From the NCBI RefSeq assembly GCF_002278135.3, contig NZ_CP029425.2, positions 5,370,001 to 5,434,000 on the forward strand: a DNA stretch of 64,000 nt, written 5' to 3'. Shown one piece after another: positions 1 to 64,000 of the stretch. The DNA is from Bradyrhizobium ottawaense. GTDB taxonomy: Bacteria > Pseudomonadota > Alphaproteobacteria > Rhizobiales > Xanthobacteraceae. The notes below the pieces were generated by a model. That model was not told where the DNA came from. It saw only the letters and a list, made by a program, of their open reading frames with translations, and made no database searches. The stretch's first letter is position 1, and every line of letters starts with the position of its first letter. The position numbers and the translations under genes were made by a program.

Positions 1-1020
1 GAGCGATGGGCTGTCAAATCGCTGCTGATAAGAGGCCTGAGCGAAAGAAGATTTGCCAGCACGAATATCGTTCTAATCACGGACCAGCCGCTTTCGAAAA
101 ATGCCGGCCTACCGGAAACCTTGGCTATGCATGGATATTGCATCCAGGGGCGGTTCAGCCTGCCGCCCATTGGGTTCGGTCCCGCCGGTCGCAAGCGCCT
201 CACGTCTCGCGTAATCGACCACATTCGCAACGCCCGGCTCGACCAGGTGGTGGTCGAAGCCAGCCCGGAGCGATGGCCCGAGCTTCGGGCATTTGTTGCC
301 GAGTTGCGGGTATTACCGTTTCCGGTCATATTCGTGCCGGTCGGCACAACAGCCGAATTGCTACGACATCCTACGCGCAGCCTTGGTAGTGCCGTTTGCG
401 TAGAATTGCAGCGCGGTCCCCTTACCCCGTTCGAGTGCGCGGCCAAGCGAATCATTGATATCCTTGGCGCGGGGCTCGCCTTGGCGATATCCGCACCGCT
501 GCTTGCGCTTGCCGCAATCGCAATCAAGCTGGATTCTCCCGGCCCCGTGTTCTTCCGGCAACAACGCTGTGGTTTTAATGGTCGGACATTCTTGATCCGC
601 AAATTTCGGACCATGCACGTGCTCGAGGACGGCAGCGTGATAGTTCAGGCCACCCCGGTCGACCAACGCATCACCCGCGTGGGCAGATGGCTGCGTCGGT
701 CTAGTTTCGATGAACTGCCGCAACTGCTGAATGTGCTCGAGGGCAGCATGTCGCTGGTGGGTCCGCGCCCCCACGCCTTGGCCCACGACGGACAGTTTGA
801 CAAGCTCGTGCGAAACTACGCGTTTCGTCGCAGGGTCAGGCCAGGACTGACTGGATGGGCCCAGATCCACGGCTGCCGCGGCGCAACACCTACAGCGTCC
901 ATGATCGAAGCACGTGTACAGTACGACCTCTGGTACGTCGACAATTGGAGCCTTCGGCTGGATCTCGCAATCCTGTTGCAAACTCCGATGGAGGTCTTGC
1001 GGGGCCGCAACGCCTACTAG
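1..1020 (+). CDS. Exopolysaccharide undecaprenyl-phosphate sugar transferase (5' end outside window)
   Basis: The reading frame is open from base 1 without a stop, so the gene begins left of the window; the TTG at 121 is only an internal codon. The C-terminal two thirds is a bacterial sugar-transferase domain of the WcaJ/ExoY type, which moves a hexose-1-phosphate onto undecaprenyl phosphate at the inner membrane to start a polysaccharide repeat unit. A membrane helix ([18 protein letters not shown]) is followed by the family motifs [24 protein letters not shown] and [10 protein letters not shown]. The upstream part (from about [11 protein letters not shown]) resembles the CoA-binding-like domain of the long members of the family. 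No other polysaccharide gene is inside the window, so the rest of an EPS locus probably lies to the left. Confidence 0.9.
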
Positions 1021-1074
1021 GCTCGGTCCCCGCTCAAAGTGCCAAGCTGCGCCGACTGCTGGCGTAACGACGTC

Positions 1075-1449
1075 TCACGCCCGCTGCCGAAGCTTCGGAG
1101 TCGCTGCCCCTATGCGAAACTCCTCGATCCGTCGGCCGGATTTCATGGCAGCAACCAACCACCGCGGCCGCTTGCCACGTCCTGACCAGGTTTCAGAAGT
1201 CTGGGGGTTGCGGTACTTCGGCAGCACACGCGGATATTTGCGCCTCTGCTTGCCGGTCGGGGAGACGGCCGGCCCGCCTGTTTCGCCTGTTTCGAACACG
1301 GCCATTCCCCCTCCGAGAACCGCCAGGCGCTTCTCCAGTTCCTGCTTTTCCGCCTTGATCCGATCCGACAAAATGCCGCTAATTTCCTCATGAAGCGACC
1401 ATAGATCGTCCAGAGACATCGCTTCTAGTTCGAGCTTCTTGGTCGACAT
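1075..1449 (-). CDS. H-NS family nucleoid-associated protein, copy 1
   Basis: A 124-residue HvrA/H-NS-like protein. Residues about 5-45 form a charged helical oligomerisation segment (DLWSLHEEISGILSDRIKAE), then a linker, then the C-terminal DNA-binding domain at about 70-115 with the signature ETWSGRGKRPRWL. Proteins of this family bind AT-rich, often horizontally acquired DNA and silence or tune transcription. It is convergent with the sugar-transferase gene and divergent from a second H-NS paralogue at 2108, sharing a 658-bp upstream region. The ATG at 1449 is the natural start. Function is by family resemblance; the regulated targets cannot be read from the sequence. Confidence 0.88.
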   Translation of the reverse strand: MSTKKLELEAMSLDDLWSLHEEISGILSDRIKAEKQELEKRLAVLGGGMAVFETGETGGPAVSPTGKQRRKYPRVLPKYRNPQTSETWSGRGKRPRWLVAAMKSGRRIEEFRIGAATPKLRQRA

Positions 1450-2107
1450 GCTAGCATCCTGTAGTTGCGCCCATTTAATATTGTCCCGGTCGGCTAATCA
1501 AGAACCAAGTGGTCAGCTTAAACAAAAATATGTGGAACTGAACGGCAAGTTCGTGCTCCACATAACTGCGCCGCTGGTTCTAATCAAGTCAAAAAAATGA
1601 ACTTATCCGCTCAATTTAATAGCGGCCAAAGTAACATTACGCGCCTTACGTGCACCGATGCCCCGACTCAAGTGAAGAACGACACGTTAAGCCGGGCCTG
1701 GGATCAATCTGCCACGCCGCACTTTCGACAAATATGCTCGGCATCCGAGGCCGCGTTGCATCGTTCTTACCCTCGGCAACAGGGAGCGTACGACTCAGTT
1801 ACCCTCAGCGCGAGCCATCGCAGCTGGATTTGTGGCTTCAAGCCTGGATATCAATCAATCTAGCCGCGGCAGCGATGAACCGGCTGATTGCTTCCTGAAG
1901 GGCGCCCCAGAGGGCAATCGTAACATCCAATGTTTCTCGTCTGGCTCGCATTAAAAACTGATGAAAATAATCCTCGCAATTAATAATTAAATAATATATT
2001 ATTATTTATTGTCACGCCAATTTGAAAGACCAGCCTTGGACCTATCCGTATTTTGCGCTCGAAAACGATACTCGGCGTGGAGATGACAAGGTAGTCGGGA
2101 GCGTGAG
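1450..2107. other. 658-bp divergent intergenic region between two H-NS genes
   Basis: Noticeably AT-richer than the flanking genes. Short open frames here (for example 1597-1863) have no convincing ribosome binding site or family resemblance. The region must hold the promoters of both H-NS genes and contains a 33-bp pure A/T run near its right end. Confidence 0.6.
1978..2010. promoter_or_regulatory. 33-bp pure A/T tract with a perfect palindrome
   Basis: Every base from 1978 to 2010 is A or T, in otherwise GC-rich DNA. It contains the 14-bp perfect palindrome AATAATATATTATT at 1990-2003. It sits about 100 bp upstream of the second H-NS gene, so it is a plausible nucleation site for H-NS binding (autoregulation) and/or part of the promoter. 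That role is inference. Confidence 0.45.
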
Positions 2108-2512
2108 TTGAACGGTGACGAGAATGCTATGCGCAGGCAAGATCTCGAAGCCATGGATTTTGAAGAACTATGGCTCCTCCACGAGGAGCTAACAAAGATT
2201 CTTGCTGAAAAGATCACGGCCGAAAAGCGGGAGCTGGAGAAGCGCCTGGCGCAACTCAATCAACCGGAACAGGTCGGTGGGCCCGAAAGCGGGGCGGCAG
2301 AGATGGGCCTAGGCCAGCCTCCCCGCCGCAAATACCCAAAGGTCGTACCGAAATACTTCAACCCTCTCAAACCGACAGAAACTTGGTCCGGGCGTGGCAA
2401 ACAGCCGCGCTGGCTGGTCGCCGCACTACAATCCGGGCACACATTGGAGGAGTTCAGGATTCACGAGAACGGTGAAGCCTCCAACCAGAATGCTGGTGGT
2501 CAGGGGCACTGA
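2108..2512 (+). CDS. H-NS family nucleoid-associated protein, copy 2
   Basis: A second HvrA/H-NS-like protein, clearly paralogous to the one at 1075-1449: the same N-terminal helix (LEAMDFEELWLLHEEL) and the same DNA-binding signature (ETWSGRGKQPRWL, then LEEFRI). The linker differs in length and is rich in Gly, Pro and Glu. A TTG at 2108 gives 134 residues and is preceded by GGGAGCG. An ATG at 2129 would give 127 residues and fits the paralogue's N-terminus better, so the start is uncertain. The two copies could form heteromers, as is known for H-NS and StpA in enterobacteria; nothing here proves it. Confidence 0.87.
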   Translation: MNGDENAMRRQDLEAMDFEELWLLHEELTKILAEKITAEKRELEKRLAQLNQPEQVGGPESGAAEMGLGQPPRRKYPKVVPKYFNPLKPTETWSGRGKQPRWLVAALQSGHTLEEFRIHENGEASNQNAGGQGH

Positions 2513-2640
2513 TTGCCCTACCACTGCAAATCCCCGCATGCGCAAAGTCGTTGGATCCAGGGAAGCTGGCGCCCGGTCGGAACCGGCCAATTGAGGTCGT
2601 TCGCTTCGGAGCTACCGCCCTAACGGAGCGGCTTGTGATT

Positions 2641-3717
2641 TTAGGCCTTCCCTGCGCGCACCGCGACGGCCGCCTTCAACAGAAACTGCAGGGTTCCCAT
2701 CCTCGGCAGGGACCACAATCCACGCCGGCGCGCAGTGGGTTGGATGGTGTCATTCGCTACCTTCCGGTAGTTTCCGAGATCCAGCATCATCATTGCGAGG
2801 AAGGGCACGCGCGTGGCTGGAAATCGTGCTTGCATCAACTGTCGCATGAACTGCAGACGGGGAATCAGCCGAGAGCGCAACTCTTGCGGAATCTCGACGC
2901 CAAGCAACTCAGCAAGAGCAAACAGCTGGGTTTCAACCGCGTTCTTCATCAATTCGCCCGAGACAAGAGAGGCAAGCTCTTTCCAATCCAGGCCCTCGGC
3001 GGAATTGCTCATATCGCGCAATTCAACTAGGTGCCGCAGGTCGAGGTCGCCCAGCCAATAACCGTAGTCTTGAAATTGATCATGGATGATCAACATGAGC
3101 GCCCGGTAGGTAGGCGCGGGGATATACACGCGTCCGCGCCCCAGCGGCGCGGGCACACAATGGTTCAGCGGGTGCCCGAAGCTCCGGTAGAGGTACGCGG
3201 GACCTGGAGCTGCCCGCTGCAGGTCGATGGTCCCGACATCCTGCGAGCGATTCAGCTCGACATGCCATCTGTGGCTTTCGGGAGGGGTCTCATAGTCAAC
3301 ATCGTAGCCAATTGCGCATAGAGCGGAGACTGCCATTCTGGCTTCGTCCGGCATAACCATAATATCCAGGTCGGACATTAGCCGAACGCCTCGTCGCTCT
3401 TCAGGCGCGGTCACCAGCGTCGATGCCCCCTTGAGCATGATTGGCGTAATTCCCAGGTCGTTCATCGCAACGACGGCTTCTTCGAGTTGAGCGACGAGCC
3501 GATTGTTCCGCAGCACGTTTCGGCCGTGGATCTGGCGAATATATCCGCAGACGTCCTCCGACAGGACCGGTGCAAATTTGTCGACAAAATCGATGAGCGC
3601 CGGTGTCGTCAGAGTCTGATTTGCGAGCCCGATTACGGACGTCCATTCGACATCGACAGGTGGCATGCCTTGCAGGCAATTGCAGAGGCTCGTGAGCGCC
3701 GCGCTATGCCTTGCCAT
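2641..3717 (-). CDS. Nucleotidyltransferase-fold protein of the HPr-kinase-related system
   Basis: A 358-residue protein of the uncharacterised nucleotidyltransferase family that accompanies HprK-related kinases and PqqD-like proteins. The nucleotidyltransferase core is visible at about residues 85-135: GITPIMLKGAS followed by GVRLMSDLDIMV, where the DLD acidic pair would bind the metal. A helical C-terminal half follows (LMLIIHDQF, GDLDLRHLVEL). The start codon lies 14 bases inside the end of the upstream kinase gene, so the two are translationally coupled. The substrate is unknown; in related clusters both protein modification and exopolysaccharide links have been suggested. Length is normal for the family. 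Confidence 0.75.
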   Translation of the reverse strand: MARHSAALTSLCNCLQGMPPVDVEWTSVIGLANQTLTTPALIDFVDKFAPVLSEDVCGYIRQIHGRNVLRNNRLVAQLEEAVVAMNDLGITPIMLKGASTLVTAPEERRGVRLMSDLDIMVMPDEARMAVSALCAIGYDVDYETPPESHRWHVELNRSQDVGTIDLQRAAPGPAYLYRSFGHPLNHCVPAPLGRGRVYIPAPTYRALMLIIHDQFQDYGYWLGDLDLRHLVELRDMSNSAEGLDWKELASLVSGELMKNAVETQLFALAELLGVEIPQELRSRLIPRLQFMRQLMQARFPATRVPFLAMMMLDLGNYRKVANDTIQPTARRRGLWSLPRMGTLQFLLKAAVAVRAGKA

Positions 3718-4966
3718 TGCATAGATCCATAAGCACGCGGCGAGCCTCCACGGCCTCGCAATAGGTGAGTTGAAGCGATGGCGCGCCCGCGACGATCCGC
3801 TTCAAAGCGAAAAAGCCGGCCTGCGAAAGTCTTCCGTCAGCAGCAAATCCGTTGTCGATGAGCCGCTTCATCGAATCCAGTTGATCTATCGCGGTTAGTT
3901 CGGCCGGACCGCTCGCGACACGGTTCAAGAAGATGATCCAGCCTGCGGAAAAGCTTTGGTGGTACGCATCCGCAATGGGTACGTATCGCACCAGAACGCC
4001 GTCGGAGCGGCGATGCGTCGCGTCGTACCGGCCGCCATGTAGTCGCGAGAGCAAGTCCCACGACCCCTCCTTGAGCGTGAGAGCAAACGGGATGCCGCAG
4101 ATCGCTCCGTCAGCGCCAACCAGCGCAACGTCATCGCCGGCGTACCGAAGTCCGGCATCCACCAGCTGCAATGTGAGGGTAGACTTTCCGGCTCCCGGCT
4201 GGCCGCACAACAATAGTCCCATACCGTCCTTCACAAGAGAAGCGGCATGAAGGGAGAAGGTCCAGCGATCGCTTCGAATAAGCCGCTCGGTGATGTGAGC
4301 TTTGATCGTTGGGGCAAGTGCTTCGACTTGACATCTGGAGATGCTGGAATCCTCTCCGCGCAAGAGCACTTGCTCGTCCAGCATCATTGCCTCGATCGCA
4401 ATGTCGTCGTCGCCGCCGGCGCTCTGGTCCGAAACACAAAACAGCGAACACAGCCGCCTCAAGAGGTCCCGATTTGCAGCCCGGACCCCTATTCGGTGCC
4501 GGCCTAGTACCGCCGAGAAGGCAAAATCGGTCGGCATTCGCCAGTCGACCTCGAGCAACGCTCGATCGATCCAGACATCTACGACCTGTCGGGTGAACTG
4601 GCGCGCGGTCTGCTCGTCGATGCCTAGGGTCCCAAGCCCCTTACAGGTGTCTTCCAGAGAGGCGCCTTGCGCCAGCTTACACCAGATGAATGCCCCTACT
4701 CGGTCCAGTTCAAAGATCTTCTGCCCTGCTTCGCTAAAGAGCATTGATCGACCGTCCAGCAGCGCGAACACTGCATCCGAAGCCGGTCTCAATACCATCT
4801 CTGCCGACGATCTTTCCAGCACGGTTCCAACCAATGTGAAGACATCTGCCTCGTCCTGTGCCGACGAAGCGACGACAGCGCCCGGGATGCTAGCGTCGCG
4901 GCCCTCGGCAGCCACGAAGTTCAATCTGAACCGTCCGCGGCGTGGCAATTCCCGTCTGCCGGGCAC
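3704..4966 (-). CDS. PqqD-domain / HprK-related serine kinase fusion protein
   Basis: A two-domain protein. Residues about 50-140 resemble PqqD, a peptide-binding chaperone domain (MLFSEAGQKIFELDRVGAFI). Residues about 150-420 resemble the kinase domain of HPr kinase, with the P-loop GQPGAGKSTLTLQL and a following YAGDDVALV strand that fits the Walker-B/catalytic region. In other bacteria the PqqD-like protein and the HprK-related kinase A are usually separate neighbours; here they are one chain. The GTG at 4966 is used as start, but the frame stays open without an ATG up to the stop of the upstream small gene at 5030, so the true N-terminus could lie slightly upstream. It probably phosphorylates or modifies a small protein or peptide; the substrate is not known. 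Confidence 0.75.
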   Translation of the reverse strand: MPGRRELPRRGRFRLNFVAAEGRDASIPGAVVASSAQDEADVFTLVGTVLERSSAEMVLRPASDAVFALLDGRSMLFSEAGQKIFELDRVGAFIWCKLAQGASLEDTCKGLGTLGIDEQTARQFTRQVVDVWIDRALLEVDWRMPTDFAFSAVLGRHRIGVRAANRDLLRRLCSLFCVSDQSAGGDDDIAIEAMMLDEQVLLRGEDSSISRCQVEALAPTIKAHITERLIRSDRWTFSLHAASLVKDGMGLLLCGQPGAGKSTLTLQLVDAGLRYAGDDVALVGADGAICGIPFALTLKEGSWDLLSRLHGGRYDATHRRSDGVLVRYVPIADAYHQSFSAGWIIFLNRVASGPAELTAIDQLDSMKRLIDNGFAADGRLSQAGFFALKRIVAGAPSLQLTYCEAVEARRVLMDLCNGKA

Positions 4967-5029
4967 AAGTGACCCAATCGGTCTCGTTTCGAAACGACAA
5001 TCCGGTCCGGCACGCCACAGCTGACGCCC

Positions 5030-5251
5030 CTACCCCCTCCCTCCGGAGAAATGTTCAACACCTGCTCTCAAAGAAAGCGCGCTCGCACTCAACCGATGAG
5101 CATCCAGGAGGTACCGATAGGCTTCGCGATCGGCACTGCGTTCCCGCAGAATGCGCTCCTTCTCGCCAATACCTACCAATTCGGCACGCATCTGGGCCAA
5201 CTGCGGCGCATCGGGGGCGAAATCGTACTCGCTAAGAGTTAAATCCCACAT
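5030..5251 (-). CDS. 73-residue hypothetical protein, first gene of the PqqD-kinase unit
   Basis: No family recognised. The ATG at 5251 is preceded by a very good ribosome binding site (GAGGAGACA then ATG), and the gene runs straight toward the kinase gene on the same strand, 63 bp ahead of its annotated start. The protein is acidic at the N-terminus (MWDLTLSEYDFAPDAPQ), has a helical charged middle (EKERILRERSADREAY) and a small C-terminal tail ending HFSGGRG. Its place at the head of the operon makes it a candidate partner or substrate of the PqqD-kinase protein, but the sequence alone does not show that. Confidence 0.6.
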   Translation of the reverse strand: MWDLTLSEYDFAPDAPQLAQMRAELVGIGEKERILRERSADREAYRYLLDAHRLSASALSLRAGVEHFSGGRG

Positions 5252-5930
5252 TGTCTCCTCCAGCCGAACAAAACCTGGACGAGCTTAGCTTACGTGATCG
5301 GCAGCAATTAACAACGATATTTACATCAGTGCCATATAATCAAAATTTATTTCATATTTGAACCGAACCTAACCACCCGTTTACCAAAGCCAAATCGCAG
5401 CGCGCGCCGAACTGATGGCAGGTGGCGAGGGATAGGCTGAGCGTACGAAAGGGCCCGCCGCGACAGCCCGCAAAATAAATCGGTCGAGAGTCGCAAACCG
5501 GACCGACAACGCGCATTTAATTGCGCATTAAATAAAAAAACGATAATGTTGACGAATTGCGTGAGGGGGGAGTGAGACCAGTGATCCGGTTGGCTGATCT
5601 GTCCGTCAAAGGGAAGATATTGGCTTCGTTGCGAGCGGAATATTCGGCACGAAGCCGCAGGGATTTGAACATGCTAATTGTGAGGGGCCTCCCAGAAGCC
5701 TTCGGTTGAAGCCGAAGCCTCATTTCATAGGCCTGCCGGCCAAAGCCGGCGGTATCCCCGAGAATTCGCCAAGCAGGAATCCGGTCGGTTGGAGAAGCGT
5801 CGTCACGAGCAAGCTGCCCTTTGCTCGACAACGACACCAGGTGCGATGCCCCCCCAAGTAACCCGCACCGACGAGAGCGCACTCCAGCCGACCGGCCCCT
5901 TTTTCAGCCGTATGTTTCTGGGAGGCTCAC
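5252..5930. other. 679-bp gene-free region
   Basis: I find no convincing gene. The left part is AT-rich and should hold the promoter of the leftward 73-residue gene. Around 5700-5750 there are two short hairpins: CTTCGG/CCGAAG at 5700-5705 and 5712-5717, and GCCGGC-CAAA-GCCGGC at 5735-5750. The minus-strand frame 5517-5882 has no ribosome binding site or recognisable similarity. Confidence 0.5.
5515..5533. promoter_or_regulatory. Inverted repeat ATTTAAT-TGCGC-ATTAAAT
   Basis: A perfect 7-bp inverted repeat with a 5-bp spacer, followed by an A-rich run. The spacing and AT-rich arms look like a binding site for a dimeric regulator, but no gene starts nearby and no second copy was noticed, so its role is open. 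Confidence 0.3.
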
Positions 5931-6146
5931 ATGGGTATGGTCATGGTCGAGTGTCCGCAAACGGGTCGCGCGATTCCTACCGGCATCAAATCCGATCGCG
6001 AGACTTTCCTGCGGAGCATCGTGTTTTTCGGCAATACTCGTTGCCCAATCTGTGAGGCCAATCATAACTGGTTCGCCCGCGAGGCCTGGGTCGAAGAGTC
6101 AATCATCCGGACGGTGGATATCCTTCGTGCGGCTCCTTCGCGCTGA
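5931..6146 (+). CDS. Small CxxC protein, 71 residues
   Basis: A short protein starting MGMVMVECPQTGRAIPTGI with a second cysteine pair further on (TRCPICEANHNWFA). The four elements CP, C, CPIC and a His look like a small zinc-binding knuckle. Proteins of this sort are common in rhizobia and have no assigned function. The start is well supported by a GGGAGG ribosome binding site a few bases upstream of the ATG. It stands alone, with gene-poor DNA on both sides. It is probably soluble and cytoplasmic, since no signal peptide is visible. Confidence 0.65.
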   Translation: MGMVMVECPQTGRAIPTGIKSDRETFLRSIVFFGNTRCPICEANHNWFAREAWVEESIIRTVDILRAAPSR

Positions 6147-6919
6147 CATAAATGCCAAGGCCGTTTGAAAGAGCGCGTCCAAATTCCCTTTTCCGATGCG
6201 AGCATTTTGGTGCAATGCACTAGAGTGCTCGAAAATATTTCTGCGTATCGTCGTAAAGCGAACGGACGGCTCCGGGATCCATTGCTTACAAATTATTGGC
6301 ACGTCGTCACAAATTCGATCTTTCCGTCACGGCTTCGGCAAGGCCTGTTGGGGTATTATAGTGAGTAGTGGGTTTTGCAGCCTGGCTGTTCTGCATCATA
6401 CAGCGATCGAGCTCGTTAGCCTGCTCGCTCAATTGAAGCGGCTCCGGGAGAGAGTACGAAGGGCGGAAGCACGGCGCTCGGGAGAAAGACGGCAATCGGC
6501 GTCGCGTGCGCGAAGGCCCCGAGCAACGAGATATCGCACGCGAACGATTCCCAGGTCAGTGCAATTCTGATCATCATGCTGGCTGAATCAAGGACCAGCA
6601 TGGATGCGCAAGGCCTATTCACCGCAAGCGTGCCGTGTTCTCTCTAGCCCGCTTTCGACAGGCGCTGGCCGGCATACATCGCAGGCTTGAACCCTGATTC
6701 CGGCTTTCATCACGACAAAGCCGCATCACAACAGACGGCGCAGAGCGCGTTGGCGCGAGTCCGATCGAGCTCTTCCAGTTTCCTCGCTTCATACTTCCGG
6801 CTTCGTTGGACGGAACGCATCGACGACTTTGGAACCGCTGGCTGTGAAGTGGCTCACATTGCGCAAGACAATATACGTGTATCCGTCGTGCTGGGTGGAC
6901 ATGGCAGACGGAGATGCGC
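6147..6919. other. 773-bp gene-poor region
   Basis: Several overlapping open frames exist (6196-6570 plus, 6416-6622 minus, 6619-7026 minus), but they lie across one another, lack ribosome binding sites and read as low-complexity arginine- or serine-rich strings. I do not call any of them. A short inverted repeat GTGCA-A-TGCAC lies at 6210-6220. The region looks like decayed or non-coding DNA. Confidence 0.5.
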
Positions 6920-7117
6920 ATGAAACGCCTCATGCTCTCGCTCATTGCAGCCTTGCTTCTCGCCGGAGCGGCCAACAGCATGCTCAGATCGCACGCACTG
7001 TTCGACCAGAGCGGCATGCCATCCATCCAGGAACTGCAGACAGGTCAGGCAAACAAGCTCCCTGAACAGGAGATGCAGGACCGTTCGATCTTGTTTGCGA
7101 AAGAACCGGCGCAATAG
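6920..7117 (+). CDS. Small secreted or membrane-anchored hypothetical protein
   Basis: About 65 residues. It begins MKRLMLSLIAALLLAGAANS, a clear N-terminal signal or anchor helix with two positive charges, followed by a short polar tail rich in Gln and Glu. A GGAG at 6910-6913 is spaced correctly for the ATG at 6920; an in-frame ATG at 6914 is possible but would place the ribosome binding site too close. It converges on the formate dehydrogenase gene fdoI 31 bp away. No family is recognised. Confidence 0.5.
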   Translation: MKRLMLSLIAALLLAGAANSMLRSHALFDQSGMPSIQELQTGQANKLPEQEMQDRSILFAKEPAQ

Positions 7118-7148
7118 AGCGAACCGCCCGCTTTCCCGGCTGTCCGTC

Positions 7149-8153
7149 TTACTCGGCCGCCTCGGTTGCGGGTCGTGACTGTCCGTCGTTTGGCCCCGCT
7201 CGTGCCGTCTCCTGGTCGAACCAGAGGCTATGGTGCTCGCGAGCCCAATTGACGTCGACCTCACCCGTGCCCATGGCCTCGAACGCACCTTCCATTCCGA
7301 TCGTGCCGATATAGATGTGCGCGAGCATCGCCGCGACAAACAAGACGGCCACGACGGAGTGCACCACCTGGGCAATCTGCATGCCCTCGATCCCCGTGCC
7401 GTAGAACGGAAACATCAGCGCATAGCCGGTCGCGGCGACGAGCCCGCCGCCGATCACGACGATCCAGTAAATCGCCTTCTGCCCGCCATTGAAGCGATTG
7501 GCCGGCGGATGGTCATGCCCGAACAAGCCGCCGCCACGTTTCGCCCATTCGATATCCACCTTGTTGGGAATGTTGCCGCCAATCCACATCAGGAAGATCA
7601 GGACCACGCCGAGCGTGAACGGGAAGCTCAGATAATTGTGGGCGTACTTCGCCCATTGCGACCATTCGGAAAAGGCCTCGAAGCCGATCAGCGGCAAGAG
7701 CAGCGGCCGGCCGAAGGTGATGTTGAGGCCGGAGATCGCCAGGATGATGAAGCAGGTTGCCGTCATCCAGTGCACGAAGCGCTCGAAGACGTTGAAGCGC
7801 ACAATGGTACGACCCGATCGGCCACTTTCCAGCCGGACCATGCCGCGGGTGAGATAGAAGATCATGATCAGGGCGGTCATCCCGATGATCGCGATGCCAC
7901 CGATCCAGCGCAGCGTGACATCGCGGAACTCGCGCCACTCACGTCCCTGTGGCTGCTCCAGGACGCCGGACCGCTGGTCCGGAATGCTCACCCGGCCCTG
8001 GATCCGGTTCAGCTCCTGCAGAAGCTGCTGCTCCTTGACCGAACTTGCAGTCGGATTGACCTGTTGAGCACTCGCGGGCGCCGCCATCACTAAGAGAAGC
8101 AGCGTGCAGACGCCGAAAGCCAGGCGAATGAACATTCCAAATGACGCCATCAC
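7149..8153 (-). CDS. fdoI: Formate dehydrogenase gamma subunit (cytochrome b556)
   Basis: The membrane cytochrome b subunit of a respiratory formate dehydrogenase. It anchors the periplasmic catalytic pair and passes electrons from the Fe-S subunit to quinone. The N-terminus is a signal peptide (LAFGVCTLLLLVMAAPASA) and a periplasmic stretch of about 75 residues. Four membrane helices follow at about 90-110, 130-150, 180-200 and 235-290. Candidate heme b ligands include the histidines in FERFVHWMTA, KYAHNYLSFP, AQVVHSVVAV and LAHIYIG. It is the last gene of the leftward unit after fdoG and fdoH. The length of 334 residues suits the forms with a long N-terminal extension. Confidence 0.92.
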   Translation of the reverse strand: MMASFGMFIRLAFGVCTLLLLVMAAPASAQQVNPTASSVKEQQLLQELNRIQGRVSIPDQRSGVLEQPQGREWREFRDVTLRWIGGIAIIGMTALIMIFYLTRGMVRLESGRSGRTIVRFNVFERFVHWMTATCFIILAISGLNITFGRPLLLPLIGFEAFSEWSQWAKYAHNYLSFPFTLGVVLIFLMWIGGNIPNKVDIEWAKRGGGLFGHDHPPANRFNGGQKAIYWIVVIGGGLVAATGYALMFPFYGTGIEGMQIAQVVHSVVAVLFVAAMLAHIYIGTIGMEGAFEAMGTGEVDVNWAREHHSLWFDQETARAGPNDGQSRPATEAAE

Positions 8154-8189
8154 GTCCTCCCCGGTATTGCGCGCCCTCGGCTGCCCACC

Positions 8190-8786
8190 TCAAGATTCGA
8201 TCGTCTCGCGATAGGCGGTCTTCCAGCCCCACGCGCCCGAACCATAGCCGCGCTTCATGACCCGCTCTTTGTAGATCTGGGCAATGATCTCGCCGTCGCC
8301 GGCGAGCAACGACTTGGTCGAGCACATTTCGGCGCAGAGCGGCAGCTTGCCTTCGGCCAGCCGGTTCGCACCGTATTTCTCGTATTCTTCCTTGCTGCCG
8401 TCGGCCTCGGGGCCGCCCGCGCAAAAGGTGCATTTGTCCATCTTGCCGCGCGAGCCGAAATTGCCAACCTTCGGATATTGCGGCGCCCCGAAGGGACAGG
8501 CGTAGAAGCAATAGCCGCAGCCGATGCAGAGATCCTTGGAGTGCAGCACCACGGCATCCGCCGTGGTGTAGAAACAGTTCACCGGACACACGGCCGCGCA
8601 AGGCGCGTCCGTGCAGTGCATGCAGGCCATCGAGATCGAGCGCTCGCCCGGTTTGCCGTCGTTGATGGTGACGACGCGGCGCCGGTTGATGCCCCAGGGC
8701 ACCTCGTGTTCGTTCTTGCACGCCGTGACGCAGGCGTTGCATTCGATGCACCGGTCAGCGTCGCAAAGAAACTTCATTCGAGCCAT
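8190..8786 (-). CDS. fdoH: Formate dehydrogenase beta subunit, 4x[4Fe-4S]
   Basis: The electron-transfer subunit of the formate dehydrogenase. It carries a ladder of cysteine motifs typical of four [4Fe-4S] clusters: CIECNACVTACK, CMHCTDAPCAAVCP, CIGCGYCFYACP and CTFC with a later CAEMCSTKSL. Electrons pass from the molybdenum subunit through these clusters to the cytochrome b subunit. The real start is the ATG at 8786 (MARMKFLCDADRC), preceded by GAGGGAG; a longer frame to 8999 would run back into fdoG. It lies 13 bp downstream of fdoG. No C-terminal membrane helix is obvious, so attachment probably depends on FdoI. Confidence 0.93.
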   Translation of the reverse strand: MARMKFLCDADRCIECNACVTACKNEHEVPWGINRRRVVTINDGKPGERSISMACMHCTDAPCAAVCPVNCFYTTADAVVLHSKDLCIGCGYCFYACPFGAPQYPKVGNFGSRGKMDKCTFCAGGPEADGSKEEYEKYGANRLAEGKLPLCAEMCSTKSLLAGDGEIIAQIYKERVMKRGYGSGAWGWKTAYRETIES

Positions 8787-8799
8787 GTTCGTTGCTCCC

Positions 8800-11742
8800 T
8801 CAAGCCGCGACGATCTGACAAAGCGTGACCTTCGGCTCCTGCATGCCCGTCGCCGGGTCGTAGCCGTAGCTCGTGATGGTGTTGGCGCTCTCACCGAGCA
8901 CGATCGGGTCGGTGCCGGCCGGATAGTTCTTGCGCAGGTCGGCGCCGCCCAGCCAGCCGCCGAAGTGGAACGGCATCCAGGCCACGCCCTTGCCGACACG
9001 CTCCGTAACCAGCGCCTTCATCCGGGCGCGCGAATTGTTTTCGGCGCCGCTCACCCAGACCCAGCCGCCGTCCTTGATGCCGCGATCGGCGGCATCGGCG
9101 ACGCTGATCTCGATGAACATGTCCTGCTGCAATTCCGCGAGCCAGGGATTGGTGCGCGTCTCCTCCCCGCCCCCCTCATACTCCACCAGCCGCCCCGAGG
9201 AGAGGATGAGCGGAAACTGCTTTGCGATCCCCTTTTCGACCGCCGCCTTCTGCACGGAGAAGCCGATATTGGGCAGACGGAACTGCTTGGCGTCAGGCAG
9301 GGTCGGATACTTCTCCACCAGGTCGACGCGCGGCGTATAGATCGGTTCACGATGCACCGGAATCGGGTCCGGCAGACCGAACGCGTTCATGCGCGCCTTG
9401 CCGTTGCCGAAGGGCACGCAGCCGTGCTTCAGCGCGACGCGCTGGATGCCGCCTGAGAGGTCGAGTGCCCAGGATACGGCATCCGGATTAGCCGCGTTGA
9501 CCTTCTGGATCGTCGCCATTTCAGCCTCGGTGAGATCCTTGTCCCAGCCGAGCTTCTTCAGGCTTGCCAGCGTGAACTCGGGGTAGCCGTCCTCGATCTC
9601 CGACCCCTTGGAAAAGGATTTGTCGGCAAGCAGGCTCACCTTCCGCGTCGTGCCGTCCGGCAGTTTTTCCTCGCGCTCGATGCCGAAGCGTGGGCGGAAA
9701 GCGCCGCCGCCGTCCATGACATGCAAATTGTTGTTGTAGAGCAGCGGCGAGCCGGGATGTTTCACCTCCGGCGAGCCCCAACACGGCCAAGGCAGGCCGT
9801 AATAGTCGCCGCCGACCTCCGGATCGTCCTTCGGCGCGCGCATCGTCACCAGATCGAATTTGTTCTGGTTCTTCATATGCGCCTTGATGCGCTCCGGCGA
9901 CTGGCCGCAATAGCCGGTCGACCAGCTTCCGCGGTTGATCTCGCGGAGCACGTCCTCCGCGAGCGGAAGGTTGTTCTCGACCTTGATGTTCTTGAACATC
10001 TTGTCGGCGAATCCGAACTTCTTCGCCATCAGGTAGATGACCTCGAGATCGTCCTTGGATTCGAAGATCGGCTTGACGATCTGCTCGCCCCACTGCATCG
10101 AGCGGTTGGAGGCGACGCGCGATCCCGAGCATTCGAATTGCGTGGCGACAGGCAGGATATAGACGCCGTCCTTCCGTCCGGCCTCGACCGCGAGCGACGC
10201 CCAGGTGGTCGGGTGCGGATCCGCGATCACCAGCAGGTCCAGTGCCTTCAAACCCTTCATCGATTCCGGAATGCGGGTGATGCTGTTGCTGGCGTGGCCT
10301 TGCACGAATACGGCCTTGACGTTGTCCTTCTGTGCAACGTCGGCCTTCGGCAACAGCGCAGCATCGAACCATCGCGTCAGCGGGATGCCTGGGGTCTCCA
10401 TCTGCTTCTTCTCGTCGAAGCGGGAGACCAGGTACTCGTAGTCGACCTCCCAGACCCGCGACCAGTGCTTCCAGGCGCCTTCCGCAAGGCCGTAATAGAA
10501 CGGCAGGGTCACGATATCGAGGCCAACGTCGGTTGCGCCTTGCACGTTGTCATGGCCGCGCAGGATGTTGGCACCGGCGCCCGCCTTGCCGACATTGCCG
10601 GTCATCAGCAGCGCGATGCAGCTCGCCCGCACATTGGCCGTGCCGACGGTGTGCTGGGTCTGCCCCATGCACCAGATGATGGTCGCGGGCTTCACGGTCG
10701 CGAACATCTTGGCGACGCGTTCGAGCTGCGCAGCGGGCACGCCGGTGACGCGTTCGACCTCCTGCGGATTCCACTTCTCGACCTCCTTGCGCAAATCGTC
10801 GAAACCGTAGACGCGCGAGGCGATGAACTCCTTGTCCTCCCAGCCGTTCTTCAGGATGTGCCACATCATGCCGTAGAGCACGGGAATGTCCGTGCCGGGA
10901 CGGATCCGAACATATTCGGTGGCATGGGCCGCGGTGCGGGTCAGGCGCGGATCGAAGACGATGAAGTTCGCCTTGTTGAGCTCCTTCGATTCCAGGAGAT
11001 GCTGCATGCTGACGGGATGCGCCTCCGCGGCATTGCTACCGATGAACAGCATCGTCTTGGAGTTGCGCATGTCGTTGATGCTGTTGGTCATGGCACCGTA
11101 GCCCCAGGTATTGGCGACGCCCGTGACCGTGGTGGAATGGCAGATACGCGCCTGGTGGTCGGTGTTGTTGGTCCCCCAGAACGCGCCGAGCTTGCGGAAC
11201 AGATAGGAGCCCTCGTTCGTCATCTTGGCGGAACCGAGCCAGTAGACGGAATCGCTGCCCGATTTTTCGCGAACCTGTAAGAGCAAGTCGCCGATCTCGT
11301 TCACCGCGGTGTCCCAGGACACGCGCGTCCATTGGCCGTTCACAAGCTTCATCGGATAGCGCAACCGCCGATCACTGTGCACGAGCTCGCGTACGGAGGC
11401 ACCTTTCGCACAATGTGAGCCGCGGTTGATCGGCGAATCCCAGCTCGGCTCCTGGCCGATCCAGACGCCGTTGAGCACTTCCGCGGTCACCGTGCATCCG
11501 ACGGCGCAATGAGTGCAGATGCTCTTCTTGACGACGGCCCCGGCCGCGAGCGGTCCGGCCACCGCGGCTTCCGCCTTGCGCACACTGCCGATCGGCATGG
11601 TGCTGAGTGCCGCAAGCGCGCCGCCGGCAAGGCCGGACCTGCGCAGGAAGGAACGGCGATCCAGACCGCCGGCCTGACCCGCAAGGGATTCAGCGACGGA
11701 GCCGCGACGATCGGAACGCTGGTGTGTTCGCTTGATAAGCAC
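8800..11742 (-). CDS. fdoG: Formate dehydrogenase alpha subunit, molybdopterin, Cys-type
   Basis: The catalytic subunit, oxidising formate to CO2. A Tat signal is visible at the N-terminus (LDRRSFLRRSGLAGG, about residues 28-42), so it is exported folded. One [4Fe-4S] cluster is bound by C76, C79, C83 and C111 (CTHCAVGC, then GSHCAKG). The molybdenum ligand position is C201 followed by H202 (RICHSTTV), where the E. coli enzymes use selenocysteine, so no SECIS element is needed. The rest is a DMSO-reductase-family fold ending in a molybdopterin dinucleotide-binding domain. It is preceded by a small Tat-target gene and a TorD-type chaperone gene, and followed by fdoH and fdoI. Confidence 0.95.
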   Translation of the reverse strand: MLIKRTHQRSDRRGSVAESLAGQAGGLDRRSFLRRSGLAGGALAALSTMPIGSVRKAEAAVAGPLAAGAVVKKSICTHCAVGCTVTAEVLNGVWIGQEPSWDSPINRGSHCAKGASVRELVHSDRRLRYPMKLVNGQWTRVSWDTAVNEIGDLLLQVREKSGSDSVYWLGSAKMTNEGSYLFRKLGAFWGTNNTDHQARICHSTTVTGVANTWGYGAMTNSINDMRNSKTMLFIGSNAAEAHPVSMQHLLESKELNKANFIVFDPRLTRTAAHATEYVRIRPGTDIPVLYGMMWHILKNGWEDKEFIASRVYGFDDLRKEVEKWNPQEVERVTGVPAAQLERVAKMFATVKPATIIWCMGQTQHTVGTANVRASCIALLMTGNVGKAGAGANILRGHDNVQGATDVGLDIVTLPFYYGLAEGAWKHWSRVWEVDYEYLVSRFDEKKQMETPGIPLTRWFDAALLPKADVAQKDNVKAVFVQGHASNSITRIPESMKGLKALDLLVIADPHPTTWASLAVEAGRKDGVYILPVATQFECSGSRVASNRSMQWGEQIVKPIFESKDDLEVIYLMAKKFGFADKMFKNIKVENNLPLAEDVLREINRGSWSTGYCGQSPERIKAHMKNQNKFDLVTMRAPKDDPEVGGDYYGLPWPCWGSPEVKHPGSPLLYNNNLHVMDGGGAFRPRFGIEREEKLPDGTTRKVSLLADKSFSKGSEIEDGYPEFTLASLKKLGWDKDLTEAEMATIQKVNAANPDAVSWALDLSGGIQRVALKHGCVPFGNGKARMNAFGLPDPIPVHREPIYTPRVDLVEKYPTLPDAKQFRLPNIGFSVQKAAVEKGIAKQFPLILSSGRLVEYEGGGEETRTNPWLAELQQDMFIEISVADAADRGIKDGGWVWVSGAENNSRARMKALVTERVGKGVAWMPFHFGGWLGGADLRKNYPAGTDPIVLGESANTITSYGYDPATGMQEPKVTLCQIVAA

Positions 11743-11754
11743 GGGAAGCCTCCC

Positions 11755-11964
11755 TCAAGCCGGATAGCGATTGACGCGGTAATAGGTTTTTACGTGGTCG
11801 GATTCCTTGTAGCGCGCCTTGCGCTTCTCATCGTTGTTCTCGCTGTCGGCTTGTGCCGGCCCGACCAGCGGTGTCGCGAGCGTCGCGCCGGCGCCGACCG
11901 TGCCGATGCCGACCTTGCGCAGGAAATCGCGGCGTCCCACCTTGGCTTTCGTCTCGTCACTCAT
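11755..11964 (-). CDS. Formate dehydrogenase region Tat-target peptide
   Basis: A 69-residue protein that is almost entirely a Tat signal (VGRRDFLRKVGIGTVGAGAT) plus a short charged tail ending YYRVNRYPA. It matches the family known as the formate dehydrogenase region Tat target, which occurs directly upstream of fdoG-type genes. Its role is not established; it may be a small exported subunit or an assembly aid. The ATG at 11964 lies 29 bp after the stop of the chaperone gene, and fdoG starts 12 bp downstream, so it is part of the operon. Confidence 0.85.
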   Translation of the reverse strand: MSDETKAKVGRRDFLRKVGIGTVGAGATLATPLVGPAQADSENNDEKRKARYKESDHVKTYYRVNRYPA

Positions 11965-11993
11965 CGCATCTCTCCCGCACCGACGCGCGTCGG

Positions 11994-12773
11994 TCAGTTG
12001 GCGAATGTGAATGCTTCCGTCTCGATCTCGATAAAGGCACGGCCGAGCGCCCCCACGACCCGATAGAATCGGGCGTTGTCGGTGCTTTCCATGTCGGCGA
12101 ACAGCCGCCCGATCCAGGGCGACACGTGTTTTTCAAAAAAGGCGCGTTGAGCCTCCGGCGAGGCGTCGAGGCTGCCGTCGGCAAAGCCCGACATGATCTC
12201 GCAGAGGATGGCGGCGTGATCCTCGGGCTCGGAATTGTTGGCGACCCGCTCGATGCCGAGCGCGGCCATATCCGCGCGCAGCCGTGACAACGGCCGCTCG
12301 TTGAGGAAGCCGGTGAGGTAGTACGAGGCATAGGGCAGCAATTCCCCGCGGCCGAGCCCGACGAACAGGTCGAAATATTCGCGCTCGGCTTTCGCCGCGA
12401 CAGCGCTTGAGGCCGCCTCAGCCAGCGCAACATGCGCGCGCCCGAGCGGCGTCGCGTCGCCCGTCAACATGGAAAGCTGGTCGAGCAATCGTCGCGACGG
12501 TGGCGCAGATAGAAGCGTTGCCAGAAGCGCGTATTCCTGCGCGCGCGCCGCATCGACGGGATCGAGTGGTTCTGCGGAGAAGGCCTGTTCGCTGTAGAGA
12601 TCGGGCCGCAGATCGTTGCGAGCTACGCCGGTGGCGGCTTCGACTGCAACCACCCGTTGTGCGGGTACCTTGGTCCAGTTCGAGACGGATGGCTGGCTGA
12701 TGCCGATTTTGCGCGCAAGCTCGGCTATGCCGCCCGCGGCATCGATCGCGCGATCAAGACCGTCATCCCGCAC
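11994..12773 (-). CDS. TorD-family redox chaperone with N-terminal YdaS/Cro-type DNA-binding domain
   Basis: A fusion. Residues about 8-62 are a YdaS/Cro-like helix-turn-helix (AGGIAELARKIGISQPSVSN, then ATGVARNDLRPDLY). Residues about 80-255 are a TorD/DmsD-type chaperone with its core (EREYFDLFVGLGRGELLPYA). TorD proteins bind the Tat signal of a molybdoenzyme and hold it back until the cofactor is in place; here the client is most likely FdoG, and possibly the small Tat-target protein. The GTG start at 12773 is secured by a GGGAGG five bases upstream and by a stop shortly before. It is the first gene of the fdo operon. The DNA-binding half could let the chaperone report unfolded client to transcription; that is inference. 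Confidence 0.85.
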   Translation of the reverse strand: MRDDGLDRAIDAAGGIAELARKIGISQPSVSNWTKVPAQRVVAVEAATGVARNDLRPDLYSEQAFSAEPLDPVDAARAQEYALLATLLSAPPSRRLLDQLSMLTGDATPLGRAHVALAEAASSAVAAKAEREYFDLFVGLGRGELLPYASYYLTGFLNERPLSRLRADMAALGIERVANNSEPEDHAAILCEIMSGFADGSLDASPEAQRAFFEKHVSPWIGRLFADMESTDNARFYRVVGALGRAFIEIETEAFTFAN

Positions 12774-12885
12774 GTGGACCTCCCATCCGAGTCCCGTCTG
12801 CCTAGTCCCACCTGCTCGATTATTCTTTTGTTACAAAGCAGTATGGAGGGTAGTCCTGGTTCCACGGACGGTCAATCGCTTGGCC

Positions 12886-12900
12886 ATAGCCGGAGGCTAT
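12886..12900 (-). terminator. Hairpin after the DUF3306 gene
   Basis: ATAGCC-GGA-GGCTAT forms a perfect 6-bp stem 19 bp beyond the DUF3306 stop. There is no T-run, so it is at best a weak or Rho-assisted terminator between the accessory operon and the fdo operon. Confidence 0.35.
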
Positions 12901-12918
12901 AGCCTTTCGTCGCGCTGC

Positions 12919-13554
12919 TCAGGACGGCAGTGCACCACCATGCGTGCGCGGCATGACGGGCTCGGCAAAATCCGCGTTTCTCTCCGCCACGATCGGTTGC
13001 GCTGCAACAGGGGCTGTTGGCAGTTCCGGCGCATTCGCCTGCTCAGGAGCCTCGAGGGCAGCGCTCGTGTCGGCTTGATGCAATTCCTCCGAAGAATCCG
13101 CTGATTCACCAAGCGCATCGGGCAATGACTCTGCCACTTCGCGCACACCGCCAATGACGCGATCGACGAGAGCCGCCAGTTCTTCCGAGGTACAATCCAG
13201 CGGTCCAAATCCCGGCATTGCGGTCGGGTCGTTGAAATCCCATGCGTTCTCCGCAAGCCCGACGAAGTCGCGGATGGCAGGATCGGCGACCCAAGCGCGG
13301 CGAAGGGCCGCACGGCTCAACTCCTGTGGAATACCCTTGCGCAGGAACGCGGTGACGTCGGTCGCAGCGTTGATCTCGTCGATCGATGGCAGGCTTGAGA
13401 GGTCGAACTCGCTCTCGCCGTCCTTCGCAACGTCCTTTGCACCATCCTTGGCCTCGGGCGGCGGCGCGGGCTGCGCCTCGGCAGGCTTCGCCGGCTCTGG
13501 TCGCGACTCGCGCTTGCGGCGGGACCAACGCGCAAGGAACTCTTCCTCGCTCAT
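12919..13554 (-). CDS. DUF3306 domain protein
   Basis: A 211-residue protein matching DUF3306, a family that almost always sits next to DUF3305 in formate dehydrogenase loci. It begins MSEEEFLARWSRRKRESR, followed by a Pro/Ala/Lys-rich linker. The conserved core is at about residues 50-120 (LPSIDEINAATDVTAFL, RRAWVADPAIRDFVGLAENA, NDPTAMPGFG). The C-terminal 80 residues are Ala/Glu/Pro-rich and probably disordered. It is the last of five genes joined by 4-nt overlaps (its ATG overlaps the TGA of DUF3305). Function is unknown; assembly or maturation of formate dehydrogenase is suggested by context only. Confidence 0.85.
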   Translation of the reverse strand: MSEEEFLARWSRRKRESRPEPAKPAEAQPAPPPEAKDGAKDVAKDGESEFDLSSLPSIDEINAATDVTAFLRKGIPQELSRAALRRAWVADPAIRDFVGLAENAWDFNDPTAMPGFGPLDCTSEELAALVDRVIGGVREVAESLPDALGESADSSEELHQADTSAALEAPEQANAPELPTAPVAAQPIVAERNADFAEPVMPRTHGGALPS

Positions 13555-14066
13555 TCCTGTCCGCCTTCATGTTCGCGCCGGGCGAGCGCCTCGGGGTCAG
13601 CCCGGCGCCGCTTGCGCTTGACGAATTCCCGCTCAACATGGTGCTCGACAATGAAGCTTTCAATCGCCTCCCTCAGCACCTCCGGCATCGGCACCGCCTC
13701 GACGAGATTGTCGGCAGCCTCGGTAAAGCCCTCGCCTTCCGAGGGATCGGCGGTAACGGTCGTGACGACATAGGGCCACACGCCTTCCGAAGGGGACAGC
13801 ACGGTCCAGATGCTCGGACTGCCGGAGGCGAGATTGTCGCGATAGCGCGCCGTCTCGGAGGGATAAAGATCCACGGTCGCGCTTCCGGCATAGAACAGCG
13901 TCGTGCCGTCCTGCTCGCGAAGCACGGTCCAGGGTCTCATGGCGGGCTCGTCCGGCAGGATGGCGACGCCACGCCAGATGAAATCGACCCAAGGGGAGTC
14001 GGCCTTGCGCCGCTCGACCACGACACCGACCGGAATCGACAGCAATGGCAGCGCCGCGGGGCTCAT
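13551..14066 (-). CDS. DUF3305 domain protein
   Basis: 171 residues of the DUF3305 family. The start is the ATG at 14066 (MSPAALPLLSIPVGVVVERR); the longer frame to 14480 is a shadow of the upstream gene. The family core includes WVDFIWRGVAILP and a region that reads as a small beta-rich domain, ending in a basic tail (VKRKRRRADPEALARRE). Its ATG overlaps the stop of the DUF6352 gene and its stop overlaps the start of the DUF3306 gene, both as ATGA. It shares the formate dehydrogenase context of its neighbours; the biochemical role is not known. Confidence 0.85.
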   Translation of the reverse strand: MSPAALPLLSIPVGVVVERRKADSPWVDFIWRGVAILPDEPAMRPWTVLREQDGTTLFYAGSATVDLYPSETARYRDNLASGSPSIWTVLSPSEGVWPYVVTTVTADPSEGEGFTEAADNLVEAVPMPEVLREAIESFIVEHHVEREFVKRKRRRADPEALARREHEGGQE

Positions 14067-15070
14067 GTCACCATCTCCAGACGTTTGACCGGCAAGCCTG
14101 TCAGCAGATTCTGGGGCTTCATGCGCAGTTTTTGATCCGCCGACATCGACAGGATCAGGTAGACCGGCTCGTCCTCGACATCGTCGAGCGCGAGCATTGA
14201 ATCGACGAAGGTGAGGCGGAAGAGCGCGAGCACACGCTCGGCGCTGGGCCCGTCGAGGTCCTCGCCGTGCCAGAGACGATCGCCGAGCCTTGTGGCATCG
14301 GCATCGAGCCCGACATACCAGGTGAGCTTTGCGTCCTGCAGTGCGCGCAGCGGTTCGATCGTGACGTCCAAACCGAGCAGATGAGAGAGCCAGCGCCTCA
14401 TCACCTGCGCCAGGGCGGTCGGCCCCAAGCCGTCGGCCGTGAGGTCGAAGGCCATGTCGAACTGGTCGCTGCGCTGCCAATAGGCAGCAACATTCTCCGC
14501 GTTCAAGACATCGACCACCGCATCGGTTGTGGCGCCCAGCATCGACATCAGCGATAGCACCGGAGTTGGGCTAATTCCGCCGACAATCTCCTCGTCGCCG
14601 AGCAGCAGGGCCTGCTCATGCGGCAGAATCCGCTGGGCCCGGAAGAACAGTTCGGCCGCGCGCAGCACGAACGGATCGTCGCAACCGTCGAGCGCATTGC
14701 GCAGGATGACGTGCACGAGCTGATTGACGAACAGCGGCGGCAGATCGTTCGCGCCTGCGCGCACCGTTGCAAGATAAGCAGCTTCGAGCGTCGGATGCCG
14801 CAACAGGAGATCGCGAAAGGCCAGCACGAACTGCCAGTTCTCCCGGGCGTCGGGATCGGCAATACCGGCGATTTCGCCGGCGCTGACCGGTTGGCGCGGA
14901 TCGGAGAGCAATTCCCGGTGCAGCCGGCGTTCGACCTGACACGCATCCTCCGGCGGCATCAGTTCGGGACGGGCAAAATAGGCCTTGAGGAATTCGTCGG
15001 TAACGCGGAGCCCGCCGCCCTCGTCGCGATCGAGCAGATGATGGCCGCAGGCAATCCAGAAATCGTTCAT
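14063..15070 (-). CDS. DUF6352 family protein of the formate dehydrogenase locus
   Basis: A 335-residue, mostly helical, soluble protein with no signal peptide. It begins MNDFWIACGHHLLDRDEGG. It fits the DUF6352 family seen in alphaproteobacterial formate dehydrogenase loci; I see no catalytic signature. Notable segments are LPPLFVNQLVHVILRNALDG and the C-terminal ILSMSADQKLRMKPQNLLTG. Both ends overlap the neighbouring genes by four bases (ATGA at 15067-15070 and at 14063-14066), so it is made in step with DUF6505 and DUF3305. A role in enzyme assembly is inferred from context. Confidence 0.75.
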   Translation of the reverse strand: MNDFWIACGHHLLDRDEGGGLRVTDEFLKAYFARPELMPPEDACQVERRLHRELLSDPRQPVSAGEIAGIADPDARENWQFVLAFRDLLLRHPTLEAAYLATVRAGANDLPPLFVNQLVHVILRNALDGCDDPFVLRAAELFFRAQRILPHEQALLLGDEEIVGGISPTPVLSLMSMLGATTDAVVDVLNAENVAAYWQRSDQFDMAFDLTADGLGPTALAQVMRRWLSHLLGLDVTIEPLRALQDAKLTWYVGLDADATRLGDRLWHGEDLDGPSAERVLALFRLTFVDSMLALDDVEDEPVYLILSMSADQKLRMKPQNLLTGLPVKRLEMVT

Positions 15071-15606
15071 CTGGCAGTTGGCCTCCGGCCCAGATCCACA
15101 AGCTTGAGATTGCCGTCAGGCTCGATGTCGTCCTCCATTTCCATGAACGAGAACGCCTTGCCGTGCCCCTGCCCTTCGCGCAGTTGCAGTCGGCGGAAGG
15201 ACTCGCGGACCTCGCCGTCGCTTACGGCCCGGTGCACCGCAACAAGGGAGCTGATCGGATGGCTGCAGAGCGACTGCGAAAACGCCACCTCCTCTTCTGC
15301 GGCGCTCTTCGCTGTCGCCATATCCGGCGCGCCGAAACGATCGACCAGTTGCCCGGCAAGGAGATCGACCAGGTTGCGGTAATCGTCCTCGGTGGCCGGA
15401 ACGATCTGCGCCAGCGTCGACCAGCCCCAGGACTGCACCCCGAGGAAACCGCCGCGGAAGGCCGCGCGCGCCTTGCCCTCGAGCTTCGCAGGATCGCAAT
15501 CCCAAAAGCGGAAAACGCCGGAGACGGCCCATTCGCCCGGCTCTGCCGCCACGTCAAACACGAATGTGTCGGAGGGATCGAGCGCGATGGTACGCAGGAG
15601 CTTCAC
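15067..15606 (-). CDS. DUF6505 family protein of the formate dehydrogenase locus
   Basis: 179 residues, beginning at a GTG (VKLLRTIALDPSDTFVFDVA) that overlaps the stop of the upstream ligase-like gene (GTGA). It fits DUF6505, a family known only by its location. The sequence has a conserved-looking Trp-rich stretch (EWAVSGVFRFWDCDP, FLGVQSWGWSTLAQI) and a helical C-terminal half. There is no signal peptide and there are no metal-binding cysteine motifs. The fixed gene order with the biotin/lipoate-ligase-like gene suggests the two proteins act together, perhaps on the formate dehydrogenase, but nothing in the sequence shows the reaction. Confidence 0.75.
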   Translation of the reverse strand: MKLLRTIALDPSDTFVFDVAAEPGEWAVSGVFRFWDCDPAKLEGKARAAFRGGFLGVQSWGWSTLAQIVPATEDDYRNLVDLLAGQLVDRFGAPDMATAKSAAEEEVAFSQSLCSHPISSLVAVHRAVSDGEVRESFRRLQLREGQGHGKAFSFMEMEDDIEPDGNLKLVDLGRRPTAR

Positions 15607-16325
15607 AGCCGCGGCCCCCCGAGTGCCGGATCGAGCCAGGATGGGGTCGCAAGCGCCTGGACGAGGTCGCCACGCTCGATCGCGCCCGCCCCAACCCGGC
15701 GCGTCAGCAGATCGCCGAGATCGTCGATGCGCCGCACGGTCTGTCGCTCGCGCGGCATACGCGAGACATAATCGCGCGCGACACCGTCAAAACCGTCTGC
15801 CTGCCAGCCGTCAATCACCAGCATCAGGTGCCGGGCAAAGCTCTCTGTCAATTGCTCGGCGCCGGCCTCACCAAACCCTTCCTGGTCGAGCGCCGAGGCA
15901 AGCGGGTGAACGCCCGGCTCGTCGTCGTCCATGGCAACCGTCCGGATCATGGCGCCAAACACCAGCCATGGCGGCGGTGTGTCTTCGTCGGCGTCGCGTG
16001 GCCATCCCAACCGTCCGCCGCCGACCAATCCCCCGTCGACCCTGACCGCGTCAGGCCAATCGATGGTGATCGGCTTGCTCGGCGGCGCATAGGCGCGCAG
16101 CGCATCGGTGAGTGCGACCATGCCGGCGTAGAACGCGCGACGCGCGCTGCACAGAGGCTCTCGGGGCTCAAGGACCACGGCAAACTCAGCAAGATCGAAG
16201 CGGCCGACATAGACCAATGTGCCCGCACCACTCTCCGGTGCAATGCGGCATGCATGGGCAAAAGCATCGCCACTCTCGCGCAGCCGCACCAAGGTGAACG
16301 GCGGCGGCAGGCGGATCGGTTCCAC
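15603..16325 (-). CDS. Biotin/lipoate protein ligase family protein
   Basis: A 240-residue protein of the divergent biotin/lipoate A/B ligase family found in formate dehydrogenase loci. Family features are the ADPsugar-like start PIRLPPPFTLVRLRESGDAF, the segment AFYAGMVALTDALRAYAPPS, then ITIDWPDAVRVDGGLVGGGR, which corresponds to the K-W-P-N-D loop and Gly-rich motif of BirA/LplA, although the loop lysine appears replaced. It is the first gene of five overlapping genes. The GTG at 16325 lacks a strong ribosome binding site; the frame remains open further upstream without an ATG. No lipoylated or biotinylated protein is encoded nearby, so the acceptor is unknown. Confidence 0.75.
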   Translation of the reverse strand: MEPIRLPPPFTLVRLRESGDAFAHACRIAPESGAGTLVYVGRFDLAEFAVVLEPREPLCSARRAFYAGMVALTDALRAYAPPSKPITIDWPDAVRVDGGLVGGGRLGWPRDADEDTPPPWLVFGAMIRTVAMDDDEPGVHPLASALDQEGFGEAGAEQLTESFARHLMLVIDGWQADGFDGVARDYVSRMPRERQTVRRIDDLGDLLTRRVGAGAIERGDLVQALATPSWLDPALGGPRL

Positions 16326-16393
16326 CGGGGAAACGTGGCTGACTGGGGTCGACGGCAGGCCGTCCTCCGCTTTCCTTTTCTTCCCGATGGATA

Positions 16394-18478
16394 ATGTCTA
16401 TACGAGGCAAAGGGCCGGCGCGAGTCCACAGTCGGCGCCCGACTAGCGGAGGGATTAACCTGTCGCAGCCGTCGAAGACCGTCTTGATCTGCTCGTGCGA
16501 AGACACGATGCGTCTCGACATGGCCGCGATCCGGCGCGGATGTCCGAACAGCGAGATCAGAGGCTTTCGCCATCTCTGCGGGCCCGAACTCGATCATTTT
16601 CGCAAGGCAGCCGCGGAGACTGGCCCGCTGACGGTCGCCTGCACGCAGCAGGCCGCGCAGTTTTCGGACGAGGCCGGCGAACGGGCCAAGGCGATCAGCT
16701 TTGTCAATATCCGTGAGACGGCCGGCTGGTCACACGAAGGGGCGCGCGCCGGCGCGAAAATGGTCGCCCTGTTGGCGGCCGCCTCCATCCCGGCGCCCGA
16801 CTATCCGCTGGTCACCCTGTCGAGCGACGGCGTGATCCTGATCTATGGGCGCAACGAAGCTGCGATCGAGGCCGGCCGGCTGCTTGCGGATCACCTCGAC
16901 GTCACGGTCATGCTGAAGCAGATCAGTGACACCGTGCCGCAGGCGGCAACGGTCTTCCCGATCGTGAGGGGCACCATCCGCTCTGCAAAAGGACACTTTG
17001 GCGCCTTCGAGCTCATGATCGACGACTATGCCAGGCCCCGCCCCTCCTCGCGCGATCGCTTCGTGCTTGACGCTTCCCGAGACGGAGTGACGTCGCACTG
17101 CGATATCGTGCTGGACCTTTCGGGCGGGATGCCGCTGTTTCCCGCACACGACCTGCGCGACGGGTATCTCCGCGCCGACCCGAACGATCCCGCCGCGGTG
17201 CTGCGCGCCGTCTTGACCGCACGCGACCTCGTCGGCAGCTTCGACAAGCCGAAATATGTCGACGTTACGCCCGGTCTTTGCGCCCATTCGCGCTCGAAGC
17301 GCACGGGGTGCCATCGCTGCCTCGATCTCTGCCCGACCGGCGCAATCACGCCCGCCGGCGATCATGTCGCTGTTGATCCGAACATCTGCGCGGGCTGCGG
17401 GCAATGCGCCGCCGCCTGCCCGACTGGCGCTGCATCTTACACGTTACCGCCCGCCGATACGCAGCTTCAAAGACTTCGCGCCATGCTGCTCGCCTACCAC
17501 GCGGCCGGCGGCGCCAACGCGGTGCTGCTGTTCCATGACGGCTCGCACGGCACACCGTTGATCGAAGCTCTGGCACGACATGGCGACGGTCTTCCCGCGA
17601 ACGTGCTTCCCTTTGTCGTCAACGAACTCACGCAGGTCGGGTTGGAAGCGATCGTCGGCGCATTCGCTTATGGTGTAACAGCCGTGCGCTATCTGCTGCG
17701 CGCAAAGCCGCGCCACGATGTGACCGGACTATCGCAGACGATCGGCATGGCCGATGCGATCCTTGGCGGTCTCGGCTTTGATGGCCAGCGCGTCGCCACG
17801 ATCGAGACCGACGACCCTGACGCGCTCGGCAGCCATCTGACCGGCATCGGCCCGCTTGCGGCGGTCGCAACACCGGCGACCTTCAGAACCGTCGGCAAGC
17901 GGCGCGACCTCCTGCGCTTCGGCCTCAGCGAGCTGCATCGTCTTGCGCCAAAGCCGGTGGACGTGATTGCGCTGCCGCAGGGCGCTCCAGTCGGCGCGAT
18001 CAGCGTCGACACGGACGGGTGCACGCTGTGTCTCTCGTGTGTCTCCGCCTGCCCGACCGGCGCGCTGCGCGACGATCCCGAGCGGCCGGTGCTGAAATTC
18101 ATCGAGGACGCCTGCGTGCAATGCGGCCTGTGCCAGACCACCTGTCCGGAAAAGGTCATCACGCTCAAGCCGCAGATCGATTTCCGCGCCGCCCGCGCTC
18201 CCGCCGCGGTCATCAAGGAAGAGGAGCCCGCGCTCTGTGTCCGCTGCGGCACGGCGTTCGGGGTGAAGAGCACGATCGACCGGATCGCCGCCAAGCTCGA
18301 GGGGCGGCACTGGATGTATCCCGCCGGCGACAAACGGATCGAGGCGCTCAAGATGTGCGCCGACTGCCGCGTCATCGTCATGAGCGAGCAGCAGTTCAAT
18401 CCGTTCAAGGGCATTCCCGAACGCACGCCGCCGCGAACGACGGACGACTACCTACGTCAGCGCGAGGGCAAGGACTAG
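16394..18478 (+). CDS. Multi-cluster 4Fe-4S electron-transfer protein (polyferredoxin-like)
   Basis: A large soluble iron-sulfur protein. Cysteine motifs typical of [4Fe-4S] ferredoxin domains occur twice in the middle (CHRCLDLCPTGAI, CAGCGQCAAACPTGA) and twice near the C-terminus (CTLCLSCVSACPTGAL, CVQCGLCQTTCPEKVI), with further cysteines in LCVRCGTAF and KMCADCRV. The N-terminal 250 residues contain an NAD/FAD-like strand (VILIYGRNEAAIEAGRLLAD) and cysteine pairs. It is divergent from the DUF operon with only 68 bp between. The ATG at 16394 lacks a ribosome binding site; a GGAGGG at 16449-16454 instead points to a non-ATG start (ATT 16455 or CTG 16461). It probably links formate oxidation to another carrier. 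Confidence 0.85.
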   Translation: MSIRGKGPARVHSRRPTSGGINLSQPSKTVLICSCEDTMRLDMAAIRRGCPNSEIRGFRHLCGPELDHFRKAAAETGPLTVACTQQAAQFSDEAGERAKAISFVNIRETAGWSHEGARAGAKMVALLAAASIPAPDYPLVTLSSDGVILIYGRNEAAIEAGRLLADHLDVTVMLKQISDTVPQAATVFPIVRGTIRSAKGHFGAFELMIDDYARPRPSSRDRFVLDASRDGVTSHCDIVLDLSGGMPLFPAHDLRDGYLRADPNDPAAVLRAVLTARDLVGSFDKPKYVDVTPGLCAHSRSKRTGCHRCLDLCPTGAITPAGDHVAVDPNICAGCGQCAAACPTGAASYTLPPADTQLQRLRAMLLAYHAAGGANAVLLFHDGSHGTPLIEALARHGDGLPANVLPFVVNELTQVGLEAIVGAFAYGVTAVRYLLRAKPRHDVTGLSQTIGMADAILGGLGFDGQRVATIETDDPDALGSHLTGIGPLAAVATPATFRTVGKRRDLLRFGLSELHRLAPKPVDVIALPQGAPVGAISVDTDGCTLCLSCVSACPTGALRDDPERPVLKFIEDACVQCGLCQTTCPEKVITLKPQIDFRAARAPAAVIKEEEPALCVRCGTAFGVKSTIDRIAAKLEGRHWMYPAGDKRIEALKMCADCRVIVMSEQQFNPFKGIPERTPPRTTDDYLRQREGKD

Positions 18479-18530
18479 ACAAGACCAGCAGACATCTACG
18501 CAGGGGCAGGAAACCAGGGGAAGCATCACC

Positions 18531-18830
18531 ATGTCTCGTTTGATCACAGCTCTGTCGACGTGCTTGATCTCCATCGCTTTCGCCGGCACAGCGGCCGAAG
18601 CTGCCGCTCCTCCACTGACCAAGGCACAAAAGGTTGCCGTGAAACAGGCGATCGCCGCCTGCAAAGCCGAGGCCAAGGGCAAGAAGATCGCATGGCTGTC
18701 GCGTCGCAAATACGTCAATCACTGCGTCGCGGAAGCGCTCAAGGAGCACCCCAGCATCGACGTCATTCAGATCCTCAAGCAACATCCGGAGATGAGGGAT
18801 CTTCCGATGGACAATTGGGATTCGATCTGA
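18531..18830 (+). CDS. Small secreted cysteine-pair protein
   Basis: 99 residues. A signal peptide is clear (MSRLITALSTCLISIAFAGT, cleavage likely after AAEA). The mature part carries two cysteines in the segment AIAACKAEAKGKKI and YVNHCVAEALKEH. The spacing is reminiscent of PsiF-type repeats in which a Cys pair could form a disulfide. It lies 52 bp downstream of the polyferredoxin gene on the same strand, with a GGGGAAG ribosome binding site. It is probably periplasmic. Its function is unknown; the link with formate oxidation is only positional. Confidence 0.7.
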   Translation: MSRLITALSTCLISIAFAGTAAEAAAPPLTKAQKVAVKQAIAACKAEAKGKKIAWLSRRKYVNHCVAEALKEHPSIDVIQILKQHPEMRDLPMDNWDSI

Positions 18831-18837
18831 GAGGCAG

Positions 18838-20127
18838 CTATCGCGACGTCACGCGGCCAAGGAAATCGGTGAGCGCGCGGCGATCCTCGGGCGAGCCGAT
18901 GCGCTGCTCGGGCATCTTGGTACCGGGGGTGTAGGCATTCGGTCCAACCTCGAACAGCTTTGCAACCGTCTCCGGCGTCCAGACGATGTCCATCGTCTTC
19001 AGGGCATCCGAGAAGCGGTAACCCGGCAGCGATGCGATCTTACGGCCAAACAATCCGGCAAGCGTCGGGCCTGCGCGCTGGACCTCCTTGTCCGACAGCG
19101 TGTGACAGGCAACGCACGCCCGGAATACGTCGGCGCCATGATCGCCGGCATAGGCAGCGAGCGGATCGGCCGGAGAGCCCATCCGACTCGAGCCGACGGG
19201 ATCGCCGGTGCGTGCATTCCACCGCCTGATCTTGCCGTCCGCGCCCCCCGTCATCAGCGTCTCGCGATCCGGAAGGAAGGCAACCGACCACACCGGCAGC
19301 CCGGGCCCGACCAGCGTGCGTAGCAGGCTGCGCGACTTGCGATCGATGATCGCAACTGTGCCGCCGATGCCGGCAGCGGCAATCAGCTTGCCGTCGGCCG
19401 ACATGGTCACGGCCACCACTGGTGTTGGGCCGGCCGATATCTCGCCGCTGACCTTGCCGTCCGTGGTCAGCATCCGCAGCATGCCGTCGACCGCGCCTGT
19501 GACGATTTCACCGTCCGGCGCCACGGCTACTGCGTTGAGCGGAGCCGGCAACGTCACGACTTCAGGCTGGCCGCCCGACAACCGCCAGATGCGCAACGTA
19601 AGGTCATAGCCGGCGCTGACGAGCGACCTGCCGTCCGGCGTGAAGGCGACGCCGTTGACGTTCTGCGAATGCCCTTCGAGCACGCGCGACACGCCGTCCG
19701 ACAGCGACCAGAGCCGCACCGTCCGATCCCATGAAGCCGATGCGAGCAGTGCGCCGTCGGGGGAGACCGCGAGTGCGACGATTGGACCGACGTGTCCCTC
19801 GAACACCCGGTCCGGCTGCCGCCGGCCCGCCGTCCAGACCGCAATTCGTGCATCGGCACCCGCCGTGATCATGCGGCCGTCGTTCAGAAAGGCGACGGCA
19901 TTGACCGCATCAGCATGATACCGCAGCACCTCCTCCGCTGTCTCCGCCTTTAGCGACCAGCGAATGGCGGCTGAGTCGAAGCTGCCGGACAAGAGGCCGT
20001 CCCCATCGGGGGAAATAGCAAGAGCCCGCACGGAGCCGCCGTGTCCCGCCATGTCGGCGTGCACGGATGATACGGCCAAGATGGCCCACAAGGCTGCGGC
20101 GCCGCCCGCGCAGAAAGGTAGTGTCAT
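18838..20127 (-). CDS. WD40 beta-propeller fused to a C-terminal class I cytochrome c
   Basis: A 429-residue exported protein. It has a signal peptide (FCAGGAAALWAILAVSSVHA), then about seven WD40 repeats at residues 30-320 with recurring LAVSPDGALLASASWDRTVR-type units, then a cytochrome c domain with the heme motif CVACH and a likely axial Met in YTPGTKMPEQR. Such a protein would act in the periplasm, pairing a protein-interaction surface with a redox centre. The true start is the ATG at 20127, preceded by GAGGG; the longer frame to 20298 has a basic, non-conserved N-terminus. A small secreted proline-rich protein gene lies 73 bp upstream on the same strand. Confidence 0.85.
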   Translation of the reverse strand: MTLPFCAGGAAALWAILAVSSVHADMAGHGGSVRALAISPDGDGLLSGSFDSAAIRWSLKAETAEEVLRYHADAVNAVAFLNDGRMITAGADARIAVWTAGRRQPDRVFEGHVGPIVALAVSPDGALLASASWDRTVRLWSLSDGVSRVLEGHSQNVNGVAFTPDGRSLVSAGYDLTLRIWRLSGGQPEVVTLPAPLNAVAVAPDGEIVTGAVDGMLRMLTTDGKVSGEISAGPTPVVAVTMSADGKLIAAAGIGGTVAIIDRKSRSLLRTLVGPGLPVWSVAFLPDRETLMTGGADGKIRRWNARTGDPVGSSRMGSPADPLAAYAGDHGADVFRACVACHTLSDKEVQRAGPTLAGLFGRKIASLPGYRFSDALKTMDIVWTPETVAKLFEVGPNAYTPGTKMPEQRIGSPEDRRALTDFLGRVTSR

Positions 20128-20200
20128 TGACCCTCGCCGCGTCCCGTTCACGCTCTCAAGATTGCCAGAAGAGCCGACGGAGGAGAATATCCGAACCGAT

Positions 20201-20461
20201 CTATTTGGCTGGTGCCGTCGTGGTTTTGGACGATCCTTGAGGCGCGGCCTGCATTCCAGGCGGACTCTGACCCTGGGGACTTTCGGCGGGCGCGCCACCC
20301 GAGCCTGTATTGATGGGGCCCGTCCAGCCTTGCGGCTGTGGTTGGCCCTTCTCCTCGGGAGGGGTTGGTGCCGCAGACGAGTTGGTTTGCGCGGGTTGGG
20401 CGGAGGCGCTCTGGAAGAAGCAGAGTGCCGCGAAGCACAAGATCGTTGTTGGCAATTTCAC
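20201..20461 (-). CDS. Small secreted proline/glutamine-rich protein
   Basis: 86 residues: a good signal peptide (MKLPTTILCFAALCFFQSAS) followed by about 65 residues dominated by Pro, Gln, Ser, Ala and Gly with no predicted fold. A GGAGGA lies 10 bases before the ATG. It is followed 73 bp later by the WD40-cytochrome c gene on the same strand, so the two may be co-transcribed. The mature protein is probably a disordered periplasmic linker or partner; no family recognised. Confidence 0.65.
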   Translation of the reverse strand: MKLPTTILCFAALCFFQSASAQPAQTNSSAAPTPPEEKGQPQPQGWTGPINTGSGGAPAESPQGQSPPGMQAAPQGSSKTTTAPAK

Positions 20462-20610
20462 GTCGGATCCTCCGGTGCGTGTACTAAACAGGGCAACGCT
20501 GCCTTCCGTTCCGGAGCGTGCATTGCAACAACCTGACTTCGCTCATCCTCCGCTTGAACGCCGGTGGTCCGAAGACTAGTCTCGCGCTGGTCACGTCAAG
20601 GACGACTGGC

Positions 20611-20847
20611 ATGCAGGGGCCAACGCGGCCATTTCTGCGGATGATGGCGCGGCTGCGCGCTGTCCGCGCGCTCGATGGGCCGCAAGATCCCATTTCCCGA
20701 GAAGCCTCGCCCTTCCTGATCCTCGTTGCCATCGTGCTTGCGCTTCTTCTTGCGATATTAGAAGTCGATCTGAATAGCGCGGCGCTTCGGTCCGTAGGCT
20801 TGCTGGGCGATGGATTTTCCATCGATCCCATCTTCAAGAGCCCATAA
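20611..20847 (+). CDS. Possible small single-helix membrane protein
   Basis: A 78-residue frame starting at an ATG with AAGGA eight bases upstream. It has a basic N-terminal half and one strong membrane helix (FLILVAIVLALLLAILEVDL) followed by a short tail. No family is recognised and a coding assignment rests on the ribosome binding site and the hydrophobic segment alone. The long minus-strand frame across the same place (20484-21383) looks like a shadow. Confidence 0.35.
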   Translation: MQGPTRPFLRMMARLRAVRALDGPQDPISREASPFLILVAIVLALLLAILEVDLNSAALRSVGLLGDGFSIDPIFKSP

Positions 20848-20878
20848 GATCGCCTGTGCCTTGGTGCGATCAACGAGT

Positions 20879-20906
20879 TTGCTCGCGGCAAGCCGTGTCG
20901 TATAAA
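20879..20906 (+). promoter_or_regulatory. Predicted sigma-70-type promoter for the 40-residue gene
   Basis: TTGCTC at 20879-20884 and TATAAA at 20901-20906 with a 16-bp spacer, ending 33 bp before the ATG of the small gene at 20940. Confidence 0.4.
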
Positions 20907-20939
20907 ACACCTTGACGTTTCGATCGAAGGAGGCTGCGG

Positions 20940-21062
20940 ATGAAGGCTTTTCTTCTTGGCTGCGTCGCGGCCATGGTGATCGCGATTGCGGGAATGGCGG
21001 CCTTGAATCGGGTCCAGGAGCCCGTCGCCCAGGCGTTTGCTACGACCGGCGTGCGTCTCTAA
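20940..21062 (+). CDS. 40-residue membrane-anchored small protein
   Basis: A very short gene. It starts MKAFLLGCVAAMVIAIAGMA, a single hydrophobic helix with one basic residue in front, and ends with a polar tail (VAQAFATTGVRL). A strong AAGGAGG lies six bases before the ATG, and a promoter-like pair lies just upstream. Proteins of this size and pattern recur in Bradyrhizobium genomes, from general knowledge, without a known role. It probably sits in the inner membrane. The coding call is strengthened by the near-perfect ribosome binding site. Confidence 0.65.
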   Translation: MKAFLLGCVAAMVIAIAGMAALNRVQEPVAQAFATTGVRL

Positions 21063-21627
21063 GACACTCAAATCCCGCAGAGCGTTAGGCCCCGTCGGCC
21101 GGTGCCATTCTCCACGCTTCCGCGTGCGAAAGACCCCACGATCGTCTCGGCTTTCGAGACCGTCGGGGCATCCTGTATCGGCAAGACGACACGCGAGGAG
21201 TTCGAGAGCATCGAGCAACTTTCGTGCACGGGCCTTGGCGTTTGCGGTGCAAGGTATGCTGCAAACGCCGAGGGTGTGGACCATCGCAGCGTTCGGCGTC
21301 AGCTTTTCTCGACTAGCCCTACCCGTTTTGGCCTTTCGGTGCATACGAAAGCCGGAGTGCACATCCGTGTGGCCTTCACTCAATCGGCATCAGGAAACTG
21401 GCGCGTCGGAGCCCGCTACAAGACATTGATGCGACTGAGGCTTTCCGACGGCGCAAGGCGAAGGATGGGTGACCGCGAAGTCAGCAAGCCAGGCCGGTGC
21501 TTTGCGTGGAACCCGGCGAAGGCCGTAAAACCCTGAGTTCGTGCAATATTTTTGGACAGCTATTGCATGATAATCATAATATAAAAGACTATCTCCGCTT
21601 CGACCGCAGTTCCGATGGGAGGATAAA
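21063..21627. other. 565-bp region without a convincing gene
   Basis: Open frames such as 21102-21536 have no ribosome binding site and do not resemble a known family. The right end holds an AT-rich promoter for the iron alcohol dehydrogenase gene. Confidence 0.5.
21552..21580 (+). promoter_or_regulatory. Predicted sigma-70 promoter of the iron alcohol dehydrogenase gene
   Basis: TTGGAC at 21552-21557 and CATAAT at 21575-21580 with an ideal 17-bp spacer, in a locally AT-rich stretch. The start codon at 21628 follows about 40 bp after the expected transcription start. Confidence 0.55.
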
Positions 21628-22788
21628 ATGCGCAGGACTGGTGCACACAATTTTCCGGCAATTGATCGCGTGATCTATGGCAAACCGGCGGCTGAGGCCA
21701 TCAACGAAGAAGCGGAACGACTGAAGGCAACGCGCGTCTTCCTTATCGTCAGCCGCACCTTGAACACCCAGACCGACGAGATTGAGAAAATCCGGCACAC
21801 GCTGGGCGACAAACATGCTGCGACCTTCGACGGAATTGCACAGCACACCACGCGCAAGCAAGCTGCCGAAGTTGCGCTCCACGCCAAGGAAGCACACGCC
21901 GATCTCGTCGTGGCCGTCGGCGGCGGTTCTGCCGTTGACCTCGCCAAGATCGTCATCATGGCGATGGAGCACGATATCCGCGATGAAGCCGGCTTCGATC
22001 CGTTCCCCATGGGCCCGGGCGTGAGCCATTCCCCGTTCCGCACGCCTGCAGTCCGACAGATCGCCGTGCCGTCAACGCTGAACGGCGGCGAATACAATGC
22101 CGCAGCGCTTGTCACCGATGAGCGCAACAAGCTGAAGCAAATATTCTTTCACCCCCACATGATGCCGGTGGCAGTCATCCTCGACCCTGCCCTCACGCTT
22201 CATACGCCTTCGAACCTCTGGATGGGATCTGGCACTCGCTCCATGGATCACGGCATCGAAGCATTGTGCTCGCCAGCTGGCACCCCCCTTGCTGACGAAG
22301 TGGTTCTGGCGGGTATCCGCACGCTGCGCGATGGAATGCTCCGGACCCTGCAACAACCTGACGATTTCGAGGCGCGCCGCTTGTCTCAATACGGCTCATG
22401 GCTTGCGTCCTTTGGACTGCAGGCACGCGTTCCCATGGGCGCAAGCCACGGCATCGGCCACGTGCTTGGTGGGACTTTCGGGGTTCCTCACTATTATTGC
22501 ACGCCCGTCATCATGCCGAGCCTTCTTCGCTATAACAAGCCGTTCACCGATGACGCGCAGAAGCGTTTGGCGGCAGCTTTGGGTGCTCCCGGTGGGGACG
22601 CGGCAGACGCCTTTGCGGAGTTCGTCAGGCAACTTGGACTACCGGGCCGCCTCGCTGAGGTCGGCATCGGCGAAGACAAGTTCGGCAAGATCAGCGAAAT
22701 CGCGATCAACCATCGCTTCGTCAAAGCCAATCCGCGCCCCTTCAACGACCAAGCCGAAATCGTCGATCTGCTGCGAATGGCCGCGTAG
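21628..22788 (+). CDS. Iron-containing alcohol dehydrogenase / maleylacetate-reductase family protein
   Basis: A 386-residue dehydroquinate-synthase-like dehydrogenase. The NAD(P)-binding GGGS motif is present (VVAVGGGSAVDLAKIVI, about residues 91-107). Candidate metal ligands are the histidines in MDHGIEALCSP and GASHGIGHVLGG; a further aspartate is expected in the segment around GGEYNAA, where a Glu is seen instead. Such enzymes reduce or oxidise short alcohols, aldehydes or maleylacetate-like compounds. It is a single-gene unit with its own strong promoter and a GGGAGG ribosome binding site. It converges on a TetR gene, which may or may not regulate it. The exact substrate cannot be read from the sequence. 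Confidence 0.85.
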   Translation: MRRTGAHNFPAIDRVIYGKPAAEAINEEAERLKATRVFLIVSRTLNTQTDEIEKIRHTLGDKHAATFDGIAQHTTRKQAAEVALHAKEAHADLVVAVGGGSAVDLAKIVIMAMEHDIRDEAGFDPFPMGPGVSHSPFRTPAVRQIAVPSTLNGGEYNAAALVTDERNKLKQIFFHPHMMPVAVILDPALTLHTPSNLWMGSGTRSMDHGIEALCSPAGTPLADEVVLAGIRTLRDGMLRTLQQPDDFEARRLSQYGSWLASFGLQARVPMGASHGIGHVLGGTFGVPHYYCTPVIMPSLLRYNKPFTDDAQKRLAAALGAPGGDAADAFAEFVRQLGLPGRLAEVGIGEDKFGKISEIAINHRFVKANPRPFNDQAEIVDLLRMAA

Positions 22789-22793
22789 CTGCC

Positions 22794-22838
22794 ATGGCGG
22801 CGGCCGATGGTAGAGGCACGGCCGCTTGCCTCCGCCAT
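22794..22838. terminator. Possible bidirectional hairpin between convergent genes
   Basis: Outer arms ATGGCGG (22794-22800) and CCGCCAT (22832-22838) enclose an inner CGGCCG/CGGCCG pair, six bases after the alcohol dehydrogenase stop. There is no T-run, so termination is only suggested. Confidence 0.3.
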
Positions 22839-22880
22839 CGCCCCGCTCCGCCCAGAAGCCAACGTCAGTTAAGCCGTGTC

Positions 22881-23492
22881 TCAATTGTCGGCCGAATGCG
22901 TTCTCTCGCAGTCGCTCGCGACCGGGCTGCCCAAAGCCTGCCGTCCGGCCTCCAGCAGGAGGTCGGACAAACGCTTGTCGTCGACCGCACGCGCCAGCAC
23001 GACCGCACCGACCATGGTCGCAATTGCCCCGGCGGCCCTCTGTCTCACATCCGATGACGGCCTCGCCGAGGTCAGCCGCGCGATGATATCGATCATCTTG
23101 CTGAGCCCCCGTTCAAGGGTGCGCCGCGCCTCCGGACCTGAACGTCCGATGTCGGCGGCCAAGGCCGGCAACGCGCAACCGCGCCCCGGATCGTCACGGT
23201 GGAGAGGACCCAGGTAAGACTCGACAAGTGCGTCGAATCCCTTCCCGGCGGGCAGCCCCTGCGTGAGGCTGAGCCAATGCACGATCGTTCGATCCATGGC
23301 CAGGGCGAGCCCTTCGACGACCAACGCGTCGCGCGATTTGAAGTAGGCGTAGAAGCTGCCATGCGTCAGATTGGCGAGCTTCATCAGGTCGGCCACACTC
23401 AGGCCATCGGCGCCGGCCTGGCGCAGACCGCGGGAAGCGCTTTCGACGATGCGTCTGCGGGTATGCTGCCCATGGTCTTTCGGGTAACGCAT
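22881..23492 (-). CDS. TetR/AcrR family transcriptional regulator
   Basis: 203 residues. The N-terminal helix-turn-helix is typical (TRRRIVESASRGLRQ, then DLMKLANLTHGSFYAYFKSR, residues about 11-55). A helical ligand-binding domain follows with the common segment GCALPALAADIGRSG. This subfamily often controls small oxidoreductase or efflux genes. A GGAG ribosome binding site precedes the ATG at 23492. It stands between the alcohol dehydrogenase gene (convergent) and the catabolic operon (same strand, upstream), so either could be its target. No operator was identified. Confidence 0.88.
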   Translation of the reverse strand: MRYPKDHGQHTRRRIVESASRGLRQAGADGLSVADLMKLANLTHGSFYAYFKSRDALVVEGLALAMDRTIVHWLSLTQGLPAGKGFDALVESYLGPLHRDDPGRGCALPALAADIGRSGPEARRTLERGLSKMIDIIARLTSARPSSDVRQRAAGAIATMVGAVVLARAVDDKRLSDLLLEAGRQALGSPVASDCERTHSADN

Positions 23493-23609
23493 CGCCTGCT
23501 CCGGGATGGCACAAGATATTCGCTGTTGACGATCCCATCACGGCCGGAGCTTCCAGCCCACGCAGAGACGACGAAATGTCGTCTGCAGCGCGGGTCGCAA
23601 GCCGTGGCT

Positions 23610-24614
23610 TCACGCGACCTTGAGATTGGCCCCACTGTCGGCATCAAGGAATCCCGTCAGCCTGCCCCTGATCAATCGCTCGGCGTCCGCCATGATGCGG
23701 TCGATCAACTCCTTCACGGTCGGAATATCGTGAATGAGTCCGACGACCATGCCGCAGCTCCAGGCGCCCGCGTCCATGTCACCGTCGATCATCACCCTGG
23801 GATAGACGCCCGCTACCTGATCATGGATGTCGTCGATCTTGAGGCTCTTGCCCTTCTCGCGCTCGACCTCGAGCAGATGCTCGACGCCCTTGTTGTTCAG
23901 GACCCGCTCGGTGTTGCGGAGCGCGCGCATAACGAGCCTGGTGTCGAGCTCGGACGCCGCGACCAGCGCCTTCTTGACGTTCTCGTGCACCGGCGCTTCC
24001 TTGGTGGCGATGAACCGCGTACCCATGTTCATTCCCGCCGCTCCCATCGCAAGCGCCGCAACCAGGCTGCGCGCGTCGGCCATGCCGCCGGATGCCACGA
24101 ACGGGATCTTCAGTTCTTCGGCCGCACGCGGCAGCAGGATCATGTTGGGCATGTCATCCTCGCCCGGATGGCCGCCGCACTCGAAGCCGTCGACGCTGAC
24201 GGCATCGCAGCCGATCTGTTCGGCCTTCAACGAATGCCGGACCGAGGTGCATTTGTGGATCACCTTGATGCCGCCCGCCTTCAGGGCCGGCATGTATTGT
24301 TCAGGGCTACGTCCGGCCGTCTCGACGATCCTGACGCCGCCCTCCCTGATGGCAGCGATATACTCCGGATAAGGCGGGGCGCTGAAGGTCGGCAGGAAGG
24401 TCAAGTTCACGCCGAACGGCTTGTCCGTCATGTCCCGGCAGCGCGCGATCTCCTTGGCAAGCAGCTCCGGCGTCCGCTGGGTGAGGCCGGTGATCAAGCC
24501 GAGCCCGCCGGCGTTGGATACCGCGGCTGCCATTTCGGCGAAGCCGACATAGTGCATTCCGCCCTGGATGATCGGATGTTCGATACCGAACAGTTCAGTG
24601 ATCGCTGTCTTCAC
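23610..24614 (-). CDS. NAD(P)H-dependent flavin oxidoreductase, nitronate monooxygenase family
   Basis: 334 residues, starting at a GTG at 24614 with GGGAGA upstream. It is a TIM-barrel FMN enzyme with family motifs IEHPIIQGGMHYVG near the N-terminus, GVNLTFLP, CDAVSVDGFECGGHPG and IPFVASGGMADARSL. Although annotated broadly as 2-nitropropane dioxygenase, members inside CoA-thioester catabolic operons (for example IpdC in steroid degradation) are thought to act on ring or enoyl-CoA intermediates. It is the last gene of the six-gene operon that begins at 29600, which supports that kind of role here. The actual substrate is not known. Confidence 0.85.
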   Translation of the reverse strand: MKTAITELFGIEHPIIQGGMHYVGFAEMAAAVSNAGGLGLITGLTQRTPELLAKEIARCRDMTDKPFGVNLTFLPTFSAPPYPEYIAAIREGGVRIVETAGRSPEQYMPALKAGGIKVIHKCTSVRHSLKAEQIGCDAVSVDGFECGGHPGEDDMPNMILLPRAAEELKIPFVASGGMADARSLVAALAMGAAGMNMGTRFIATKEAPVHENVKKALVAASELDTRLVMRALRNTERVLNNKGVEHLLEVEREKGKSLKIDDIHDQVAGVYPRVMIDGDMDAGAWSCGMVVGLIHDIPTVKELIDRIMADAERLIRGRLTGFLDADSGANLKVA

Positions 24615-24636
24615 GAATGATCTCCCCGCGTTTCCG

Positions 24637-25824
24637 TCAGTGGATGATTTCAAACAAGCCCGCGGCGCCCATGCCACCACCGATGCACATGGTCACCACG
24701 CCGTATTTCGCCTTGCGCCGCCGTCCCTCGATCAGGAGGTGGCCGGTGAGCCGCGAGCCGGTCATGCCATAGGGGTGGCCGATCGCGATCGAGCCGCCGT
24801 TGACGTTGAGCTTGTCCGGATCGATGCCGAGCTTGTCGCGGCAATGGATTACCTGCACCGCATACGCCTCGTTGAGCTCCCAGAGATCGATGTCGTCGAT
24901 CCTCAAACCGTGGCGCTTGAGCAGGCGCGGGATCGCAGCGACCGGGCCGACGCCCATCTCGTCCGGCTCGACCCCGGCGGCGACGAAGCCGCGGAAGATA
25001 CCGAGCGGCTTCAACCCCTTGCTGGCTGCAAACTTGCCGCTCGTGATCACACAGGCCGAAGCACCGTCCGAGAGCTGGCTGGCATTGCCCGCGCTGATGG
25101 TCTTGCCCTCGAACACCGGCTTGATCTTGGCGAGGCCCTCGGCCGTGGTTTCCGGACGCGGGCCCTCGTCTTTCGTGAGCGTCACCGGTTCGTAGGTGAC
25201 CTCCTTGGTGTCCTTGTTGACGAGCGCCATCATGGTCGTGAACGGCACGATTTCATCGCTGAAGCGGCCGGCCTGCAGAGCGGCGCCGACGCGGCGCTGG
25301 CATTCGAGGCTGTACTCGTCCTGCTTGTCGCGGCCGATCGTGTACCGCTCGGCGACGACCTCCGCCGTATCGAGCATCGACATGTACATTTCGGGCTTCA
25401 TCGCCATCAGCTCGTCGTCAACGGCGTGGAATTTGTTCATGTGCTCGTTCTGCACGAGGCTGATCGACTCGATCCCGCCGCCGATGGCGACCTCGACCCC
25501 GTCCAGCATCACCGAGCGCGCGGCAACGGCGATGGCCTGCAGGCCGGACGCGCATTGCCGGTCGATCGTGGTGCCGGCCACCGTCACGGGCAGGCCAGCG
25601 CGGATCGCGCCCTTGCGCGCCACGTTCATCACCATGGTGCCTTGCTGCATCGCGCAGCCCATCACCACGTCTTCCACCTCGCCCGGCGTGATGCCGGCGC
25701 GCTTCACGGCTTCGGCCATCACATGCCCCGCCATGGTCGGGCCGTCCGTGTTGTTGAGCGCGCCACGATAGGCCTTGCCGACGGCCGTGCGTGCGGTGGA
25801 AACGATGACTGCTTCAGTCGTCAT
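24637..25824 (-). CDS. Acetyl-CoA acyltransferase (thiolase)
   Basis: A 395-residue degradative thiolase that cleaves 3-ketoacyl-CoA to acetyl-CoA and a shortened acyl-CoA. The nucleophilic Cys is in [11 protein letters not shown] (about residue 90), the catalytic His in [17 protein letters not shown], and the second catalytic Cys in [15 protein letters not shown]. Length is normal. It sits between a flavin oxidoreductase and two acyl-CoA dehydrogenases on the same strand with short gaps, so it carries out the final cleavage step of this beta-oxidation-like operon. A GAAGAGG ribosome binding site precedes the ATG. Confidence 0.93.
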
Positions 25825-25839
25825 GCTGGCCTCTTCTCT

Positions 25840-26970
25840 TTACGCGGCCGCATCCAGCTGCGCGTAGCGCAGCACGTGGAACGCGGGATCGCCGAACTGG
25901 ATGTTGATGGAGGAGATTCGCTTGAAATAGTGTCCGACGTTCAGCTCGTCGGTCATTCCCATGCCGCCGTGAAGCTGCACCGCCTGGTCGGCTACGAACT
26001 TCCCGGCATAGCCAATCTTTGACTTGGCCCCGGAGGCGAGCCGCGACAGGCCTGAATCACCGGCGTCGAGGCTGAGATTGAGATGCTGCATCAGGGAGAG
26101 CGCCTCCTGATGGGCAATGAACATGTCGACCATGCGATGCTGCAACACCTGAAAGGAGCCGATGGCGGTGCCGAACTGCTTTCGGGTCTTTGAATAGTCC
26201 AGCGTTGCGGCATTCAGCTCGCCGATCGCGCCGACGACCTCGGCGCAGAGCGCGCCGATCGCGCGGTCACGACAGGTTTCCAGCGCGGCAACGCCCTCGC
26301 CTTCTGCTCCCAGCAATTGCCCGCGGACCTCGCGCAAGCTGATCTCGGCCGCGCGGCGTCCGTCGATCGTCTTGAAGCTCTGGAGATTGACGCCCGCGGC
26401 ATGGCGGTCGACCACGAACAGGCTGACGCCGCCGCGGTCGCGATTGTCGCCGGCGGTCCGCGCCGAAACGATCAGATGATCCGCCCACGGTGCTGCCATC
26501 ACCATGGTCTTCTCGCCGCTCAGAACGTAGTCGTCTCCCTCACGCCGCACCTTGGTCGCGATATTGGCGAAATCGAACCGGGAGGCCCTCTCGGTCCAGG
26601 CCAGCGCCCAGATCCTGGAACCGTCGATGATGCCTGGGATGAATGCCTGCTTCTGCTCGGACGTACCAAGCTGCTCGATCAGGCCGCCAGCAAGCACCAC
26701 CGTTTCGACGAAAGGCTCGACGACGAGGTGACGGCCGAACTCCTGCATGACGATCATGGTCGACAACGGACCGCCGCCGAGGCCGCCGGCATCCTCGGAA
26801 AACGGTGCCGCGAGCAGGCCGAGCTCGGCGAAGGCCCTCCACCGCGTCCGGCTGAACCCCTCCTCGCTCGCCACGATCTTGCGCCGCGCCTCGAAATCAT
26901 ACTGGTCGCGCAGAAGGCGCTGAACGCTGGATCGCAGTAATTCCTGCTCTTCCGTGAACTGAATATCCAT
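25840..26970 (-). CDS. Acyl-CoA dehydrogenase, subunit-like copy 1
   Basis: 376 residues with a full acyl-CoA dehydrogenase fold: N-terminal helices (MDIQFTEEQELLRSSVQRLL), a beta domain (ALAWTERASRFDFAN), and C-terminal helices (YSKTRKQFGTAIGSFQVLQH, QLHGGMGMTDE). The glutamate of the usual YEGT catalytic motif is not present; the corresponding end reads INIQFGDPAFH. That is typical of enzymes that work as mixed pairs or that use another Glu. It is adjacent to a second acyl-CoA dehydrogenase gene, 24 bp apart, so a heteromeric enzyme is likely. It introduces a double bond into an acyl-CoA using FAD. Confidence 0.9.
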   Translation of the reverse strand: MDIQFTEEQELLRSSVQRLLRDQYDFEARRKIVASEEGFSRTRWRAFAELGLLAAPFSEDAGGLGGGPLSTMIVMQEFGRHLVVEPFVETVVLAGGLIEQLGTSEQKQAFIPGIIDGSRIWALAWTERASRFDFANIATKVRREGDDYVLSGEKTMVMAAPWADHLIVSARTAGDNRDRGGVSLFVVDRHAAGVNLQSFKTIDGRRAAEISLREVRGQLLGAEGEGVAALETCRDRAIGALCAEVVGAIGELNAATLDYSKTRKQFGTAIGSFQVLQHRMVDMFIAHQEALSLMQHLNLSLDAGDSGLSRLASGAKSKIGYAGKFVADQAVQLHGGMGMTDELNVGHYFKRISSINIQFGDPAFHVLRYAQLDAAA

Positions 26971-26994
26971 CCGGTCCTCCCGATCCGCCGTGGC

Positions 26995-28176
<1,182 letters not shown>

Positions 28177-28189
28177 CGTAAGGGCCTCC

Positions 28190-28927
28190 TTACCACTTCT
28201 CGCCGAAGGGACGGATTTCCAGCTCGAATGTCCACGCGCTCTTCGGCTGCTGATAAAGCTGCCAATAGGACGCAGCGACGGACGACGGCGGCATCAAGAG
28301 ATCGGGATCGTCGAGCGCATTCGGACCGAGTGCCTCGAGCCGGCGCTGCCGCACCCATTCCGTATCGACGCCGGAATCGATGATGAGATGCGCGACGTGA
28401 ATGTTCTTGGGGCCGAGCTCGCGCGCCATCGCCTGGGCCACCGCCCGCAGGCCGAACTTCGCGCTGGCAAAGGCGGCATAGCCGCTGCCGCCGCGGAGCG
28501 ACGCTGTCGCGCCGGTGAAGAAGATCTTGCCGCCGCCGCGAGGCAGCATCAGCCGCGCGGCCTCGCGGCCGGCGAGAAAGCCGGAATAGCAGGCCATCTC
28601 CCAGACCTTGCGGAAGACCCGCTCGGTCGTATCGAGGATCGGAAAGTTGACGTTGGCGCCGATGTTGAAGATGCAGACCTCGAGCGGCGCATGCTTGTCG
28701 GCATCGGCGAGGAAGGAGATGACCTCCTCCTCCTTGCGGGCATCCAGCGAGCATGCATGGATTTCGCCTCCGGCGGCCTCGATCTCCTTGACGAGCGGCT
28801 CGAGCTTGGCCCCGTTCCGGCGCCCGGCGAACACCGTGAAGCCCTCCGAGGCGAACTTCTTGGCGATCTCGCCGCCGATATAGTCGCCTGCACCGATCAC
28901 TGCGACGGTTGCATTTCTCTTTTGCAT
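28190..28927 (-). CDS. Short-chain dehydrogenase/reductase
   Basis: 245 residues beginning MQKRNATVAVIGAGDYIGGE; the longer frame to 29104 is not supported. The nucleotide-binding motif is GAGDYIGG, a variant of GxxxGxG. The catalytic region reads FFTGATASLRGGSGYAAFAS: a Ser-like position precedes YAAFASAKF, where Tyr is followed by Ala-Ala-Phe-Ala-Ser-Ala-Lys rather than the usual Y-x-x-x-K, so the catalytic spacing is unusual. It is likely to oxidise a hydroxyacyl-CoA or a related alcohol in the operon's pathway. It follows the isomerase-like gene by 43 bp. Confidence 0.85.
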   Translation of the reverse strand: MQKRNATVAVIGAGDYIGGEIAKKFASEGFTVFAGRRNGAKLEPLVKEIEAAGGEIHACSLDARKEEEVISFLADADKHAPLEVCIFNIGANVNFPILDTTERVFRKVWEMACYSGFLAGREAARLMLPRGGGKIFFTGATASLRGGSGYAAFASAKFGLRAVAQAMARELGPKNIHVAHLIIDSGVDTEWVRQRRLEALGPNALDDPDLLMPPSSVAASYWQLYQQPKSAWTFELEIRPFGEKW

Positions 28928-28970
28928 GGATCGTCTCCCGGTTGGATTGAACTTCGTTAGCTCGGCGGCT

Positions 28971-29600
28971 CTATGCCGTCCTTGCGACCGGCCTCGTTTG
29001 CTCGAGGATGGACTCCTCGACGTCACGAAGCTGATCCTTGCCGAAGAACATCTCCTTGCCGACGAAGAAGGTTGGTGACCCGAACGCGCCTCGGCTGACG
29101 GCATCGTTGGTCAGATCAATCAACCTCTTCTTGACGTCGTCCTGCTGGGCGCGAGCGATCAATCTGTCGATATCGAGCCCCGAAGCCATGAACGCGTTCC
29201 GGAAGATTTCGACGTTGTCCATCTTCTTCGGCTCCTCCCACATATGGTGATAGGCCGCACGAAAATAGGACTCGAACACGCCCTCGAACTGGGCTGCCAC
29301 GGCGCCCCGCATCAGCATCAGCGTGTTGACGGGAAAGAAGGGATTCTGGCGGAATTTCGTGACGTTGTGGCGGCGGATAAACCGCTGGGTCTCAAGCGCC
29401 TGATATTCCGGCTTGTTCTTGATCCCACGAAGCGAGTCGAACGGCGACATGTTGCCCGTCGCCTTGTAGATGCCGCCAAGCAAGACCGGAACATAATCGA
29501 ATTTCGCACCGGTGCGCTGCTCGATGCCCGGAATTGCCACCTCGGCCAGATAAGCGTTCGGGCTGCCGAAATCGAATTGGAATTCAATCTTCAAGGTCAT
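28971..29600 (-). CDS. DsbA-family 2-hydroxychromene-2-carboxylate isomerase-like protein
   Basis: 209 residues; the start is the ATG at 29600 with GGAGGAG upstream (a longer frame is not needed). A thioredoxin/glutathione-transferase-kappa fold is shown by FQFDFGSPNAYLAE at the N-terminus, SRGAFGSPTFFVGKEMFFG with the cis-Pro, and DQLRDVEESIL. The active-site Ser of this group is in DFGSPN, so it is not a thiol oxidase. Enzymes of this kind isomerise aromatic ring-cleavage products using glutathione, or act on other catabolic intermediates. It is the first gene of the catabolic operon and is driven by a promoter with an internal operator. Confidence 0.87.
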   Translation of the reverse strand: MTLKIEFQFDFGSPNAYLAEVAIPGIEQRTGAKFDYVPVLLGGIYKATGNMSPFDSLRGIKNKPEYQALETQRFIRRHNVTKFRQNPFFPVNTLMLMRGAVAAQFEGVFESYFRAAYHHMWEEPKKMDNVEIFRNAFMASGLDIDRLIARAQQDDVKKRLIDLTNDAVSRGAFGSPTFFVGKEMFFGKDQLRDVEESILEQTRPVARTA

Positions 29601-29664
29601 CTCGGCTCCTCCCGCGGAACATGTGCTTGCACTGGCGATCCGGTCGCCGGCCTGACTTTCCTCA

Positions 29665-29693
29665 AACATACCGTTCTAAAATAGAACTGTCAA
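29665..29693 (-). promoter_or_regulatory. Promoter with an operator between -35 and -10, catabolic operon
   Basis: Read leftward: -35 TTGACA (29693-29688), a 17-bp spacer, -10 TATGTT (29670-29665). The spacer holds the perfect inverted repeat GTTCTA-NNN-TAGAAC (29673-29687). A repressor bound there would block RNA polymerase. The same architecture recurs at 33724-33753 and the divergent HxlR gene is the obvious candidate regulator. Confidence 0.7.
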
Positions 29694-29835
29694 ACGCTCC
29701 CGCAATCTGCTGATTTCGTCTAGTCTGGAAGGGTATTGTTTGGAGTTTAGTACCTATCTAGAATGGCAAATCCGCGCCGACCTCTGCAACGATTCGAGAC
29801 GAGGTCCGTGCCGCGGCGGCGACTGGAGTGTGTGG

Positions 29836-30348
29836 ATGAAGTGGAAGGAACTCGAGGAAGAGCCGTGCTCGATGGCCCGAACTATCGGCGTGATCGGCGA
29901 TCGCTGGACTCTTCTTATCCTGCGCGAGTGTTTTCTGCGCACGCGCCGCTTCGAGGGATTTCAGTCGGCACTCGGAATCACGCGGCATTTGCTTGCCGAA
30001 CGTCTGAAGAAGTTGGTTCGGCAGGGCATCCTGCGCCGCATTCCCTACCAGGACTCCCCCAAGCGGCACGAATATATCCTGACCCAGAAGGGGCTCGATC
30101 TGTATCCGATCATGATGGCAATCGTGCATTGGGGCGATATTCACATGGTCGACGAGCGCGGCCGCCCCTTGCTGCACCAGCATCGCAAGTGCGGAAAAGA
30201 TTTCGATCCGGTCATGGTGTGCTCCGAATGCGGCGAGCCGCTGTCGGCCAAGGAGGTTCATACTCATCCCGGGCCGGGTGCTCGCAGCGCGCCGGCGGCA
30301 GCGGCGCCGACGACCTCGAAAACAAAGGCACGCTCGCGGGCCGCCTGA
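29836..30348 (+). CDS. HxlR family transcriptional regulator with a cysteine-rich C-terminal tail
   Basis: 170 residues, starting at MKWKELEEEPCSMARTIGVI (ATG 29836, GGAG upstream; the ORF is open further left but without a good site). The winged helix-turn-helix of the HxlR family is clear: GDRWTLLILRECFLRTRRFE and LGITRHLLAERLKKLVRQGI. After it comes a zinc-ribbon-like part (KCGKDFDPVMVCSECG) and a low-complexity Ala/Pro/Ser tail. HxlR proteins bind palindromes and often respond to aldehydes, quinones or aromatic ligands. It is divergent from the operon starting at 29600 and probably represses it and the 33560 operon through GTTC-N7-GAAC sites. Confidence 0.88.
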   Translation: MKWKELEEEPCSMARTIGVIGDRWTLLILRECFLRTRRFEGFQSALGITRHLLAERLKKLVRQGILRRIPYQDSPKRHEYILTQKGLDLYPIMMAIVHWGDIHMVDERGRPLLHQHRKCGKDFDPVMVCSECGEPLSAKEVHTHPGPGARSAPAAAAPTTSKTKARSRAA

Positions 30349-30382
30349 GGCTCGCGCATCGAAGGCCTCCCGCGGCCGGAGG

Positions 30383-30407
30383 TGCCGCCAGATGCGATCT
30401 GGCGGCA
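30383..30407. terminator. Bidirectional terminator hairpin
   Basis: TGCCGCCAGAT-GCG-ATCTGGCGGCA is a perfect 11-bp stem with a 3-nt loop, located between the convergent HxlR and CoA-ligase genes, 35 and 38 bp from their stops. There is no T-run, but strength and position support a terminator for both. Confidence 0.65.
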
Positions 30408-30444
30408 AGGGAGTGAGTAACGACCGCACGGGACAGGCTCGCTC

Positions 30445-32247
30445 TCAGACCCGGATCACATCGGCGCCAGCTTCGTGGGTGTAGAGACGCTCAACCTGTT
30501 CGGATCGAACTTTCAGCACCGCGCGTTGGTTGACATAGGCCTTGTCGGTGATCTCGCCTGCCGCCATTGATGGCGGGTCTTTCAGCAGAACGAAGGAGCA
30601 GATCCGTTCGCTGCTTCCGACGGCCTCATTGTAGTCCCGAAAGCGATCCAGCAGGAACCCGACCACGGCGGGATCCGAGGTCAAATCCGCACCCGGAGTT
30701 TTCGAGATCCGTGCGGCCTCCGTGGGATTCAACCAGCAGAGCAGCGCGCACGCCTCACGATTTTCGCCCGCGACCACCATGTCGAGCAAGACACCGCGCG
30801 TTGCGGCCAGGATTGCCGCGCGCATATTGCTGATCGAGACCCAGGTCCCATTCGCAAGCTTGAAGTTCTCGGAAATTCGTCCGGTAAAGCGCAGCCCGAG
30901 CTCAGGCTTCTGCGGATCCAGAAACGAGACAGTATCGCCGATGCGATAGAAGCCTTCCTCGTCGAAGGCCATTTCCGTCAAATCCGGCCGCCCGAGATAA
31001 CCCGGCGTGACGTTGGGTCCCTTGACCCTGACCTCGTAAGTATCCGAGACCGGAATGAGCTTGAGCCGCAGTCCCGGCGCGGGAAGACCGATCTCGCCGG
31101 GTCGATCTGTCGCCCAATGGGTCGTACTGATGGTCGGGGCGGTTTCGGTCGTACCGTAACCCGACATGACCGGAATTCGCCGGCCGGTCACCGAGAGTGT
31201 CAAGCGATAGAGCTTCTCCAGCGTGTCCTTTGAAATTGCAGCGCCGGCATAACTCATTCGGTCCATCCGCTTGAAGACACTGGCGCCCAGATCGAGATCC
31301 TTCTCGACCGCGTCACACAGCAGGTTATAGCCGGCAGGCACGTTGAACATGGCGGTCGGCGACACTTCCTTGAGATTGGCGACAGTCTTATGAAAGAGCT
31401 GCGGCAGCGGACGGCCGTCGTCGATATAGAGCGTCCCGCCGTTCTTGAGGATGCCGTGAAGAATGACGTTGCTCCCCATCGTGTGGTGCCAAGGCAGCCA
31501 CTCCACCTGGACTGGCGCAGCCGGAGGAGACACGAGCTGGCTACCCATTTGCAGGGAGCTTGCCATCATGCGGTGGGTGTTGAGCACGCCTTTCGGAAAG
31601 CCTGTCGAACCCGACGTGAAGAGTATCTTGGCGACCGCGTCGCACGAGACCGCACGAGATGCCTCGGCAAATCCGTCGCACGCGGTTTTGGCTGTGAGGG
31701 TACGAAAGGGCACCGTGTCCGGCGCGCCATCGACACTGATCCAGGTCGCGGCCGCCAATTCCGGAATGGTACGGCCTGCGGAAAACTCACGTCCGCTTTG
31801 GACGAACACGAAGCTCGGGCGCAGCACTTCGGCGATGTCCTTGAGACGAGCAAGTCCACCGGGCATCAGCGTGTAGTTTGGCGATATCGACGCCAGGATG
31901 ACGCCGATAGACATCGCCGCAAACGAAACCACGGCGTTCTCGATCGAGTTTCCGGAGAGGATGGCCAGCTTGTCCGCTGGCTTTGCGCCCAGATCAAGCA
32001 GACTCTGGCCTACCGCCTGGACCTGAGACCATGCCTCGCTGTAGGTGATCTCGTCCCACCCACCCTTCGCATTGCGCTGCGCGAGAAATATCCGGTCCGG
32101 GGTGGCGCTTGCCCAGCTCGGCAGAAAGTCCGTGATACGCCAGTCACACGGCTTCCACTCGAGGGGTGAGCTCAATATGAGCGCGCCATCTGGTCGGCGC
32201 TCGATTGAAACCTCGCGCGGCGCAAACGTCAGTGCCTTCGTCGACAT
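30445..32247 (-). CDS. AMP-forming acyl-CoA ligase, feruloyl-CoA synthetase-like
   Basis: A 600-residue adenylate-forming ligase of the feruloyl-CoA synthetase type: carboxylic acid plus ATP plus CoA gives acyl-CoA. The P-loop-like motif is LFTSGSTGFPKGVLNTH, followed by SGYGTTETAPTIS and EEGFYRIGDTVSFLDPQ. The length and the Trp-rich N-terminal segment (LEWKPCDWRITDFLPSWASA) fit that subgroup rather than fatty-acid ligases. It has an AGGAG ribosome binding site and follows the binding-protein gene at 32361 by 113 bp. It probably activates an aromatic or phenylpropanoid-like acid feeding the neighbouring acyl-CoA dehydrogenases and thiolase; the specific acid is not shown by sequence. Confidence 0.88.
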   Translation of the reverse strand: MSTKALTFAPREVSIERRPDGALILSSPLEWKPCDWRITDFLPSWASATPDRIFLAQRNAKGGWDEITYSEAWSQVQAVGQSLLDLGAKPADKLAILSGNSIENAVVSFAAMSIGVILASISPNYTLMPGGLARLKDIAEVLRPSFVFVQSGREFSAGRTIPELAAATWISVDGAPDTVPFRTLTAKTACDGFAEASRAVSCDAVAKILFTSGSTGFPKGVLNTHRMMASSLQMGSQLVSPPAAPVQVEWLPWHHTMGSNVILHGILKNGGTLYIDDGRPLPQLFHKTVANLKEVSPTAMFNVPAGYNLLCDAVEKDLDLGASVFKRMDRMSYAGAAISKDTLEKLYRLTLSVTGRRIPVMSGYGTTETAPTISTTHWATDRPGEIGLPAPGLRLKLIPVSDTYEVRVKGPNVTPGYLGRPDLTEMAFDEEGFYRIGDTVSFLDPQKPELGLRFTGRISENFKLANGTWVSISNMRAAILAATRGVLLDMVVAGENREACALLCWLNPTEAARISKTPGADLTSDPAVVGFLLDRFRDYNEAVGSSERICSFVLLKDPPSMAAGEITDKAYVNQRAVLKVRSEQVERLYTHEAGADVIRV

Positions 32248-32360
32248 CGAATTGATCTCCTGAAGTACCGGAATGGCGATCGCAGCCGTTGCGCTCGTGT
32301 CGAGCAGGACGCCGGCGCCGGCACGTCGTCAATGCCGCTCGCCTCTCGCCTGTTACGTGC

Positions 32361-33560
32361 TCATTCGGACCTGGCGTCCAGCACTTCTCCGAAGGCTTCC
32401 CAAGTCGAGCCGGTCCATCGCTGCAGGCGCATCTGCGTCCAGATCATGTTCTCGGTTTCGCTGGTGTTGATCTTGATGCCCGGCAGTGCGGTCGGGACGA
32501 CGAAGTCCCGGAGGTTCTTGGCCTGCGCCAGGATGTTCTTGCGGGACAGGTCATCGCCGCATTGTTTCAAGATCTGTTCCAGCAGGATGCCCTGCTGATA
32601 ACCGGTGAGATAGCTGCCGTTGGTGATATCGACGCCGGGCAGATATTTGTCGATAAACGCCCGATAGGCCTGCATGCCGGGATCATCTTTCCACTTCGGA
32701 TCCACGACATCCTTGTTGATGGTGCCGACGATCACGCCAGTCGACTTGTCGAGGCCGGCCGGCGTGAGCGTGCCTCCAACCGAGCCGGACGGAAAGTTGA
32801 TGATGACGGTCGCCTTCCAGCCGATCAAAGAGGCCTGCCGGATCGCCTGCGCAGCGAATTTCGGCGTGCCCGCGATCATCAGGGCATCCGCACCGGAGCT
32901 CTTCAGGTTGGTGATCTGCGAATCGACGGTCGGTTCAGTGACCTCATAGGACGCGGTGACGACCCTGCGATCGTAGTCCTTACCGAGAAACGCCTTGAAG
33001 GCGTTGACGTAGTCTTTTCCGAGGTCGTCATTCTGGTAGAGGATCGCATATTTGGCGTTCGGCAGAGCCTTCGTGAGGTATTTTGCGTAGATCTTTCCCT
33101 CGGTATCGTAGCTGACGAGACCTGTCGTGATCAGCGGGTAACTGGCGACGTCGGTGAACTTGGACGATCCGCTGACGATCGCGATGCTGGGCACCCCTTT
33201 CGACTTCAGGTATTTTGACGTTGCCGAAATGGCGGGAGTGCCGAGCTGGCCGAACATGAATGCAACTTCATCGCTCTCAACGAGCTTGCGAACCTGCTCC
33301 ACGGCCTTGGGCGGGCTATAGGCATCGTCATAGGCGACGTAATTGATCTTGCGCCCGCTGATGCCGCCGCGATCATTCAGGGACTGAATGTAGGCGATCA
33401 GCCCCTTGCCCACGAGACCGATCGATGAAGCCGGTCCGCTGAACGGAAACACCCCGCCAATCTTGATTTCCGTCGCCGTAACCCCGGGCTCGTCGGCCGC
33501 GAATGCCGGGCTGCCCAACAGCACAAGCAGAACGGCAAGACTCTTCCATCTCGGCAACAT
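32361..33560 (-). CDS. LivK-type ABC transporter substrate-binding protein, orphan
   Basis: 399 residues. A signal peptide (MLPRWKSLAVLLVLLGSPAF) precedes a periplasmic-binding-protein fold of the branched-chain amino acid/aromatic type (IKIGGVFPFSGPASSIGLVG near the N-terminus; TILYQNDD-like strand ILYQNDDLGKDYVN). The start at 33560 is fixed by GGGAGG six bases upstream. No permease or ATPase gene is adjacent, so it must share a transporter encoded elsewhere or serve as a sensor. It is transcribed from a promoter carrying the same operator as the catabolic operon and heads a likely unit with the CoA ligase, so an aromatic carboxylate is a reasonable ligand. Confidence 0.87.
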   Translation of the reverse strand: MLPRWKSLAVLLVLLGSPAFAADEPGVTATEIKIGGVFPFSGPASSIGLVGKGLIAYIQSLNDRGGISGRKINYVAYDDAYSPPKAVEQVRKLVESDEVAFMFGQLGTPAISATSKYLKSKGVPSIAIVSGSSKFTDVASYPLITTGLVSYDTEGKIYAKYLTKALPNAKYAILYQNDDLGKDYVNAFKAFLGKDYDRRVVTASYEVTEPTVDSQITNLKSSGADALMIAGTPKFAAQAIRQASLIGWKATVIINFPSGSVGGTLTPAGLDKSTGVIVGTINKDVVDPKWKDDPGMQAYRAFIDKYLPGVDITNGSYLTGYQQGILLEQILKQCGDDLSRKNILAQAKNLRDFVVPTALPGIKINTSETENMIWTQMRLQRWTGSTWEAFGEVLDARSE

Positions 33561-33723
33561 CGGCATCCTCCCTGATGCGCACTCTTCGGGTGCGCCGTTC
33601 AATTCTTATGTGTCTCTACGGCTCGCCAGGCGTCATGCCGTGCGAGATCGAGCGCGCTCGCCAAGCGTCGATGGCCAAGCGCGTCAACCGTTGCGGCTCT
33701 TGGATCGGCCGCCTCATTCCTCG

Positions 33724-33753
33724 AATCTACAGTTCTTTTTTTGAACTCGTCAA
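33724..33753 (-). promoter_or_regulatory. Second promoter with the same operator, binding-protein operon
   Basis: Read leftward: -35 TTGACG (33753-33748), 18-bp spacer, -10 TAGATT (33729-33724). The spacer contains GTTC-N7-GAAC (33732-33746). Matching -35, palindrome and offsets with 29665-29693 suggest the same repressor. The leader to the ATG at 33560 is about 160 nt. Confidence 0.65.
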
Positions 33754-34230
33754 GCGCTTAGATGCATCACCCCTGACAAAGGACGAAGCGCTTGCGATTT
33801 TTCGAAGAGTTGTACGCATAATTCGACACCGGCAGAGGTAGAGGCTGATACCGATTCCAGGCGCGGAGACGCCCCTTTCGGCCCCGGATATCGCGCGTCA
33901 CAATACAAGACCAGTTCATTCTGTTCTTGAACTTACGAGATGATCGGAGGTGAACCGTAAAATGGCACCGAGGGCTGCGCTGCAACACGCCCGGCCAGCA
34001 GGCCAGCGATCCGCTTAGATGCGCGGCGCTCGATTGAAGGGCTCAGGCCATAGACAAAGGAACGTCAAAGCGGGAGCACGCTTCACTGAGAGGGGAGAAT
34101 TCCAGGGTCTTCAAGACGTTCCGGGCGCAGGCGACGCCGCCCGTGATCTCGCGACACGGACGCTACGGGCCCAAGTTCGTGGATGGCGCCAAGACGTTCA
34201 AGGTCGGACGGCAGCGACCCTGATTCCAAG

Positions 34231-34374
34231 ATGGGGTCGCTCGCCAATCCGCGCTGCGCGGAGCGATTGTCAGACTACAAGGTGCCGGAAACAGTCTCAC
34301 TGCGCATGACACCGCCACCGCGCAATGCAAACGGCAAGGTTCTGAAAGCCGCGTTGCGCGAGAGCAAGACATGA
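34231..34374 (+). pseudogene. 3' remnant of an AMP-forming acyl-CoA ligase gene
   Basis: The last 45 or so codons of a ligase survive: RLSDYKVPETVSL followed by PPPRNANGKVLKAAL. That is the standard C-terminal motif (…DYKVP…RNxxGKxxK…) containing the adenylation lysine. No upstream ligase sequence is present in any frame within the window, so this is a truncated, inactive piece. Orientation is opposite to the intact ligase at 30445-32247. Confidence 0.7.
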
Positions 34375-34426
34375 AGGTCGCCACCTGGCACAACGGTACA
34401 ATAAAACTGTACTGGCCCTTTCCGCC

Positions 34427-35404
34427 CTACGGCCCCGCCTTCCCCTTTCGCGCGGCGATCTGCTGTAGCGCCCAGCGCGCGTTCTTGCGCACGTCAGGAT
34501 CGGGATCGTTGGCGATCACCACGAGGTATGCCTCGCCTTCGGGGGCGGCGATCTCGCCGAGCGCGGCAGCCGCCTCCTTCCGCAAATTCGCCTGCTCATG
34601 GTTGATGCAGTTACCGATCGGACGCAGGGCGCGCTCGACCTTCATCTTGCCGAGGCTGCGGATCGCCTTGAGCCGAACCTGCCAAAACCCGTCGGCAAGT
34701 GAGACGATAAGCTGATCGGCGGCGAGCGAGCCGTTGACGTTGAGCCCGAGCGTCTCGGCTGCCATCTCCCGGACCATCCAGTCCGCATCCCTGAGTGCGC
34801 GGGTGATCGTCTCGGCCGCAGGCTTCATCTGGGAGAAGGCGAGCGCGCTCACCGCGGCGCGGCGCACATGGGCGTCGGGATCATGGATCAGCGCGGTGAG
34901 CGCCGGGATCGACTCTTCGAGCTTCAGGAAACCGATGACGCCGATCGCCTGCACGCGGACGGCCGCGTCACCATCCTGGAGCGCTTCCAGCGCAGGCTTC
35001 AGCGTGTCCTTGCGGCGCAACTCCTTGAGCGCGCGCAGCGCGCCCATGCGGACGAAGGCGTGGGCATGCTTGACCAGCGGCAGGATGATTTCGGCGCAAG
35101 CGGGATCCTTGAATTCGGCCAAACTGTCGGCTGCGGCCGACGCCACGATCCGCTCGGGATCGACGAGCAGCTTGACCAGTGCATTCGCCGCTTCCCGCCC
35201 GTCGAACTCGCCGAGCGCCATCGCGACCTGCTGGCGCACGCCCGCGTCGGGATCAGACACCATGTTGGCGAGATGCGCGACCGCAACCGGATCGCCGGAA
35301 TGGCCGAGCGCAATGATGGCGACGCGCCGCTCGGCCGGATCTGCGGCTTGCAACCGCTCGTCGGCGTCTTCGAGATCGTCATAGGATTCGAACGGACTCG
35401 ACAT
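34427..35404 (-). CDS. HEAT-repeat protein of the AprA-like cluster
   Basis: 325 residues, start ATG at 35404 (MSSPFESYDDLEDADERLQA) two bp after the ferredoxin stop, with TTGAGG upstream. Residues 20-315 are a run of about nine HEAT or PBS-lyase-type repeats, each near 30 residues (for example VAIIALGHSGDPVAVAHLAN, VQAIGVIGFLKLEESIPALT). Such repeats make a curved helical scaffold for protein binding; the lyase relatives act on bilin cofactors, but no catalytic residues are apparent here. It is the third gene of the flavoprotein-ferredoxin-HEAT operon and probably holds that complex together or serves an assembly role. Confidence 0.85.
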   Translation of the reverse strand: MSSPFESYDDLEDADERLQAADPAERRVAIIALGHSGDPVAVAHLANMVSDPDAGVRQQVAMALGEFDGREAANALVKLLVDPERIVASAAADSLAEFKDPACAEIILPLVKHAHAFVRMGALRALKELRRKDTLKPALEALQDGDAAVRVQAIGVIGFLKLEESIPALTALIHDPDAHVRRAAVSALAFSQMKPAAETITRALRDADWMVREMAAETLGLNVNGSLAADQLIVSLADGFWQVRLKAIRSLGKMKVERALRPIGNCINHEQANLRKEAAAALGEIAAPEGEAYLVVIANDPDPDVRKNARWALQQIAARKGKAGP

Positions 35405-35406
35405 GA

Positions 35407-35640
35407 CTACCTCAAGAGATAGGGAATGTTCACGGTGACGGCGCCGGTCGGGCAATCGGCCTCGCAGGGCATGCAGTACCAGCACTCGTCATAGGCCATG
35501 TAGGCCTTGTTGGTCATGTCGCTGATGCGGAGCACGTCGAGCGGGCAGACGTCGACGCAGACGGTGCAGCCCTTGTCGGCGATGCATTTGGCGTCGTCGA
35601 CGACCACCGGGACCGACGTCTGATAGGACGCGAGAGGCAT
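35407..35640 (-). CDS. Two-cluster [4Fe-4S] ferredoxin
   Basis: 77 residues with two cluster motifs: CIADKGCTVCVDVCP and CWYCMPCEADCP. The first has an extended Cys spacing as in the beta subunit of adenylylsulfate reductase (AprB), though the protein lacks the AprB C-terminal extension. It starts at the ATG at 35640 and lies between the flavoprotein and the HEAT-repeat gene, so it almost certainly passes electrons to or from the AprA-like flavoprotein. Cytoplasmic. Confidence 0.92.
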   Translation of the reverse strand: MPLASYQTSVPVVVDDAKCIADKGCTVCVDVCPLDVLRISDMTNKAYMAYDECWYCMPCEADCPTGAVTVNIPYLLR

Positions 35641-35672
35641 CGTAGATCTCCTGTTGCTTGTCGTTCGATGGA

Positions 35673-37415
35673 TCAGGCGGTCGCGCGGATGCGCTGCTTG
35701 TCGTAGAGGTCCTTCTCGTCGTCCGCGATCGGGACGACATAGGGTTCGACCGCGCGCTTCTCACTGGTCATCCTGCCGTTCTGTTTGCTCAGCAGGGTGT
35801 GGCAGAACCAGTTCTCGTTGTCCTTCTCCGGGAAATCCGTGCGCCAGTGATAGAGGCCCCAGCGGCTCTCCTCGCGATACAAAGAGGCATGTACCGCCAT
35901 GTCGGCGCAGTCCATGATCGACTGCACTTCAAGGGCGCGGAGCAGCTCGTGTGCGTTACGTGCGATCATATGCTCCTGCATGTCTTGCCGCGCCTCGGCG
36001 AGGCGGCGCATGCCGAGCTCGTATTTGCGCGTGACCTTCGGCGGCTGGAGATAGTCGTTGACCAGGCGCCGCGTCTTGTACTCGACCTGGTTCGGCGGAA
36101 TGCCGTCCTCGCGCCTGGTCGGCGCCATCACGCGGTCGCGCTCCCTGGCCACGTCGGCGGCATCGAACTCCGCGAAGTCGTGGCTGTCGGCGAACTCCAT
36201 CGCGTCGATGCCGGCCACCGCGCCGTTGGTGAAGGCGCCGAGCATGTAATTGTGCGGCACGCTCGCCATGTCGCCGGCGGCGTAGAGGCCGGGCACGGTG
36301 GTGCGCGCATTGTCGTCGACGAACACGCCGGAGGCGCTATGGCCGGAGCAAAAGCCTATCTCGGAGATGTGCATCTCGATCGAATCGTTGCGGTAATCGA
36401 CCCCGCGTCCCTGCTGGAACAGGCCACGCGTCGGCCGCTCCACCTTGTGCAGCGTTGATTCGATTTCCGAGATCGTATCCGGGTGGAGATGCTTGAGCTG
36501 GAGGAACACCGGGCCCTTACCCGACAGCAGCTCGTTGTAGAATTCGAGCATCATCTGTCCGGACCAGTAGTCGCATTCGATAAAGCGCGATCCCTCGTTG
36601 TTGGCGGTAAAGGCGCCGAAGGGACCGGCGACATAGGCGCATGCGGGACCGTTGTAATCCTTGATCAGCGGATTGATCTGGTAGCATTCGAGGTTCGCAA
36701 GCGCGGCGCCGGCGTGATAGGCCATCGAATAGCCATCGCCGGAATTGGCAGCATTCTCGTAGGTTCCGAACATGTAGCCGGAGGTCGGCAGACCCAGGCG
36801 GCCGGCCGCGCCCATGCACAGGATGACGGCCTTGGCCTTGATCACCAGCATCTCTGCGGTACGCGTATTGACGCTGACCGCGCCAGCGATGCGCCCATCT
36901 GCCGACTTGAGCAGTCGCGTCGCCATGTAGCGATTGGAGATCAGGATTCGGGCGCGCCGGAGCTGGCGGTAGAGCGCCTTTTTCACTGTCTCGCCGTTCG
37001 GCATCGGCAGCACGTAGGTGCCGATATGATGCACCTTCTTGACGGCGTAGTCGCCGTTCTCGTTCTTCAGGAAGCGGATGCCGAAGCTGTCGAGCTCTTC
37101 GATGATGCCGTAGCAGTTCTGCGCGTACTTATAGACCGCCTTCTGGTCGACGATGCCGTCATTGGCGATGGTGATTTCCTTGGTGTACTGCTCCGGTGTC
37201 GCATAGCCGGGGATGACGGCATTATTCAAGCCGTCCATGCCCATCGAGATCGCGCCGGAGCGCTTGACGTTGGCCTTTTCGAGCAGGACGACATTGGCCT
37301 TCGGATTCTTCAGCTTCGCCTTCAGTGCAGCCATCGGGCCGGCTGTGCCGCCGCCGATGACCAGCACATCGCAGGAAACCTCCGAAAGTCCGTCGACGAT
37401 CTGATCTAGTGCCAT
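35673..37415 (-). CDS. AprA-like FAD flavoprotein (fumarate reductase/adenylylsulfate reductase family)
   Basis: 580 residues, starting at MALDQIVDGLSEVSCDVLVI (ATG 37415, AGGAG upstream). The FAD-binding Rossmann motif is CDVLVIGGGTAGPMAALKAK. Further motifs are LLEKANVKRSGAISMGMDG, PGLYAAGDMASVPHNYMLGA and the late ESRWGLYHWRTDFPEKDN, which are typical of adenylylsulfate reductase alpha chains. The family oxidises or reduces sulfur or carboxylate compounds with FAD. Here it is paired with a small AprB-like ferredoxin and a HEAT protein, not with a true AprB or sulfate adenylyltransferase, so a reaction other than classical APS reduction is likely. The neighbouring sulfonate-type importer points to a sulfur- or nitrogen-containing organic substrate. 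Confidence 0.9.
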   Translation of the reverse strand: MALDQIVDGLSEVSCDVLVIGGGTAGPMAALKAKLKNPKANVVLLEKANVKRSGAISMGMDGLNNAVIPGYATPEQYTKEITIANDGIVDQKAVYKYAQNCYGIIEELDSFGIRFLKNENGDYAVKKVHHIGTYVLPMPNGETVKKALYRQLRRARILISNRYMATRLLKSADGRIAGAVSVNTRTAEMLVIKAKAVILCMGAAGRLGLPTSGYMFGTYENAANSGDGYSMAYHAGAALANLECYQINPLIKDYNGPACAYVAGPFGAFTANNEGSRFIECDYWSGQMMLEFYNELLSGKGPVFLQLKHLHPDTISEIESTLHKVERPTRGLFQQGRGVDYRNDSIEMHISEIGFCSGHSASGVFVDDNARTTVPGLYAAGDMASVPHNYMLGAFTNGAVAGIDAMEFADSHDFAEFDAADVARERDRVMAPTRREDGIPPNQVEYKTRRLVNDYLQPPKVTRKYELGMRRLAEARQDMQEHMIARNAHELLRALEVQSIMDCADMAVHASLYREESRWGLYHWRTDFPEKDNENWFCHTLLSKQNGRMTSEKRAVEPYVVPIADDEKDLYDKQRIRATA

Positions 37416-37484
37416 CGCTTGCTCCTGGTTCGCCGGCATTTCCGGCGCCTTTGCATCAGATTTGTTCAGAGGGCGTCGCGGCGA

Positions 37485-37499
37485 TAGCAATTAGTTGTC
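37485..37499. promoter_or_regulatory. CAACTA-type box upstream of the flavoprotein operon (site B)
   Basis: TAGCAATTAGTTGTC lies 70-84 bp upstream of the flavoprotein start. Thirteen of its 15 bases match site A at 38418-38432 read in the opposite direction. It is a candidate binding site for the nearby Crp/Fnr regulator. Confidence 0.5.
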
Positions 37500-37519
37500 G
37501 ACGGGACGCGATTTGCCCC

Positions 37520-38293
37520 TCAGCGCTCGACGAACGCCTTTTCGATCACGAAATGCCCGGGCTGGCTGTGGTTCCCCTCGACGAAGCCACGCGCGGAGAA
37601 CATTGCGGGCAGTTCCTCCAGCATCGCCGGGCTGCCGCAGAGCATGATGCGGTCGGTCTCGATATCGAGGCTGCCCTGCCCGATATCGTCGAAGAGCTGG
37701 CCCGAGGCGATCAGATCGGTGATGCGGCCACGATTCCTGAACGGCTCTCGGGTGACCGTCGGATAGTAGACGAGGTTGTCGCGGATCAGCGGTCCGAAGA
37801 ACTCGTGATTGCGGAGGCCTTCGATCACGTGCTCGCCATAGGCGAGCTCAGAGACTTGGCGGCAGCCATGGGCGAGCACGATCGTCTCATAGTTCTCGTA
37901 GACGTCGGGGTCCTTGATCAGGCTGGCGAACGGCGCGAGCCCCGTGCCGGTCGAAAGCAGCAGGAGGCGCTTTCCCGGAATGAGGTTGCCGGTGATCAAC
38001 GTCCCCGTCGCCTTGCGGCCGACCAGGATGATGTCGCCTTCGCTGATCTTCTGGAGGCGCGAGGTCAGCGGACCGTCCTGCACCTTGATCGAGAAGAACT
38101 CGAGCGCTTCCTCGTGATTGGCACTCGCCATGCTGTAGGCCCGCATCAAGGGCTTGCCCTCGACCTCCAGCCCGATCATGGCGAACTGGCCGTTCTGGAA
38201 GCGAAAGCCGGGATCGCGCGTCGCGGTAAAGCTGAACAGGGACTCGGTCCAGTGCCGGACCGACAGAACCGTCTCTTTCTGAAATGCGCTCAT
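37520..38293 (-). CDS. fpr: Ferredoxin-NADP reductase
   Basis: 257 residues, ATG at 38293 (MSAFQKETVLSVRHWTESLF) with GGAG five bases upstream. FAD-binding motif RAYSMASANHEE, NADPH-binding region LLLLSTGTGLAPFASLIKDP, and the C-terminus VEGNHSQPGHFVIEKAFVER fit bacterial class I ferredoxin-NADP reductases. It would move electrons between NADPH and a ferredoxin, most likely the two-cluster ferredoxin at 35407. Two candidate operator sites lie in the 184-bp region shared with the divergent DUF971 gene. Confidence 0.92.
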   Translation of the reverse strand: MSAFQKETVLSVRHWTESLFSFTATRDPGFRFQNGQFAMIGLEVEGKPLMRAYSMASANHEEALEFFSIKVQDGPLTSRLQKISEGDIILVGRKATGTLITGNLIPGKRLLLLSTGTGLAPFASLIKDPDVYENYETIVLAHGCRQVSELAYGEHVIEGLRNHEFFGPLIRDNLVYYPTVTREPFRNRGRITDLIASGQLFDDIGQGSLDIETDRIMLCGSPAMLEELPAMFSARGFVEGNHSQPGHFVIEKAFVER

Positions 38294-38355
38294 CTCGTCT
38301 CCGTGCCTCGATCGCGCACAAGGTTTCGGAGAGACGGGCATCCGGCAACGCGGAA

Positions 38356-38382
38356 GTGAAACTCCCGGTCGATTAGTTTCAC
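38356..38382. promoter_or_regulatory. Inverted repeat with CAACTA-type core (site D)
   Basis: GTGAAACT and AGTTTCAC form a perfect 8-bp inverted repeat with an 11-bp spacer. The reverse strand contains AACTAATCGAC, identical over 11 bases to site C at 39829-39843. It lies 63-89 bp upstream of the ferredoxin-NADP reductase start. Confidence 0.5.
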
Positions 38383-38417
38383 ATTTCGCGGGCGATGATC
38401 GGAGAGCGGCCGGCGTT

Positions 38418-38432
38418 GGCAACTAGTTGCTA
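38418..38432. promoter_or_regulatory. CAACTA-type box upstream of the DUF971 gene (site A)
   Basis: GGCAACTAGTTGCTA contains the perfect 12-bp palindrome GCAACTAGTTGC (38419-38430), 46-60 bp upstream of the DUF971 start. It is the most symmetric of the four related sites and is placed where an activator would be expected. Confidence 0.5.
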
Positions 38433-38477
38433 TTCGCACTCGTCTGCAACGCCGTAGAAGAGGGTCGGAGATACGTC

Positions 38478-38780
38478 ATGACCATGACCTTGGTAGTACC
38501 GACCGTGGCCGACTACGAAGCCAGCGCCGATCTGGCGATGCTCCTCGTCCGCACCACGCTGGACGACGCGCTGAGCGTCCCTGCCGAAAAACTTCGCCTC
38601 TCCTGCAAATGCGCCCACTGCATCCGTGCCCGCTTCGACGGCCGTTTCCCCGAACACTTTCCCGGCATCGCCATCACCGAGATCGGCGATCTCGGCTATG
38701 GGCTGAACATCTCGTTCTCGGACGGACATAACAGGGGGATTTATCCGAAGACGTATTTGCTGAGCCTGGCGGGGCGCTGA
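38478..38780 (+). CDS. DUF971 (GBBH-like) domain protein
   Basis: 100 residues. The conserved DUF971 core is evident: LRLSCKCAHCIRARFDG, FPGIAITEIGDLGYGLNISF and SDGHNRGIYPKTYLLSL. The same domain forms the N-terminal, zinc-binding part of gamma-butyrobetaine hydroxylase and is also found near Fe-S assembly proteins; CKCAHC could bind zinc or iron. The start at 38478 has GGAG upstream. It is divergent from the ferredoxin-NADP reductase gene and precedes the Crp/Fnr gene. The role in this cluster is unknown; an Fe-S or metal-handling accessory is a reasonable guess. Confidence 0.88.
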   Translation: MTMTLVVPTVADYEASADLAMLLVRTTLDDALSVPAEKLRLSCKCAHCIRARFDGRFPEHFPGIAITEIGDLGYGLNISFSDGHNRGIYPKTYLLSLAGR

Positions 38781-38794
38781 CCCGCATCCACACT

Positions 38795-38895
38795 CGTCAT
38801 TCCGGGGCGCCCGAAGGGCCAGCCCGGAATCCATAACCCCCGCTCGTGGCTATTGATTCCGGGCCTGCGCGCTTTGCGCGCATCCCGGAATGACG
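38795..38895. repeat. Two-hairpin palindromic intergenic repeat (ATTCCGGG units)
   Basis: Four copies of ATTCCGGG/CCCGGAAT make two tandem stem-loops: 38799-38830 (with an inner GCCC-GAA-GGGC stem) and 38856-38891 (with an inner TGCGCGC-TTT-GCGCGCA stem), the whole flanked by CGTC/GACG. Palindromes of this kind are abundant between genes in Bradyrhizobium and Rhodopseudomonas relatives. It follows the DUF971 stop by 14 bp and may end that transcript. Confidence 0.75.
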
Positions 38896-38971
38896 CAGGA
38901 AGTTTGCGCTTTCCCATCTGGCACGGACATTGCTCCTCTTTAGAACGATTTGAACGTTCCGGAGGCAGATG

Positions 38972-39745
38972 ATGTTGCAGGCGGCGAATGCGGTTCGCGG
39001 GGCTGTTCCCCCGGCAGTCCGGCCAGCAGGCAGCTCCTCGCTGCTGCTCACCGAGAACCAGCAATGGATCGGCGGGCCCCCGCCGCTGATGGATAAGCTC
39101 TCCCCGCGCGAGCGGGAGCAGGTGCTGAAGCAAGGCCGCCGAAAAGTGCTCAACCGCGGCCAGACGCTGTTCAGCCAGGGGGGCAAGCATGACGGCATCT
39201 GGCTGATCGAGAGCGGCCGTATCCGGGTGTTCTACACCTCCCCACTCGGGCGCGAGATCACGCTGGCCTATTGGCATGTCGGCAATTTCGTCGGCGGGCC
39301 GGAAGTGTTCGAGGGCACGGTGCATCAATGGTCCGGTGTTGCGTCCAGCAATTGCAGCGTCGTGCACCTTCCCGGAAAGGAGCTGCGATCCCTTGCCGTC
39401 GAGATCCCGAACCTCGCGATCGGCCTGATCGAAGGCCTGACGTTCAAGGGCAAATGCTATTCGGCTCTCGCCCAGATGCTGGGAACGCGCTCGATCACGC
39501 AGCGCCTTTCGCATTTGCTGCTGCATCTCGTCGAGCTCTATGGTGTTGAGGACGCCGACGGCAGGGTGATCGCGGCCGCCTTTACCCATGCCGACATCGC
39601 GCACATGGTCGGTGCCACCAGGCAATGGGTCACGATCAGCCTGAAGCGGATGCAGGAGAAGGGAATCGTGCAAACCAGGCGGTCACAGATCGTGGTCTGC
39701 CGGACGGACGTGCTGGAGGAGATGCGCGGCCACGCATCCGATTGA
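38972..39745 (+). CDS. Crp/Fnr family transcriptional regulator
   Basis: 257 residues, ATG at 38972 with GGAGG six bases upstream (an ATG three bases earlier is also possible). A cyclic-nucleotide-binding-type beta barrel occupies about residues 40-160 (LFSQGGKHDGIWLIESGRIR), then a dimer helix, then the helix-turn-helix FTHADIAHMVGATRQWVTIS. The recognition helix has RQWV in place of the RETV seen in CRP, so its operator should differ from TTGAT/TGTGA types. No N-terminal Cys cluster for an FNR-type [4Fe-4S] centre is present. It lies between the redox genes and the importer and is the likely regulator of the four CAACTA-type sites. Confidence 0.9.
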   Translation: MLQAANAVRGAVPPAVRPAGSSSLLLTENQQWIGGPPPLMDKLSPREREQVLKQGRRKVLNRGQTLFSQGGKHDGIWLIESGRIRVFYTSPLGREITLAYWHVGNFVGGPEVFEGTVHQWSGVASSNCSVVHLPGKELRSLAVEIPNLAIGLIEGLTFKGKCYSALAQMLGTRSITQRLSHLLLHLVELYGVEDADGRVIAAAFTHADIAHMVGATRQWVTISLKRMQEKGIVQTRRSQIVVCRTDVLEEMRGHASD

Positions 39746-39828
39746 CCGAATTTGCGACCATCGCCCCTGCTCAGGCAAGCGGCTTTATAGTGCAGAACTG
39801 CTCAAGGAGTATGCAATCAGCCTTTCCC

Positions 39829-39843
39829 GGCAACTAATCGACT
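39829..39843. promoter_or_regulatory. CAACTA-type box upstream of the importer operon (site C)
   Basis: GGCAACTAATCGACT lies 84-98 bp upstream of the binding-protein start. It shares GACAACTAAT-type sequence with site B and 11 identical bases with site D. The downstream half is less symmetric. Confidence 0.45.
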
Positions 39844-39926
39844 GCAGCGCTCATTCCGGATTTGCCCTGTCCGGGCCCTCACCCAATCATGGCAACCACA
39901 GCACATCCAACCGAATGAGGATGAGA

Positions 39927-41348
39927 ATGGTCCGCCGTCTTTCCACGCTCTCGATCGCGACGTCGGTGACGTCGCTTGCCCTTCTGGTCGCGCAGCCGGC
40001 CTCGGCGGAAACCGTCACGCTTGGCATCGGAACGCAGGATACGACAACCAACACGGTGACCGCCGGTGTCGTCATCCGCCAATTGCACCTGCTCGAAAAA
40101 TATCTGCCGAAGGACGGCAAATACAGCAACATCAAGTTCGAGCTGGAGTGGCAGAACTTCACCTCCGGCCCGCCCGTCACCAACGCGATGATGGCGAACA
40201 AGCTGCAGATCGGCATGATGGGCGACTATCCGCTGATCGTGAACGGCTTCACCTTCGAAAGTAACCCCGAAAGCAAGAGCCGGCTGATCGGTATCGCCGC
40301 CTACAGCCTGTCCGGCTCCGGCAACGGCATCGTCGTTCACAAGGACTCGCCCTATTACGATCTCGCTGATCTCAAGGGCAAGCTCGTCAGTGTACCGTTC
40401 GGCTCCGCCGCCCATGGCATGGTGCTCAAGGCGATGCAGGACCGTGGCTACACGTCCGACTTCTTCCAGCTCGTCAGCCAGAGCCCGGAGGTCGGCTCGA
40501 CCAATCTCCAGGAAAAGAAGATCGACGCGCATGCCGACTTCGTTCCCTTCGCCGAGCTGCTGCCGTTCCGCGGCTTCGCGCGGAAGATCTTTGACGGCGT
40601 CGAGACCAACGTACCGACCTTCCACGGCATCGTGGTCCGCACCGATTTCGCCGATAAATACCCGGAGGTCGTCACCGCCTATCTGAAGGCGGTCATTGCC
40701 GCCAATCAGTGGCTGCGCGACGATCCCAAGCTGGCCGCGGAGAAGATCCAGGAATGGACCGGCATCAGCAAGGAAGTGGTGTACATCTTCCTGGGGCCCA
40801 GCGGCAACATGACCACCGATCCCACGGTCAAGCCGGCATTGATCGACGCTGCCACCGCCGACGTCAAGGTTCTGCAAAATCTCGGCCGGATGAAGGAATT
40901 CGATCCGAAAAAATGGGTCGACGATGGCCATATCCGCAAAGCCTATGCCGAGATGAAGCTCGATTACGACGCGCAGCTCGCGAGCACCAAGAATTACGAG
41001 ATCGCCGGCGAAGACACCTTCTGCAAGAAGCCGATCACCGATCCGCGCAAGGCCGGTGAGGTCTGGGTGGATGATGCCGGCATCATGCCGTTTGCGTCCG
41101 CGGCGTGCACCCTGGGGGCCTATGCCGACTTCAAGGCCAAGGGCAAGAAGATCAACGTCGCCTACGTCTTCGACACCACGCGCGGCATCAAGCTGTTCGC
41201 CGACCAGGCCTTCTTCGCCGTCGGCGATGGCGACGTCGCGCCGTTCCTGCTGAAGAAGGACGCCGAAGCCTATGCCGCCAGGATCGGCGGCAAGGTGCTG
41301 GGCTTCGACGACGCGGTGAAGGCGGCGGTCGGCGGAGGCAAGACGTGA
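39927..41348 (+). CDS. ABC substrate-binding protein (NrtA/SsuA type) fused to a C-terminal NosL-like domain
   Basis: 473 residues. Three ATGs lie close together; the one at 39927 has GAGG six bases upstream. A signal peptide (MVRRLSTLSIATSVTSLALL) leads to a periplasmic-binding protein of the nitrate/sulfonate/taurine class (ETVTLGIGTQDTTTNTVTAG, MANKLQIGMMGDYPLIVNGF), residues about 30-350. The last ~105 residues are an extra domain that resembles NosL, the copper protein of nitrous oxide reductase assembly: DPRKAGEVWVDDAGIMPFAS, INVAYVFDTTRGIKLFADQA, FFAVG, and AEAYAARIGGKVLGFDDAV. The usual NosL Cys-Gly-Met site is not kept as such (FCKKPITD is nearest). Permease and ATPase genes follow immediately. 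Confidence 0.8.
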   Translation: MVRRLSTLSIATSVTSLALLVAQPASAETVTLGIGTQDTTTNTVTAGVVIRQLHLLEKYLPKDGKYSNIKFELEWQNFTSGPPVTNAMMANKLQIGMMGDYPLIVNGFTFESNPESKSRLIGIAAYSLSGSGNGIVVHKDSPYYDLADLKGKLVSVPFGSAAHGMVLKAMQDRGYTSDFFQLVSQSPEVGSTNLQEKKIDAHADFVPFAELLPFRGFARKIFDGVETNVPTFHGIVVRTDFADKYPEVVTAYLKAVIAANQWLRDDPKLAAEKIQEWTGISKEVVYIFLGPSGNMTTDPTVKPALIDAATADVKVLQNLGRMKEFDPKKWVDDGHIRKAYAEMKLDYDAQLASTKNYEIAGEDTFCKKPITDPRKAGEVWVDDAGIMPFASAACTLGAYADFKAKGKKINVAYVFDTTRGIKLFADQAFFAVGDGDVAPFLLKKDAEAYAARIGGKVLGFDDAVKAAVGGGKT

Positions 41349-41383
41349 GTAGTCCCGCCATCCTCAGACATCCCGAGGACAGC

Positions 41384-42241
41384 ATGCCGGCAACAGCCAT
41401 TGCAGAGACGGGCGTGGAGCCCGTCGCCACCCCGCCCTCCTTCGGAACGCTCGCGCTGCGCTGGTATCGACTGAACCGCGGCGGCCTGCGCGCGATCGCG
41501 ATCGGCATCACCTCGCTGCTGGCATTCCTGCTGGTCTGGCACCTGCTCACGACCTATCGCGTCGTGTTCTTCGTGCGATTCACCAATGTGCCCTCGCCGC
41601 TCGCGGTCTATGCCAGTTTCACCAAGGCGATCCACGATCCCAAATTCCTGATGCACATCGTCTTGAGCTGCCGGCGCATCCTCGTCGGCTTCTCCCTTGC
41701 AGCCATCGTCGGGGTGCCGCTCGGTCTCGTGATGGGCCGCTTCAAGCTCGTCCATGAGATCATCTTCCCGGTCGCCGAAGTGCTGCGACCGATCCCGGCA
41801 ATCGCCTGGGTGCCGATGGCGATCATGCTGTGGCCGACCAACGAGCAGAGCATCGTCTACATCACCTTCCTCGGCTCGTTCTTCCCGATCCTGGTGAATA
41901 CACTTCACGGCATGACGCTGGTCGATCCCGTGCTGGTGCGCGCAGCACAGTGCCTCGGCGCGCGGGAGCGCTCGATCTTCCGGGAGGTGTATTTTCCGGC
42001 ATCGCTGCCGCACATCTTCACCGGCCTCACGGTCGGCATGGGCGTAGCATGGGTCTCGCTGATCGCGGCCGAGATGATCTCCGGCCAGTACGGCATCGGC
42101 TACTTCACCTGGGAGGCCTATTCGCTGGTCCAGTACGCCGACATCGCGCTCGGCATGATCGCAATCGGCGTTCTCGGCCTGGGATCGAGCCTGCTGATCC
42201 GGGGCGCCGGACAATTGGTGATGCCGTGGAGAGCAAAATGA
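41384..42241 (+). CDS. ABC transporter permease, sulfonate/nitrate/taurine type
   Basis: 285 residues. Either the ATG at 41384 (MPATAIAETGVEPVATPPSF; GAGGA upstream) or an in-frame GTG at 41345 that overlaps the stop of the binding-protein gene is used. Five to six membrane helices are visible (for example AIAIGITSLLAFLLVWHLL, LAAIVGVPLGLVMG). The conserved permease loop EAA-like motif is VRAAQCLGARERSIFREVYF followed by LPHIFTGLTVGMGVAWVSLI. It forms the membrane channel of the importer. Its stop overlaps the ATG of the ATPase gene as ATGA. Confidence 0.92.
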   Translation: MPATAIAETGVEPVATPPSFGTLALRWYRLNRGGLRAIAIGITSLLAFLLVWHLLTTYRVVFFVRFTNVPSPLAVYASFTKAIHDPKFLMHIVLSCRRILVGFSLAAIVGVPLGLVMGRFKLVHEIIFPVAEVLRPIPAIAWVPMAIMLWPTNEQSIVYITFLGSFFPILVNTLHGMTLVDPVLVRAAQCLGARERSIFREVYFPASLPHIFTGLTVGMGVAWVSLIAAEMISGQYGIGYFTWEAYSLVQYADIALGMIAIGVLGLGSSLLIRGAGQLVMPWRAK

Positions 42242-43110
42242 GCGAGATCCCCGCCAAGGCACCGCAAGGCCATATCGACGTCAGGAGCTTCTCCCTCAGC
42301 TATGACGGCATCGAGGGACCGGTCCAGGCGGTCACCGATACGCAGATCCATGTGAAGCCGGGCGAGTTCGTCTCGATCGTCGGGCCCTCCGGCTGCGGAA
42401 AATCGACGCTGCTCAATGCGGTCGCGGGCTTCCTCAAGCCGACCACCGGTATTGTCACCGTCGACGGCGAGCGTGTGAGCGGACCCAGTGCCGAGCGCGG
42501 CATGGTGTTCCAGCAATATTCGCTGTTCCCCTGGAAGACGGTGCGGGAGAACGTCGAATTCGGGCTGAAGATGCGCGGCATGCCTCGCTCGCAGCGTGAG
42601 CGCGCCGCCCGGACGCTGCTCGGGCTGGCGGGCCTGGAGGCTTTCGAGAAGCACTATCCGGAAAAGCTCTCCGGCGGCATGAAGCAGCGCGTCGGCATCG
42701 TCCGCGCGCTCGCCACGGGGCCGAAAGTGCTGTTGCTGGACGAGCCCTTCGGTGCACTCGACGCCCAGACCCGCGTCATCATGCAGCAGATCCTCACCAA
42801 CATGTGGCAACGGCTGAAGATCTCGGTGCTGTTCGTCACCCACGACATCGACGAGGCGATCTTCCTGTCCGACCGGGTCTACTGCATGACCGCGCGCCCC
42901 GGCTCGATCAAGGCGGAGATCCCAATTCCGCTGGAACGGCCGCGACAGCAATCCATGATGATGTCCTCGGAATTTTTGGCGCTGCGCCGCGGGCTGATGT
43001 CCCTGATCCGCGAGGAGAGCCTGAAGGCGATGGGCGGCGAGATCAACGACCTCGGCATGCGCGGATTGAACATCGAGCTGCATGGCCAATCTTTGGCCGA
43101 GGTACTTTAG
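42238..43110 (+). CDS. ABC transporter ATP-binding protein, sulfonate/nitrate/taurine type
   Basis: 290 residues, ATG at 42238 overlapping the permease stop. Walker A GPSGCGKSTLL (about residue 50), Q-loop VFQQYSLFPWKTV, signature LSGGMKQRVGIVRALATG, Walker B VLLLDEPFGALD and the switch His in FVTHDIDEAIFLS are all intact. It powers the importer of the NosL-fused binding protein. The C-terminus has no regulatory extension. It converges on the mandelate-racemase-family gene, 20 bp away. Confidence 0.95.
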   Translation: MSEIPAKAPQGHIDVRSFSLSYDGIEGPVQAVTDTQIHVKPGEFVSIVGPSGCGKSTLLNAVAGFLKPTTGIVTVDGERVSGPSAERGMVFQQYSLFPWKTVRENVEFGLKMRGMPRSQRERAARTLLGLAGLEAFEKHYPEKLSGGMKQRVGIVRALATGPKVLLLDEPFGALDAQTRVIMQQILTNMWQRLKISVLFVTHDIDEAIFLSDRVYCMTARPGSIKAEIPIPLERPRQQSMMMSSEFLALRRGLMSLIREESLKAMGGEINDLGMRGLNIELHGQSLAEVL

Positions 43111-43130
43111 GCGAAGCCCCCCGCACTGAT

Positions 43131-44258
43131 CTAGATGCTGCGATAGCGCTCGATAGCTGAAAGATCCGGCACTGTTCCGAGCCCCGGGTCGTCACTCAGC
43201 TGAACCGTGCCTTCGCGCACGTCGACCAGGGAGCCGCAAAACAAATCGCGCAACGGATTGTCGTTGGCGTCGACCTCCAGCCAGCCATCCCCTCCGATGC
43301 CGGCAAGCAGATGAGCCGAGGCAAGCAGTCCAACGCCGCCGCCGAGATAGTGCGGGCAAAACGTCTTGCGCGCGTCGAGGATGTCGCGCGCCAGTCCGAC
43401 ACAGACCGTGAGCCCGCCCCACTTCGCGATGTCCGGCTGAACCACGCCGAGCACGTCCTCGGTCAACACCTGCCTGAAGCCTTCGGCGCTCGAGATGTTC
43501 TCGCCGGCCGCAATCGGCATGTCCGCGCCTGCCCGCAGTCTTAGCCATTCTTCGCGTGGCCGATCGGCGCGGATAGGCTCTTCCAGCCAACGCAGATCGA
43601 ACCCGCCAAGCCGCTCCAGCATCTGAAGCGCCTGTTCGACCGACCAGCCCTGATTGGCATCCGCCGCTAGCATGCCCGCGCCGACGATCTGGCGCAGAGC
43701 CGCGAGGTTGCCGAGGTCGATGTCGGCGCCGAATCCGACCTTCAACTTCAATGCGCGATGACCTCGCTCGAGTGCGGCTTCGGCCGTCTGCGTGGCTCCG
43801 CCGGGATTGATGCCGCTGGCATAGACCTTGATCGTACTGCCGTGCCCCCCGAGCAGCCGCCAGAGCGGCAAGCGCCGACGGCGCGCCGAGAGGTCCCACA
43901 GCGCGAGATCGATGCCCGCGATCGCCTGCGCAAACGGACCGGGTTCGCCGCATTGCAGCGCCAGCACTTCGGTGCCCCTCGTCAGGCTCTCGAAGGCTTG
44001 AGCCGGACCGTCGAATTTGCGCCCGACGAGACCGGGCGCGAGCACCTCGTTCACGAGCCGCGCACGATGCTCCGCACCGGGCGCGGGAAAATTCGACCAG
44101 GCCTCGCCCCACCCCTCGACGCCATCTTCATCGACGGCGCGAATGAAGACGGCGGGGCGGTTGAGCATGCGGCCGAACGACGTCACCACCGGCGTCGCCA
44201 ACGGATAGCGATAGCAGAACGCTTCGATCGAGCGGATGGTGAAGCTGTCAGACGTCAT
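43131..44258 (-). CDS. Mandelate racemase / muconate lactonizing enzyme family protein
   Basis: 375 residues of the enolase superfamily: N-terminal capping domain, then a barrel. Catalytic residues fit the MR subgroup: K173 in KLKVG (171-175), metal ligands D200 (DANQGW), E226 (LEEP) and E253 (GEN), and a His near residue 302 (CPHYLGGG). These enzymes abstract the alpha proton of a carboxylate and usually dehydrate or epimerise sugar acids. It is the last gene of the eight-gene sugar operon starting at 51470, so a sugar acid is the likely substrate. The exact acid is not predictable. Confidence 0.88.
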   Translation of the reverse strand: MTSDSFTIRSIEAFCYRYPLATPVVTSFGRMLNRPAVFIRAVDEDGVEGWGEAWSNFPAPGAEHRARLVNEVLAPGLVGRKFDGPAQAFESLTRGTEVLALQCGEPGPFAQAIAGIDLALWDLSARRRRLPLWRLLGGHGSTIKVYASGINPGGATQTAEAALERGHRALKLKVGFGADIDLGNLAALRQIVGAGMLAADANQGWSVEQALQMLERLGGFDLRWLEEPIRADRPREEWLRLRAGADMPIAAGENISSAEGFRQVLTEDVLGVVQPDIAKWGGLTVCVGLARDILDARKTFCPHYLGGGVGLLASAHLLAGIGGDGWLEVDANDNPLRDLFCGSLVDVREGTVQLSDDPGLGTVPDLSAIERYRSI

Positions 44259-44306
44259 GTTGCAGATCCTGCGATCGAGATCGGACCACGCGGAACGGCC
44301 ATCAGC

Positions 44307-45344
44307 TCAATACGCGCGCGCGAAGTCCCCTTCCCGCTTGATATCAGTGAATACGGGAAAGCGCGCCTTCCACGGCGTTCCCTTGGCCTTTGTCAACTCG
44401 TTGAGCCGTTCGAGCACACCAAGGCCATCCTTGCGCAGGCTGGCGGAAACCGCCGCGCGGTCCGGGAAATTCTTCAAGACGGCATCGAGCCAGATCGTGC
44501 GGCCCGCCAAAAACCCGCCCGCGCCCGCGGCATAGGCAAAGTCGAGTACCCGTTCGAATTTCTCCGGCGCAGCACCGCCGGAGAGCAGCACCCAGGGGAT
44601 GCTGCGCGCGCGGCAGATGTCGCCGATCGCGTCGAACTCCGTCTGCGCGGCTTTCGCCTCGGCGCCGCCATCCCGGGCAGGCAGATTGTTGGCCGCCAGC
44701 GGGCTCTCCAGCTTCAGAAGGTCGACGCCATATTCCGGCTTGGCGAACTCGCGCACGCTCTCGATGACCAGACCTGGAAGTTTTTCGGGCGACTCCACGT
44801 AGTCAGCGGTGTGATTGGCGCTGCCGAGGAACGGATAGACCAACAGCTCCAGGACGTAGGGAATGTCGTGACGGGCGCAATCCTGCCCGATCTCGCGAAC
44901 GAACCGCTTCTGATGCTCGTTGACCGCAGCATCGGCGTCCGGCCGGTACCACGCCAGCACCTTGACGGCGTCGCCGCCCATGGCGCGGATCTTCTCAACG
45001 CTCCAATCGGTGATCGCCCGCGACTTGCGTCCGCCCGATGTCTCATCCACCCGGTGCTCTTCAAGGGTCATGATGAGACCGCAACGCGGCGGCAGAAGAT
45101 CGATGGCCGCGGGCACCGCGAAATTCGGATCGAACAGCATCGAGCTGCAATGTGGCGCGAGGTTCTCGACGAGCAGACGCTTTGCTGCCGTCACGTCGGA
45201 ATACTCGACCTGGTCCCGCGTAATCCCCTTTGCTTTCGCAATAGCGTCAAACAGCGGCGGCCGCTGATCCAGCGCGACCATGCGAAAATGACCGTCCGCG
45301 TCGGCCAGACGCGCCAGGCCGCGGTTCTTTCCAATCGTTCTCAT
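44307..45344 (-). CDS. LacD/YihT-like class I aldolase
   Basis: 345 residues. The start at 45344 overlaps the kinase stop (ATGA). Family features are the N-terminal LADADGHFRMVALDQRPPLF, LLVENLAPHCSSMLFDPNFA and GGDAVKVLAWYRPDAD, in which K128 is a candidate Schiff-base lysine. LacD cleaves tagatose-1,6-bisphosphate and YihT cleaves 6-deoxy-6-sulfofructose-1-phosphate. With the PfkB kinase gene directly upstream, the pair fits the scheme ketose, phosphorylation, aldol cleavage. The sugar could be a tagatose-like ketose or a modified (even sulfo-) sugar; no sulfoquinovosidase or isomerase gene is nearby to support the latter. Confidence 0.8.
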   Translation of the reverse strand: MRTIGKNRGLARLADADGHFRMVALDQRPPLFDAIAKAKGITRDQVEYSDVTAAKRLLVENLAPHCSSMLFDPNFAVPAAIDLLPPRCGLIMTLEEHRVDETSGGRKSRAITDWSVEKIRAMGGDAVKVLAWYRPDADAAVNEHQKRFVREIGQDCARHDIPYVLELLVYPFLGSANHTADYVESPEKLPGLVIESVREFAKPEYGVDLLKLESPLAANNLPARDGGAEAKAAQTEFDAIGDICRARSIPWVLLSGGAAPEKFERVLDFAYAAGAGGFLAGRTIWLDAVLKNFPDRAAVSASLRKDGLGVLERLNELTKAKGTPWKARFPVFTDIKREGDFARAY

Positions 45345-46300
45345 GGCTTCGTCCTCATGAATGCAAGACACTCGTTGATGGTGGGGATTCCGTTGCGTCC
45401 GCCTGCGTGGCGGCATTTCATTGCGGCCGCCGCGGCGGAAAACGCCATCGCGTCGCGCACGTCGAGGCCGGCGCCGACCGCGAGGGCATAAGCGCCATGG
45501 AAGACGTCGCCGGCGCCCGTGGTGTCGACCACATCGACCGCGAAGGCCGCCTGCCGGTGCAGGCGGCCGTTCTCGTACCAGCTCACACCCTCGCCACCGC
45601 GCGTCACGGCGATGATGCGACACCCGAAGCGGGCGAGCGCGGCGAGGGTTTCATCCTTGGCCGAGCCGCCAAAAGCCGTGAGCGCGGGCTCGGAGAAGAT
45701 TGCGTGGTCAGTCAGGGGCAACAGCCGCTCGAACACCTCGGCATCGGCCATGTCGCCGTCGAGCACCGTCGGGATCCCGCGCGCGCGGGCTTCGCGGAAC
45801 AACGTTGCCGCCCCCTCGACCCAGCGCGGATCTGCCAGCACCGAGGATGCGCGGGCAACCGTCTCCAACGGCAGCCAGTCGGCTGCTTCCGGATAGAGAC
45901 CGCGGAAATTGACGATCTGCCGTTCGCCCGAGCTGTCGACGATGATCCCGGAGACCGACGAGCGGCCATCGGGAAACAGCCGGAAATTCTCGACATCGAT
46001 GCCCTCGGCGCCGAAGGCGGACCGCATCTCCTGGCCGGCGGCATCATTGCCTGCCCGGCCCCAGAACGCGACCGCCGCGCCGAGCCTTGCAACCGTAACC
46101 GCGGCGTTGGCGGCCATGCCGCCGCCGAGGGTCCCGTAGCCGGCGGCCTTGATCTTCTCGCTTCTGCCTGCAAAGAGCCGGTCGACGCGCCAGATCTGAT
46201 CGAGCGCCGACAGCCCGAGGCAAATCACCTGCACGCGATCCGCCTTGGACACGAGCTCTGCCAGCGCCGACGGATTTCCAATGTTCGCCGGCGAGCTCAC
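45341..46300 (-). CDS. PfkB family sugar kinase
   Basis: 319 residues, GTG start at 46300 overlapping the ATPase stop (GTGA). The PfkB signatures are present: GTLGGGMAANAAVTVARLG near residues 56-74 and DTTGAGDVFHGAY at 259-271 with D265 as catalytic base. It phosphorylates a sugar or ketose hydroxyl with ATP. The glycine-rich N-terminal motif resembles that of sulfofructose and ribokinase-like enzymes, but the substrate is not determined. It feeds the aldolase encoded next. Confidence 0.9.
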   Translation of the reverse strand: MSSPANIGNPSALAELVSKADRVQVICLGLSALDQIWRVDRLFAGRSEKIKAAGYGTLGGGMAANAAVTVARLGAAVAFWGRAGNDAAGQEMRSAFGAEGIDVENFRLFPDGRSSVSGIIVDSSGERQIVNFRGLYPEAADWLPLETVARASSVLADPRWVEGAATLFREARARGIPTVLDGDMADAEVFERLLPLTDHAIFSEPALTAFGGSAKDETLAALARFGCRIIAVTRGGEGVSWYENGRLHRQAAFAVDVVDTTGAGDVFHGAYALAVGAGLDVRDAMAFSAAAAAMKCRHAGGRNGIPTINECLAFMRTKP

Positions 46301-47370
46301 CGCAAGACCCGCCCGTCTGCGGCGTCGAACAGATGCGTCCGGCCGGGTTGCGGGCGGAGGCTGAGGCGATCGCCGACCTTCGGTCGTAGCGACGGATCGA
46401 CCCGCGCGATGGATGCCGCGCCGGCGAGATCGAAATGGATCAGCGTGTCCGAGCCGAGCGGCTCAACGAGCTTGACGTTCACTGCAATACCGTCGGCGGC
46501 ATCGGTGGCAACGGCAAAATGTTCGGGACGAATGCCAAGCACAGCGCTGCCGGCCCGCCGCAGCCCGTTTGCCGTCTCCTCGCCCAGCGGCACCACCGTT
46601 CCGCCTTGCGAAAGGATCGCACGCTCCTGTCGCCATTCGACCGGAAAGAAATTCATGGCTGGCGAGCCGATGAAGCCGGCCACGAACTGGTTGGCCGGCC
46701 GCTCGTAGACCGCCTCAGGCGTGTCGTATTGCTGGATCGTGCCGCTCTGAAGCACCACGATGCGGTCGGCCATGGTCATGGCCTCGATCTGGTCATGCGT
46801 CACGAAGACCATGGTGGTCTTGAGCTCCTGCGACAGCGCCTTGATCTCGGCACGCACCTGCCCGCGCAGCTTGGCGTCGAGATTCGAGAGCGGCTCATCG
46901 AACAGGAAGGCTTTTGGATTGCGCACGATCGCACGCCCCATGGCGACGCGCTGGCGCTGGCCGCCGGAGAGCTCCTTCGGCTTGCGGTCGAGATACGGCT
47001 CGATGTGCAGCAGCGACGCCGCGCGCTTCACCCGCGCGTCGATCTCCGCCTTCGGCGTTCCCCGCAGCTCCAGCGCAAAGGACATGTTGTCGTAAACCCG
47101 CATGTGCGGATAGAGCGCGTAATCCTGGAACACCATCGCGATGTCGCGCTGCGCCGCCTGCACGCCGTTGACGCGCGTATCGCCGATGTAGAGGTCGCCG
47201 GAGGAAATCGGCTCGAGGCCTGCGATGATCCGGAGCAAAGTCGACTTGCCGCAACCGGACGGGCCGACGAAAACCACGAATTCGTGGTCCGCGATCTCCA
47301 GGTTGAGATCGGGGATCACAGTGAAATTGCCGTAGCGTTTGGTAAGGTTGCGGATCGAGATCGAGGCCAT
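46297..47370 (-). CDS. Sugar ABC transporter ATP-binding protein (UgpC/MalK type)
   Basis: 357 residues, ATG at 47370 (MASISIRNLTKRYGNFTVIP); the long upstream frame is not needed. Walker A GPSGCGKSTLLRII, signature LSGGQRQRVAMGRAIV, Walker B FLFDEPLSNLD, switch VTHDQIEAMTMAD. The C-terminal TOBE-type regulatory domain (VLGIRPEHFAV) is present, as in MalK/UgpC. It energises the import of the sugar bound by the protein at 50169-51470. It lies between the zinc dehydrogenase gene (5 bp) and the kinase gene (4-nt overlap). Confidence 0.95.
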   Translation of the reverse strand: MASISIRNLTKRYGNFTVIPDLNLEIADHEFVVFVGPSGCGKSTLLRIIAGLEPISSGDLYIGDTRVNGVQAAQRDIAMVFQDYALYPHMRVYDNMSFALELRGTPKAEIDARVKRAASLLHIEPYLDRKPKELSGGQRQRVAMGRAIVRNPKAFLFDEPLSNLDAKLRGQVRAEIKALSQELKTTMVFVTHDQIEAMTMADRIVVLQSGTIQQYDTPEAVYERPANQFVAGFIGSPAMNFFPVEWRQERAILSQGGTVVPLGEETANGLRRAGSAVLGIRPEHFAVATDAADGIAVNVKLVEPLGSDTLIHFDLAGAASIARVDPSLRPKVGDRLSLRPQPGRTHLFDAADGRVLR

Positions 47371-47375
47371 ATCGC

Positions 47376-48380
47376 TTAGTCCAGCGCCAGTACAGGCTTG
47401 ATCAACTCGCCTTTGGCGAAGCGGGCGAAATTCTCGGGCAAGGCGGACAGGCCGAACTCGCCGTCGACGAGAACGCGGTATTCGTCCTTGTACCTGCGCA
47501 GCAGTTCGACGTTCGGCTCGAAATCCGAAACCGGGAAGTAGAAGGTCCGGATCATGTAGAAATCCTTGCGGCGGAACACCTTGCCTTCCTCGATGGTCCA
47601 GGGCGCGGCGTTCTCGCCGACCAGCACCAGCGCCCCGCGCGGCAGGACGAGCTCGATACCGAGGTTGCGCGCCGCGTGCGCGCCGGAGCATTCCATGATG
47701 AGGGCGAACCGTTTCGACGTGTCGCCGACCGGATGCGGTTTCACGCCGAACGATCGGGCGATATTCAAGCGTGCAGCGTTCGGATCGGCCACGTGGATGT
47801 CGTCATAACCGAGACTACGGAGCGCCAGCACGACGCCGAGACCGACAGGCCCCGCTCCCATCACGAGGACCGCACCTGCCTCGTCCGGCTGCACTACGCG
47901 ACTGACGAACCGCACGGCGTGGCCGGAGGTGCCGATAGTGTCGAGCAAGAGCGGCGCGAGGCTGTCCTCGATATCGTCGGGCACCGGCAGCAGGCAATTC
48001 TCCGGCACCGGCACGTATTCGGCGTAGCCGCCCGGCCTGTTCCAGCCGATCAGGCTCGAGACCTCCAGGCACATCTGGGTGTCGCCGCGCTTGCAGGCCG
48101 CACAGTGGTCACAGTGCAACGGGATATAGACGGCGCAGCGGCGGCCATGCAGGCGATGGCCGGGCTGCTCGACGACGCCAAAAATCTCGTGGCCGGCGGT
48201 GAACTCGGCGCCTTTGTGCCAGAGCTTGAAGTCCGAGCCGCACAGCGCGGTGCGCGAGACCCGCACCAGCACCTCGCCTGCCCCAACGTCGGGCATCCGT
48301 ACCGGCTCGATGGTGATGCGTTCGTGACCATGGAACACCGCAGCCTGCATGATCGCGTTCGGACGTGGCGTTACGTTCAT
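47376..48380 (-). CDS. Zinc-dependent alcohol/polyol dehydrogenase
   Basis: 334 residues of the medium-chain dehydrogenase family. Catalytic zinc ligands are in TALCGSDFKLW and the GHEIFGVVE motif; the structural-zinc lobe has the four cysteines of CDHCAACKRGDTQMC. The NAD(P)-binding motif is VMGAGPVGLGVVLALRSLG. Enzymes of this subgroup oxidise sugar alcohols or L-threonine-like substrates. Inside a sugar ABC operon it likely oxidises a polyol or a C-position of the imported sugar before phosphorylation by the PfkB kinase. Eight bases separate it from the permease gene upstream. Confidence 0.9.
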   Translation of the reverse strand: MNVTPRPNAIMQAAVFHGHERITIEPVRMPDVGAGEVLVRVSRTALCGSDFKLWHKGAEFTAGHEIFGVVEQPGHRLHGRRCAVYIPLHCDHCAACKRGDTQMCLEVSSLIGWNRPGGYAEYVPVPENCLLPVPDDIEDSLAPLLLDTIGTSGHAVRFVSRVVQPDEAGAVLVMGAGPVGLGVVLALRSLGYDDIHVADPNAARLNIARSFGVKPHPVGDTSKRFALIMECSGAHAARNLGIELVLPRGALVLVGENAAPWTIEEGKVFRRKDFYMIRTFYFPVSDFEPNVELLRRYKDEYRVLVDGEFGLSALPENFARFAKGELIKPVLALD

Positions 48381-48387
48381 CAGATAC

Positions 48388-49215
48388 CTAACCTTTCACC
48401 GCGCCGAGCGTCAGCCCGGACACCAGCCAACGCTGAACCAGAGCTGCCAGTACCAGCGGCGGCAATGCGATCAGCGTCGCCGCGGCCATCAGGGCGCCCC
48501 ATTGCGTCGAGCCTTCGCCGATGAAATTGAATGCTGCCGCGATCAGCGTCTTGGTGTCGCCATTGGAAAGCACCAGCGCAAACAGGAAGTAGTTCCACGA
48601 GAATACGAAGGCCAGTATGGCCGAGACTGCGATGCCGGACGCCACCAGCGGCAGCGCGATGCGCCAGAGGATGCGGGTGACGCTGCATCCATCGACCTGC
48701 GCCGCCTCGAACACGCTGCGCGGGATGCCGTCAAACGACGGCAGCAAGACCCAGATCACGATCGGGAGCGTGATCACCGCGTGGCTGAGGATTAGCGCCG
48801 TGTACGACCCGATCATGCCGACCTGCCGGAACATGACATACCACGGCAGCAGGAACAGCGTTCCCGGTGCCATGCGCGCCGCGAGCGTCAGGATCGCCGG
48901 CCACGAAATACGCGTCCAGGAGACGGCGAACGCGGCCGGAATTCCGAACAGGAGCCCAAGCGCGGTCGAGCCGACGGTGACGATCAGGCTGTTGAGGGCA
49001 TAGCTCAGGAACGGCGTCGTCTTGGTCAGCTCGACATAATTGTCCAGCGTCGGCGTGAAGATCAGTGTCGGCGGATAGGCCGTCACCTCGAAGGACGGCT
49101 TGAAGGAGGCCAGCACCATCCAGACCGTTGGCGTCATGATGATAACGCCGGCCAGCACGAGCTGCACCAGGTTGAGCCAGCTTATCCAGCGGTCGGTGTT
49201 GACTGCGTCGGTCAT
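48388..49215 (-). CDS. Carbohydrate ABC transporter permease, MalG type
   Basis: 275 residues with six membrane segments (for example LVQLVLAGVIIMTPTVWMVL at the N-terminus). The conserved cytoplasmic loop is EAAQVDGCSVTRILWRIALP, the EAA motif of MalG-like permeases. It pairs with the permease encoded 4 bp upstream. Starts at the ATG at 49215. Confidence 0.94.
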   Translation of the reverse strand: MTDAVNTDRWISWLNLVQLVLAGVIIMTPTVWMVLASFKPSFEVTAYPPTLIFTPTLDNYVELTKTTPFLSYALNSLIVTVGSTALGLLFGIPAAFAVSWTRISWPAILTLAARMAPGTLFLLPWYVMFRQVGMIGSYTALILSHAVITLPIVIWVLLPSFDGIPRSVFEAAQVDGCSVTRILWRIALPLVASGIAVSAILAFVFSWNYFLFALVLSNGDTKTLIAAAFNFIGEGSTQWGALMAAATLIALPPLVLAALVQRWLVSGLTLGAVKG

Positions 49216-49219
49216 GAGA

Positions 49220-50107
49220 TCACCACGCCACCGCGCCGCGCAGGCGGTTGAAGGCGAGCACGGCGCCGAACACGATCGCGGTCAGCGTCAGCATCAACGC
49301 GCTGGCATAGCCGATGTTGAAGAATTCGAAGCCGACCCGGAAGCCGTAGATATTGAGCGTATTCGAGGCGTTGCCGGGCCCGCCCTGGGTCGTGATGTAG
49401 ATGATGTCGAAGAAGCGCAGGAGATCGACGCTGCGCAGGATGGCTGCAGTGACGATGGTCGGCAGCAGCAGCGGCAGCGTGATGCGCTGGAAGGTCTTGA
49501 ACGCAGATGCGCCATCGATCTGCGCGGCCTCGTAGACGCTCGGCGGCAGAGATTGCAGGCCGCCGAGCACGATCAGGGCGACGTACGGCGTCCACTGCCA
49601 GCTATCGATCAGCGCGACCGTCGGAATGACCCATGTCGGCGAGGCCAGCCAGTCCGACGGCGGCAGGCCGAACGATTGCAGGATGTAGTTGGCCGCGCCC
49701 AGCGACGGATCGAGGATCACAAGCCACATCATGCCGGCGACCACCGGCGGCATCATGAACGGCGAGATGAACAGCGATCGCACGATCCCAGGAAGGCGCT
49801 TGGCATGAAACAGGACCAACGCAAGCCAGACGCCGAAGACGAGTTGCAGCACCAGCGAGAGCACGAACAGCGCAATGGTGATCCACAACCCATGCCAGAA
49901 CTCGACGTCGGACATCAGCTTCGTGTAATTAGCAAGGCCGGCAAAGGACTGCTTGCCGGTCGAAGAGAAAGTCTGGAAGCCGAGCCAGATCGTATAGACG
50001 ACCGGAAATGCGATCATCGCGACCGTGAAGATCACGGCCGGCGCCGAGAGCGCCGCCATTTCCAGCTCCTGCCGGTCCTGCGTGAGTGTCGCAGCCGTGT
50101 CAGACAT
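49220..50107 (-). CDS. Carbohydrate ABC transporter permease, MalF type
   Basis: 295 residues, six membrane helices (first: AVIFTVAMIAFPVVYTIWLG). The EAA-type loop reads EAAQIDGASAFKTFQRITLP. Periplasmic loops are of normal length for short MalF-like permeases. It forms the translocation pore together with the MalG-type subunit. The ATG at 50107 is preceded by AGGACAGGA; the binding-protein gene stop is 61 bp upstream, so the three transport genes are in order. Confidence 0.94.
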   Translation of the reverse strand: MSDTAATLTQDRQELEMAALSAPAVIFTVAMIAFPVVYTIWLGFQTFSSTGKQSFAGLANYTKLMSDVEFWHGLWITIALFVLSLVLQLVFGVWLALVLFHAKRLPGIVRSLFISPFMMPPVVAGMMWLVILDPSLGAANYILQSFGLPPSDWLASPTWVIPTVALIDSWQWTPYVALIVLGGLQSLPPSVYEAAQIDGASAFKTFQRITLPLLLPTIVTAAILRSVDLLRFFDIIYITTQGGPGNASNTLNIYGFRVGFEFFNIGYASALMLTLTAIVFGAVLAFNRLRGAVAW

Positions 50108-50168
50108 GTATTCCTGTCCTCGATCGAGTTAGGTGCCGGCCGGCGCGAAACCAGCCGGCACCGGGCGG

Positions 50169-51470
50169 TCAGTTCAGCGCGATCAGCGCGTCCAGCGCCT
50201 TGTCGGCGTCCGCGCAAGCCTGATCGACGGTCTTTTGCTTCAGGATCAAATCCTGCACCGCCTGACCAATGAACTCGCGCGATTGGGGATTGGCGACGAT
50301 GGGATAGCCGACTTCGGACGAGCCCTTGGTGGCGAGCACGTCGAGCGCGGCCTGCCATTCCTTGCGCACTGGCTCCTCGTCGATCCACTTGCGATATTCG
50401 GGGTCCTTGGCGACGGACGGACGCGGCGGGGCAATACCCTGCAGGGCCATCTTCTTCTGCACCTCGGGGCTCGTTGCCCACTGCACGAAGTACCAGGCCG
50501 CATCAGGCTGCTTGCTGTGTGAGGACACCGCCATACCCCAGCCGATCGTGGTCGGCACCTGGCCGGCCTCGCCCGCCGGGAACGGCAACAGGCCGGTATC
50601 CTTCAGGCGCGCGCCGCCTTCCATCACCGTGCGCAGTTCATTGGAGGATTCGAACGCCATCGCCGCGCGGCCGCCGCGATACAGCGCCGAAATCTGCTGG
50701 AAGCTGTAATTGACGACGCCGGGCGGTCCGAAGTCACGCAGCAGCCGGCTATAGGTGTCGAGCGCCTCCTTGCCCTTGGCCGAGCACAGGCTCGACTTGC
50801 CGCTCGCGATATACGCGCCGCCGATATTGTGCAGCATGTTGCTGAAGGTGTAGGCGATCGCAGGCTTGAGGCCACGCGAGACGAACGGCGTCACCGTGCT
50901 GTCGCAAGTCTTGATCTTCTCGGCGGCAGCCTCGACGTCCTTGATGGTCTTCGGCGCCTCGAGGCCGCACTTCTTGAAGATATCGGTGCGGTAATAGAAA
51001 ATCGGGCCCTCGATGTTCATCGGCATGCTGGTCAGCTTGCCGCCGAACGTCGCGGCCTTCAGCAGGGCCTGGCTCAACCCCGCCGGATCGTAGTCCTTGG
51101 CGACCTCGTTCTTGGCCATCGCGGTGAGATCGCCGTACCAGCCGGCAGCGGCGAACTGCTCGCCTTCGCGCGAGGGCAGCGTCATGAACACATCGACCTC
51201 GTCGCTGTTCGCATTCATGACGGTGACCAGACGCTGGCGCATCTGCTGTTCCTGATAGCCGTCGACCTTCAGGGTCATGCCGGTCAGCTTCTCGAAATCG
51301 GCCTTATAGGTAAGCAGCGCCTGCGAAACCGGATTGTTGTTGGCGAGAAAGGTGACGGTCTTGCCCTTGAACTTCATCCAGTCGAATTCGGCCGCGCGCG
51401 CCTGCGCGCTCACGGCGGCAATCGCAAGAACGGGCAACGCGACGCGCGTCGCGAGCATCCTGGCCTTCAT
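50169..51470 (-). CDS. Carbohydrate ABC transporter substrate-binding protein
   Basis: 433 residues. Signal peptide MKARMLATRVALPVLAIAAV (cleavage likely after ARA), then a type I extracellular sugar-binding fold (VTFLANNNPVSQALLTYKAD; PMNIEGPIFYYRTDIFKKCG; FPAGEAGQVPTTIGWGMAVS). It captures the sugar in the periplasm for the two permeases. GGGAGGAG lies six bases before the ATG, making it one of the best-expressed starts in the window. It heads the eight-gene operon and is controlled from a promoter with a perfect LacI-family operator. The ligand is not evident from sequence. Confidence 0.94.
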   Translation of the reverse strand: MKARMLATRVALPVLAIAAVSAQARAAEFDWMKFKGKTVTFLANNNPVSQALLTYKADFEKLTGMTLKVDGYQEQQMRQRLVTVMNANSDEVDVFMTLPSREGEQFAAAGWYGDLTAMAKNEVAKDYDPAGLSQALLKAATFGGKLTSMPMNIEGPIFYYRTDIFKKCGLEAPKTIKDVEAAAEKIKTCDSTVTPFVSRGLKPAIAYTFSNMLHNIGGAYIASGKSSLCSAKGKEALDTYSRLLRDFGPPGVVNYSFQQISALYRGGRAAMAFESSNELRTVMEGGARLKDTGLLPFPAGEAGQVPTTIGWGMAVSSHSKQPDAAWYFVQWATSPEVQKKMALQGIAPPRPSVAKDPEYRKWIDEEPVRKEWQAALDVLATKGSSEVGYPIVANPQSREFIGQAVQDLILKQKTVDQACADADKALDALIALN

Positions 51471-51513
51471 CGAACTCTCCTCCCGCTGGCCGCTTTATGC
51501 TGTCGGCGCTTTC

Positions 51514-51554
51514 TGAAAACGGTTACATCCTAAGCGCCATCTCACCTCTGTCAA
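51514..51554 (-). promoter_or_regulatory. Promoter and LacI-family operator of the sugar operon
   Basis: Read leftward: -35 TTGACA (51554-51549), 16-bp spacer, -10 TAGGAT (51532-51527). The operator TGAAAACGGTTACA (51514-51527) matches the LacI-family consensus TGNAANCGNTTNCA at every fixed position and abuts the -10, so the divergent LacI protein should block initiation. Confidence 0.75.
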
Positions 51555-51556
51555 GC

Positions 51557-51571
51557 GATAGACAATCTATC
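51557..51571. promoter_or_regulatory. Inverted repeat GATAGA-CAA-TCTATC
   Basis: A perfect 6-bp inverted repeat with a 3-bp spacer just upstream of the -35 of the sugar operon promoter, where an activator would bind. No regulator can be named. Confidence 0.35.
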
Positions 51572-51627
51572 TTTTGTGCGGCAATATCGCAGGTACTACT
51601 CACCTTGCCGCGCTCACGATCCGAGAT

Positions 51628-51639
51628 TGTAACGTTACA
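51628..51639. promoter_or_regulatory. Second LacI-type operator at the lacI-like gene start
   Basis: TGTAACGTTACA is a perfect 12-bp palindrome with the central CG and flanking TT/AA of LacI-family operators. It ends two bases before the ATG of the regulator gene, so it is suited to autorepression. Confidence 0.6.
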
Positions 51640-51641
51640 TC

Positions 51642-52682
51642 ATGAATCGACCGTCCGCCAAATTGACGAAGCAAGGCATCCGCGCCGTTGCGGCACGAGC
51701 CGGTGTGTCGACGGCATCGGTCTCGCGTGCGCTCAACAATCCCGATGCAGTGAGCCCGTCCCTGCGCGCGCGCATTGCGCAGGCAATCGAAGCCGTCGGT
51801 TACATCCCGCATGCGCCGGCCCGCATTCTGTCATCGCGGCGATCGCGTACGCTTGGCGCGATCGTGCCGACGATCGACAACACGATGTTCGCGCGCGGCA
51901 TCGCCTCACTGCAAAGATACCTGTCCTCGGTGGGCTACATGCTGTTTCTCACCACGAGCGGATACGATCTCGACGTCGAGCTGCAACAGGCCCGCAACTT
52001 GATCGGTCGCGGCGTCGATGGCCTCGTGCTGCGGGGCGACTGCCATCACGAGGGGTTGCGCAAGCTACTCGCGGACAATGCGGTGCCTTTCATCAATGTC
52101 GGGATCTATCAGCCCGACCGGCCCTACCCTTGCGTCGGCACGAACAACGAGGCCGCTGCCCATCGGGCAGCCGGGCATGTCATCGAGCTCGGCCATCGCC
52201 GGATCGGAATCGTTTCCGCCCTCCAGCGCAACAACGACCGCGCCGGCGCCCGCGTCGCCGGCTTTCGCCGCGCGCTCGCGGAGAACGGCCTGGAGCTGCC
52301 TCCGGAATGGCATGTCGAGGTGCCCTATACCCTGGACGACGCGCGCGAGGCGGCCCGCCATCTCCTCAACCTCAAGAATCGCCCGACGGCAGTGGTCTGC
52401 GGCAACGACGTCATTGCCTACGGCGTCCTGTTGGAAGCGGAGCGCAGCGGCTTTTCGGTGCCGCGTGATCTGTCGGTCGTCGGCTTCGACGACCTCGACT
52501 GGAGCCGCCATTTGCGACCGAGCCTGACGACGATCCACGTCCCAACCGACGAGACCTGGCAGCGTGCCGGAGAATATCTGGTGCGCAGCCTCGCCGGTGA
52601 GCAGACCATCATGCATCGTGAGATCGACTTCTCGCTGGTGGTCCGGGAATCGACGGCTCCGCCTCCCGCAATCCTGAAGTGA
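51642..52682 (+). CDS. LacI family transcriptional regulator
   Basis: 346 residues. The N-terminal helix-turn-helix and hinge are typical (IRAVAARAGVSTASVSRALN, then YIPHAPARILSSRRSRT). The C-terminal periplasmic-binding-like domain includes GAIVPTIDNTMFARGIASLQ and DLSVVGFDDLDWSRHLRPSL. It most likely senses the imported sugar or an intermediate and represses the operon at 44258-51470. No ribosome binding site precedes the ATG, and a palindromic operator occupies that space; translation may be leaderless. The SDR gene follows 9 bp after the stop. Confidence 0.92.
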   Translation: MNRPSAKLTKQGIRAVAARAGVSTASVSRALNNPDAVSPSLRARIAQAIEAVGYIPHAPARILSSRRSRTLGAIVPTIDNTMFARGIASLQRYLSSVGYMLFLTTSGYDLDVELQQARNLIGRGVDGLVLRGDCHHEGLRKLLADNAVPFINVGIYQPDRPYPCVGTNNEAAAHRAAGHVIELGHRRIGIVSALQRNNDRAGARVAGFRRALAENGLELPPEWHVEVPYTLDDAREAARHLLNLKNRPTAVVCGNDVIAYGVLLEAERSGFSVPRDLSVVGFDDLDWSRHLRPSLTTIHVPTDETWQRAGEYLVRSLAGEQTIMHREIDFSLVVRESTAPPPAILK

Positions 52683-52691
52683 GATCCTCCG

Positions 52692-53426
52692 ATGAGTACC
52701 AGCTTTTCTCTCACCTCCGGTTTTCATGCCGTCGTGATCGGCGGCGCCGGCGACATCGGCGCCGCGATCAGCAACCAGTTCTGCGACCTCGGGGCGACGG
52801 TGACCGCCACAGGCGTCAATGACGCCGATCTCGCACGCTCCCTGCTCAAGCCGCGCGCCGGACTTGCGCTCACGACGCTCGATGTCACGAGCGATCAAGC
52901 CGTCGCGTCACTCGCCGGGCGGCACGAACGCGTCGATGCGCTGATCAATTGCGCCGGCATCCTGGCACGGGACAAGGAATACGAAATCGAGACCTTCATG
53001 AAAGTGCTCGACGTCAATCTGACGGGCACTTTCCGAACCTGCATGGCGTTCCGCCCGCAGCTGGCGAAGATGAAGGGCTCGATCGTCAACATCGCCTCGA
53101 TGAATGCAACCCTGGCCCTGCCGCGGATTCCGGCCTATTGCGCCAGCAAGGGCGGCGTCGTGATGCTGACCAAGGCGCTGGCCATGGCGTGGGCCGAAGA
53201 CGGCATCCGCGTCAACGCCGTCGCGCCCGGTTATGTCGAAACCGCGATCAATGCCGCCGGCCGTACCGACCGCGCCCATTATGAACGCATCGCCGACCGC
53301 ACCGCGTTCAAGCGCTGGGGCCAGCCCGAGGACATCGCCGGTGCCGTCGCCTTTCTCTGCATGCCAGCCTCGCAATACGCGACCGGAACGGTGATCGCGG
53401 TGGATGGTGGTTTTCTTGCGGGCTAG
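52692..53426 (+). CDS. Short-chain dehydrogenase/reductase of the sugar locus
   Basis: 244 residues with the classical SDR layout: [14 protein letters not shown] for NAD(P), NCAG, the Ser in [13 protein letters not shown], and the catalytic YCASKGG (Tyr and Lys), then [13 protein letters not shown] and the C-terminal [10 protein letters not shown]. Such enzymes oxidise or reduce sugars, sugar acids or polyols. It is co-transcribed with the LacI gene, so it should act on the same sugar as the divergent operon, perhaps at the sugar-acid stage before the mandelate-racemase-family enzyme. Confidence 0.9.
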
Positions 53427-53452
53427 CGGCAGCTGTCACACGTTCGCAAGCT

Positions 53453-53478
53453 GGCGCGGCTGCAGGTGCAGCCGCGCC
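53453..53478. terminator. Strong bidirectional terminator hairpin
   Basis: GGCGCGGCTGC-AGGT-GCAGCCGCGCC is a perfect 11-bp GC-rich stem with a 4-nt loop, in the 60-bp gap between the convergent SDR and MFS genes. It serves both directions and separates the sugar locus from the hmf operon. Confidence 0.75.
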
Positions 53479-53486
53479 GATCTAGC

Positions 53487-54818
53487 TCAGCGGAAGTTGC
53501 CCTTGGTCTCGGGGATCACGACCGCACCGATCAAATAGATCACGAACACGCCGACTGCAAAGTAAGCCAGCGACATCGGAATCTGTGCGGGGCTGCCGCT
53601 CACCAGCGAGACGAAGGTCGGCATCATTCCGCCCAGCGCAAAGCCGATATTCCAGGACAGGCCGGTGCCGCTGGCTCGAAGCGCCGTGGGGAACCGTTCG
53701 TTCAGGAAGATCAGCACCGGCGCATAACCGGCATTGCCGATGAAGGCGATGGCAAGCGCATAGAGCGTAATCTGCGTGGTGTCCTTGGTCGTGGCAAGAT
53801 TCAGATAGCACAGCGGCAACAGCACCGCCGCCAGGATCCCGATCAGCAGGAACGTCTTCTTGCGGCCGATAAGATCGCTCAGCGCGCCGACCAGCACCGC
53901 GGCGAAGAACGCCGAGACGCTGGCGCCCATCAGGATCAGCGAGGAGGTCTGGTTCGGAACCGCGTTGATGACTTTCAGGAAGCTCGGCAGGTACCCCGAG
54001 GTCAGATAATAACCGGCGCCGCCGCCGAAGGTAATGAGCAGGTTGATCAGCAGGACGCCGCGATACTCGCGGGACAATACGTCCTTGACCGGCGCCTTCG
54101 AGACCTTTGCCTGCTTATTGCCCTGCTGGCGCTTGAGGTCCTTGAAGTACGGGGACTCTTCGAGGTTCCGGAAGATGAACCAGCCGAGCAGAGAGCTCAG
54201 CAGCCCTGAGAAGAACATGAAGCGCCAGCCCCACACGGCAAAGGCATCTCCGGGGAATACCGAGGACGTGATCAGGAAGATGAAGGACGCCAGCAGCGCG
54301 CCAATGCCGGCGCCGCCGCCGCCGACCAGGCCCGACATCGCCCCGCGCCAATGCGGCGGCACCGATTCCGTGCCGATCGTGTGGGTCGAGGCCACGACAC
54401 CACCGACGAACACGCCCTGCACCAGGCGCAGGATCAGGAACACGATGGGAGCGATCACGCCGACCTGCGCGATGGTCGGCAGCAGGCCGAACGCGGCCGT
54501 GCTGATGCCGACGCCGATGATGGCGATCAGCATGGCCTGCTTGCGGCCGTGCACGTCGGCGTAGTGCCCGAACACCGCCGAACCGAGCGGCCGCATCAGC
54601 AGCGTAACGGCGAACGAACCGTAGACTGCGGCGAGCGACAGCGCCGCATTGCTCGACGGAAAGAACAGCGCGCCGACCACCGGCGCTACATAGAGCAGAA
54701 TGAACAAGTCGAACAGGTCGAGTGCCCATCCGAGCACTGACGCGATGATCGCATTGACCATCTGCTTGTTACCCGTCGATGCCCGTGCACCGGCCACCGG
54801 CATATCCATCTCAGCCAT
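53487..54818 (-). CDS. hmfT: MFS transporter (metabolite:H+ symporter type), likely furoate uptake
   Basis: 443 residues with twelve membrane segments. Sugar-porter/MHS-type motifs are present: LDLFDLFILLY in helix 1, HYADVHGRKQAM between helices 2 and 3, and LSDLIGRKKTFLL between helices 8 and 9. MHS members take up aromatic and organic acids with protons. It is the last gene of the operon holding furoyl-CoA dehydrogenase and synthetase genes, and furoate operons in other bacteria carry an MFS transporter in a similar place, so import of 2-furoate or a related acid is likely. GGGAGGG precedes the ATG. Confidence 0.82.
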   Translation of the reverse strand: MAEMDMPVAGARASTGNKQMVNAIIASVLGWALDLFDLFILLYVAPVVGALFFPSSNAALSLAAVYGSFAVTLLMRPLGSAVFGHYADVHGRKQAMLIAIIGVGISTAAFGLLPTIAQVGVIAPIVFLILRLVQGVFVGGVVASTHTIGTESVPPHWRGAMSGLVGGGGAGIGALLASFIFLITSSVFPGDAFAVWGWRFMFFSGLLSSLLGWFIFRNLEESPYFKDLKRQQGNKQAKVSKAPVKDVLSREYRGVLLINLLITFGGGAGYYLTSGYLPSFLKVINAVPNQTSSLILMGASVSAFFAAVLVGALSDLIGRKKTFLLIGILAAVLLPLCYLNLATTKDTTQITLYALAIAFIGNAGYAPVLIFLNERFPTALRASGTGLSWNIGFALGGMMPTFVSLVSGSPAQIPMSLAYFAVGVFVIYLIGAVVIPETKGNFR

Positions 54819-54894
54819 CTTGTTTTACCCTCCCCGTTTGAATAGGGCCGCGGTCCGCGCCATTGCGAACCGCGGCAGCTTGTTGCGTCGCGTA

Positions 54895-55701
54895 TCAACG
54901 GCCGACGAATTTCGGCGGACGCTTGGCGTTGAAGGCCTCGACGCCTTCCTTGAAGTCTTCCGACTGTCGCAGACGGCTGTAGCAATGGCCTTCGAGTTCC
55001 ATGGCGATCGCGAGCGTCGAATCCTCGGTGTCGTTGAGCAGCTTCTTGGCGGTACGCTGCGCCAGCGGCGAGAAGCTGCGGAGCTCGTCGACAAGCTTGT
55101 CGGTCGCCTTCTCCAGTTCGGAATCGGGCACGCATTCGGTGGCGATGCCCCACTCCAGCGCCTGCTTCGCCGAGATGCGCTTGGAGCGCATCACGATGTC
55201 CTTGGTGCGGGTGATGCCGACCATCTTCTGCAGCCGCGCCGACCCGCCGGAACCCGGGATCTGGCCGAGCTTCTGCTCGGGCAGCGCGTACTGCGTGGTC
55301 TCCGAGGCGATACGGAAATCGCAAGCCAGCGACAGCTCGAAGCCAACGCCGAAACAATAGCCGCGATTGGCGACGATAACAGGCTTGGCGCAACGCGCCG
55401 GCGCGGCGATGTTCCAGGCGAGCTTGGAGACGTGCTCGGGGCTCGCTTCCATGAAGCCTCCGATGTTCCCGCCGCTCGAGAAATGCTCGCCCTCCCCGCG
55501 CAGCACGATGATGCGCACGCGCGGATCCTCGTCCAGAGTCTCGAAGGTCAGCCGGAGCTGGTCGCGCTGCGGCATCGCCACGACGTTGTAGGGCGGGCGT
55601 CCCAGGATGATGTCCGCGCGCTCATGCGCCTCATCGATCTCGACCTTGAACCCGTCGAGCTTGGCAAGCCGAGGATCGGCAAACGTATAGGGTGACGGCA
55701 T
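54895..55701 (-). CDS. hmfE: Crotonase-family 2-oxoglutaroyl-CoA hydrolase-like protein
   Basis: 268 residues, ATG at 55701 (MPSPYTFADPRLAKLDGFKV). The crotonase oxyanion-hole segments are EGEHFSSGGNIGGFMEASPE and ANRGYCFGVGFELSLACDFR; the C-terminal part has LLNDTEDSTLAIAMELEGHC. In the furoate pathway of Cupriavidus and relatives, HmfE-type enzymes act on the ring-opened CoA ester to give 2-oxoglutarate. The N-terminal sequence and the neighbours (acyl-CoA ligase and three-subunit dehydrogenase) fit that assignment. A generic enoyl-CoA hydratase remains possible if the substrate differs. Confidence 0.82.
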   Translation of the reverse strand: MPSPYTFADPRLAKLDGFKVEIDEAHERADIILGRPPYNVVAMPQRDQLRLTFETLDEDPRVRIIVLRGEGEHFSSGGNIGGFMEASPEHVSKLAWNIAAPARCAKPVIVANRGYCFGVGFELSLACDFRIASETTQYALPEQKLGQIPGSGGSARLQKMVGITRTKDIVMRSKRISAKQALEWGIATECVPDSELEKATDKLVDELRSFSPLAQRTAKKLLNDTEDSTLAIAMELEGHCYSRLRQSEDFKEGVEAFNAKRPPKFVGR

Positions 55702-55730
55702 TTTCGCTTCCTTCTGTTGATGCGTGACGA

Positions 55731-57275
55731 TCAAGCGGCGTCCGATGGCGGCCGACGCTCGGTCTCGTATTCTCCGGCGACGAGCAGGCGCCGCAGCAGC
55801 TTGCCGACCGGCGATTTGGGAATCGCGTCGACGAAGACGTAGCGGCGCGGCCGCTTGAAGTTGGCGAGGCCCGAGGTGCGGCAGAACTGCTCCAGCTCGC
55901 TCTCGGAAACGTTGCGATTGCGCTTGACGAAGGCGGCGACGACCTTGCCCCATTTTTCGTCGGCGACACCGACCACGGCGACCTCGTCGACCCCGGGATG
56001 CAGCGACAGGCAGCTCTCGATCTCGACCGGAGAGACGTTCTCGCCGCCGGTGATGATCATGTCGTCGACGCGGCCCGTGACGAACAGGTCGCCATCGGGA
56101 TCGACGAAGCCGGTATCGCCGGTGAAATACCAGCCTTCGCGCAACGATTTGGCGTCGGCCTCGGGGCGGCGCCAGTAGCCCTCAAAGGCTTCGTCGCCCG
56201 CGAGCGTGGCGATGATCTCGCCCTCCTCGCCGACCGCGGCAAGCTCCGCGACCGAACGCGCGCCGATGCGCACGACCTTGACGTGCTGGTTCAGCCCGGC
56301 CTTACCGGCGGAGCCGGGTTTTGCCGTAGCGTTCTGATCGATCGTGAAGGTGTAGATCTCGGAGCTGCCGTAATGATTGACGAACAGCTCCGGCCTGAAG
56401 GCCTCGTCCAGCTTTTTCAGCAGGCCGTCCGTCATCGAGGCGCCGGCAAAGCCGAGCTTGCGCACGCTGGAGACGTCGGTCCGGTCGAAGGCGTCGTGAT
56501 GGACGAGATCGTGATAGAGCGTCGGCACCAGATAGAGGTTGGTGATCCCTTCCCGCTGGATCAGCTCCAGCGCCTGGCGGCTGTCATAGCGCGGCAGGCA
56601 GATGAAGCTGCCGCCGATCAGCGACATCGCGAGCAACGAGCGGACACCCATGGTGTGGTAGAGCGGCATCACACCGAGCGTGCGCTCGCCGCGGCCGTAG
56701 AGATTTTGCGCGACATGGGCGATGGCCGCGGCACGCTCGGCGCGATGACGCCGCGGCACGCCCTTTGGCCGCGAGGTGGTGCCCGATGTGTAGAGCATGA
56801 TCGACCAGGCATCAGAGCCGACGCACGGCTCGGCATCGGGCGCGCTGCCCCTGATCAGATCGGCAAAGCCGACCGCCTCGCCTGTGCCCGGATCGACCGA
56901 CACGCGTAGCAGCCGGCCGGCGAGAGCCGAACCCTGCACCGCCTCAGCGGAAACATCCTGGTAGAAAACTGCGCGGCCCTCCGCGTTCTCGATGCAGAAG
57001 TCCAGCTCGTCGGCCTTGGCGCGCCAGTTGATCGGGGTGACTACGAGGCCTGCGAACTGGCAGGCCCAATGCAGCGTCGCGGCCTCCCAGCGGTTTTGCA
57101 GCAGCGTGACGACGTGGTCGCCGGGCTTGAGGTCCAGGCGGCCGAAGGATGCGACCAAAGCAGAGATCTTGTCGTACCATTGCCGGTAGGTCAGGCGGCG
57201 ATCGCCGTCGACCAGCCCGATGGCGCGCGGATCGCGCGCGGCGCTGGCCATGAAGCTGCTGGCGAGATCAAGCAT
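55731..57275 (-). CDS. hmfD: Furoyl-CoA synthetase (AMP-forming acyl-CoA ligase)
   Basis: 514 residues. AMP-binding motif MLYTSGTTSRPKGVPRRH, then NHYGSSEIYTF, YFTGDTGFVDPDG and the C-terminal catalytic lysine region IPKSPVGKLLRR. It converts an aromatic or furanic carboxylate to its CoA ester using ATP. The length and the position between the three dehydrogenase genes and the hydrolase gene fit 2-furoyl-CoA synthetase. The gene overlaps the 2Fe-2S subunit gene by eight bases. A benzoate-type acid is the alternative substrate if the operon assignment were wrong. Confidence 0.85.
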   Translation of the reverse strand: MLDLASSFMASAARDPRAIGLVDGDRRLTYRQWYDKISALVASFGRLDLKPGDHVVTLLQNRWEAATLHWACQFAGLVVTPINWRAKADELDFCIENAEGRAVFYQDVSAEAVQGSALAGRLLRVSVDPGTGEAVGFADLIRGSAPDAEPCVGSDAWSIMLYTSGTTSRPKGVPRRHRAERAAAIAHVAQNLYGRGERTLGVMPLYHTMGVRSLLAMSLIGGSFICLPRYDSRQALELIQREGITNLYLVPTLYHDLVHHDAFDRTDVSSVRKLGFAGASMTDGLLKKLDEAFRPELFVNHYGSSEIYTFTIDQNATAKPGSAGKAGLNQHVKVVRIGARSVAELAAVGEEGEIIATLAGDEAFEGYWRRPEADAKSLREGWYFTGDTGFVDPDGDLFVTGRVDDMIITGGENVSPVEIESCLSLHPGVDEVAVVGVADEKWGKVVAAFVKRNRNVSESELEQFCRTSGLANFKRPRRYVFVDAIPKSPVGKLLRRLLVAGEYETERRPPSDAA

Positions 57276-57786
57276 CTGACGTCTCTTCTTTCGATGAAGC
57301 GAGCTGGGCGGCGGCTTCGAGGGCCGCCTGGACGATCGGCGTGTAGCCGGTGCAGCGGCACAGATGCCCGCTGAGAAGATCGCGAATCTCCGCCTCGGTC
57401 GGCGCCGGGTTCCTGGCGAGAAAATGATCGAGCGACATCAGGATGCCGGCCGTGCAGAAGCCGCACTGGAGCGCGTGGTGACGGCGGAAGGCCTGTTGCA
57501 GCACGCCGAGGCGATCGGCCGCGGGTGCAAGCCCTTCAACCGTCTTGATCTCGCAGCCGTCGACCTGCGCTGCCAGGGTGAGGCAGGAACGGGTCAGCAT
57601 GCCGTCGACGACGACCGTGCAGGCGCCGCAGACGCCGTGCTCGCAGCCGACATGGGTGCCGGTGGCGCCCAGCTGGTGCCGCAGGAAGTCGCACAGCAGC
57701 GTCCGAGGCTCGGCTTCCCCCGCGAGGGGCTCGCCATTCAGCGAGACGTGGATGGGGTGGCGGGCGTCGGATTTGAGACGGGTCAT
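57268..57786 (-). CDS. hmfC: Furoyl-CoA dehydrogenase 2Fe-2S subunit
   Basis: 172 residues, the small subunit of a xanthine-oxidase-family hydroxylase. Two [2Fe-2S] motifs: the N-terminal CEHGVCGACTVVVDG with a later Cys, and the C-terminal CGFCTAGILM with CRCTGY. It relays electrons from the molybdenum centre to the FAD subunit. ATGA overlaps join it to hmfB upstream. Length and motifs match CoxS/HmfC-type subunits. Confidence 0.93.
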   Translation of the reverse strand: MTRLKSDARHPIHVSLNGEPLAGEAEPRTLLCDFLRHQLGATGTHVGCEHGVCGACTVVVDGMLTRSCLTLAAQVDGCEIKTVEGLAPAADRLGVLQQAFRRHHALQCGFCTAGILMSLDHFLARNPAPTEAEIRDLLSGHLCRCTGYTPIVQAALEAAAQLASSKEETSDA

Positions 57787-58598
57787 CGCAGAACCTCGCC
57801 GATCAGATCGCGGCCGATCATGCGCACGAGGTCGCGGCGATAGCGCGCGGTGGCATGAACGTCGTCGCGCGCACCGAGTTCGTAGGCAAAGGCGTTGAGG
57901 GCATCGTCGAGCGCGCTGCCCTCGAGTCGCGGCCAGTCCCGCGCGGTCGGGACGTCCGCAACGCCACCGACCGCGAGGCGGACGCCGGATGGCGTCTTCA
58001 TCGCGGCGCAGGCCACGATGGCAAAATCGCCGTGCCGGCGCGCGACCTCGCGGAACGCGAAGCGAGATCCATTGATGACCGGGAGCGAGATGCCCTCGAT
58101 CAGCTCGTCGTCGTTGCGCGCCGTCAGCATCATGCCGGCGAAGAAATCCCTGGCCGCGACGCGGCGACGACGCCTGGCACTGCGCAAAAGCACCTCGCCG
58201 CCGAGCGCGACCAGCGCGAGCGGCATCTCGGCGCTGGGATCGGCATGCGCGAGCGAGCCGCAGATGGTGCCGCGGCTGCGGGTCTGCATGTGACCGACGC
58301 AGGGCAGCGCCAACGCCACCAGCGGCAATGCCTCGGCCAGATCCGGCCAGGCCAGCAGATCGGCCTGGCGCACACCGGCACCGATGACGACGGCATCGGC
58401 TGTCCGCTCGATCTTGCGCAGCTCTCTGATCCGCATGATGTCGATCAGAAGCTTCGGCTTGGCGAGGCGCATATTGAGCATCGCCATCAGCGACTGTCCA
58501 CCGGCGAGCACACGAGCATCGCCGCCCTGCTGCGCCAGCGCACCGAGGACATCACCGACGGCTTCGGCGCGGAGATAGTCGAATGCGGGCGGCTTCAT
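57783..58598 (-). CDS. hmfB: Furoyl-CoA dehydrogenase FAD subunit
   Basis: 271 residues of the CoxM type. The FAD pyrophosphate motif is ARVLAGGQSLMAMLNMRLAK, then TICGSLAHADPSAEMPLAL and the C-terminal helical domain. It accepts electrons from the 2Fe-2S subunit. Its ATG overlaps the hmfA stop and its stop overlaps the hmfC start, both as 4-nt overlaps, so the three subunits are made together. Confidence 0.93.
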   Translation of the reverse strand: MKPPAFDYLRAEAVGDVLGALAQQGGDARVLAGGQSLMAMLNMRLAKPKLLIDIMRIRELRKIERTADAVVIGAGVRQADLLAWPDLAEALPLVALALPCVGHMQTRSRGTICGSLAHADPSAEMPLALVALGGEVLLRSARRRRRVAARDFFAGMMLTARNDDELIEGISLPVINGSRFAFREVARRHGDFAIVACAAMKTPSGVRLAVGGVADVPTARDWPRLEGSALDDALNAFAYELGARDDVHATARYRRDLVRMIGRDLIGEVLR

Positions 58599-61500
58599 CG
58601 GCGCCCCCCAAACCGGCCGGCGAATTTCGCCAGCAGGGCGAACAGCGAAAAGCCGCCCGAGGCGCCGCCGCCGGCCTTGCGGGCCAGCGCTGCGAAGAAC
58701 TGGCCGATGATCACCCGCGTCGCGCCGTCGAGCAGACGGCCGCCGATGCTTGCGATCTTGCCACCGATCGCGGCGTCATAGCTGTAGGTCAGCTTCGTCC
58801 CGCCGCTGCCGTCGGGCGCGAGCATGATGCGCCCCTCAGCGCTGCCGAAGCCGAGCGCGCCGGTGGCGCCGCCGCGCAAGGTGACCGCGCGCGGCGGATC
58901 GAGATCGAACAGCTCCACGTCGGCGCGATAGCGCCCGGTGACGGGTCCGATGCCGAGCGTGACATCCGCGCGGAAATGCGTCTCGGTGATCTTGTCGACA
59001 CGCTGGCAGCCGGGAATGATCGATTGGAGCGTAGCGGGATCGAGCAGCATGGCCCAGACCTGCTCGGGCGTCGCCCTCACCGAGGCCTGCCCTTCGCCGC
59101 GAAGCCGCCGATCCGCTTCGCGCGCAGGCACCGCAGCCACGCCCCCCGCGGGAGGCGGCGGCTCGGCGCCGCGCACCAGCTCGGCAAGCCGGGCAGGCAC
59201 CAGAGGCAACGTGATGTCGGCAACGCCGAGCGCATCCGCGACCGCATTGGCGAGGCACACCGGCGTCGACATGCAATTGCCTTCGCCGACGCCTTTTGCG
59301 CCGAGTGGCGTGAACGGCGATGGCGTCTCCACGTGGAAGATCTCGGGCTCCGGCACCTCGGTGGTGGTGGGCAGCAGATAGTCCGCGAGCGTTCCAGTGA
59401 GGAAACTGCCGTCCTCAGCGTAGGCATATTCCTCGTAGAGCGCGGCACCGAGCGCCTGCGCGAAGCCGCCACGGATCTGGCCATTGACCATGCCGGGATG
59501 CAGGATGGTGCCGCAATCGTGCATGGTGACGTAGCGGTCGATCCGCGTCTGCAGGGTAATGCGGTCGATCTCGACGCCGCAGAAGTCGAAGATGAAGCCA
59601 TGGCACAGCGAGGAGTTGATGCGGTCGTCCTCGCCGGGCGGCGTCAGCTCCGGCGGCGTCCAGAACACGGTCTCACGGATGGTCTGGCCGACATCGTCAG
59701 GCAGTGAGCCCGGCGACCAATGGCTGAGCGCGGCGACACGCGAAAACGCGATCCGGTTCTCCGGATTGTGCCTGGAGGCAACGAAACCCTTTGCAAACAC
59801 GATGTCCGCGGCTTCGACGTTCAGCTGGCTGGCGGCGATGCGGGCAAGGCGGCCGGCAACGCGCTCGGCTGCGAGCTTAGCCGTGCCGGCCACCGCGGCG
59901 GCGAAGCGGCTGGCGTAATTGCCCGACGCGATCGACCAGGCGTCCTTGGCGGTATCGATCTCGGTGTTGACGCGGATGTCCTTCGGCTCCAGGCCGAAGA
60001 CGTCGGCGACCACCTGCGACAGCACGGTGCGATGGCCCTGCCCCTGCGGCACTGAAGCGACATGAACGGTGACGCTGCCGACTGGATCGAGGCCGACGGT
60101 CGCTGTCGCCTCCGCGCCGTTCTTCGGCCCGGCCTTGCGGCGCTCGGCCGCGGTCAGCACCGTTGTGATGTAGCCCATATTGGAGACGCTGGGCTCGACC
60201 ACCGCCGTGAAGCCGATGCCGTAAAGCCGCCCCTCCGCCCGCGCCGCGTCGCGCCGCGCCTTCAATTCCGCCAGCCTGCCCTGCTCGACCGCGCGCGCGA
60301 TCGCGTCCTGGTAATTGCCGGAATCGAGCAATGCGCCGGTCGCTGTACGATAGGGAAAAGCACCCGCCTCGATCAGATTGCGCTTGATGACATCGAGCGG
60401 ATCGAGACCGAGCCCGATCGCGATCCGCTGCACCAGGCGTTCCAGCGCGAAATAGACCTGCGGCCCGCCGAAGCCGCGGTTGAGGCCGGTCGGTGTCTTG
60501 TTGGTGACGACGACGCGGTTGCGGATTCTGACGTGGTTGATGTCGTAGGCCCCCGTCATGTTGCCGTGCATGCGGTAGAGCGTGGCCGGCTCGGGTGCGC
60601 GCAGATGCGCGCCGCAATCCTCGACCTGGTCCCAGTCGAGCGCGAGAATCTTGCCGTCGGCCGCAACCGCCGCGGCCAATGTCGTCGCGCGGTTGGTCGC
60701 TGACACCGACGCGGTGAGATGCTCGAGCCGGTCCTCGATCCACTTCACCGGCCGCCCCGTGACGCGCGCCGCAGCCGCGATCAGAACGATGTACGGAAAC
60801 ACACCCTGCTTGACACCAAAGCTGCCGCCGGAATCCGGCGGCGTGCGCAGCCGCAGCCGATTGCCCGGCACTTTCAGTGCACGCGCAATCACGGTGTGGA
60901 TGCTGAAGGGCCCCTGAAAATTCGCGAGAACCTCAAAGGCGTCCTCGCCGGCATCATGCGAGGCAACGACACCATAAGTCTCGATCGGTGTGCAGGAGTT
61001 GCGGGGATAGCGGATGTCGATGGAGAAGCGGTGCGGCGCATCCGCAAACGCCTTTTCAGGATCGCCGTAGCGAAACGCGCGGTCGCTGGCGAGATTGCCG
61101 GGAAAACCGTCGTGCAGGACCGGCGCACCCGGTGCCATCGCTCCGAGCGGATCGACTGTAGCCGCTCGAGGGCGATACTCGACATTGATGAGTTCGGCCG
61201 CATCTTCGGCGCGGGCACGATCAGTCGCCACGATCACGGCGACCGGTTCGCCGACATAGCGCACACGCTCGACTGCGATCGGCCAGCACTCGACCGGCGC
61301 CTTCACGCCGACGACGAGACTAGTGGTGACCGCCTTGATCTGCTCGCCAGTCAGGACCGCTGCAACGCCCGGCAGCCGCCTGGCCGCTTCGGCGTCGATC
61401 GAAATAATATCGGCGTGGGCGTGCGGCGAGCGCAGGATCGTCGCATGCAGCGTGCCGGGCTGGACGCCGAGGTCGTCGATGAAACGGCCGCGGCCGCTGA

Positions 61501-61600
61501 GCAGCGCGGCATCCTCGACGCGCTCGATTGAACGCCCGACCCACGGCTTGTCACCGCTCTGATCAACCGAATTTGCGGACTTAACCGCAGCCTGCACCAT
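58595..61600 (-). CDS. hmfA: Furoyl-CoA dehydrogenase molybdenum subunit fused to a CoxG-like domain
   Basis: 1001 residues. Residues about 20-800 are a xanthine-dehydrogenase-family molybdopterin subunit: EPVAVIVATDRARAEDAAEL, GLNRGFGGPQVYF, VPQGQGHRTVLSQVVADVFG and the catalytic Glu in KGVGEGN. It hydroxylates the furan ring of furoyl-CoA at C5. Residues about 830-970 form an SRPBCC/CoxG-type domain (GQASVRATPEQVWAMLLDPA; ADVTLGIGPVTGRYRADVEL), which in CO dehydrogenase systems is a separate gene involved in membrane anchoring or maturation. The last part is hydrophobic and Gly-rich. GGGAGG lies 11 bases before the ATG. Confidence 0.9.
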   Translation of the reverse strand: MVQAAVKSANSVDQSGDKPWVGRSIERVEDAALLSGRGRFIDDLGVQPGTLHATILRSPHAHADIISIDAEAARRLPGVAAVLTGEQIKAVTTSLVVGVKAPVECWPIAVERVRYVGEPVAVIVATDRARAEDAAELINVEYRPRAATVDPLGAMAPGAPVLHDGFPGNLASDRAFRYGDPEKAFADAPHRFSIDIRYPRNSCTPIETYGVVASHDAGEDAFEVLANFQGPFSIHTVIARALKVPGNRLRLRTPPDSGGSFGVKQGVFPYIVLIAAAARVTGRPVKWIEDRLEHLTASVSATNRATTLAAAVAADGKILALDWDQVEDCGAHLRAPEPATLYRMHGNMTGAYDINHVRIRNRVVVTNKTPTGLNRGFGGPQVYFALERLVQRIAIGLGLDPLDVIKRNLIEAGAFPYRTATGALLDSGNYQDAIARAVEQGRLAELKARRDAARAEGRLYGIGFTAVVEPSVSNMGYITTVLTAAERRKAGPKNGAEATATVGLDPVGSVTVHVASVPQGQGHRTVLSQVVADVFGLEPKDIRVNTEIDTAKDAWSIASGNYASRFAAAVAGTAKLAAERVAGRLARIAASQLNVEAADIVFAKGFVASRHNPENRIAFSRVAALSHWSPGSLPDDVGQTIRETVFWTPPELTPPGEDDRINSSLCHGFIFDFCGVEIDRITLQTRIDRYVTMHDCGTILHPGMVNGQIRGGFAQALGAALYEEYAYAEDGSFLTGTLADYLLPTTTEVPEPEIFHVETPSPFTPLGAKGVGEGNCMSTPVCLANAVADALGVADITLPLVPARLAELVRGAEPPPPAGGVAAVPAREADRRLRGEGQASVRATPEQVWAMLLDPATLQSIIPGCQRVDKITETHFRADVTLGIGPVTGRYRADVELFDLDPPRAVTLRGGATGALGFGSAEGRIMLAPDGSGGTKLTYSYDAAIGGKIASIGGRLLDGATRVIIGQFFAALARKAGGGASGGFSLFALLAKFAGRFGGRR

Positions 61601-61743
61601 GTCCCGGCATACCTCCCGACGCGTTCTCTGACGCGACGGCGACGTTTGTCAGGACAGGAGGCGCGAGGGCCATACCGCCCGCTCTCACGACTTACCAAAT
61701 CGTCTCATTCGAGAGCGTGCAGCGCAATATCAGCCCGCAAGGA

Positions 61744-62583
61744 TCAACCCGCGAGGCGGGAGACGTTGCGAAACTCGCGCGGGCTGACGCCGGCATGATC
61801 GCGGAAGAAGCGCGTGAAATGTGCCGGCTCCGGAAAACCAAAGCGCTCGCTGAGCTCGCCGAGCGCTGTGTCCTCGCGCATCACCGCGTCGAGCGCGCGC
61901 TCCATGCGGACGACGTTGAGGTAAAGCTTCGGCGAAACGCCGAGCGAGGTCTCGAACAGGCGGAAGAACTGCGCGCGCGACAGGCCCGCGCCCTTCACGA
62001 ACTGGTCGACGTTGGCATAGGAATCGTTCACGCGCATCGCGTCCATCGCGCGGCGGATCCGCCAGTCGCAGCTCACCGCGCCCATGCCGCGGATCGAGGT
62101 CGGAAAGCTGCGCCAGGGCGTGAAACGCTCGATCACCGCAATCATGAGGTCAGAAAGGGTCTGCTCGTGGGTTCGCACCGCGTCGGGATTCGCCATCATT
62201 TCGGCCGCAAGATGCAGCGTGAGCTGGCGAATGCGCGGCGAGACTTCGCCCGAGGGACGCTCGAAAAAGCCCGGCGCGCCGCTCGCGGCCCATCCGCGCC
62301 GGAACTCCTTCAGCCACTCCGGCTCGATATAGAGCGCCATGATGAGCGTGCGCGGGCGATTGACGTCATGCACATAGGCATGCGGCTTCCAGCCGTCGAC
62401 CAGAACGGCGGCCGTGTCCGTGAGCGGCGTGACCTGGTCGCCGACCAGGAACTGGGTGTCGGAGCCCTCGACCTTGAGCAGGACGTGGCAGTGATGATGG
62501 GCGTGGCGGACCAGCGAACGATCCATGTCGAGCAGAGCGACCCTGCCGAAAGCGCCATGAGCGATGCGCAGGGCCGTCGACAT
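61744..62583 (-). CDS. AraC family transcriptional regulator
   Basis: 279 residues, ATG at 62583 (MSTALRIAHGAFGRVALLDM) with GGGAGGAAG upstream. An N-terminal cupin-type sensing domain (RHAHHHCHVLLKVEG) is followed by the double helix-turn-helix: VDQFVKGAGLSRAQFFRLFE and FPEPAHFTRFFRDHAGVSPR. It is encoded between the UbiD gene and hmfA, all on one strand, and most likely activates the furoate operon in response to furoate or its CoA ester. Furoate loci in other bacteria also carry an AraC-type regulator. Confidence 0.9.
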   Translation of the reverse strand: MSTALRIAHGAFGRVALLDMDRSLVRHAHHHCHVLLKVEGSDTQFLVGDQVTPLTDTAAVLVDGWKPHAYVHDVNRPRTLIMALYIEPEWLKEFRRGWAASGAPGFFERPSGEVSPRIRQLTLHLAAEMMANPDAVRTHEQTLSDLMIAVIERFTPWRSFPTSIRGMGAVSCDWRIRRAMDAMRVNDSYANVDQFVKGAGLSRAQFFRLFETSLGVSPKLYLNVVRMERALDAVMREDTALGELSERFGFPEPAHFTRFFRDHAGVSPREFRNVSRLAG

Positions 62584-62706
62584 AAGTTTCTTCCTCCCGG
62601 CGTTGCGCCGCAAAATGGTTGCCTTGCTGGTGCGGCACTATAGGCCGCCCTTGCTACATATTCCAACGGCGCAAACGGACGCAAGCCGCTTCCGGCGGTA
62701 ACCCGC

Positions 62707-64000
62707 TCACATCCGCGCCTCCGCAAGAAGGCGCGCGACCGCAGCGCCCGGATCGGCCTGCAAGGCTGCCGTCAGGTCGACGTCCTCCTCGCCCTTGACG
62801 CGGATGCGCTTGAAGGCGAGCTCGGACGCGCTGACCGGCGCTGTCGCATCGAGGCCCATCTTGGCGCCGATACCGTCATCCGTGGTCGGATCGAGTTTCG
62901 AGCCGAGCGCGCCGGCGACGACCATGAGATCGCGGTCGGCCTGGAAGCGCGTCGCCACCGCCCATTCGATCTCCTCGGAGGAAGAGATATCGACGTCCTT
63001 GTCGACCACAACCACCTGCTTGATGTCGTAATGCGCGCCGAAAGCGCACATCATGACGTTCTTCGGCTCGCCCTCATTGGTCTTGTCCATCTTGATCGCG
63101 AGATGATAGCGGCAGGTGCCGCCGCGCGTGAGGCGAACATCCAGCACGGTCGGGAAGCTGCGGCGCAGATGCTGGAGCAGCGTCGCTTCGCGCGGCACGC
63201 CGCCGAGTATCAGGTGCTCGAAACCGCCGCCGACGATGGTGTGGAAGATCGGCTTGGCGCGATGCGTGATGGCATCGACTTCGATCACCTCGCGATTGGC
63301 GCGCGGGCCGTAATATTGCGGGAATTCACCGAACGGGCCCTCCGGCTCGCGCACGCCTTGCAGGATCCGTCCTTCAATCACGATCTCCGCATGGGCGGGA
63401 ACGCGAACCGAAATGGTGCGACATTTGACGACGTCCACGGGCGAGCCGAGCAGCGCGCCCGCAATCGCCATCTCGTCCTCGTCCAGCGCGGCAATCGCCT
63501 GCGAAGCCAGCAGCAGCGCCGGATGCGCGCCGATGACGATGGCGATCTCCAGTGCCTGGCCCAGTTCTTCCGCGATGCGATAGTAAGAGAACGTGTGCCG
63601 CGGCAGCAGCAGAACGCCGATACGATTCTTGCTGCTGACCTGACAACGGTGAATCGAAACGTTCTGAACGCCGGTCTTCGGATTGCGCGCGATCAACAGG
63701 CCGGCCGTGATATAGGGACCGCTATCGCGTTCATTGTGCTTCGGCACCGGAAGTTGTCGGAGCAGGTCGACGTCGTCGTGAACGACCTCCTGCACTGGAC
63801 CGTCCGGAACCTCGCGGGTCGGCAGTGGATTGCTTGCGGCGGCAAGGAATCGCGGCAGCAACTGGTCCTCGGTGACGCCGATGGAATCGGCGACCCAGTC
63901 ACGACCGGCAAACAGGTTGGCGATGACGGGAATCTCGTGCCCATCGGGACGCGGGAACAGCACCGCGCTGTCGCGCTCCAGCCGCTTCGCGATGGCGGCG
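62707..64000 (-). CDS. hmfF: UbiD family decarboxylase, likely furandicarboxylate decarboxylase (5' end outside window)
   Basis: The frame is open to the right edge of the window, so the start lies beyond 64000; the GTG at 63963 is internal. UbiD-type motifs include SIHRCQVSSKNRIGVLLLPR, the catalytic EGPFGEFPQYYG with the paired Glu residues, and HTIVGGGFEHLILGGVPREA. UbiD enzymes use prenylated FMN made by a UbiX partner, which is not in the window. Next to the hmfABCDE genes the natural assignment is HmfF, which decarboxylates 2,5-furandicarboxylic acid to 2-furoate. Other aromatic-acid decarboxylations are possible. Confidence 0.85.
   Translation of the reverse strand, partial: AAIAKRLERDSAVLFPRPDGHEIPVIANLFAGRDWVADSIGVTEDQLLPRFLAAASNPLPTREVPDGPVQEVVHDDVDLLRQLPVPKHNERDSGPYITAGLLIARNPKTGVQNVSIHRCQVSSKNRIGVLLLPRHTFSYYRIAEELGQALEIAIVIGAHPALLLASQAIAALDEDEMAIAGALLGSPVDVVKCRTISVRVPAHAEIVIEGRILQGVREPEGPFGEFPQYYGPRANREVIEVDAITHRAKPIFHTIVGGGFEHLILGGVPREATLLQHLRRSFPTVLDVRLTRGGTCRYHLAIKMDKTNEGEPKNVMMCAFGAHYDIKQVVVVDKDVDISSSEEIEWAVATRFQADRDLMVVAGALGSKLDPTTDDGIGAKMGLDATAPVSASELAFKRIRVKGEEDVDLTAALQADPGAAVARLLAEARM

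Follow-up and report, generated by a model that had tools for sequence, protein, structure and literature searches.

We describe a nine-gene locus that, with a probability of about 0.5 in our estimate, encodes an importer-coupled reductive desulfation module, in which a sulfate ester or related sulfo compound would be converted to sulfite. In a more specific form, which we hold a little less firmly, a ferredoxin-driven "reductive sulfatase" of the AprA family would turn imported sulfate esters into an alcohol and sulfite, skipping ATP-dependent sulfate activation; such an enzyme would occur widely among soil- and plant-associated bacteria and could, over evolution, be swapped for an ordinary formylglycine sulfatase behind one type of importer. 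The basis in hand is gene content, co-occurrence, family placement, aligned active-site residues, conserved cysteines and tryptophan, exchange of partner with a sulfatase, and neighbouring transporters. From these we infer the substrate class, the direction of the reaction, the sulfite product, the electron route, and the roles of the HEAT and DUF971 proteins.

A nine-gene locus with an AprA-like flavoprotein

The locus lies at positions 34427-43110 of the window (the whole stretch of 64,000 nucleotides analysed), where nine open reading frames are present, each matching its named family in profile searches:

34427..35401, minus strand: HEAT-repeat protein, 324 aa (Pfam HEAT_2, 181 bits)
35407..35640, minus strand: two-cluster ferredoxin, predicted short AprB-type beta subunit, 77 aa (8 Cys; weak AprB matches)
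35673..37490, minus strand: AprA/PAPS-reductase-like FAD subunit (FAD_binding_2/Succ_DH_flav_C; NCBIfam PRK08275)
37520..38422, minus strand: Fpr-type ferredoxin-NADP reductase, FNR (NCBIfam ferredoxin--NADP(+) reductase, below cut-off)
38427..38780, plus strand: DUF971 (GBBH-like_N) protein (Pfam, 43.1 bits)
38969..39745, plus strand: Crp/Fnr-family regulator (Pfam cNMP_binding and HTH_Crp_2)
39915..41348, plus strand: periplasmic binding protein (NMT1), TauA/SsuA-like, with a C-terminal NosL-like domain
41375..42241, plus strand: ABC permease (BPD_transp_1, 88.6 bits)
42235..43110, plus strand: ABC ATPase (ABC_tran, 118.4 bits)

Because homologues support later starts for two of these genes, the flavoprotein probably begins at about 37415, giving 580 aa, and FNR at about 38293, giving 257 aa.

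An earlier note on this DNA had likened the flavoprotein to adenylylsulfate reductase, and profile scores and residues both bear out that likeness. The top PDB match of the flavoprotein family profile is 8a8o, the MtPAPSR of Methanothermococcus thermolithotrophicus (282 bits), with E. coli SdhA at 134 bits; against the AprA model TIGR02061 the flavoprotein scores 160.7 bits, far below the cut-off of 641.75. Asn74 and His398 of AprA, its catalytic residues, correspond to profile Asn59 and His354 (Asn74 mapped on 2fja, His398 through MtPAPSR His346) and are invariant in 11/11. AprA Arg265 and Phe448, APS contacts of which Arg265 touches the sulfate, become Leu245 and Tyr385 in the profile, and Gln145, whose position adjoins an alignment gap, becomes Val130, each likewise invariant in 11/11; the Trp234 position also differs. 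Gln145 is named as an APS-contacting residue of AprA in PMC10322725. Lys120, Arg121 and Ser122 of MtPAPSR are replaced by Thr, Tyr and Val within a conserved YVLPMP stretch of the flavoprotein consensus. Taken together, the alignments and scores place the protein nearest the APS and PAPS reductases, as an AprA-like enzyme. Foldseek returned the order PAPSR, AprA, FrdA, from a poor AF2 model of the flavoprotein (mean pLDDT 66.7), and this order carries no weight in the placement.

In NCBIfam, the flavoprotein belongs to PRK08275 (NF006131; 1059.5 bits, curated cut-off 587), whose name, fumarate reductase/succinate dehydrogenase flavoprotein subunit, is a database annotation. Hydride transfer to or from carbon is common in the wider superfamily, and this chemistry, with the family name, would suit an enzyme of the fumarate reductase kind that acts on the carbon skeleton of the imported compound, either reducing a C=C bond or carrying out an oxidation whose electrons drain to the ferredoxin. 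We judge this very improbable, because the top profile scores go to PAPS and APS reductases, because SdhA His45 and His242 (the covalent-FAD site and a catalytic residue) are replaced, aligning to profile Gly49 and Asn243, and because a sulfatase as alternative partner, described below, would then make no sense. SdhA Arg286 and Arg399, also catalytic, fall inside unaligned insertions of the SdhA chain. An ordinary fumarate reductase or succinate dehydrogenase was rejected on the replaced histidines and the profile scores.

Accessory proteins and electron carriers

All 91 aligned ferredoxin sequences carry eight cysteines, for two [4Fe-4S] clusters, and the AprB-type Cys-Trp relay motif. The window's ferredoxin matches AprB and the MtPAPSR beta subunit weakly, among other ferredoxins, and falls far below the cut-off of the AprB model (32.5 bits against 135.65). 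The earlier note had seen a short ferredoxin in place of AprB; the short size holds, but the Cys-Trp motif is kept and the protein is in keeping with the AprAB kind, because the MtPAPSR beta subunit is likewise short and two-clustered, with a relay tryptophan.

A HEAT gene stands near 138 of 141 flavoprotein loci and is fused to the flavoprotein in the actinobacterium Tsukamurella; the HEAT protein is probably a structural partner of the flavoprotein. At one locus, in Nonomuraea, the flavoprotein lies within a 993-aa stop-to-stop frame and a separate HEAT gene was not matched. DUF971 or Mrp/NBP35 occurs near 110/141 loci, with Mrp accompanied by FeS_assembly_P in two cyanobacterial loci, and the DUF971 protein is probably a helper in Fe-S maturation. 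FNR scores 133.6 bits against the NCBIfam ferredoxin--NADP(+) reductase model, below the cut-off of 390. Low-potential electron carriers near the flavoprotein loci comprise FNR (34/141), FdxA (32/141) and an NfnAB-like fusion (8/141). FNR and Crp (30/141) are lineage-specific extras of the module.

The core genes travel together

Across 60 genomes, the flavoprotein and the HEAT protein occur in an identical set of 19, the window's own genome included. In a set of 398 genomes from the phylum, the flavoprotein occurs in 21 and the binding protein of the importer in 20, every one of which is among those 21; both associations are far above chance. Around the 141 flavoprotein loci, the ferredoxin is present at every one and the binding protein at 117. 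The binding protein is absent nearby from the other 24, and two of those checked have a different NMT1 protein. Flavoprotein, ferredoxin and HEAT protein, usually with the importer and DUF971, are found together in Proteobacteria, Cyanobacteria and Actinobacteria.

These patterns agree with the earlier description of a self-contained uptake-plus-redox module. The co-occurrence of nine families, which the note put forward as a check, holds for the core genes but not for the full nine, as the counts for FNR and Crp make plain. The genes do co-occur, and the flavoprotein is no ordinary fumarate reductase or succinate dehydrogenase; the opposite of either would, by the note, have refuted its proposal. 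Of the two kinds of metabolism it had offered, sulfur is supported, and a general look found nothing for nitrogen compounds.

The importer

All three importer proteins score below the cut-offs of named systems: the binding protein reaches 117 of 163.5 bits for SsuA_fam and 70 of 304.25 for TauA, the permease lies below the SaoP, ntrB and TauC cut-offs (TauC, 119.2 of 342), and the ATPase below those of SaoA and TauB (TauB, 249.9 of 357). The fold of the binding protein is closest to SsuA and TauA, in comparisons that span residues 31-357 and barely cover the C-terminal domain. For the ATPase and the permease, the highest-ranking NCBIfam models are SaoA and SaoP, yet the scores fall below cut-off, and a selenium-linked Sao transporter was rejected.

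The C-terminal domain matches Pfam NosL marginally (23.4 bits against a cut-off of 24), and both cysteines of the NosL pair are kept in only 8 of 21 aligned binding proteins. A NosL copper chaperone identity was rejected on these two grounds, and the suggested metal link through NosL finds no support. Some close homologues of the binding protein do bear the Pfam NosL label.

A sulfatase takes the place of the flavoprotein in sister loci

Newly seen here are homologues of the window's importer that pair with a sulfatase, a formylglycine-generating enzyme (FGE) and SulP, and lack the flavoprotein. In 7/7 such sister loci the importer, accompanied by a Crp or GntR regulator, stands with a type I sulfatase and FGE, and SulP is present in all seven, the Gordonia copy being only a 265-aa piece. 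In five sulfatase loci of the window's genus, a Crp homologue 57-61% identical to the window's lies 5' of the importer. The flavoprotein is absent from the seven sulfatase stretches and FGE from the neighbourhood of the 141 flavoprotein loci, and a search of the window's genome at E 1e-20 gave nothing related to the sister sulfatase. With CTPTR in 7/7 and no visible signal peptide, the sister enzyme is predicted to be a cytosolic type I sulfatase. Enzymes of this type act on O-S or N-S bonds and do not break C-S bonds.

The importer tree requires two switches of partner, and a single origin of the sulfatase-linked importers is rejected (p-AU 5.9e-54, for a clade test chosen after the tree was seen). 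The case for the second switch is weaker because Gordonia sits on a long branch. The sister loci point to a sulfate ester as the imported compound; if so, both importers would bind the same kind of ligand, which would end as sulfate with the sulfatase and as sulfite with the flavoprotein. The two partners of this importer family may act on different molecules, since identity between the sulfatase-linked binding proteins and that of the window is only 35-59% and two genomes (G030 and G001) carry both kinds. The exchange makes the ligand question directly testable.

Other imported compounds were weighed against the sulfate ester. A ferredoxin-dependent desulfonase would break the C-S bond of an organosulfonate (C-SO3-) reductively to sulfite, using no oxygen, and would suit the SsuA- and TauA-like folds, the sulfite-linked neighbour genes, and the genes for LLM or FMN monooxygenases that neighbour some loci. 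We consider it unlikely, because a sulfatase, of a type that does not cleave C-S bonds, replaces the flavoprotein beside homologous importers in 7/7 sister loci. It comes near the organosulfonate prediction for an Acidithiobacillus caldus plasmid operon in the available text of PMC12375680. A sulfamate or another sulfo substrate (N-SO3-, S-SO3-), with reductive cleavage by the flavoprotein and hydrolysis by the sister-locus sulfatase, would explain why three sister sulfatases, all those scanned, match SGSH_C (N-sulphoglucosamine sulphohydrolase C-terminal) above cut-off; this match is minor, the nearest solved relatives are O-sulfatases (arylsulfatase, steryl sulfatase, GALNS, arylsulfatase A), and we regard the sulfamate reading as quite improbable.

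Sulfite-linked neighbours

Under the preferred reading, reductive desulfation of a sulfate ester, sulfite would be the product. YeiH is found near 27/141 and TauE near at least 5/141 flavoprotein loci (about a fifth), and neither near the seven sulfatase loci; SulP is near 1/141. In 109 or more of the 141, neither YeiH nor TauE was detected nearby. PMC12880088 identifies yeiH as the chief gene for sulfite resistance in Salmonella. At 10 loci, drawn from two genera within a single taxonomic family (f65), YeiH is part of the operon itself. Among the 20 loci of f65, nine are nearest Pseudomonas at 85-100% DNA identity and eleven match mixed groups at 75-79%. In the window's genus, YeiH adjacency is weak evidence, because the orthologue also occurs in genomes without the flavoprotein and the own-genome copy lies ~250 kb away. 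A sulfite/nitrite reductase domain occurs at four places in two frames of the own genome, so sulfite could be used there, although nitrite reductases belong to this family too. Apart from GntR, FdxA, the Nfn-like fusion, YeiH and TauE, the flanking genes recurred at few loci or only in Pseudomonas.

A function apart from desulfurization, such as detoxifying an imported xenobiotic or metal complex, with the sulfatase link reflecting reuse of a promiscuous importer, would fit the ligand-binding types of regulator (GntR-UTRA, a LysR-NMT1 fusion, Crp) and the amidases that adjoin some loci of the window's family, Methylocystis and Nostoc. It is highly improbable in view of two separate pairings with the same sulfatase cassette, product-side genes that differ (SulP as against YeiH/TauE), and the poorly kept NosL cysteines.

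Proposed route and relation to known systems

In the desulfation route that we propose, the ABC importer would bring a small ester of sulfate, R-O-SO3-, or a sulfo compound close to it into the cytosol, while NADPH would reduce the two-cluster ferredoxin subunit through FNR. The conserved tryptophan would relay electrons to the non-covalent FAD of the AprA-like subunit; FAD N5 would attack the sulfonyl sulfur, R-OH would leave, and the remaining FAD-sulfite adduct would yield sulfite. Sulfite could then enter cysteine synthesis with no ATP-costly sulfate activation, surplus being handled by YeiH or TauE. The HEAT protein would act as structural partner, and DUF971 or Mrp would aid cluster loading. 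To our knowledge, the characterised relatives of the flavoprotein all work on APS and PAPS; a relative acting on an imported ester would give sulfite directly, sparing the ATP of activation. The module is a possible new way of sulfur acquisition. Acidithiobacillus and Thiobacillus also carry it; their habitats are rich in sulfate, and there it fits plain sulfur scavenging badly.

MtPAPSR and the window share an FAD alpha subunit of the fumarate reductase family and a short beta subunit with eight cysteines, two [4Fe-4S] clusters and a relay tryptophan, and in the available text its authors consider reduced ferredoxin as a possible electron donor (PMC10322725). In contrast to MtPAPSR, the window's nine genes include no ATP sulfurylase or APS kinase, the MtPAPSR residues Lys120-Ser122 are replaced, and the enzyme is linked both to an ABC importer and to a HEAT protein. 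AprBA of A. fulgidus (2fja/1jnr) shares the AprA fold family, the Asn74/His398 equivalents and the Cys-Trp motif, but differs at the four positions given above, and the window's beta subunit has only 77 aa and, like the flavoprotein, a score far below the Apr cut-offs. AtsRBC-type importers bring in sulfate esters alongside sulfatases; like these and SsuABC/TauABC, the window as proposed would couple uptake of an -SO3- compound to a cytosolic enzyme. It shares binding-protein fold and importer type with SsuABC/TauABC, and differs from them in the NosL-like domain, the sub-cut-off scores and the AprA-like reductase partner.

A search of open-licence literature found no experimental paper on the module. 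The "ferredoxin/APS reductase/GntR" cargo of A. caldus pTcM1/pAca1.1 is of the same operon type (PMC12375680), and pTcM1 is among our loci (L049); the available part of that description holds a short organosulfonate prediction, and not HEAT, DUF971, or a family-wide or sulfatase-exchange analysis. Four pattern matches in viral contigs were not relatives. Relatives of the flavoprotein are encoded in at least 589 stretches of a species-level genome collection, yet both NCBIfam and the named records examined label the family fumarate reductase/succinate dehydrogenase.

A widespread gene module around an AprA-like flavoprotein

All nine open reading frames that the earlier note had placed at 34427–43110 of the window are present:

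HEAT protein, minus strand
Ferredoxin, minus strand
AprA-like flavoprotein, minus strand
Ferredoxin-NADP reductase (FNR), minus strand
DUF971 protein, plus strand
Crp-family regulator, plus strand
Binding protein (NosL-like C-terminal domain), plus strand
Permease, plus strand
ATPase, plus strand

The genome around the window measures 8.59 Mb, and close homologues of the flavoprotein belong to Bradyrhizobium, which we take as the window's genus. Within the window, a tRNA search found none and no family reached its gathering score in an Rfam search. An enolase-superfamily (MR/MLE) gene occupies 43131–44258; at this place, just downstream of the importer ATPase, related loci (L135–L146 and L174) mostly carry the sulfite-linked gene YeiH.

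Searching one genome per species for the flavoprotein yielded at least 598 pattern matches, at least 589 of them relatives, and the best 80 were kept. It also occurs in 51 plasmid records, whose hosts include rhizobia, Methylocystis, Methylobacterium, Paraburkholderia, Acinetobacter, Acidithiobacillus, Nostoc, Pseudanabaena, Leptolyngbya, Tsukamurella and Nonomuraea, among others; the family is absent from 14 control genomes. Across 60 genomes, including that of the window, flavoprotein and HEAT protein share an identical set of 19, and the binding protein is found in 22, namely these 19 and three without the flavoprotein. Among 398 genomes of the phylum, 21 encode the flavoprotein and 20 the binding protein, all 20 inside the 21; genome G380 has the former and lacks the latter. 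The binding protein is encoded in 71 of 248 genomes of one family (probably Pseudomonadaceae, as nine of 20 loci suggest by DNA similarity), and the flavoprotein adjoins it in all 20 loci fetched from those 71. The two lie far apart in genome G087, where the importer (L167, 9049) is accompanied by a Crp regulator, the flavoprotein module (L153) sits elsewhere in the chromosome, and no sulfatase match was found next to the importer.

We compared 141 flavoprotein loci (ten plasmid regions, L045–L054; the 80 best of the species scan; 51 from other searches), which are not independent, many being close kin and at least one pair (L088 and L192) being the same DNA. Near the flavoprotein lie a ferredoxin in 141 of 141 (FdxA excluded from the count), a HEAT protein in 138, DUF971 in 107 (DUF971 or Mrp in 110), the binding protein in 117, permease in 116 and ATPase in 118, with regulators of the GntR (105) or Crp (30) type. 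The three loci without a separate HEAT gene comprise L052, where Tsukamurella has flavoprotein and HEAT repeats in a single fused protein, and two that reach the end of their stretch (L064, L116). The Nonomuraea flavoprotein lies within a 993-aa frame. The module is real and widespread; it is apparently uncharacterised, and our literature search found no experimental study of it.

Several loci carry additional genes. In a second group of loci from the window's family (L149, 1483–7069; L150, L151, L152), a pair of amidase genes and another SsuA-like ABC transporter sit immediately upstream of DUF971 and the flavoprotein; the modules of Methylocystis and Nostoc also have an amidase from that NCBIfam family nearby. 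The regulator of two cyanobacterial modules (L051, 6646–8661; L163, 13415–15451) apparently joins LysR to an NMT1-like binding domain, an arrangement that would suit sensing of the importer's ligand; the assignment comes from Pfam in L051, where the NMT1_2 match is weak and below cut-off, and from homology in L163.

Flavoprotein and electron supply

The flavoprotein scores 1059.5 bits against NCBIfam PRK08275 (cut-off 587), and it matches the first part of the PRK13800 profile, the last part being matched by the separate HEAT protein. Against solved structures, a profile built from 11 members of different groups ranked the PAPS reductase of Methanothermococcus thermolithotrophicus (MtPAPSR) first (282 bits), followed by A. 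fulgidus AprA (204.5 bits) and E. coli SdhA (134.4). Mapping through these profile-to-structure alignments, we found the equivalents of AprA Asn74 and MtPAPSR His346 kept and invariant (11/11), His346 being what we take to be the equivalent of AprA His398. The position of SdhA His45, to which FAD is covalently attached, is Gly, and that of SdhA His242 is Asn. At the positions of AprA Gln145, Trp234, Arg265 and Phe448 the family has Val, Tyr, Leu and Tyr, with an alignment gap next to that of Gln145. On these residues, FAD chemistry of the APS/PAPS reductase kind is plausible for this family, while the nucleotide site, as judged from the alignments, is not kept. According to the MtPAPSR study, N5 attacks sulfur to give a FAD-sulfite intermediate, the beta subunit holds two [4Fe-4S] clusters through eight Cys, and Trp42 is proposed to transfer electrons (PMC10322725).

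Each of 91 ferredoxins (90 loci and the window) keeps the eight Cys as well as the Trp of the Cys-Trp motif, and PDB matches, all weak, include polyferredoxins, AprB, photosystem I PsaC and the MtPAPSR beta subunit; the window's protein is best seen, from its sequence, as a short AprB-type subunit. FNR (34 of the 141 loci), FdxA (32) and an NfnAB-like fusion (8) are all low-potential electron handlers, which suits a reduction. The fusion in L049 (10574–14035; 1153 aa) matches both subunits of NfnAB (NAD(P)H:ferredoxin oxidoreductase). Its counterparts are near the module in L055, L057, L062, L075, L079, L127 and L131, the hosts of all eight loci being Acidithiobacillus, Thiobacillus and some Burkholderiales, and FNR was not detected in any of the eight.

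Sister loci with a sulfatase

A sister locus is present in three relatives that have the binding protein and no flavoprotein, and in two that have both. Identity to the window in these five loci is 57–61% for the Crp-family regulator, 58–59% for the binding protein, 56–62% for the permease and 57–60% for the ATPase, after which come a type I sulfatase, a formylglycine-generating enzyme (FGE) and a SulP transporter. Plasmids of Paraburkholderia largidicola (GntR replacing Crp; binding protein 55% identical) and Gordonia amicalis (different order; binding protein 35% identical; SulP a 265-aa piece only) carry the same set. Sulfatase and FGE are found in seven of seven loci, as is SulP if the Gordonia piece is counted, and none of the seven stretches contains the flavoprotein.

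Pfam matches are Sulfatase, SGSH_C and FGE-sulfatase, the nearest solved chains of the sulfatases are O-sulfatases, and all seven sulfatases have the CTPTR motif, six being 70–87% identical to that of Paraburkholderia. In three of them the mechanical start precedes EPQCTPTR by 51 residues; the open frames of the other four extend further upstream, and the three among these four that belong to the window's genus have a Met at or near that position. Because no hydrophobic leader was seen at the start, we take the sulfatases to be cytosolic.

A tree of 51 binding proteins needs two changes for the sulfatase label, and starred branches force two: six sulfatase-linked proteins fall among flavoprotein-linked proteobacterial ones, and that of Gordonia with flavoprotein-linked actinobacterial ones, on a long branch flagged by the tree program and with gain and loss not separable. 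The two-switch result holds after adding Nonomuraea and thinning kin (37 rows), where a single clade of five sulfatase rows, a group chosen after the first tree had been seen, is rejected (lnL difference 129.18, p-AU 5.91e-54). We read the two switches as two non-homologous enzymes for one kind of imported molecule; the sulfatase exchange favours a sulfate ester over a sulfonate as substrate.

Sulfite-linked genes and a proposed reaction

Of the 141 flavoprotein loci, one has SulP nearby, 27 have YeiH and at least five have TauE, the last an underestimate from BLAST with few queries; neither YeiH nor TauE matched in the seven sulfatase stretches. At ten loci from two genera of the probable Pseudomonadaceae, YeiH (identity checked by Pfam in two of the ten) lies within the operon on the same strand, adjoining FNR or DUF971. 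YeiH and TauE stand ahead of the operon in an Azoarcus MAG (L061); Pseudanabaena has both, and Leptolyngbya and Aquabacterium have TauE. A Salmonella yeiH mutant is specifically sensitive to sulfite, and the study's authors see in YeiH the principal driver of sulfite resistance and only suggest transport (PMC12880088). However, the window's genus has a YeiH orthologue also in flavoprotein-less genomes (for example G002, G013, G020 and G026), and that of the window's own genome, at 5659432, is ~250 kb from the module.

The module likely desulfurizes an imported sulfo compound, and the best single reading of these sequences is that it reductively cleaves a sulfate ester, yielding sulfite, to which we give about one chance in two. 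R-O-SO3- would be imported, the AprB-like subunit would be reduced by FNR or another donor, Trp would transfer electrons to FAD, and FAD N5 would attack the sulfur, with loss of R-OH and release of sulfite. APS is an easy acceptor owing to its energy-rich anhydride bond; a plain ester is expected to require a lower potential, and this would account for the ferredoxin and its low-potential donors. If this reading is true, the cell would obtain sulfite without ATP-dependent activation; the window's own genome has two open frames with a sulfite/nitrite reductase domain.

For A. caldus plasmids, a 2025 paper names a 'ferredoxin/APS reductase/GntR' cargo with a sulfonate-type transporter and predicts organosulfonate uptake and assimilation (PMC12375680). 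Plasmid region L049 is pTcM1. On A. caldus p2 (L162, 7106–8104) a shortened binding protein of the same family has no importer genes annotated alongside, and on a second plasmid (search match H92) it overlaps a transposase, as if the module were decaying.
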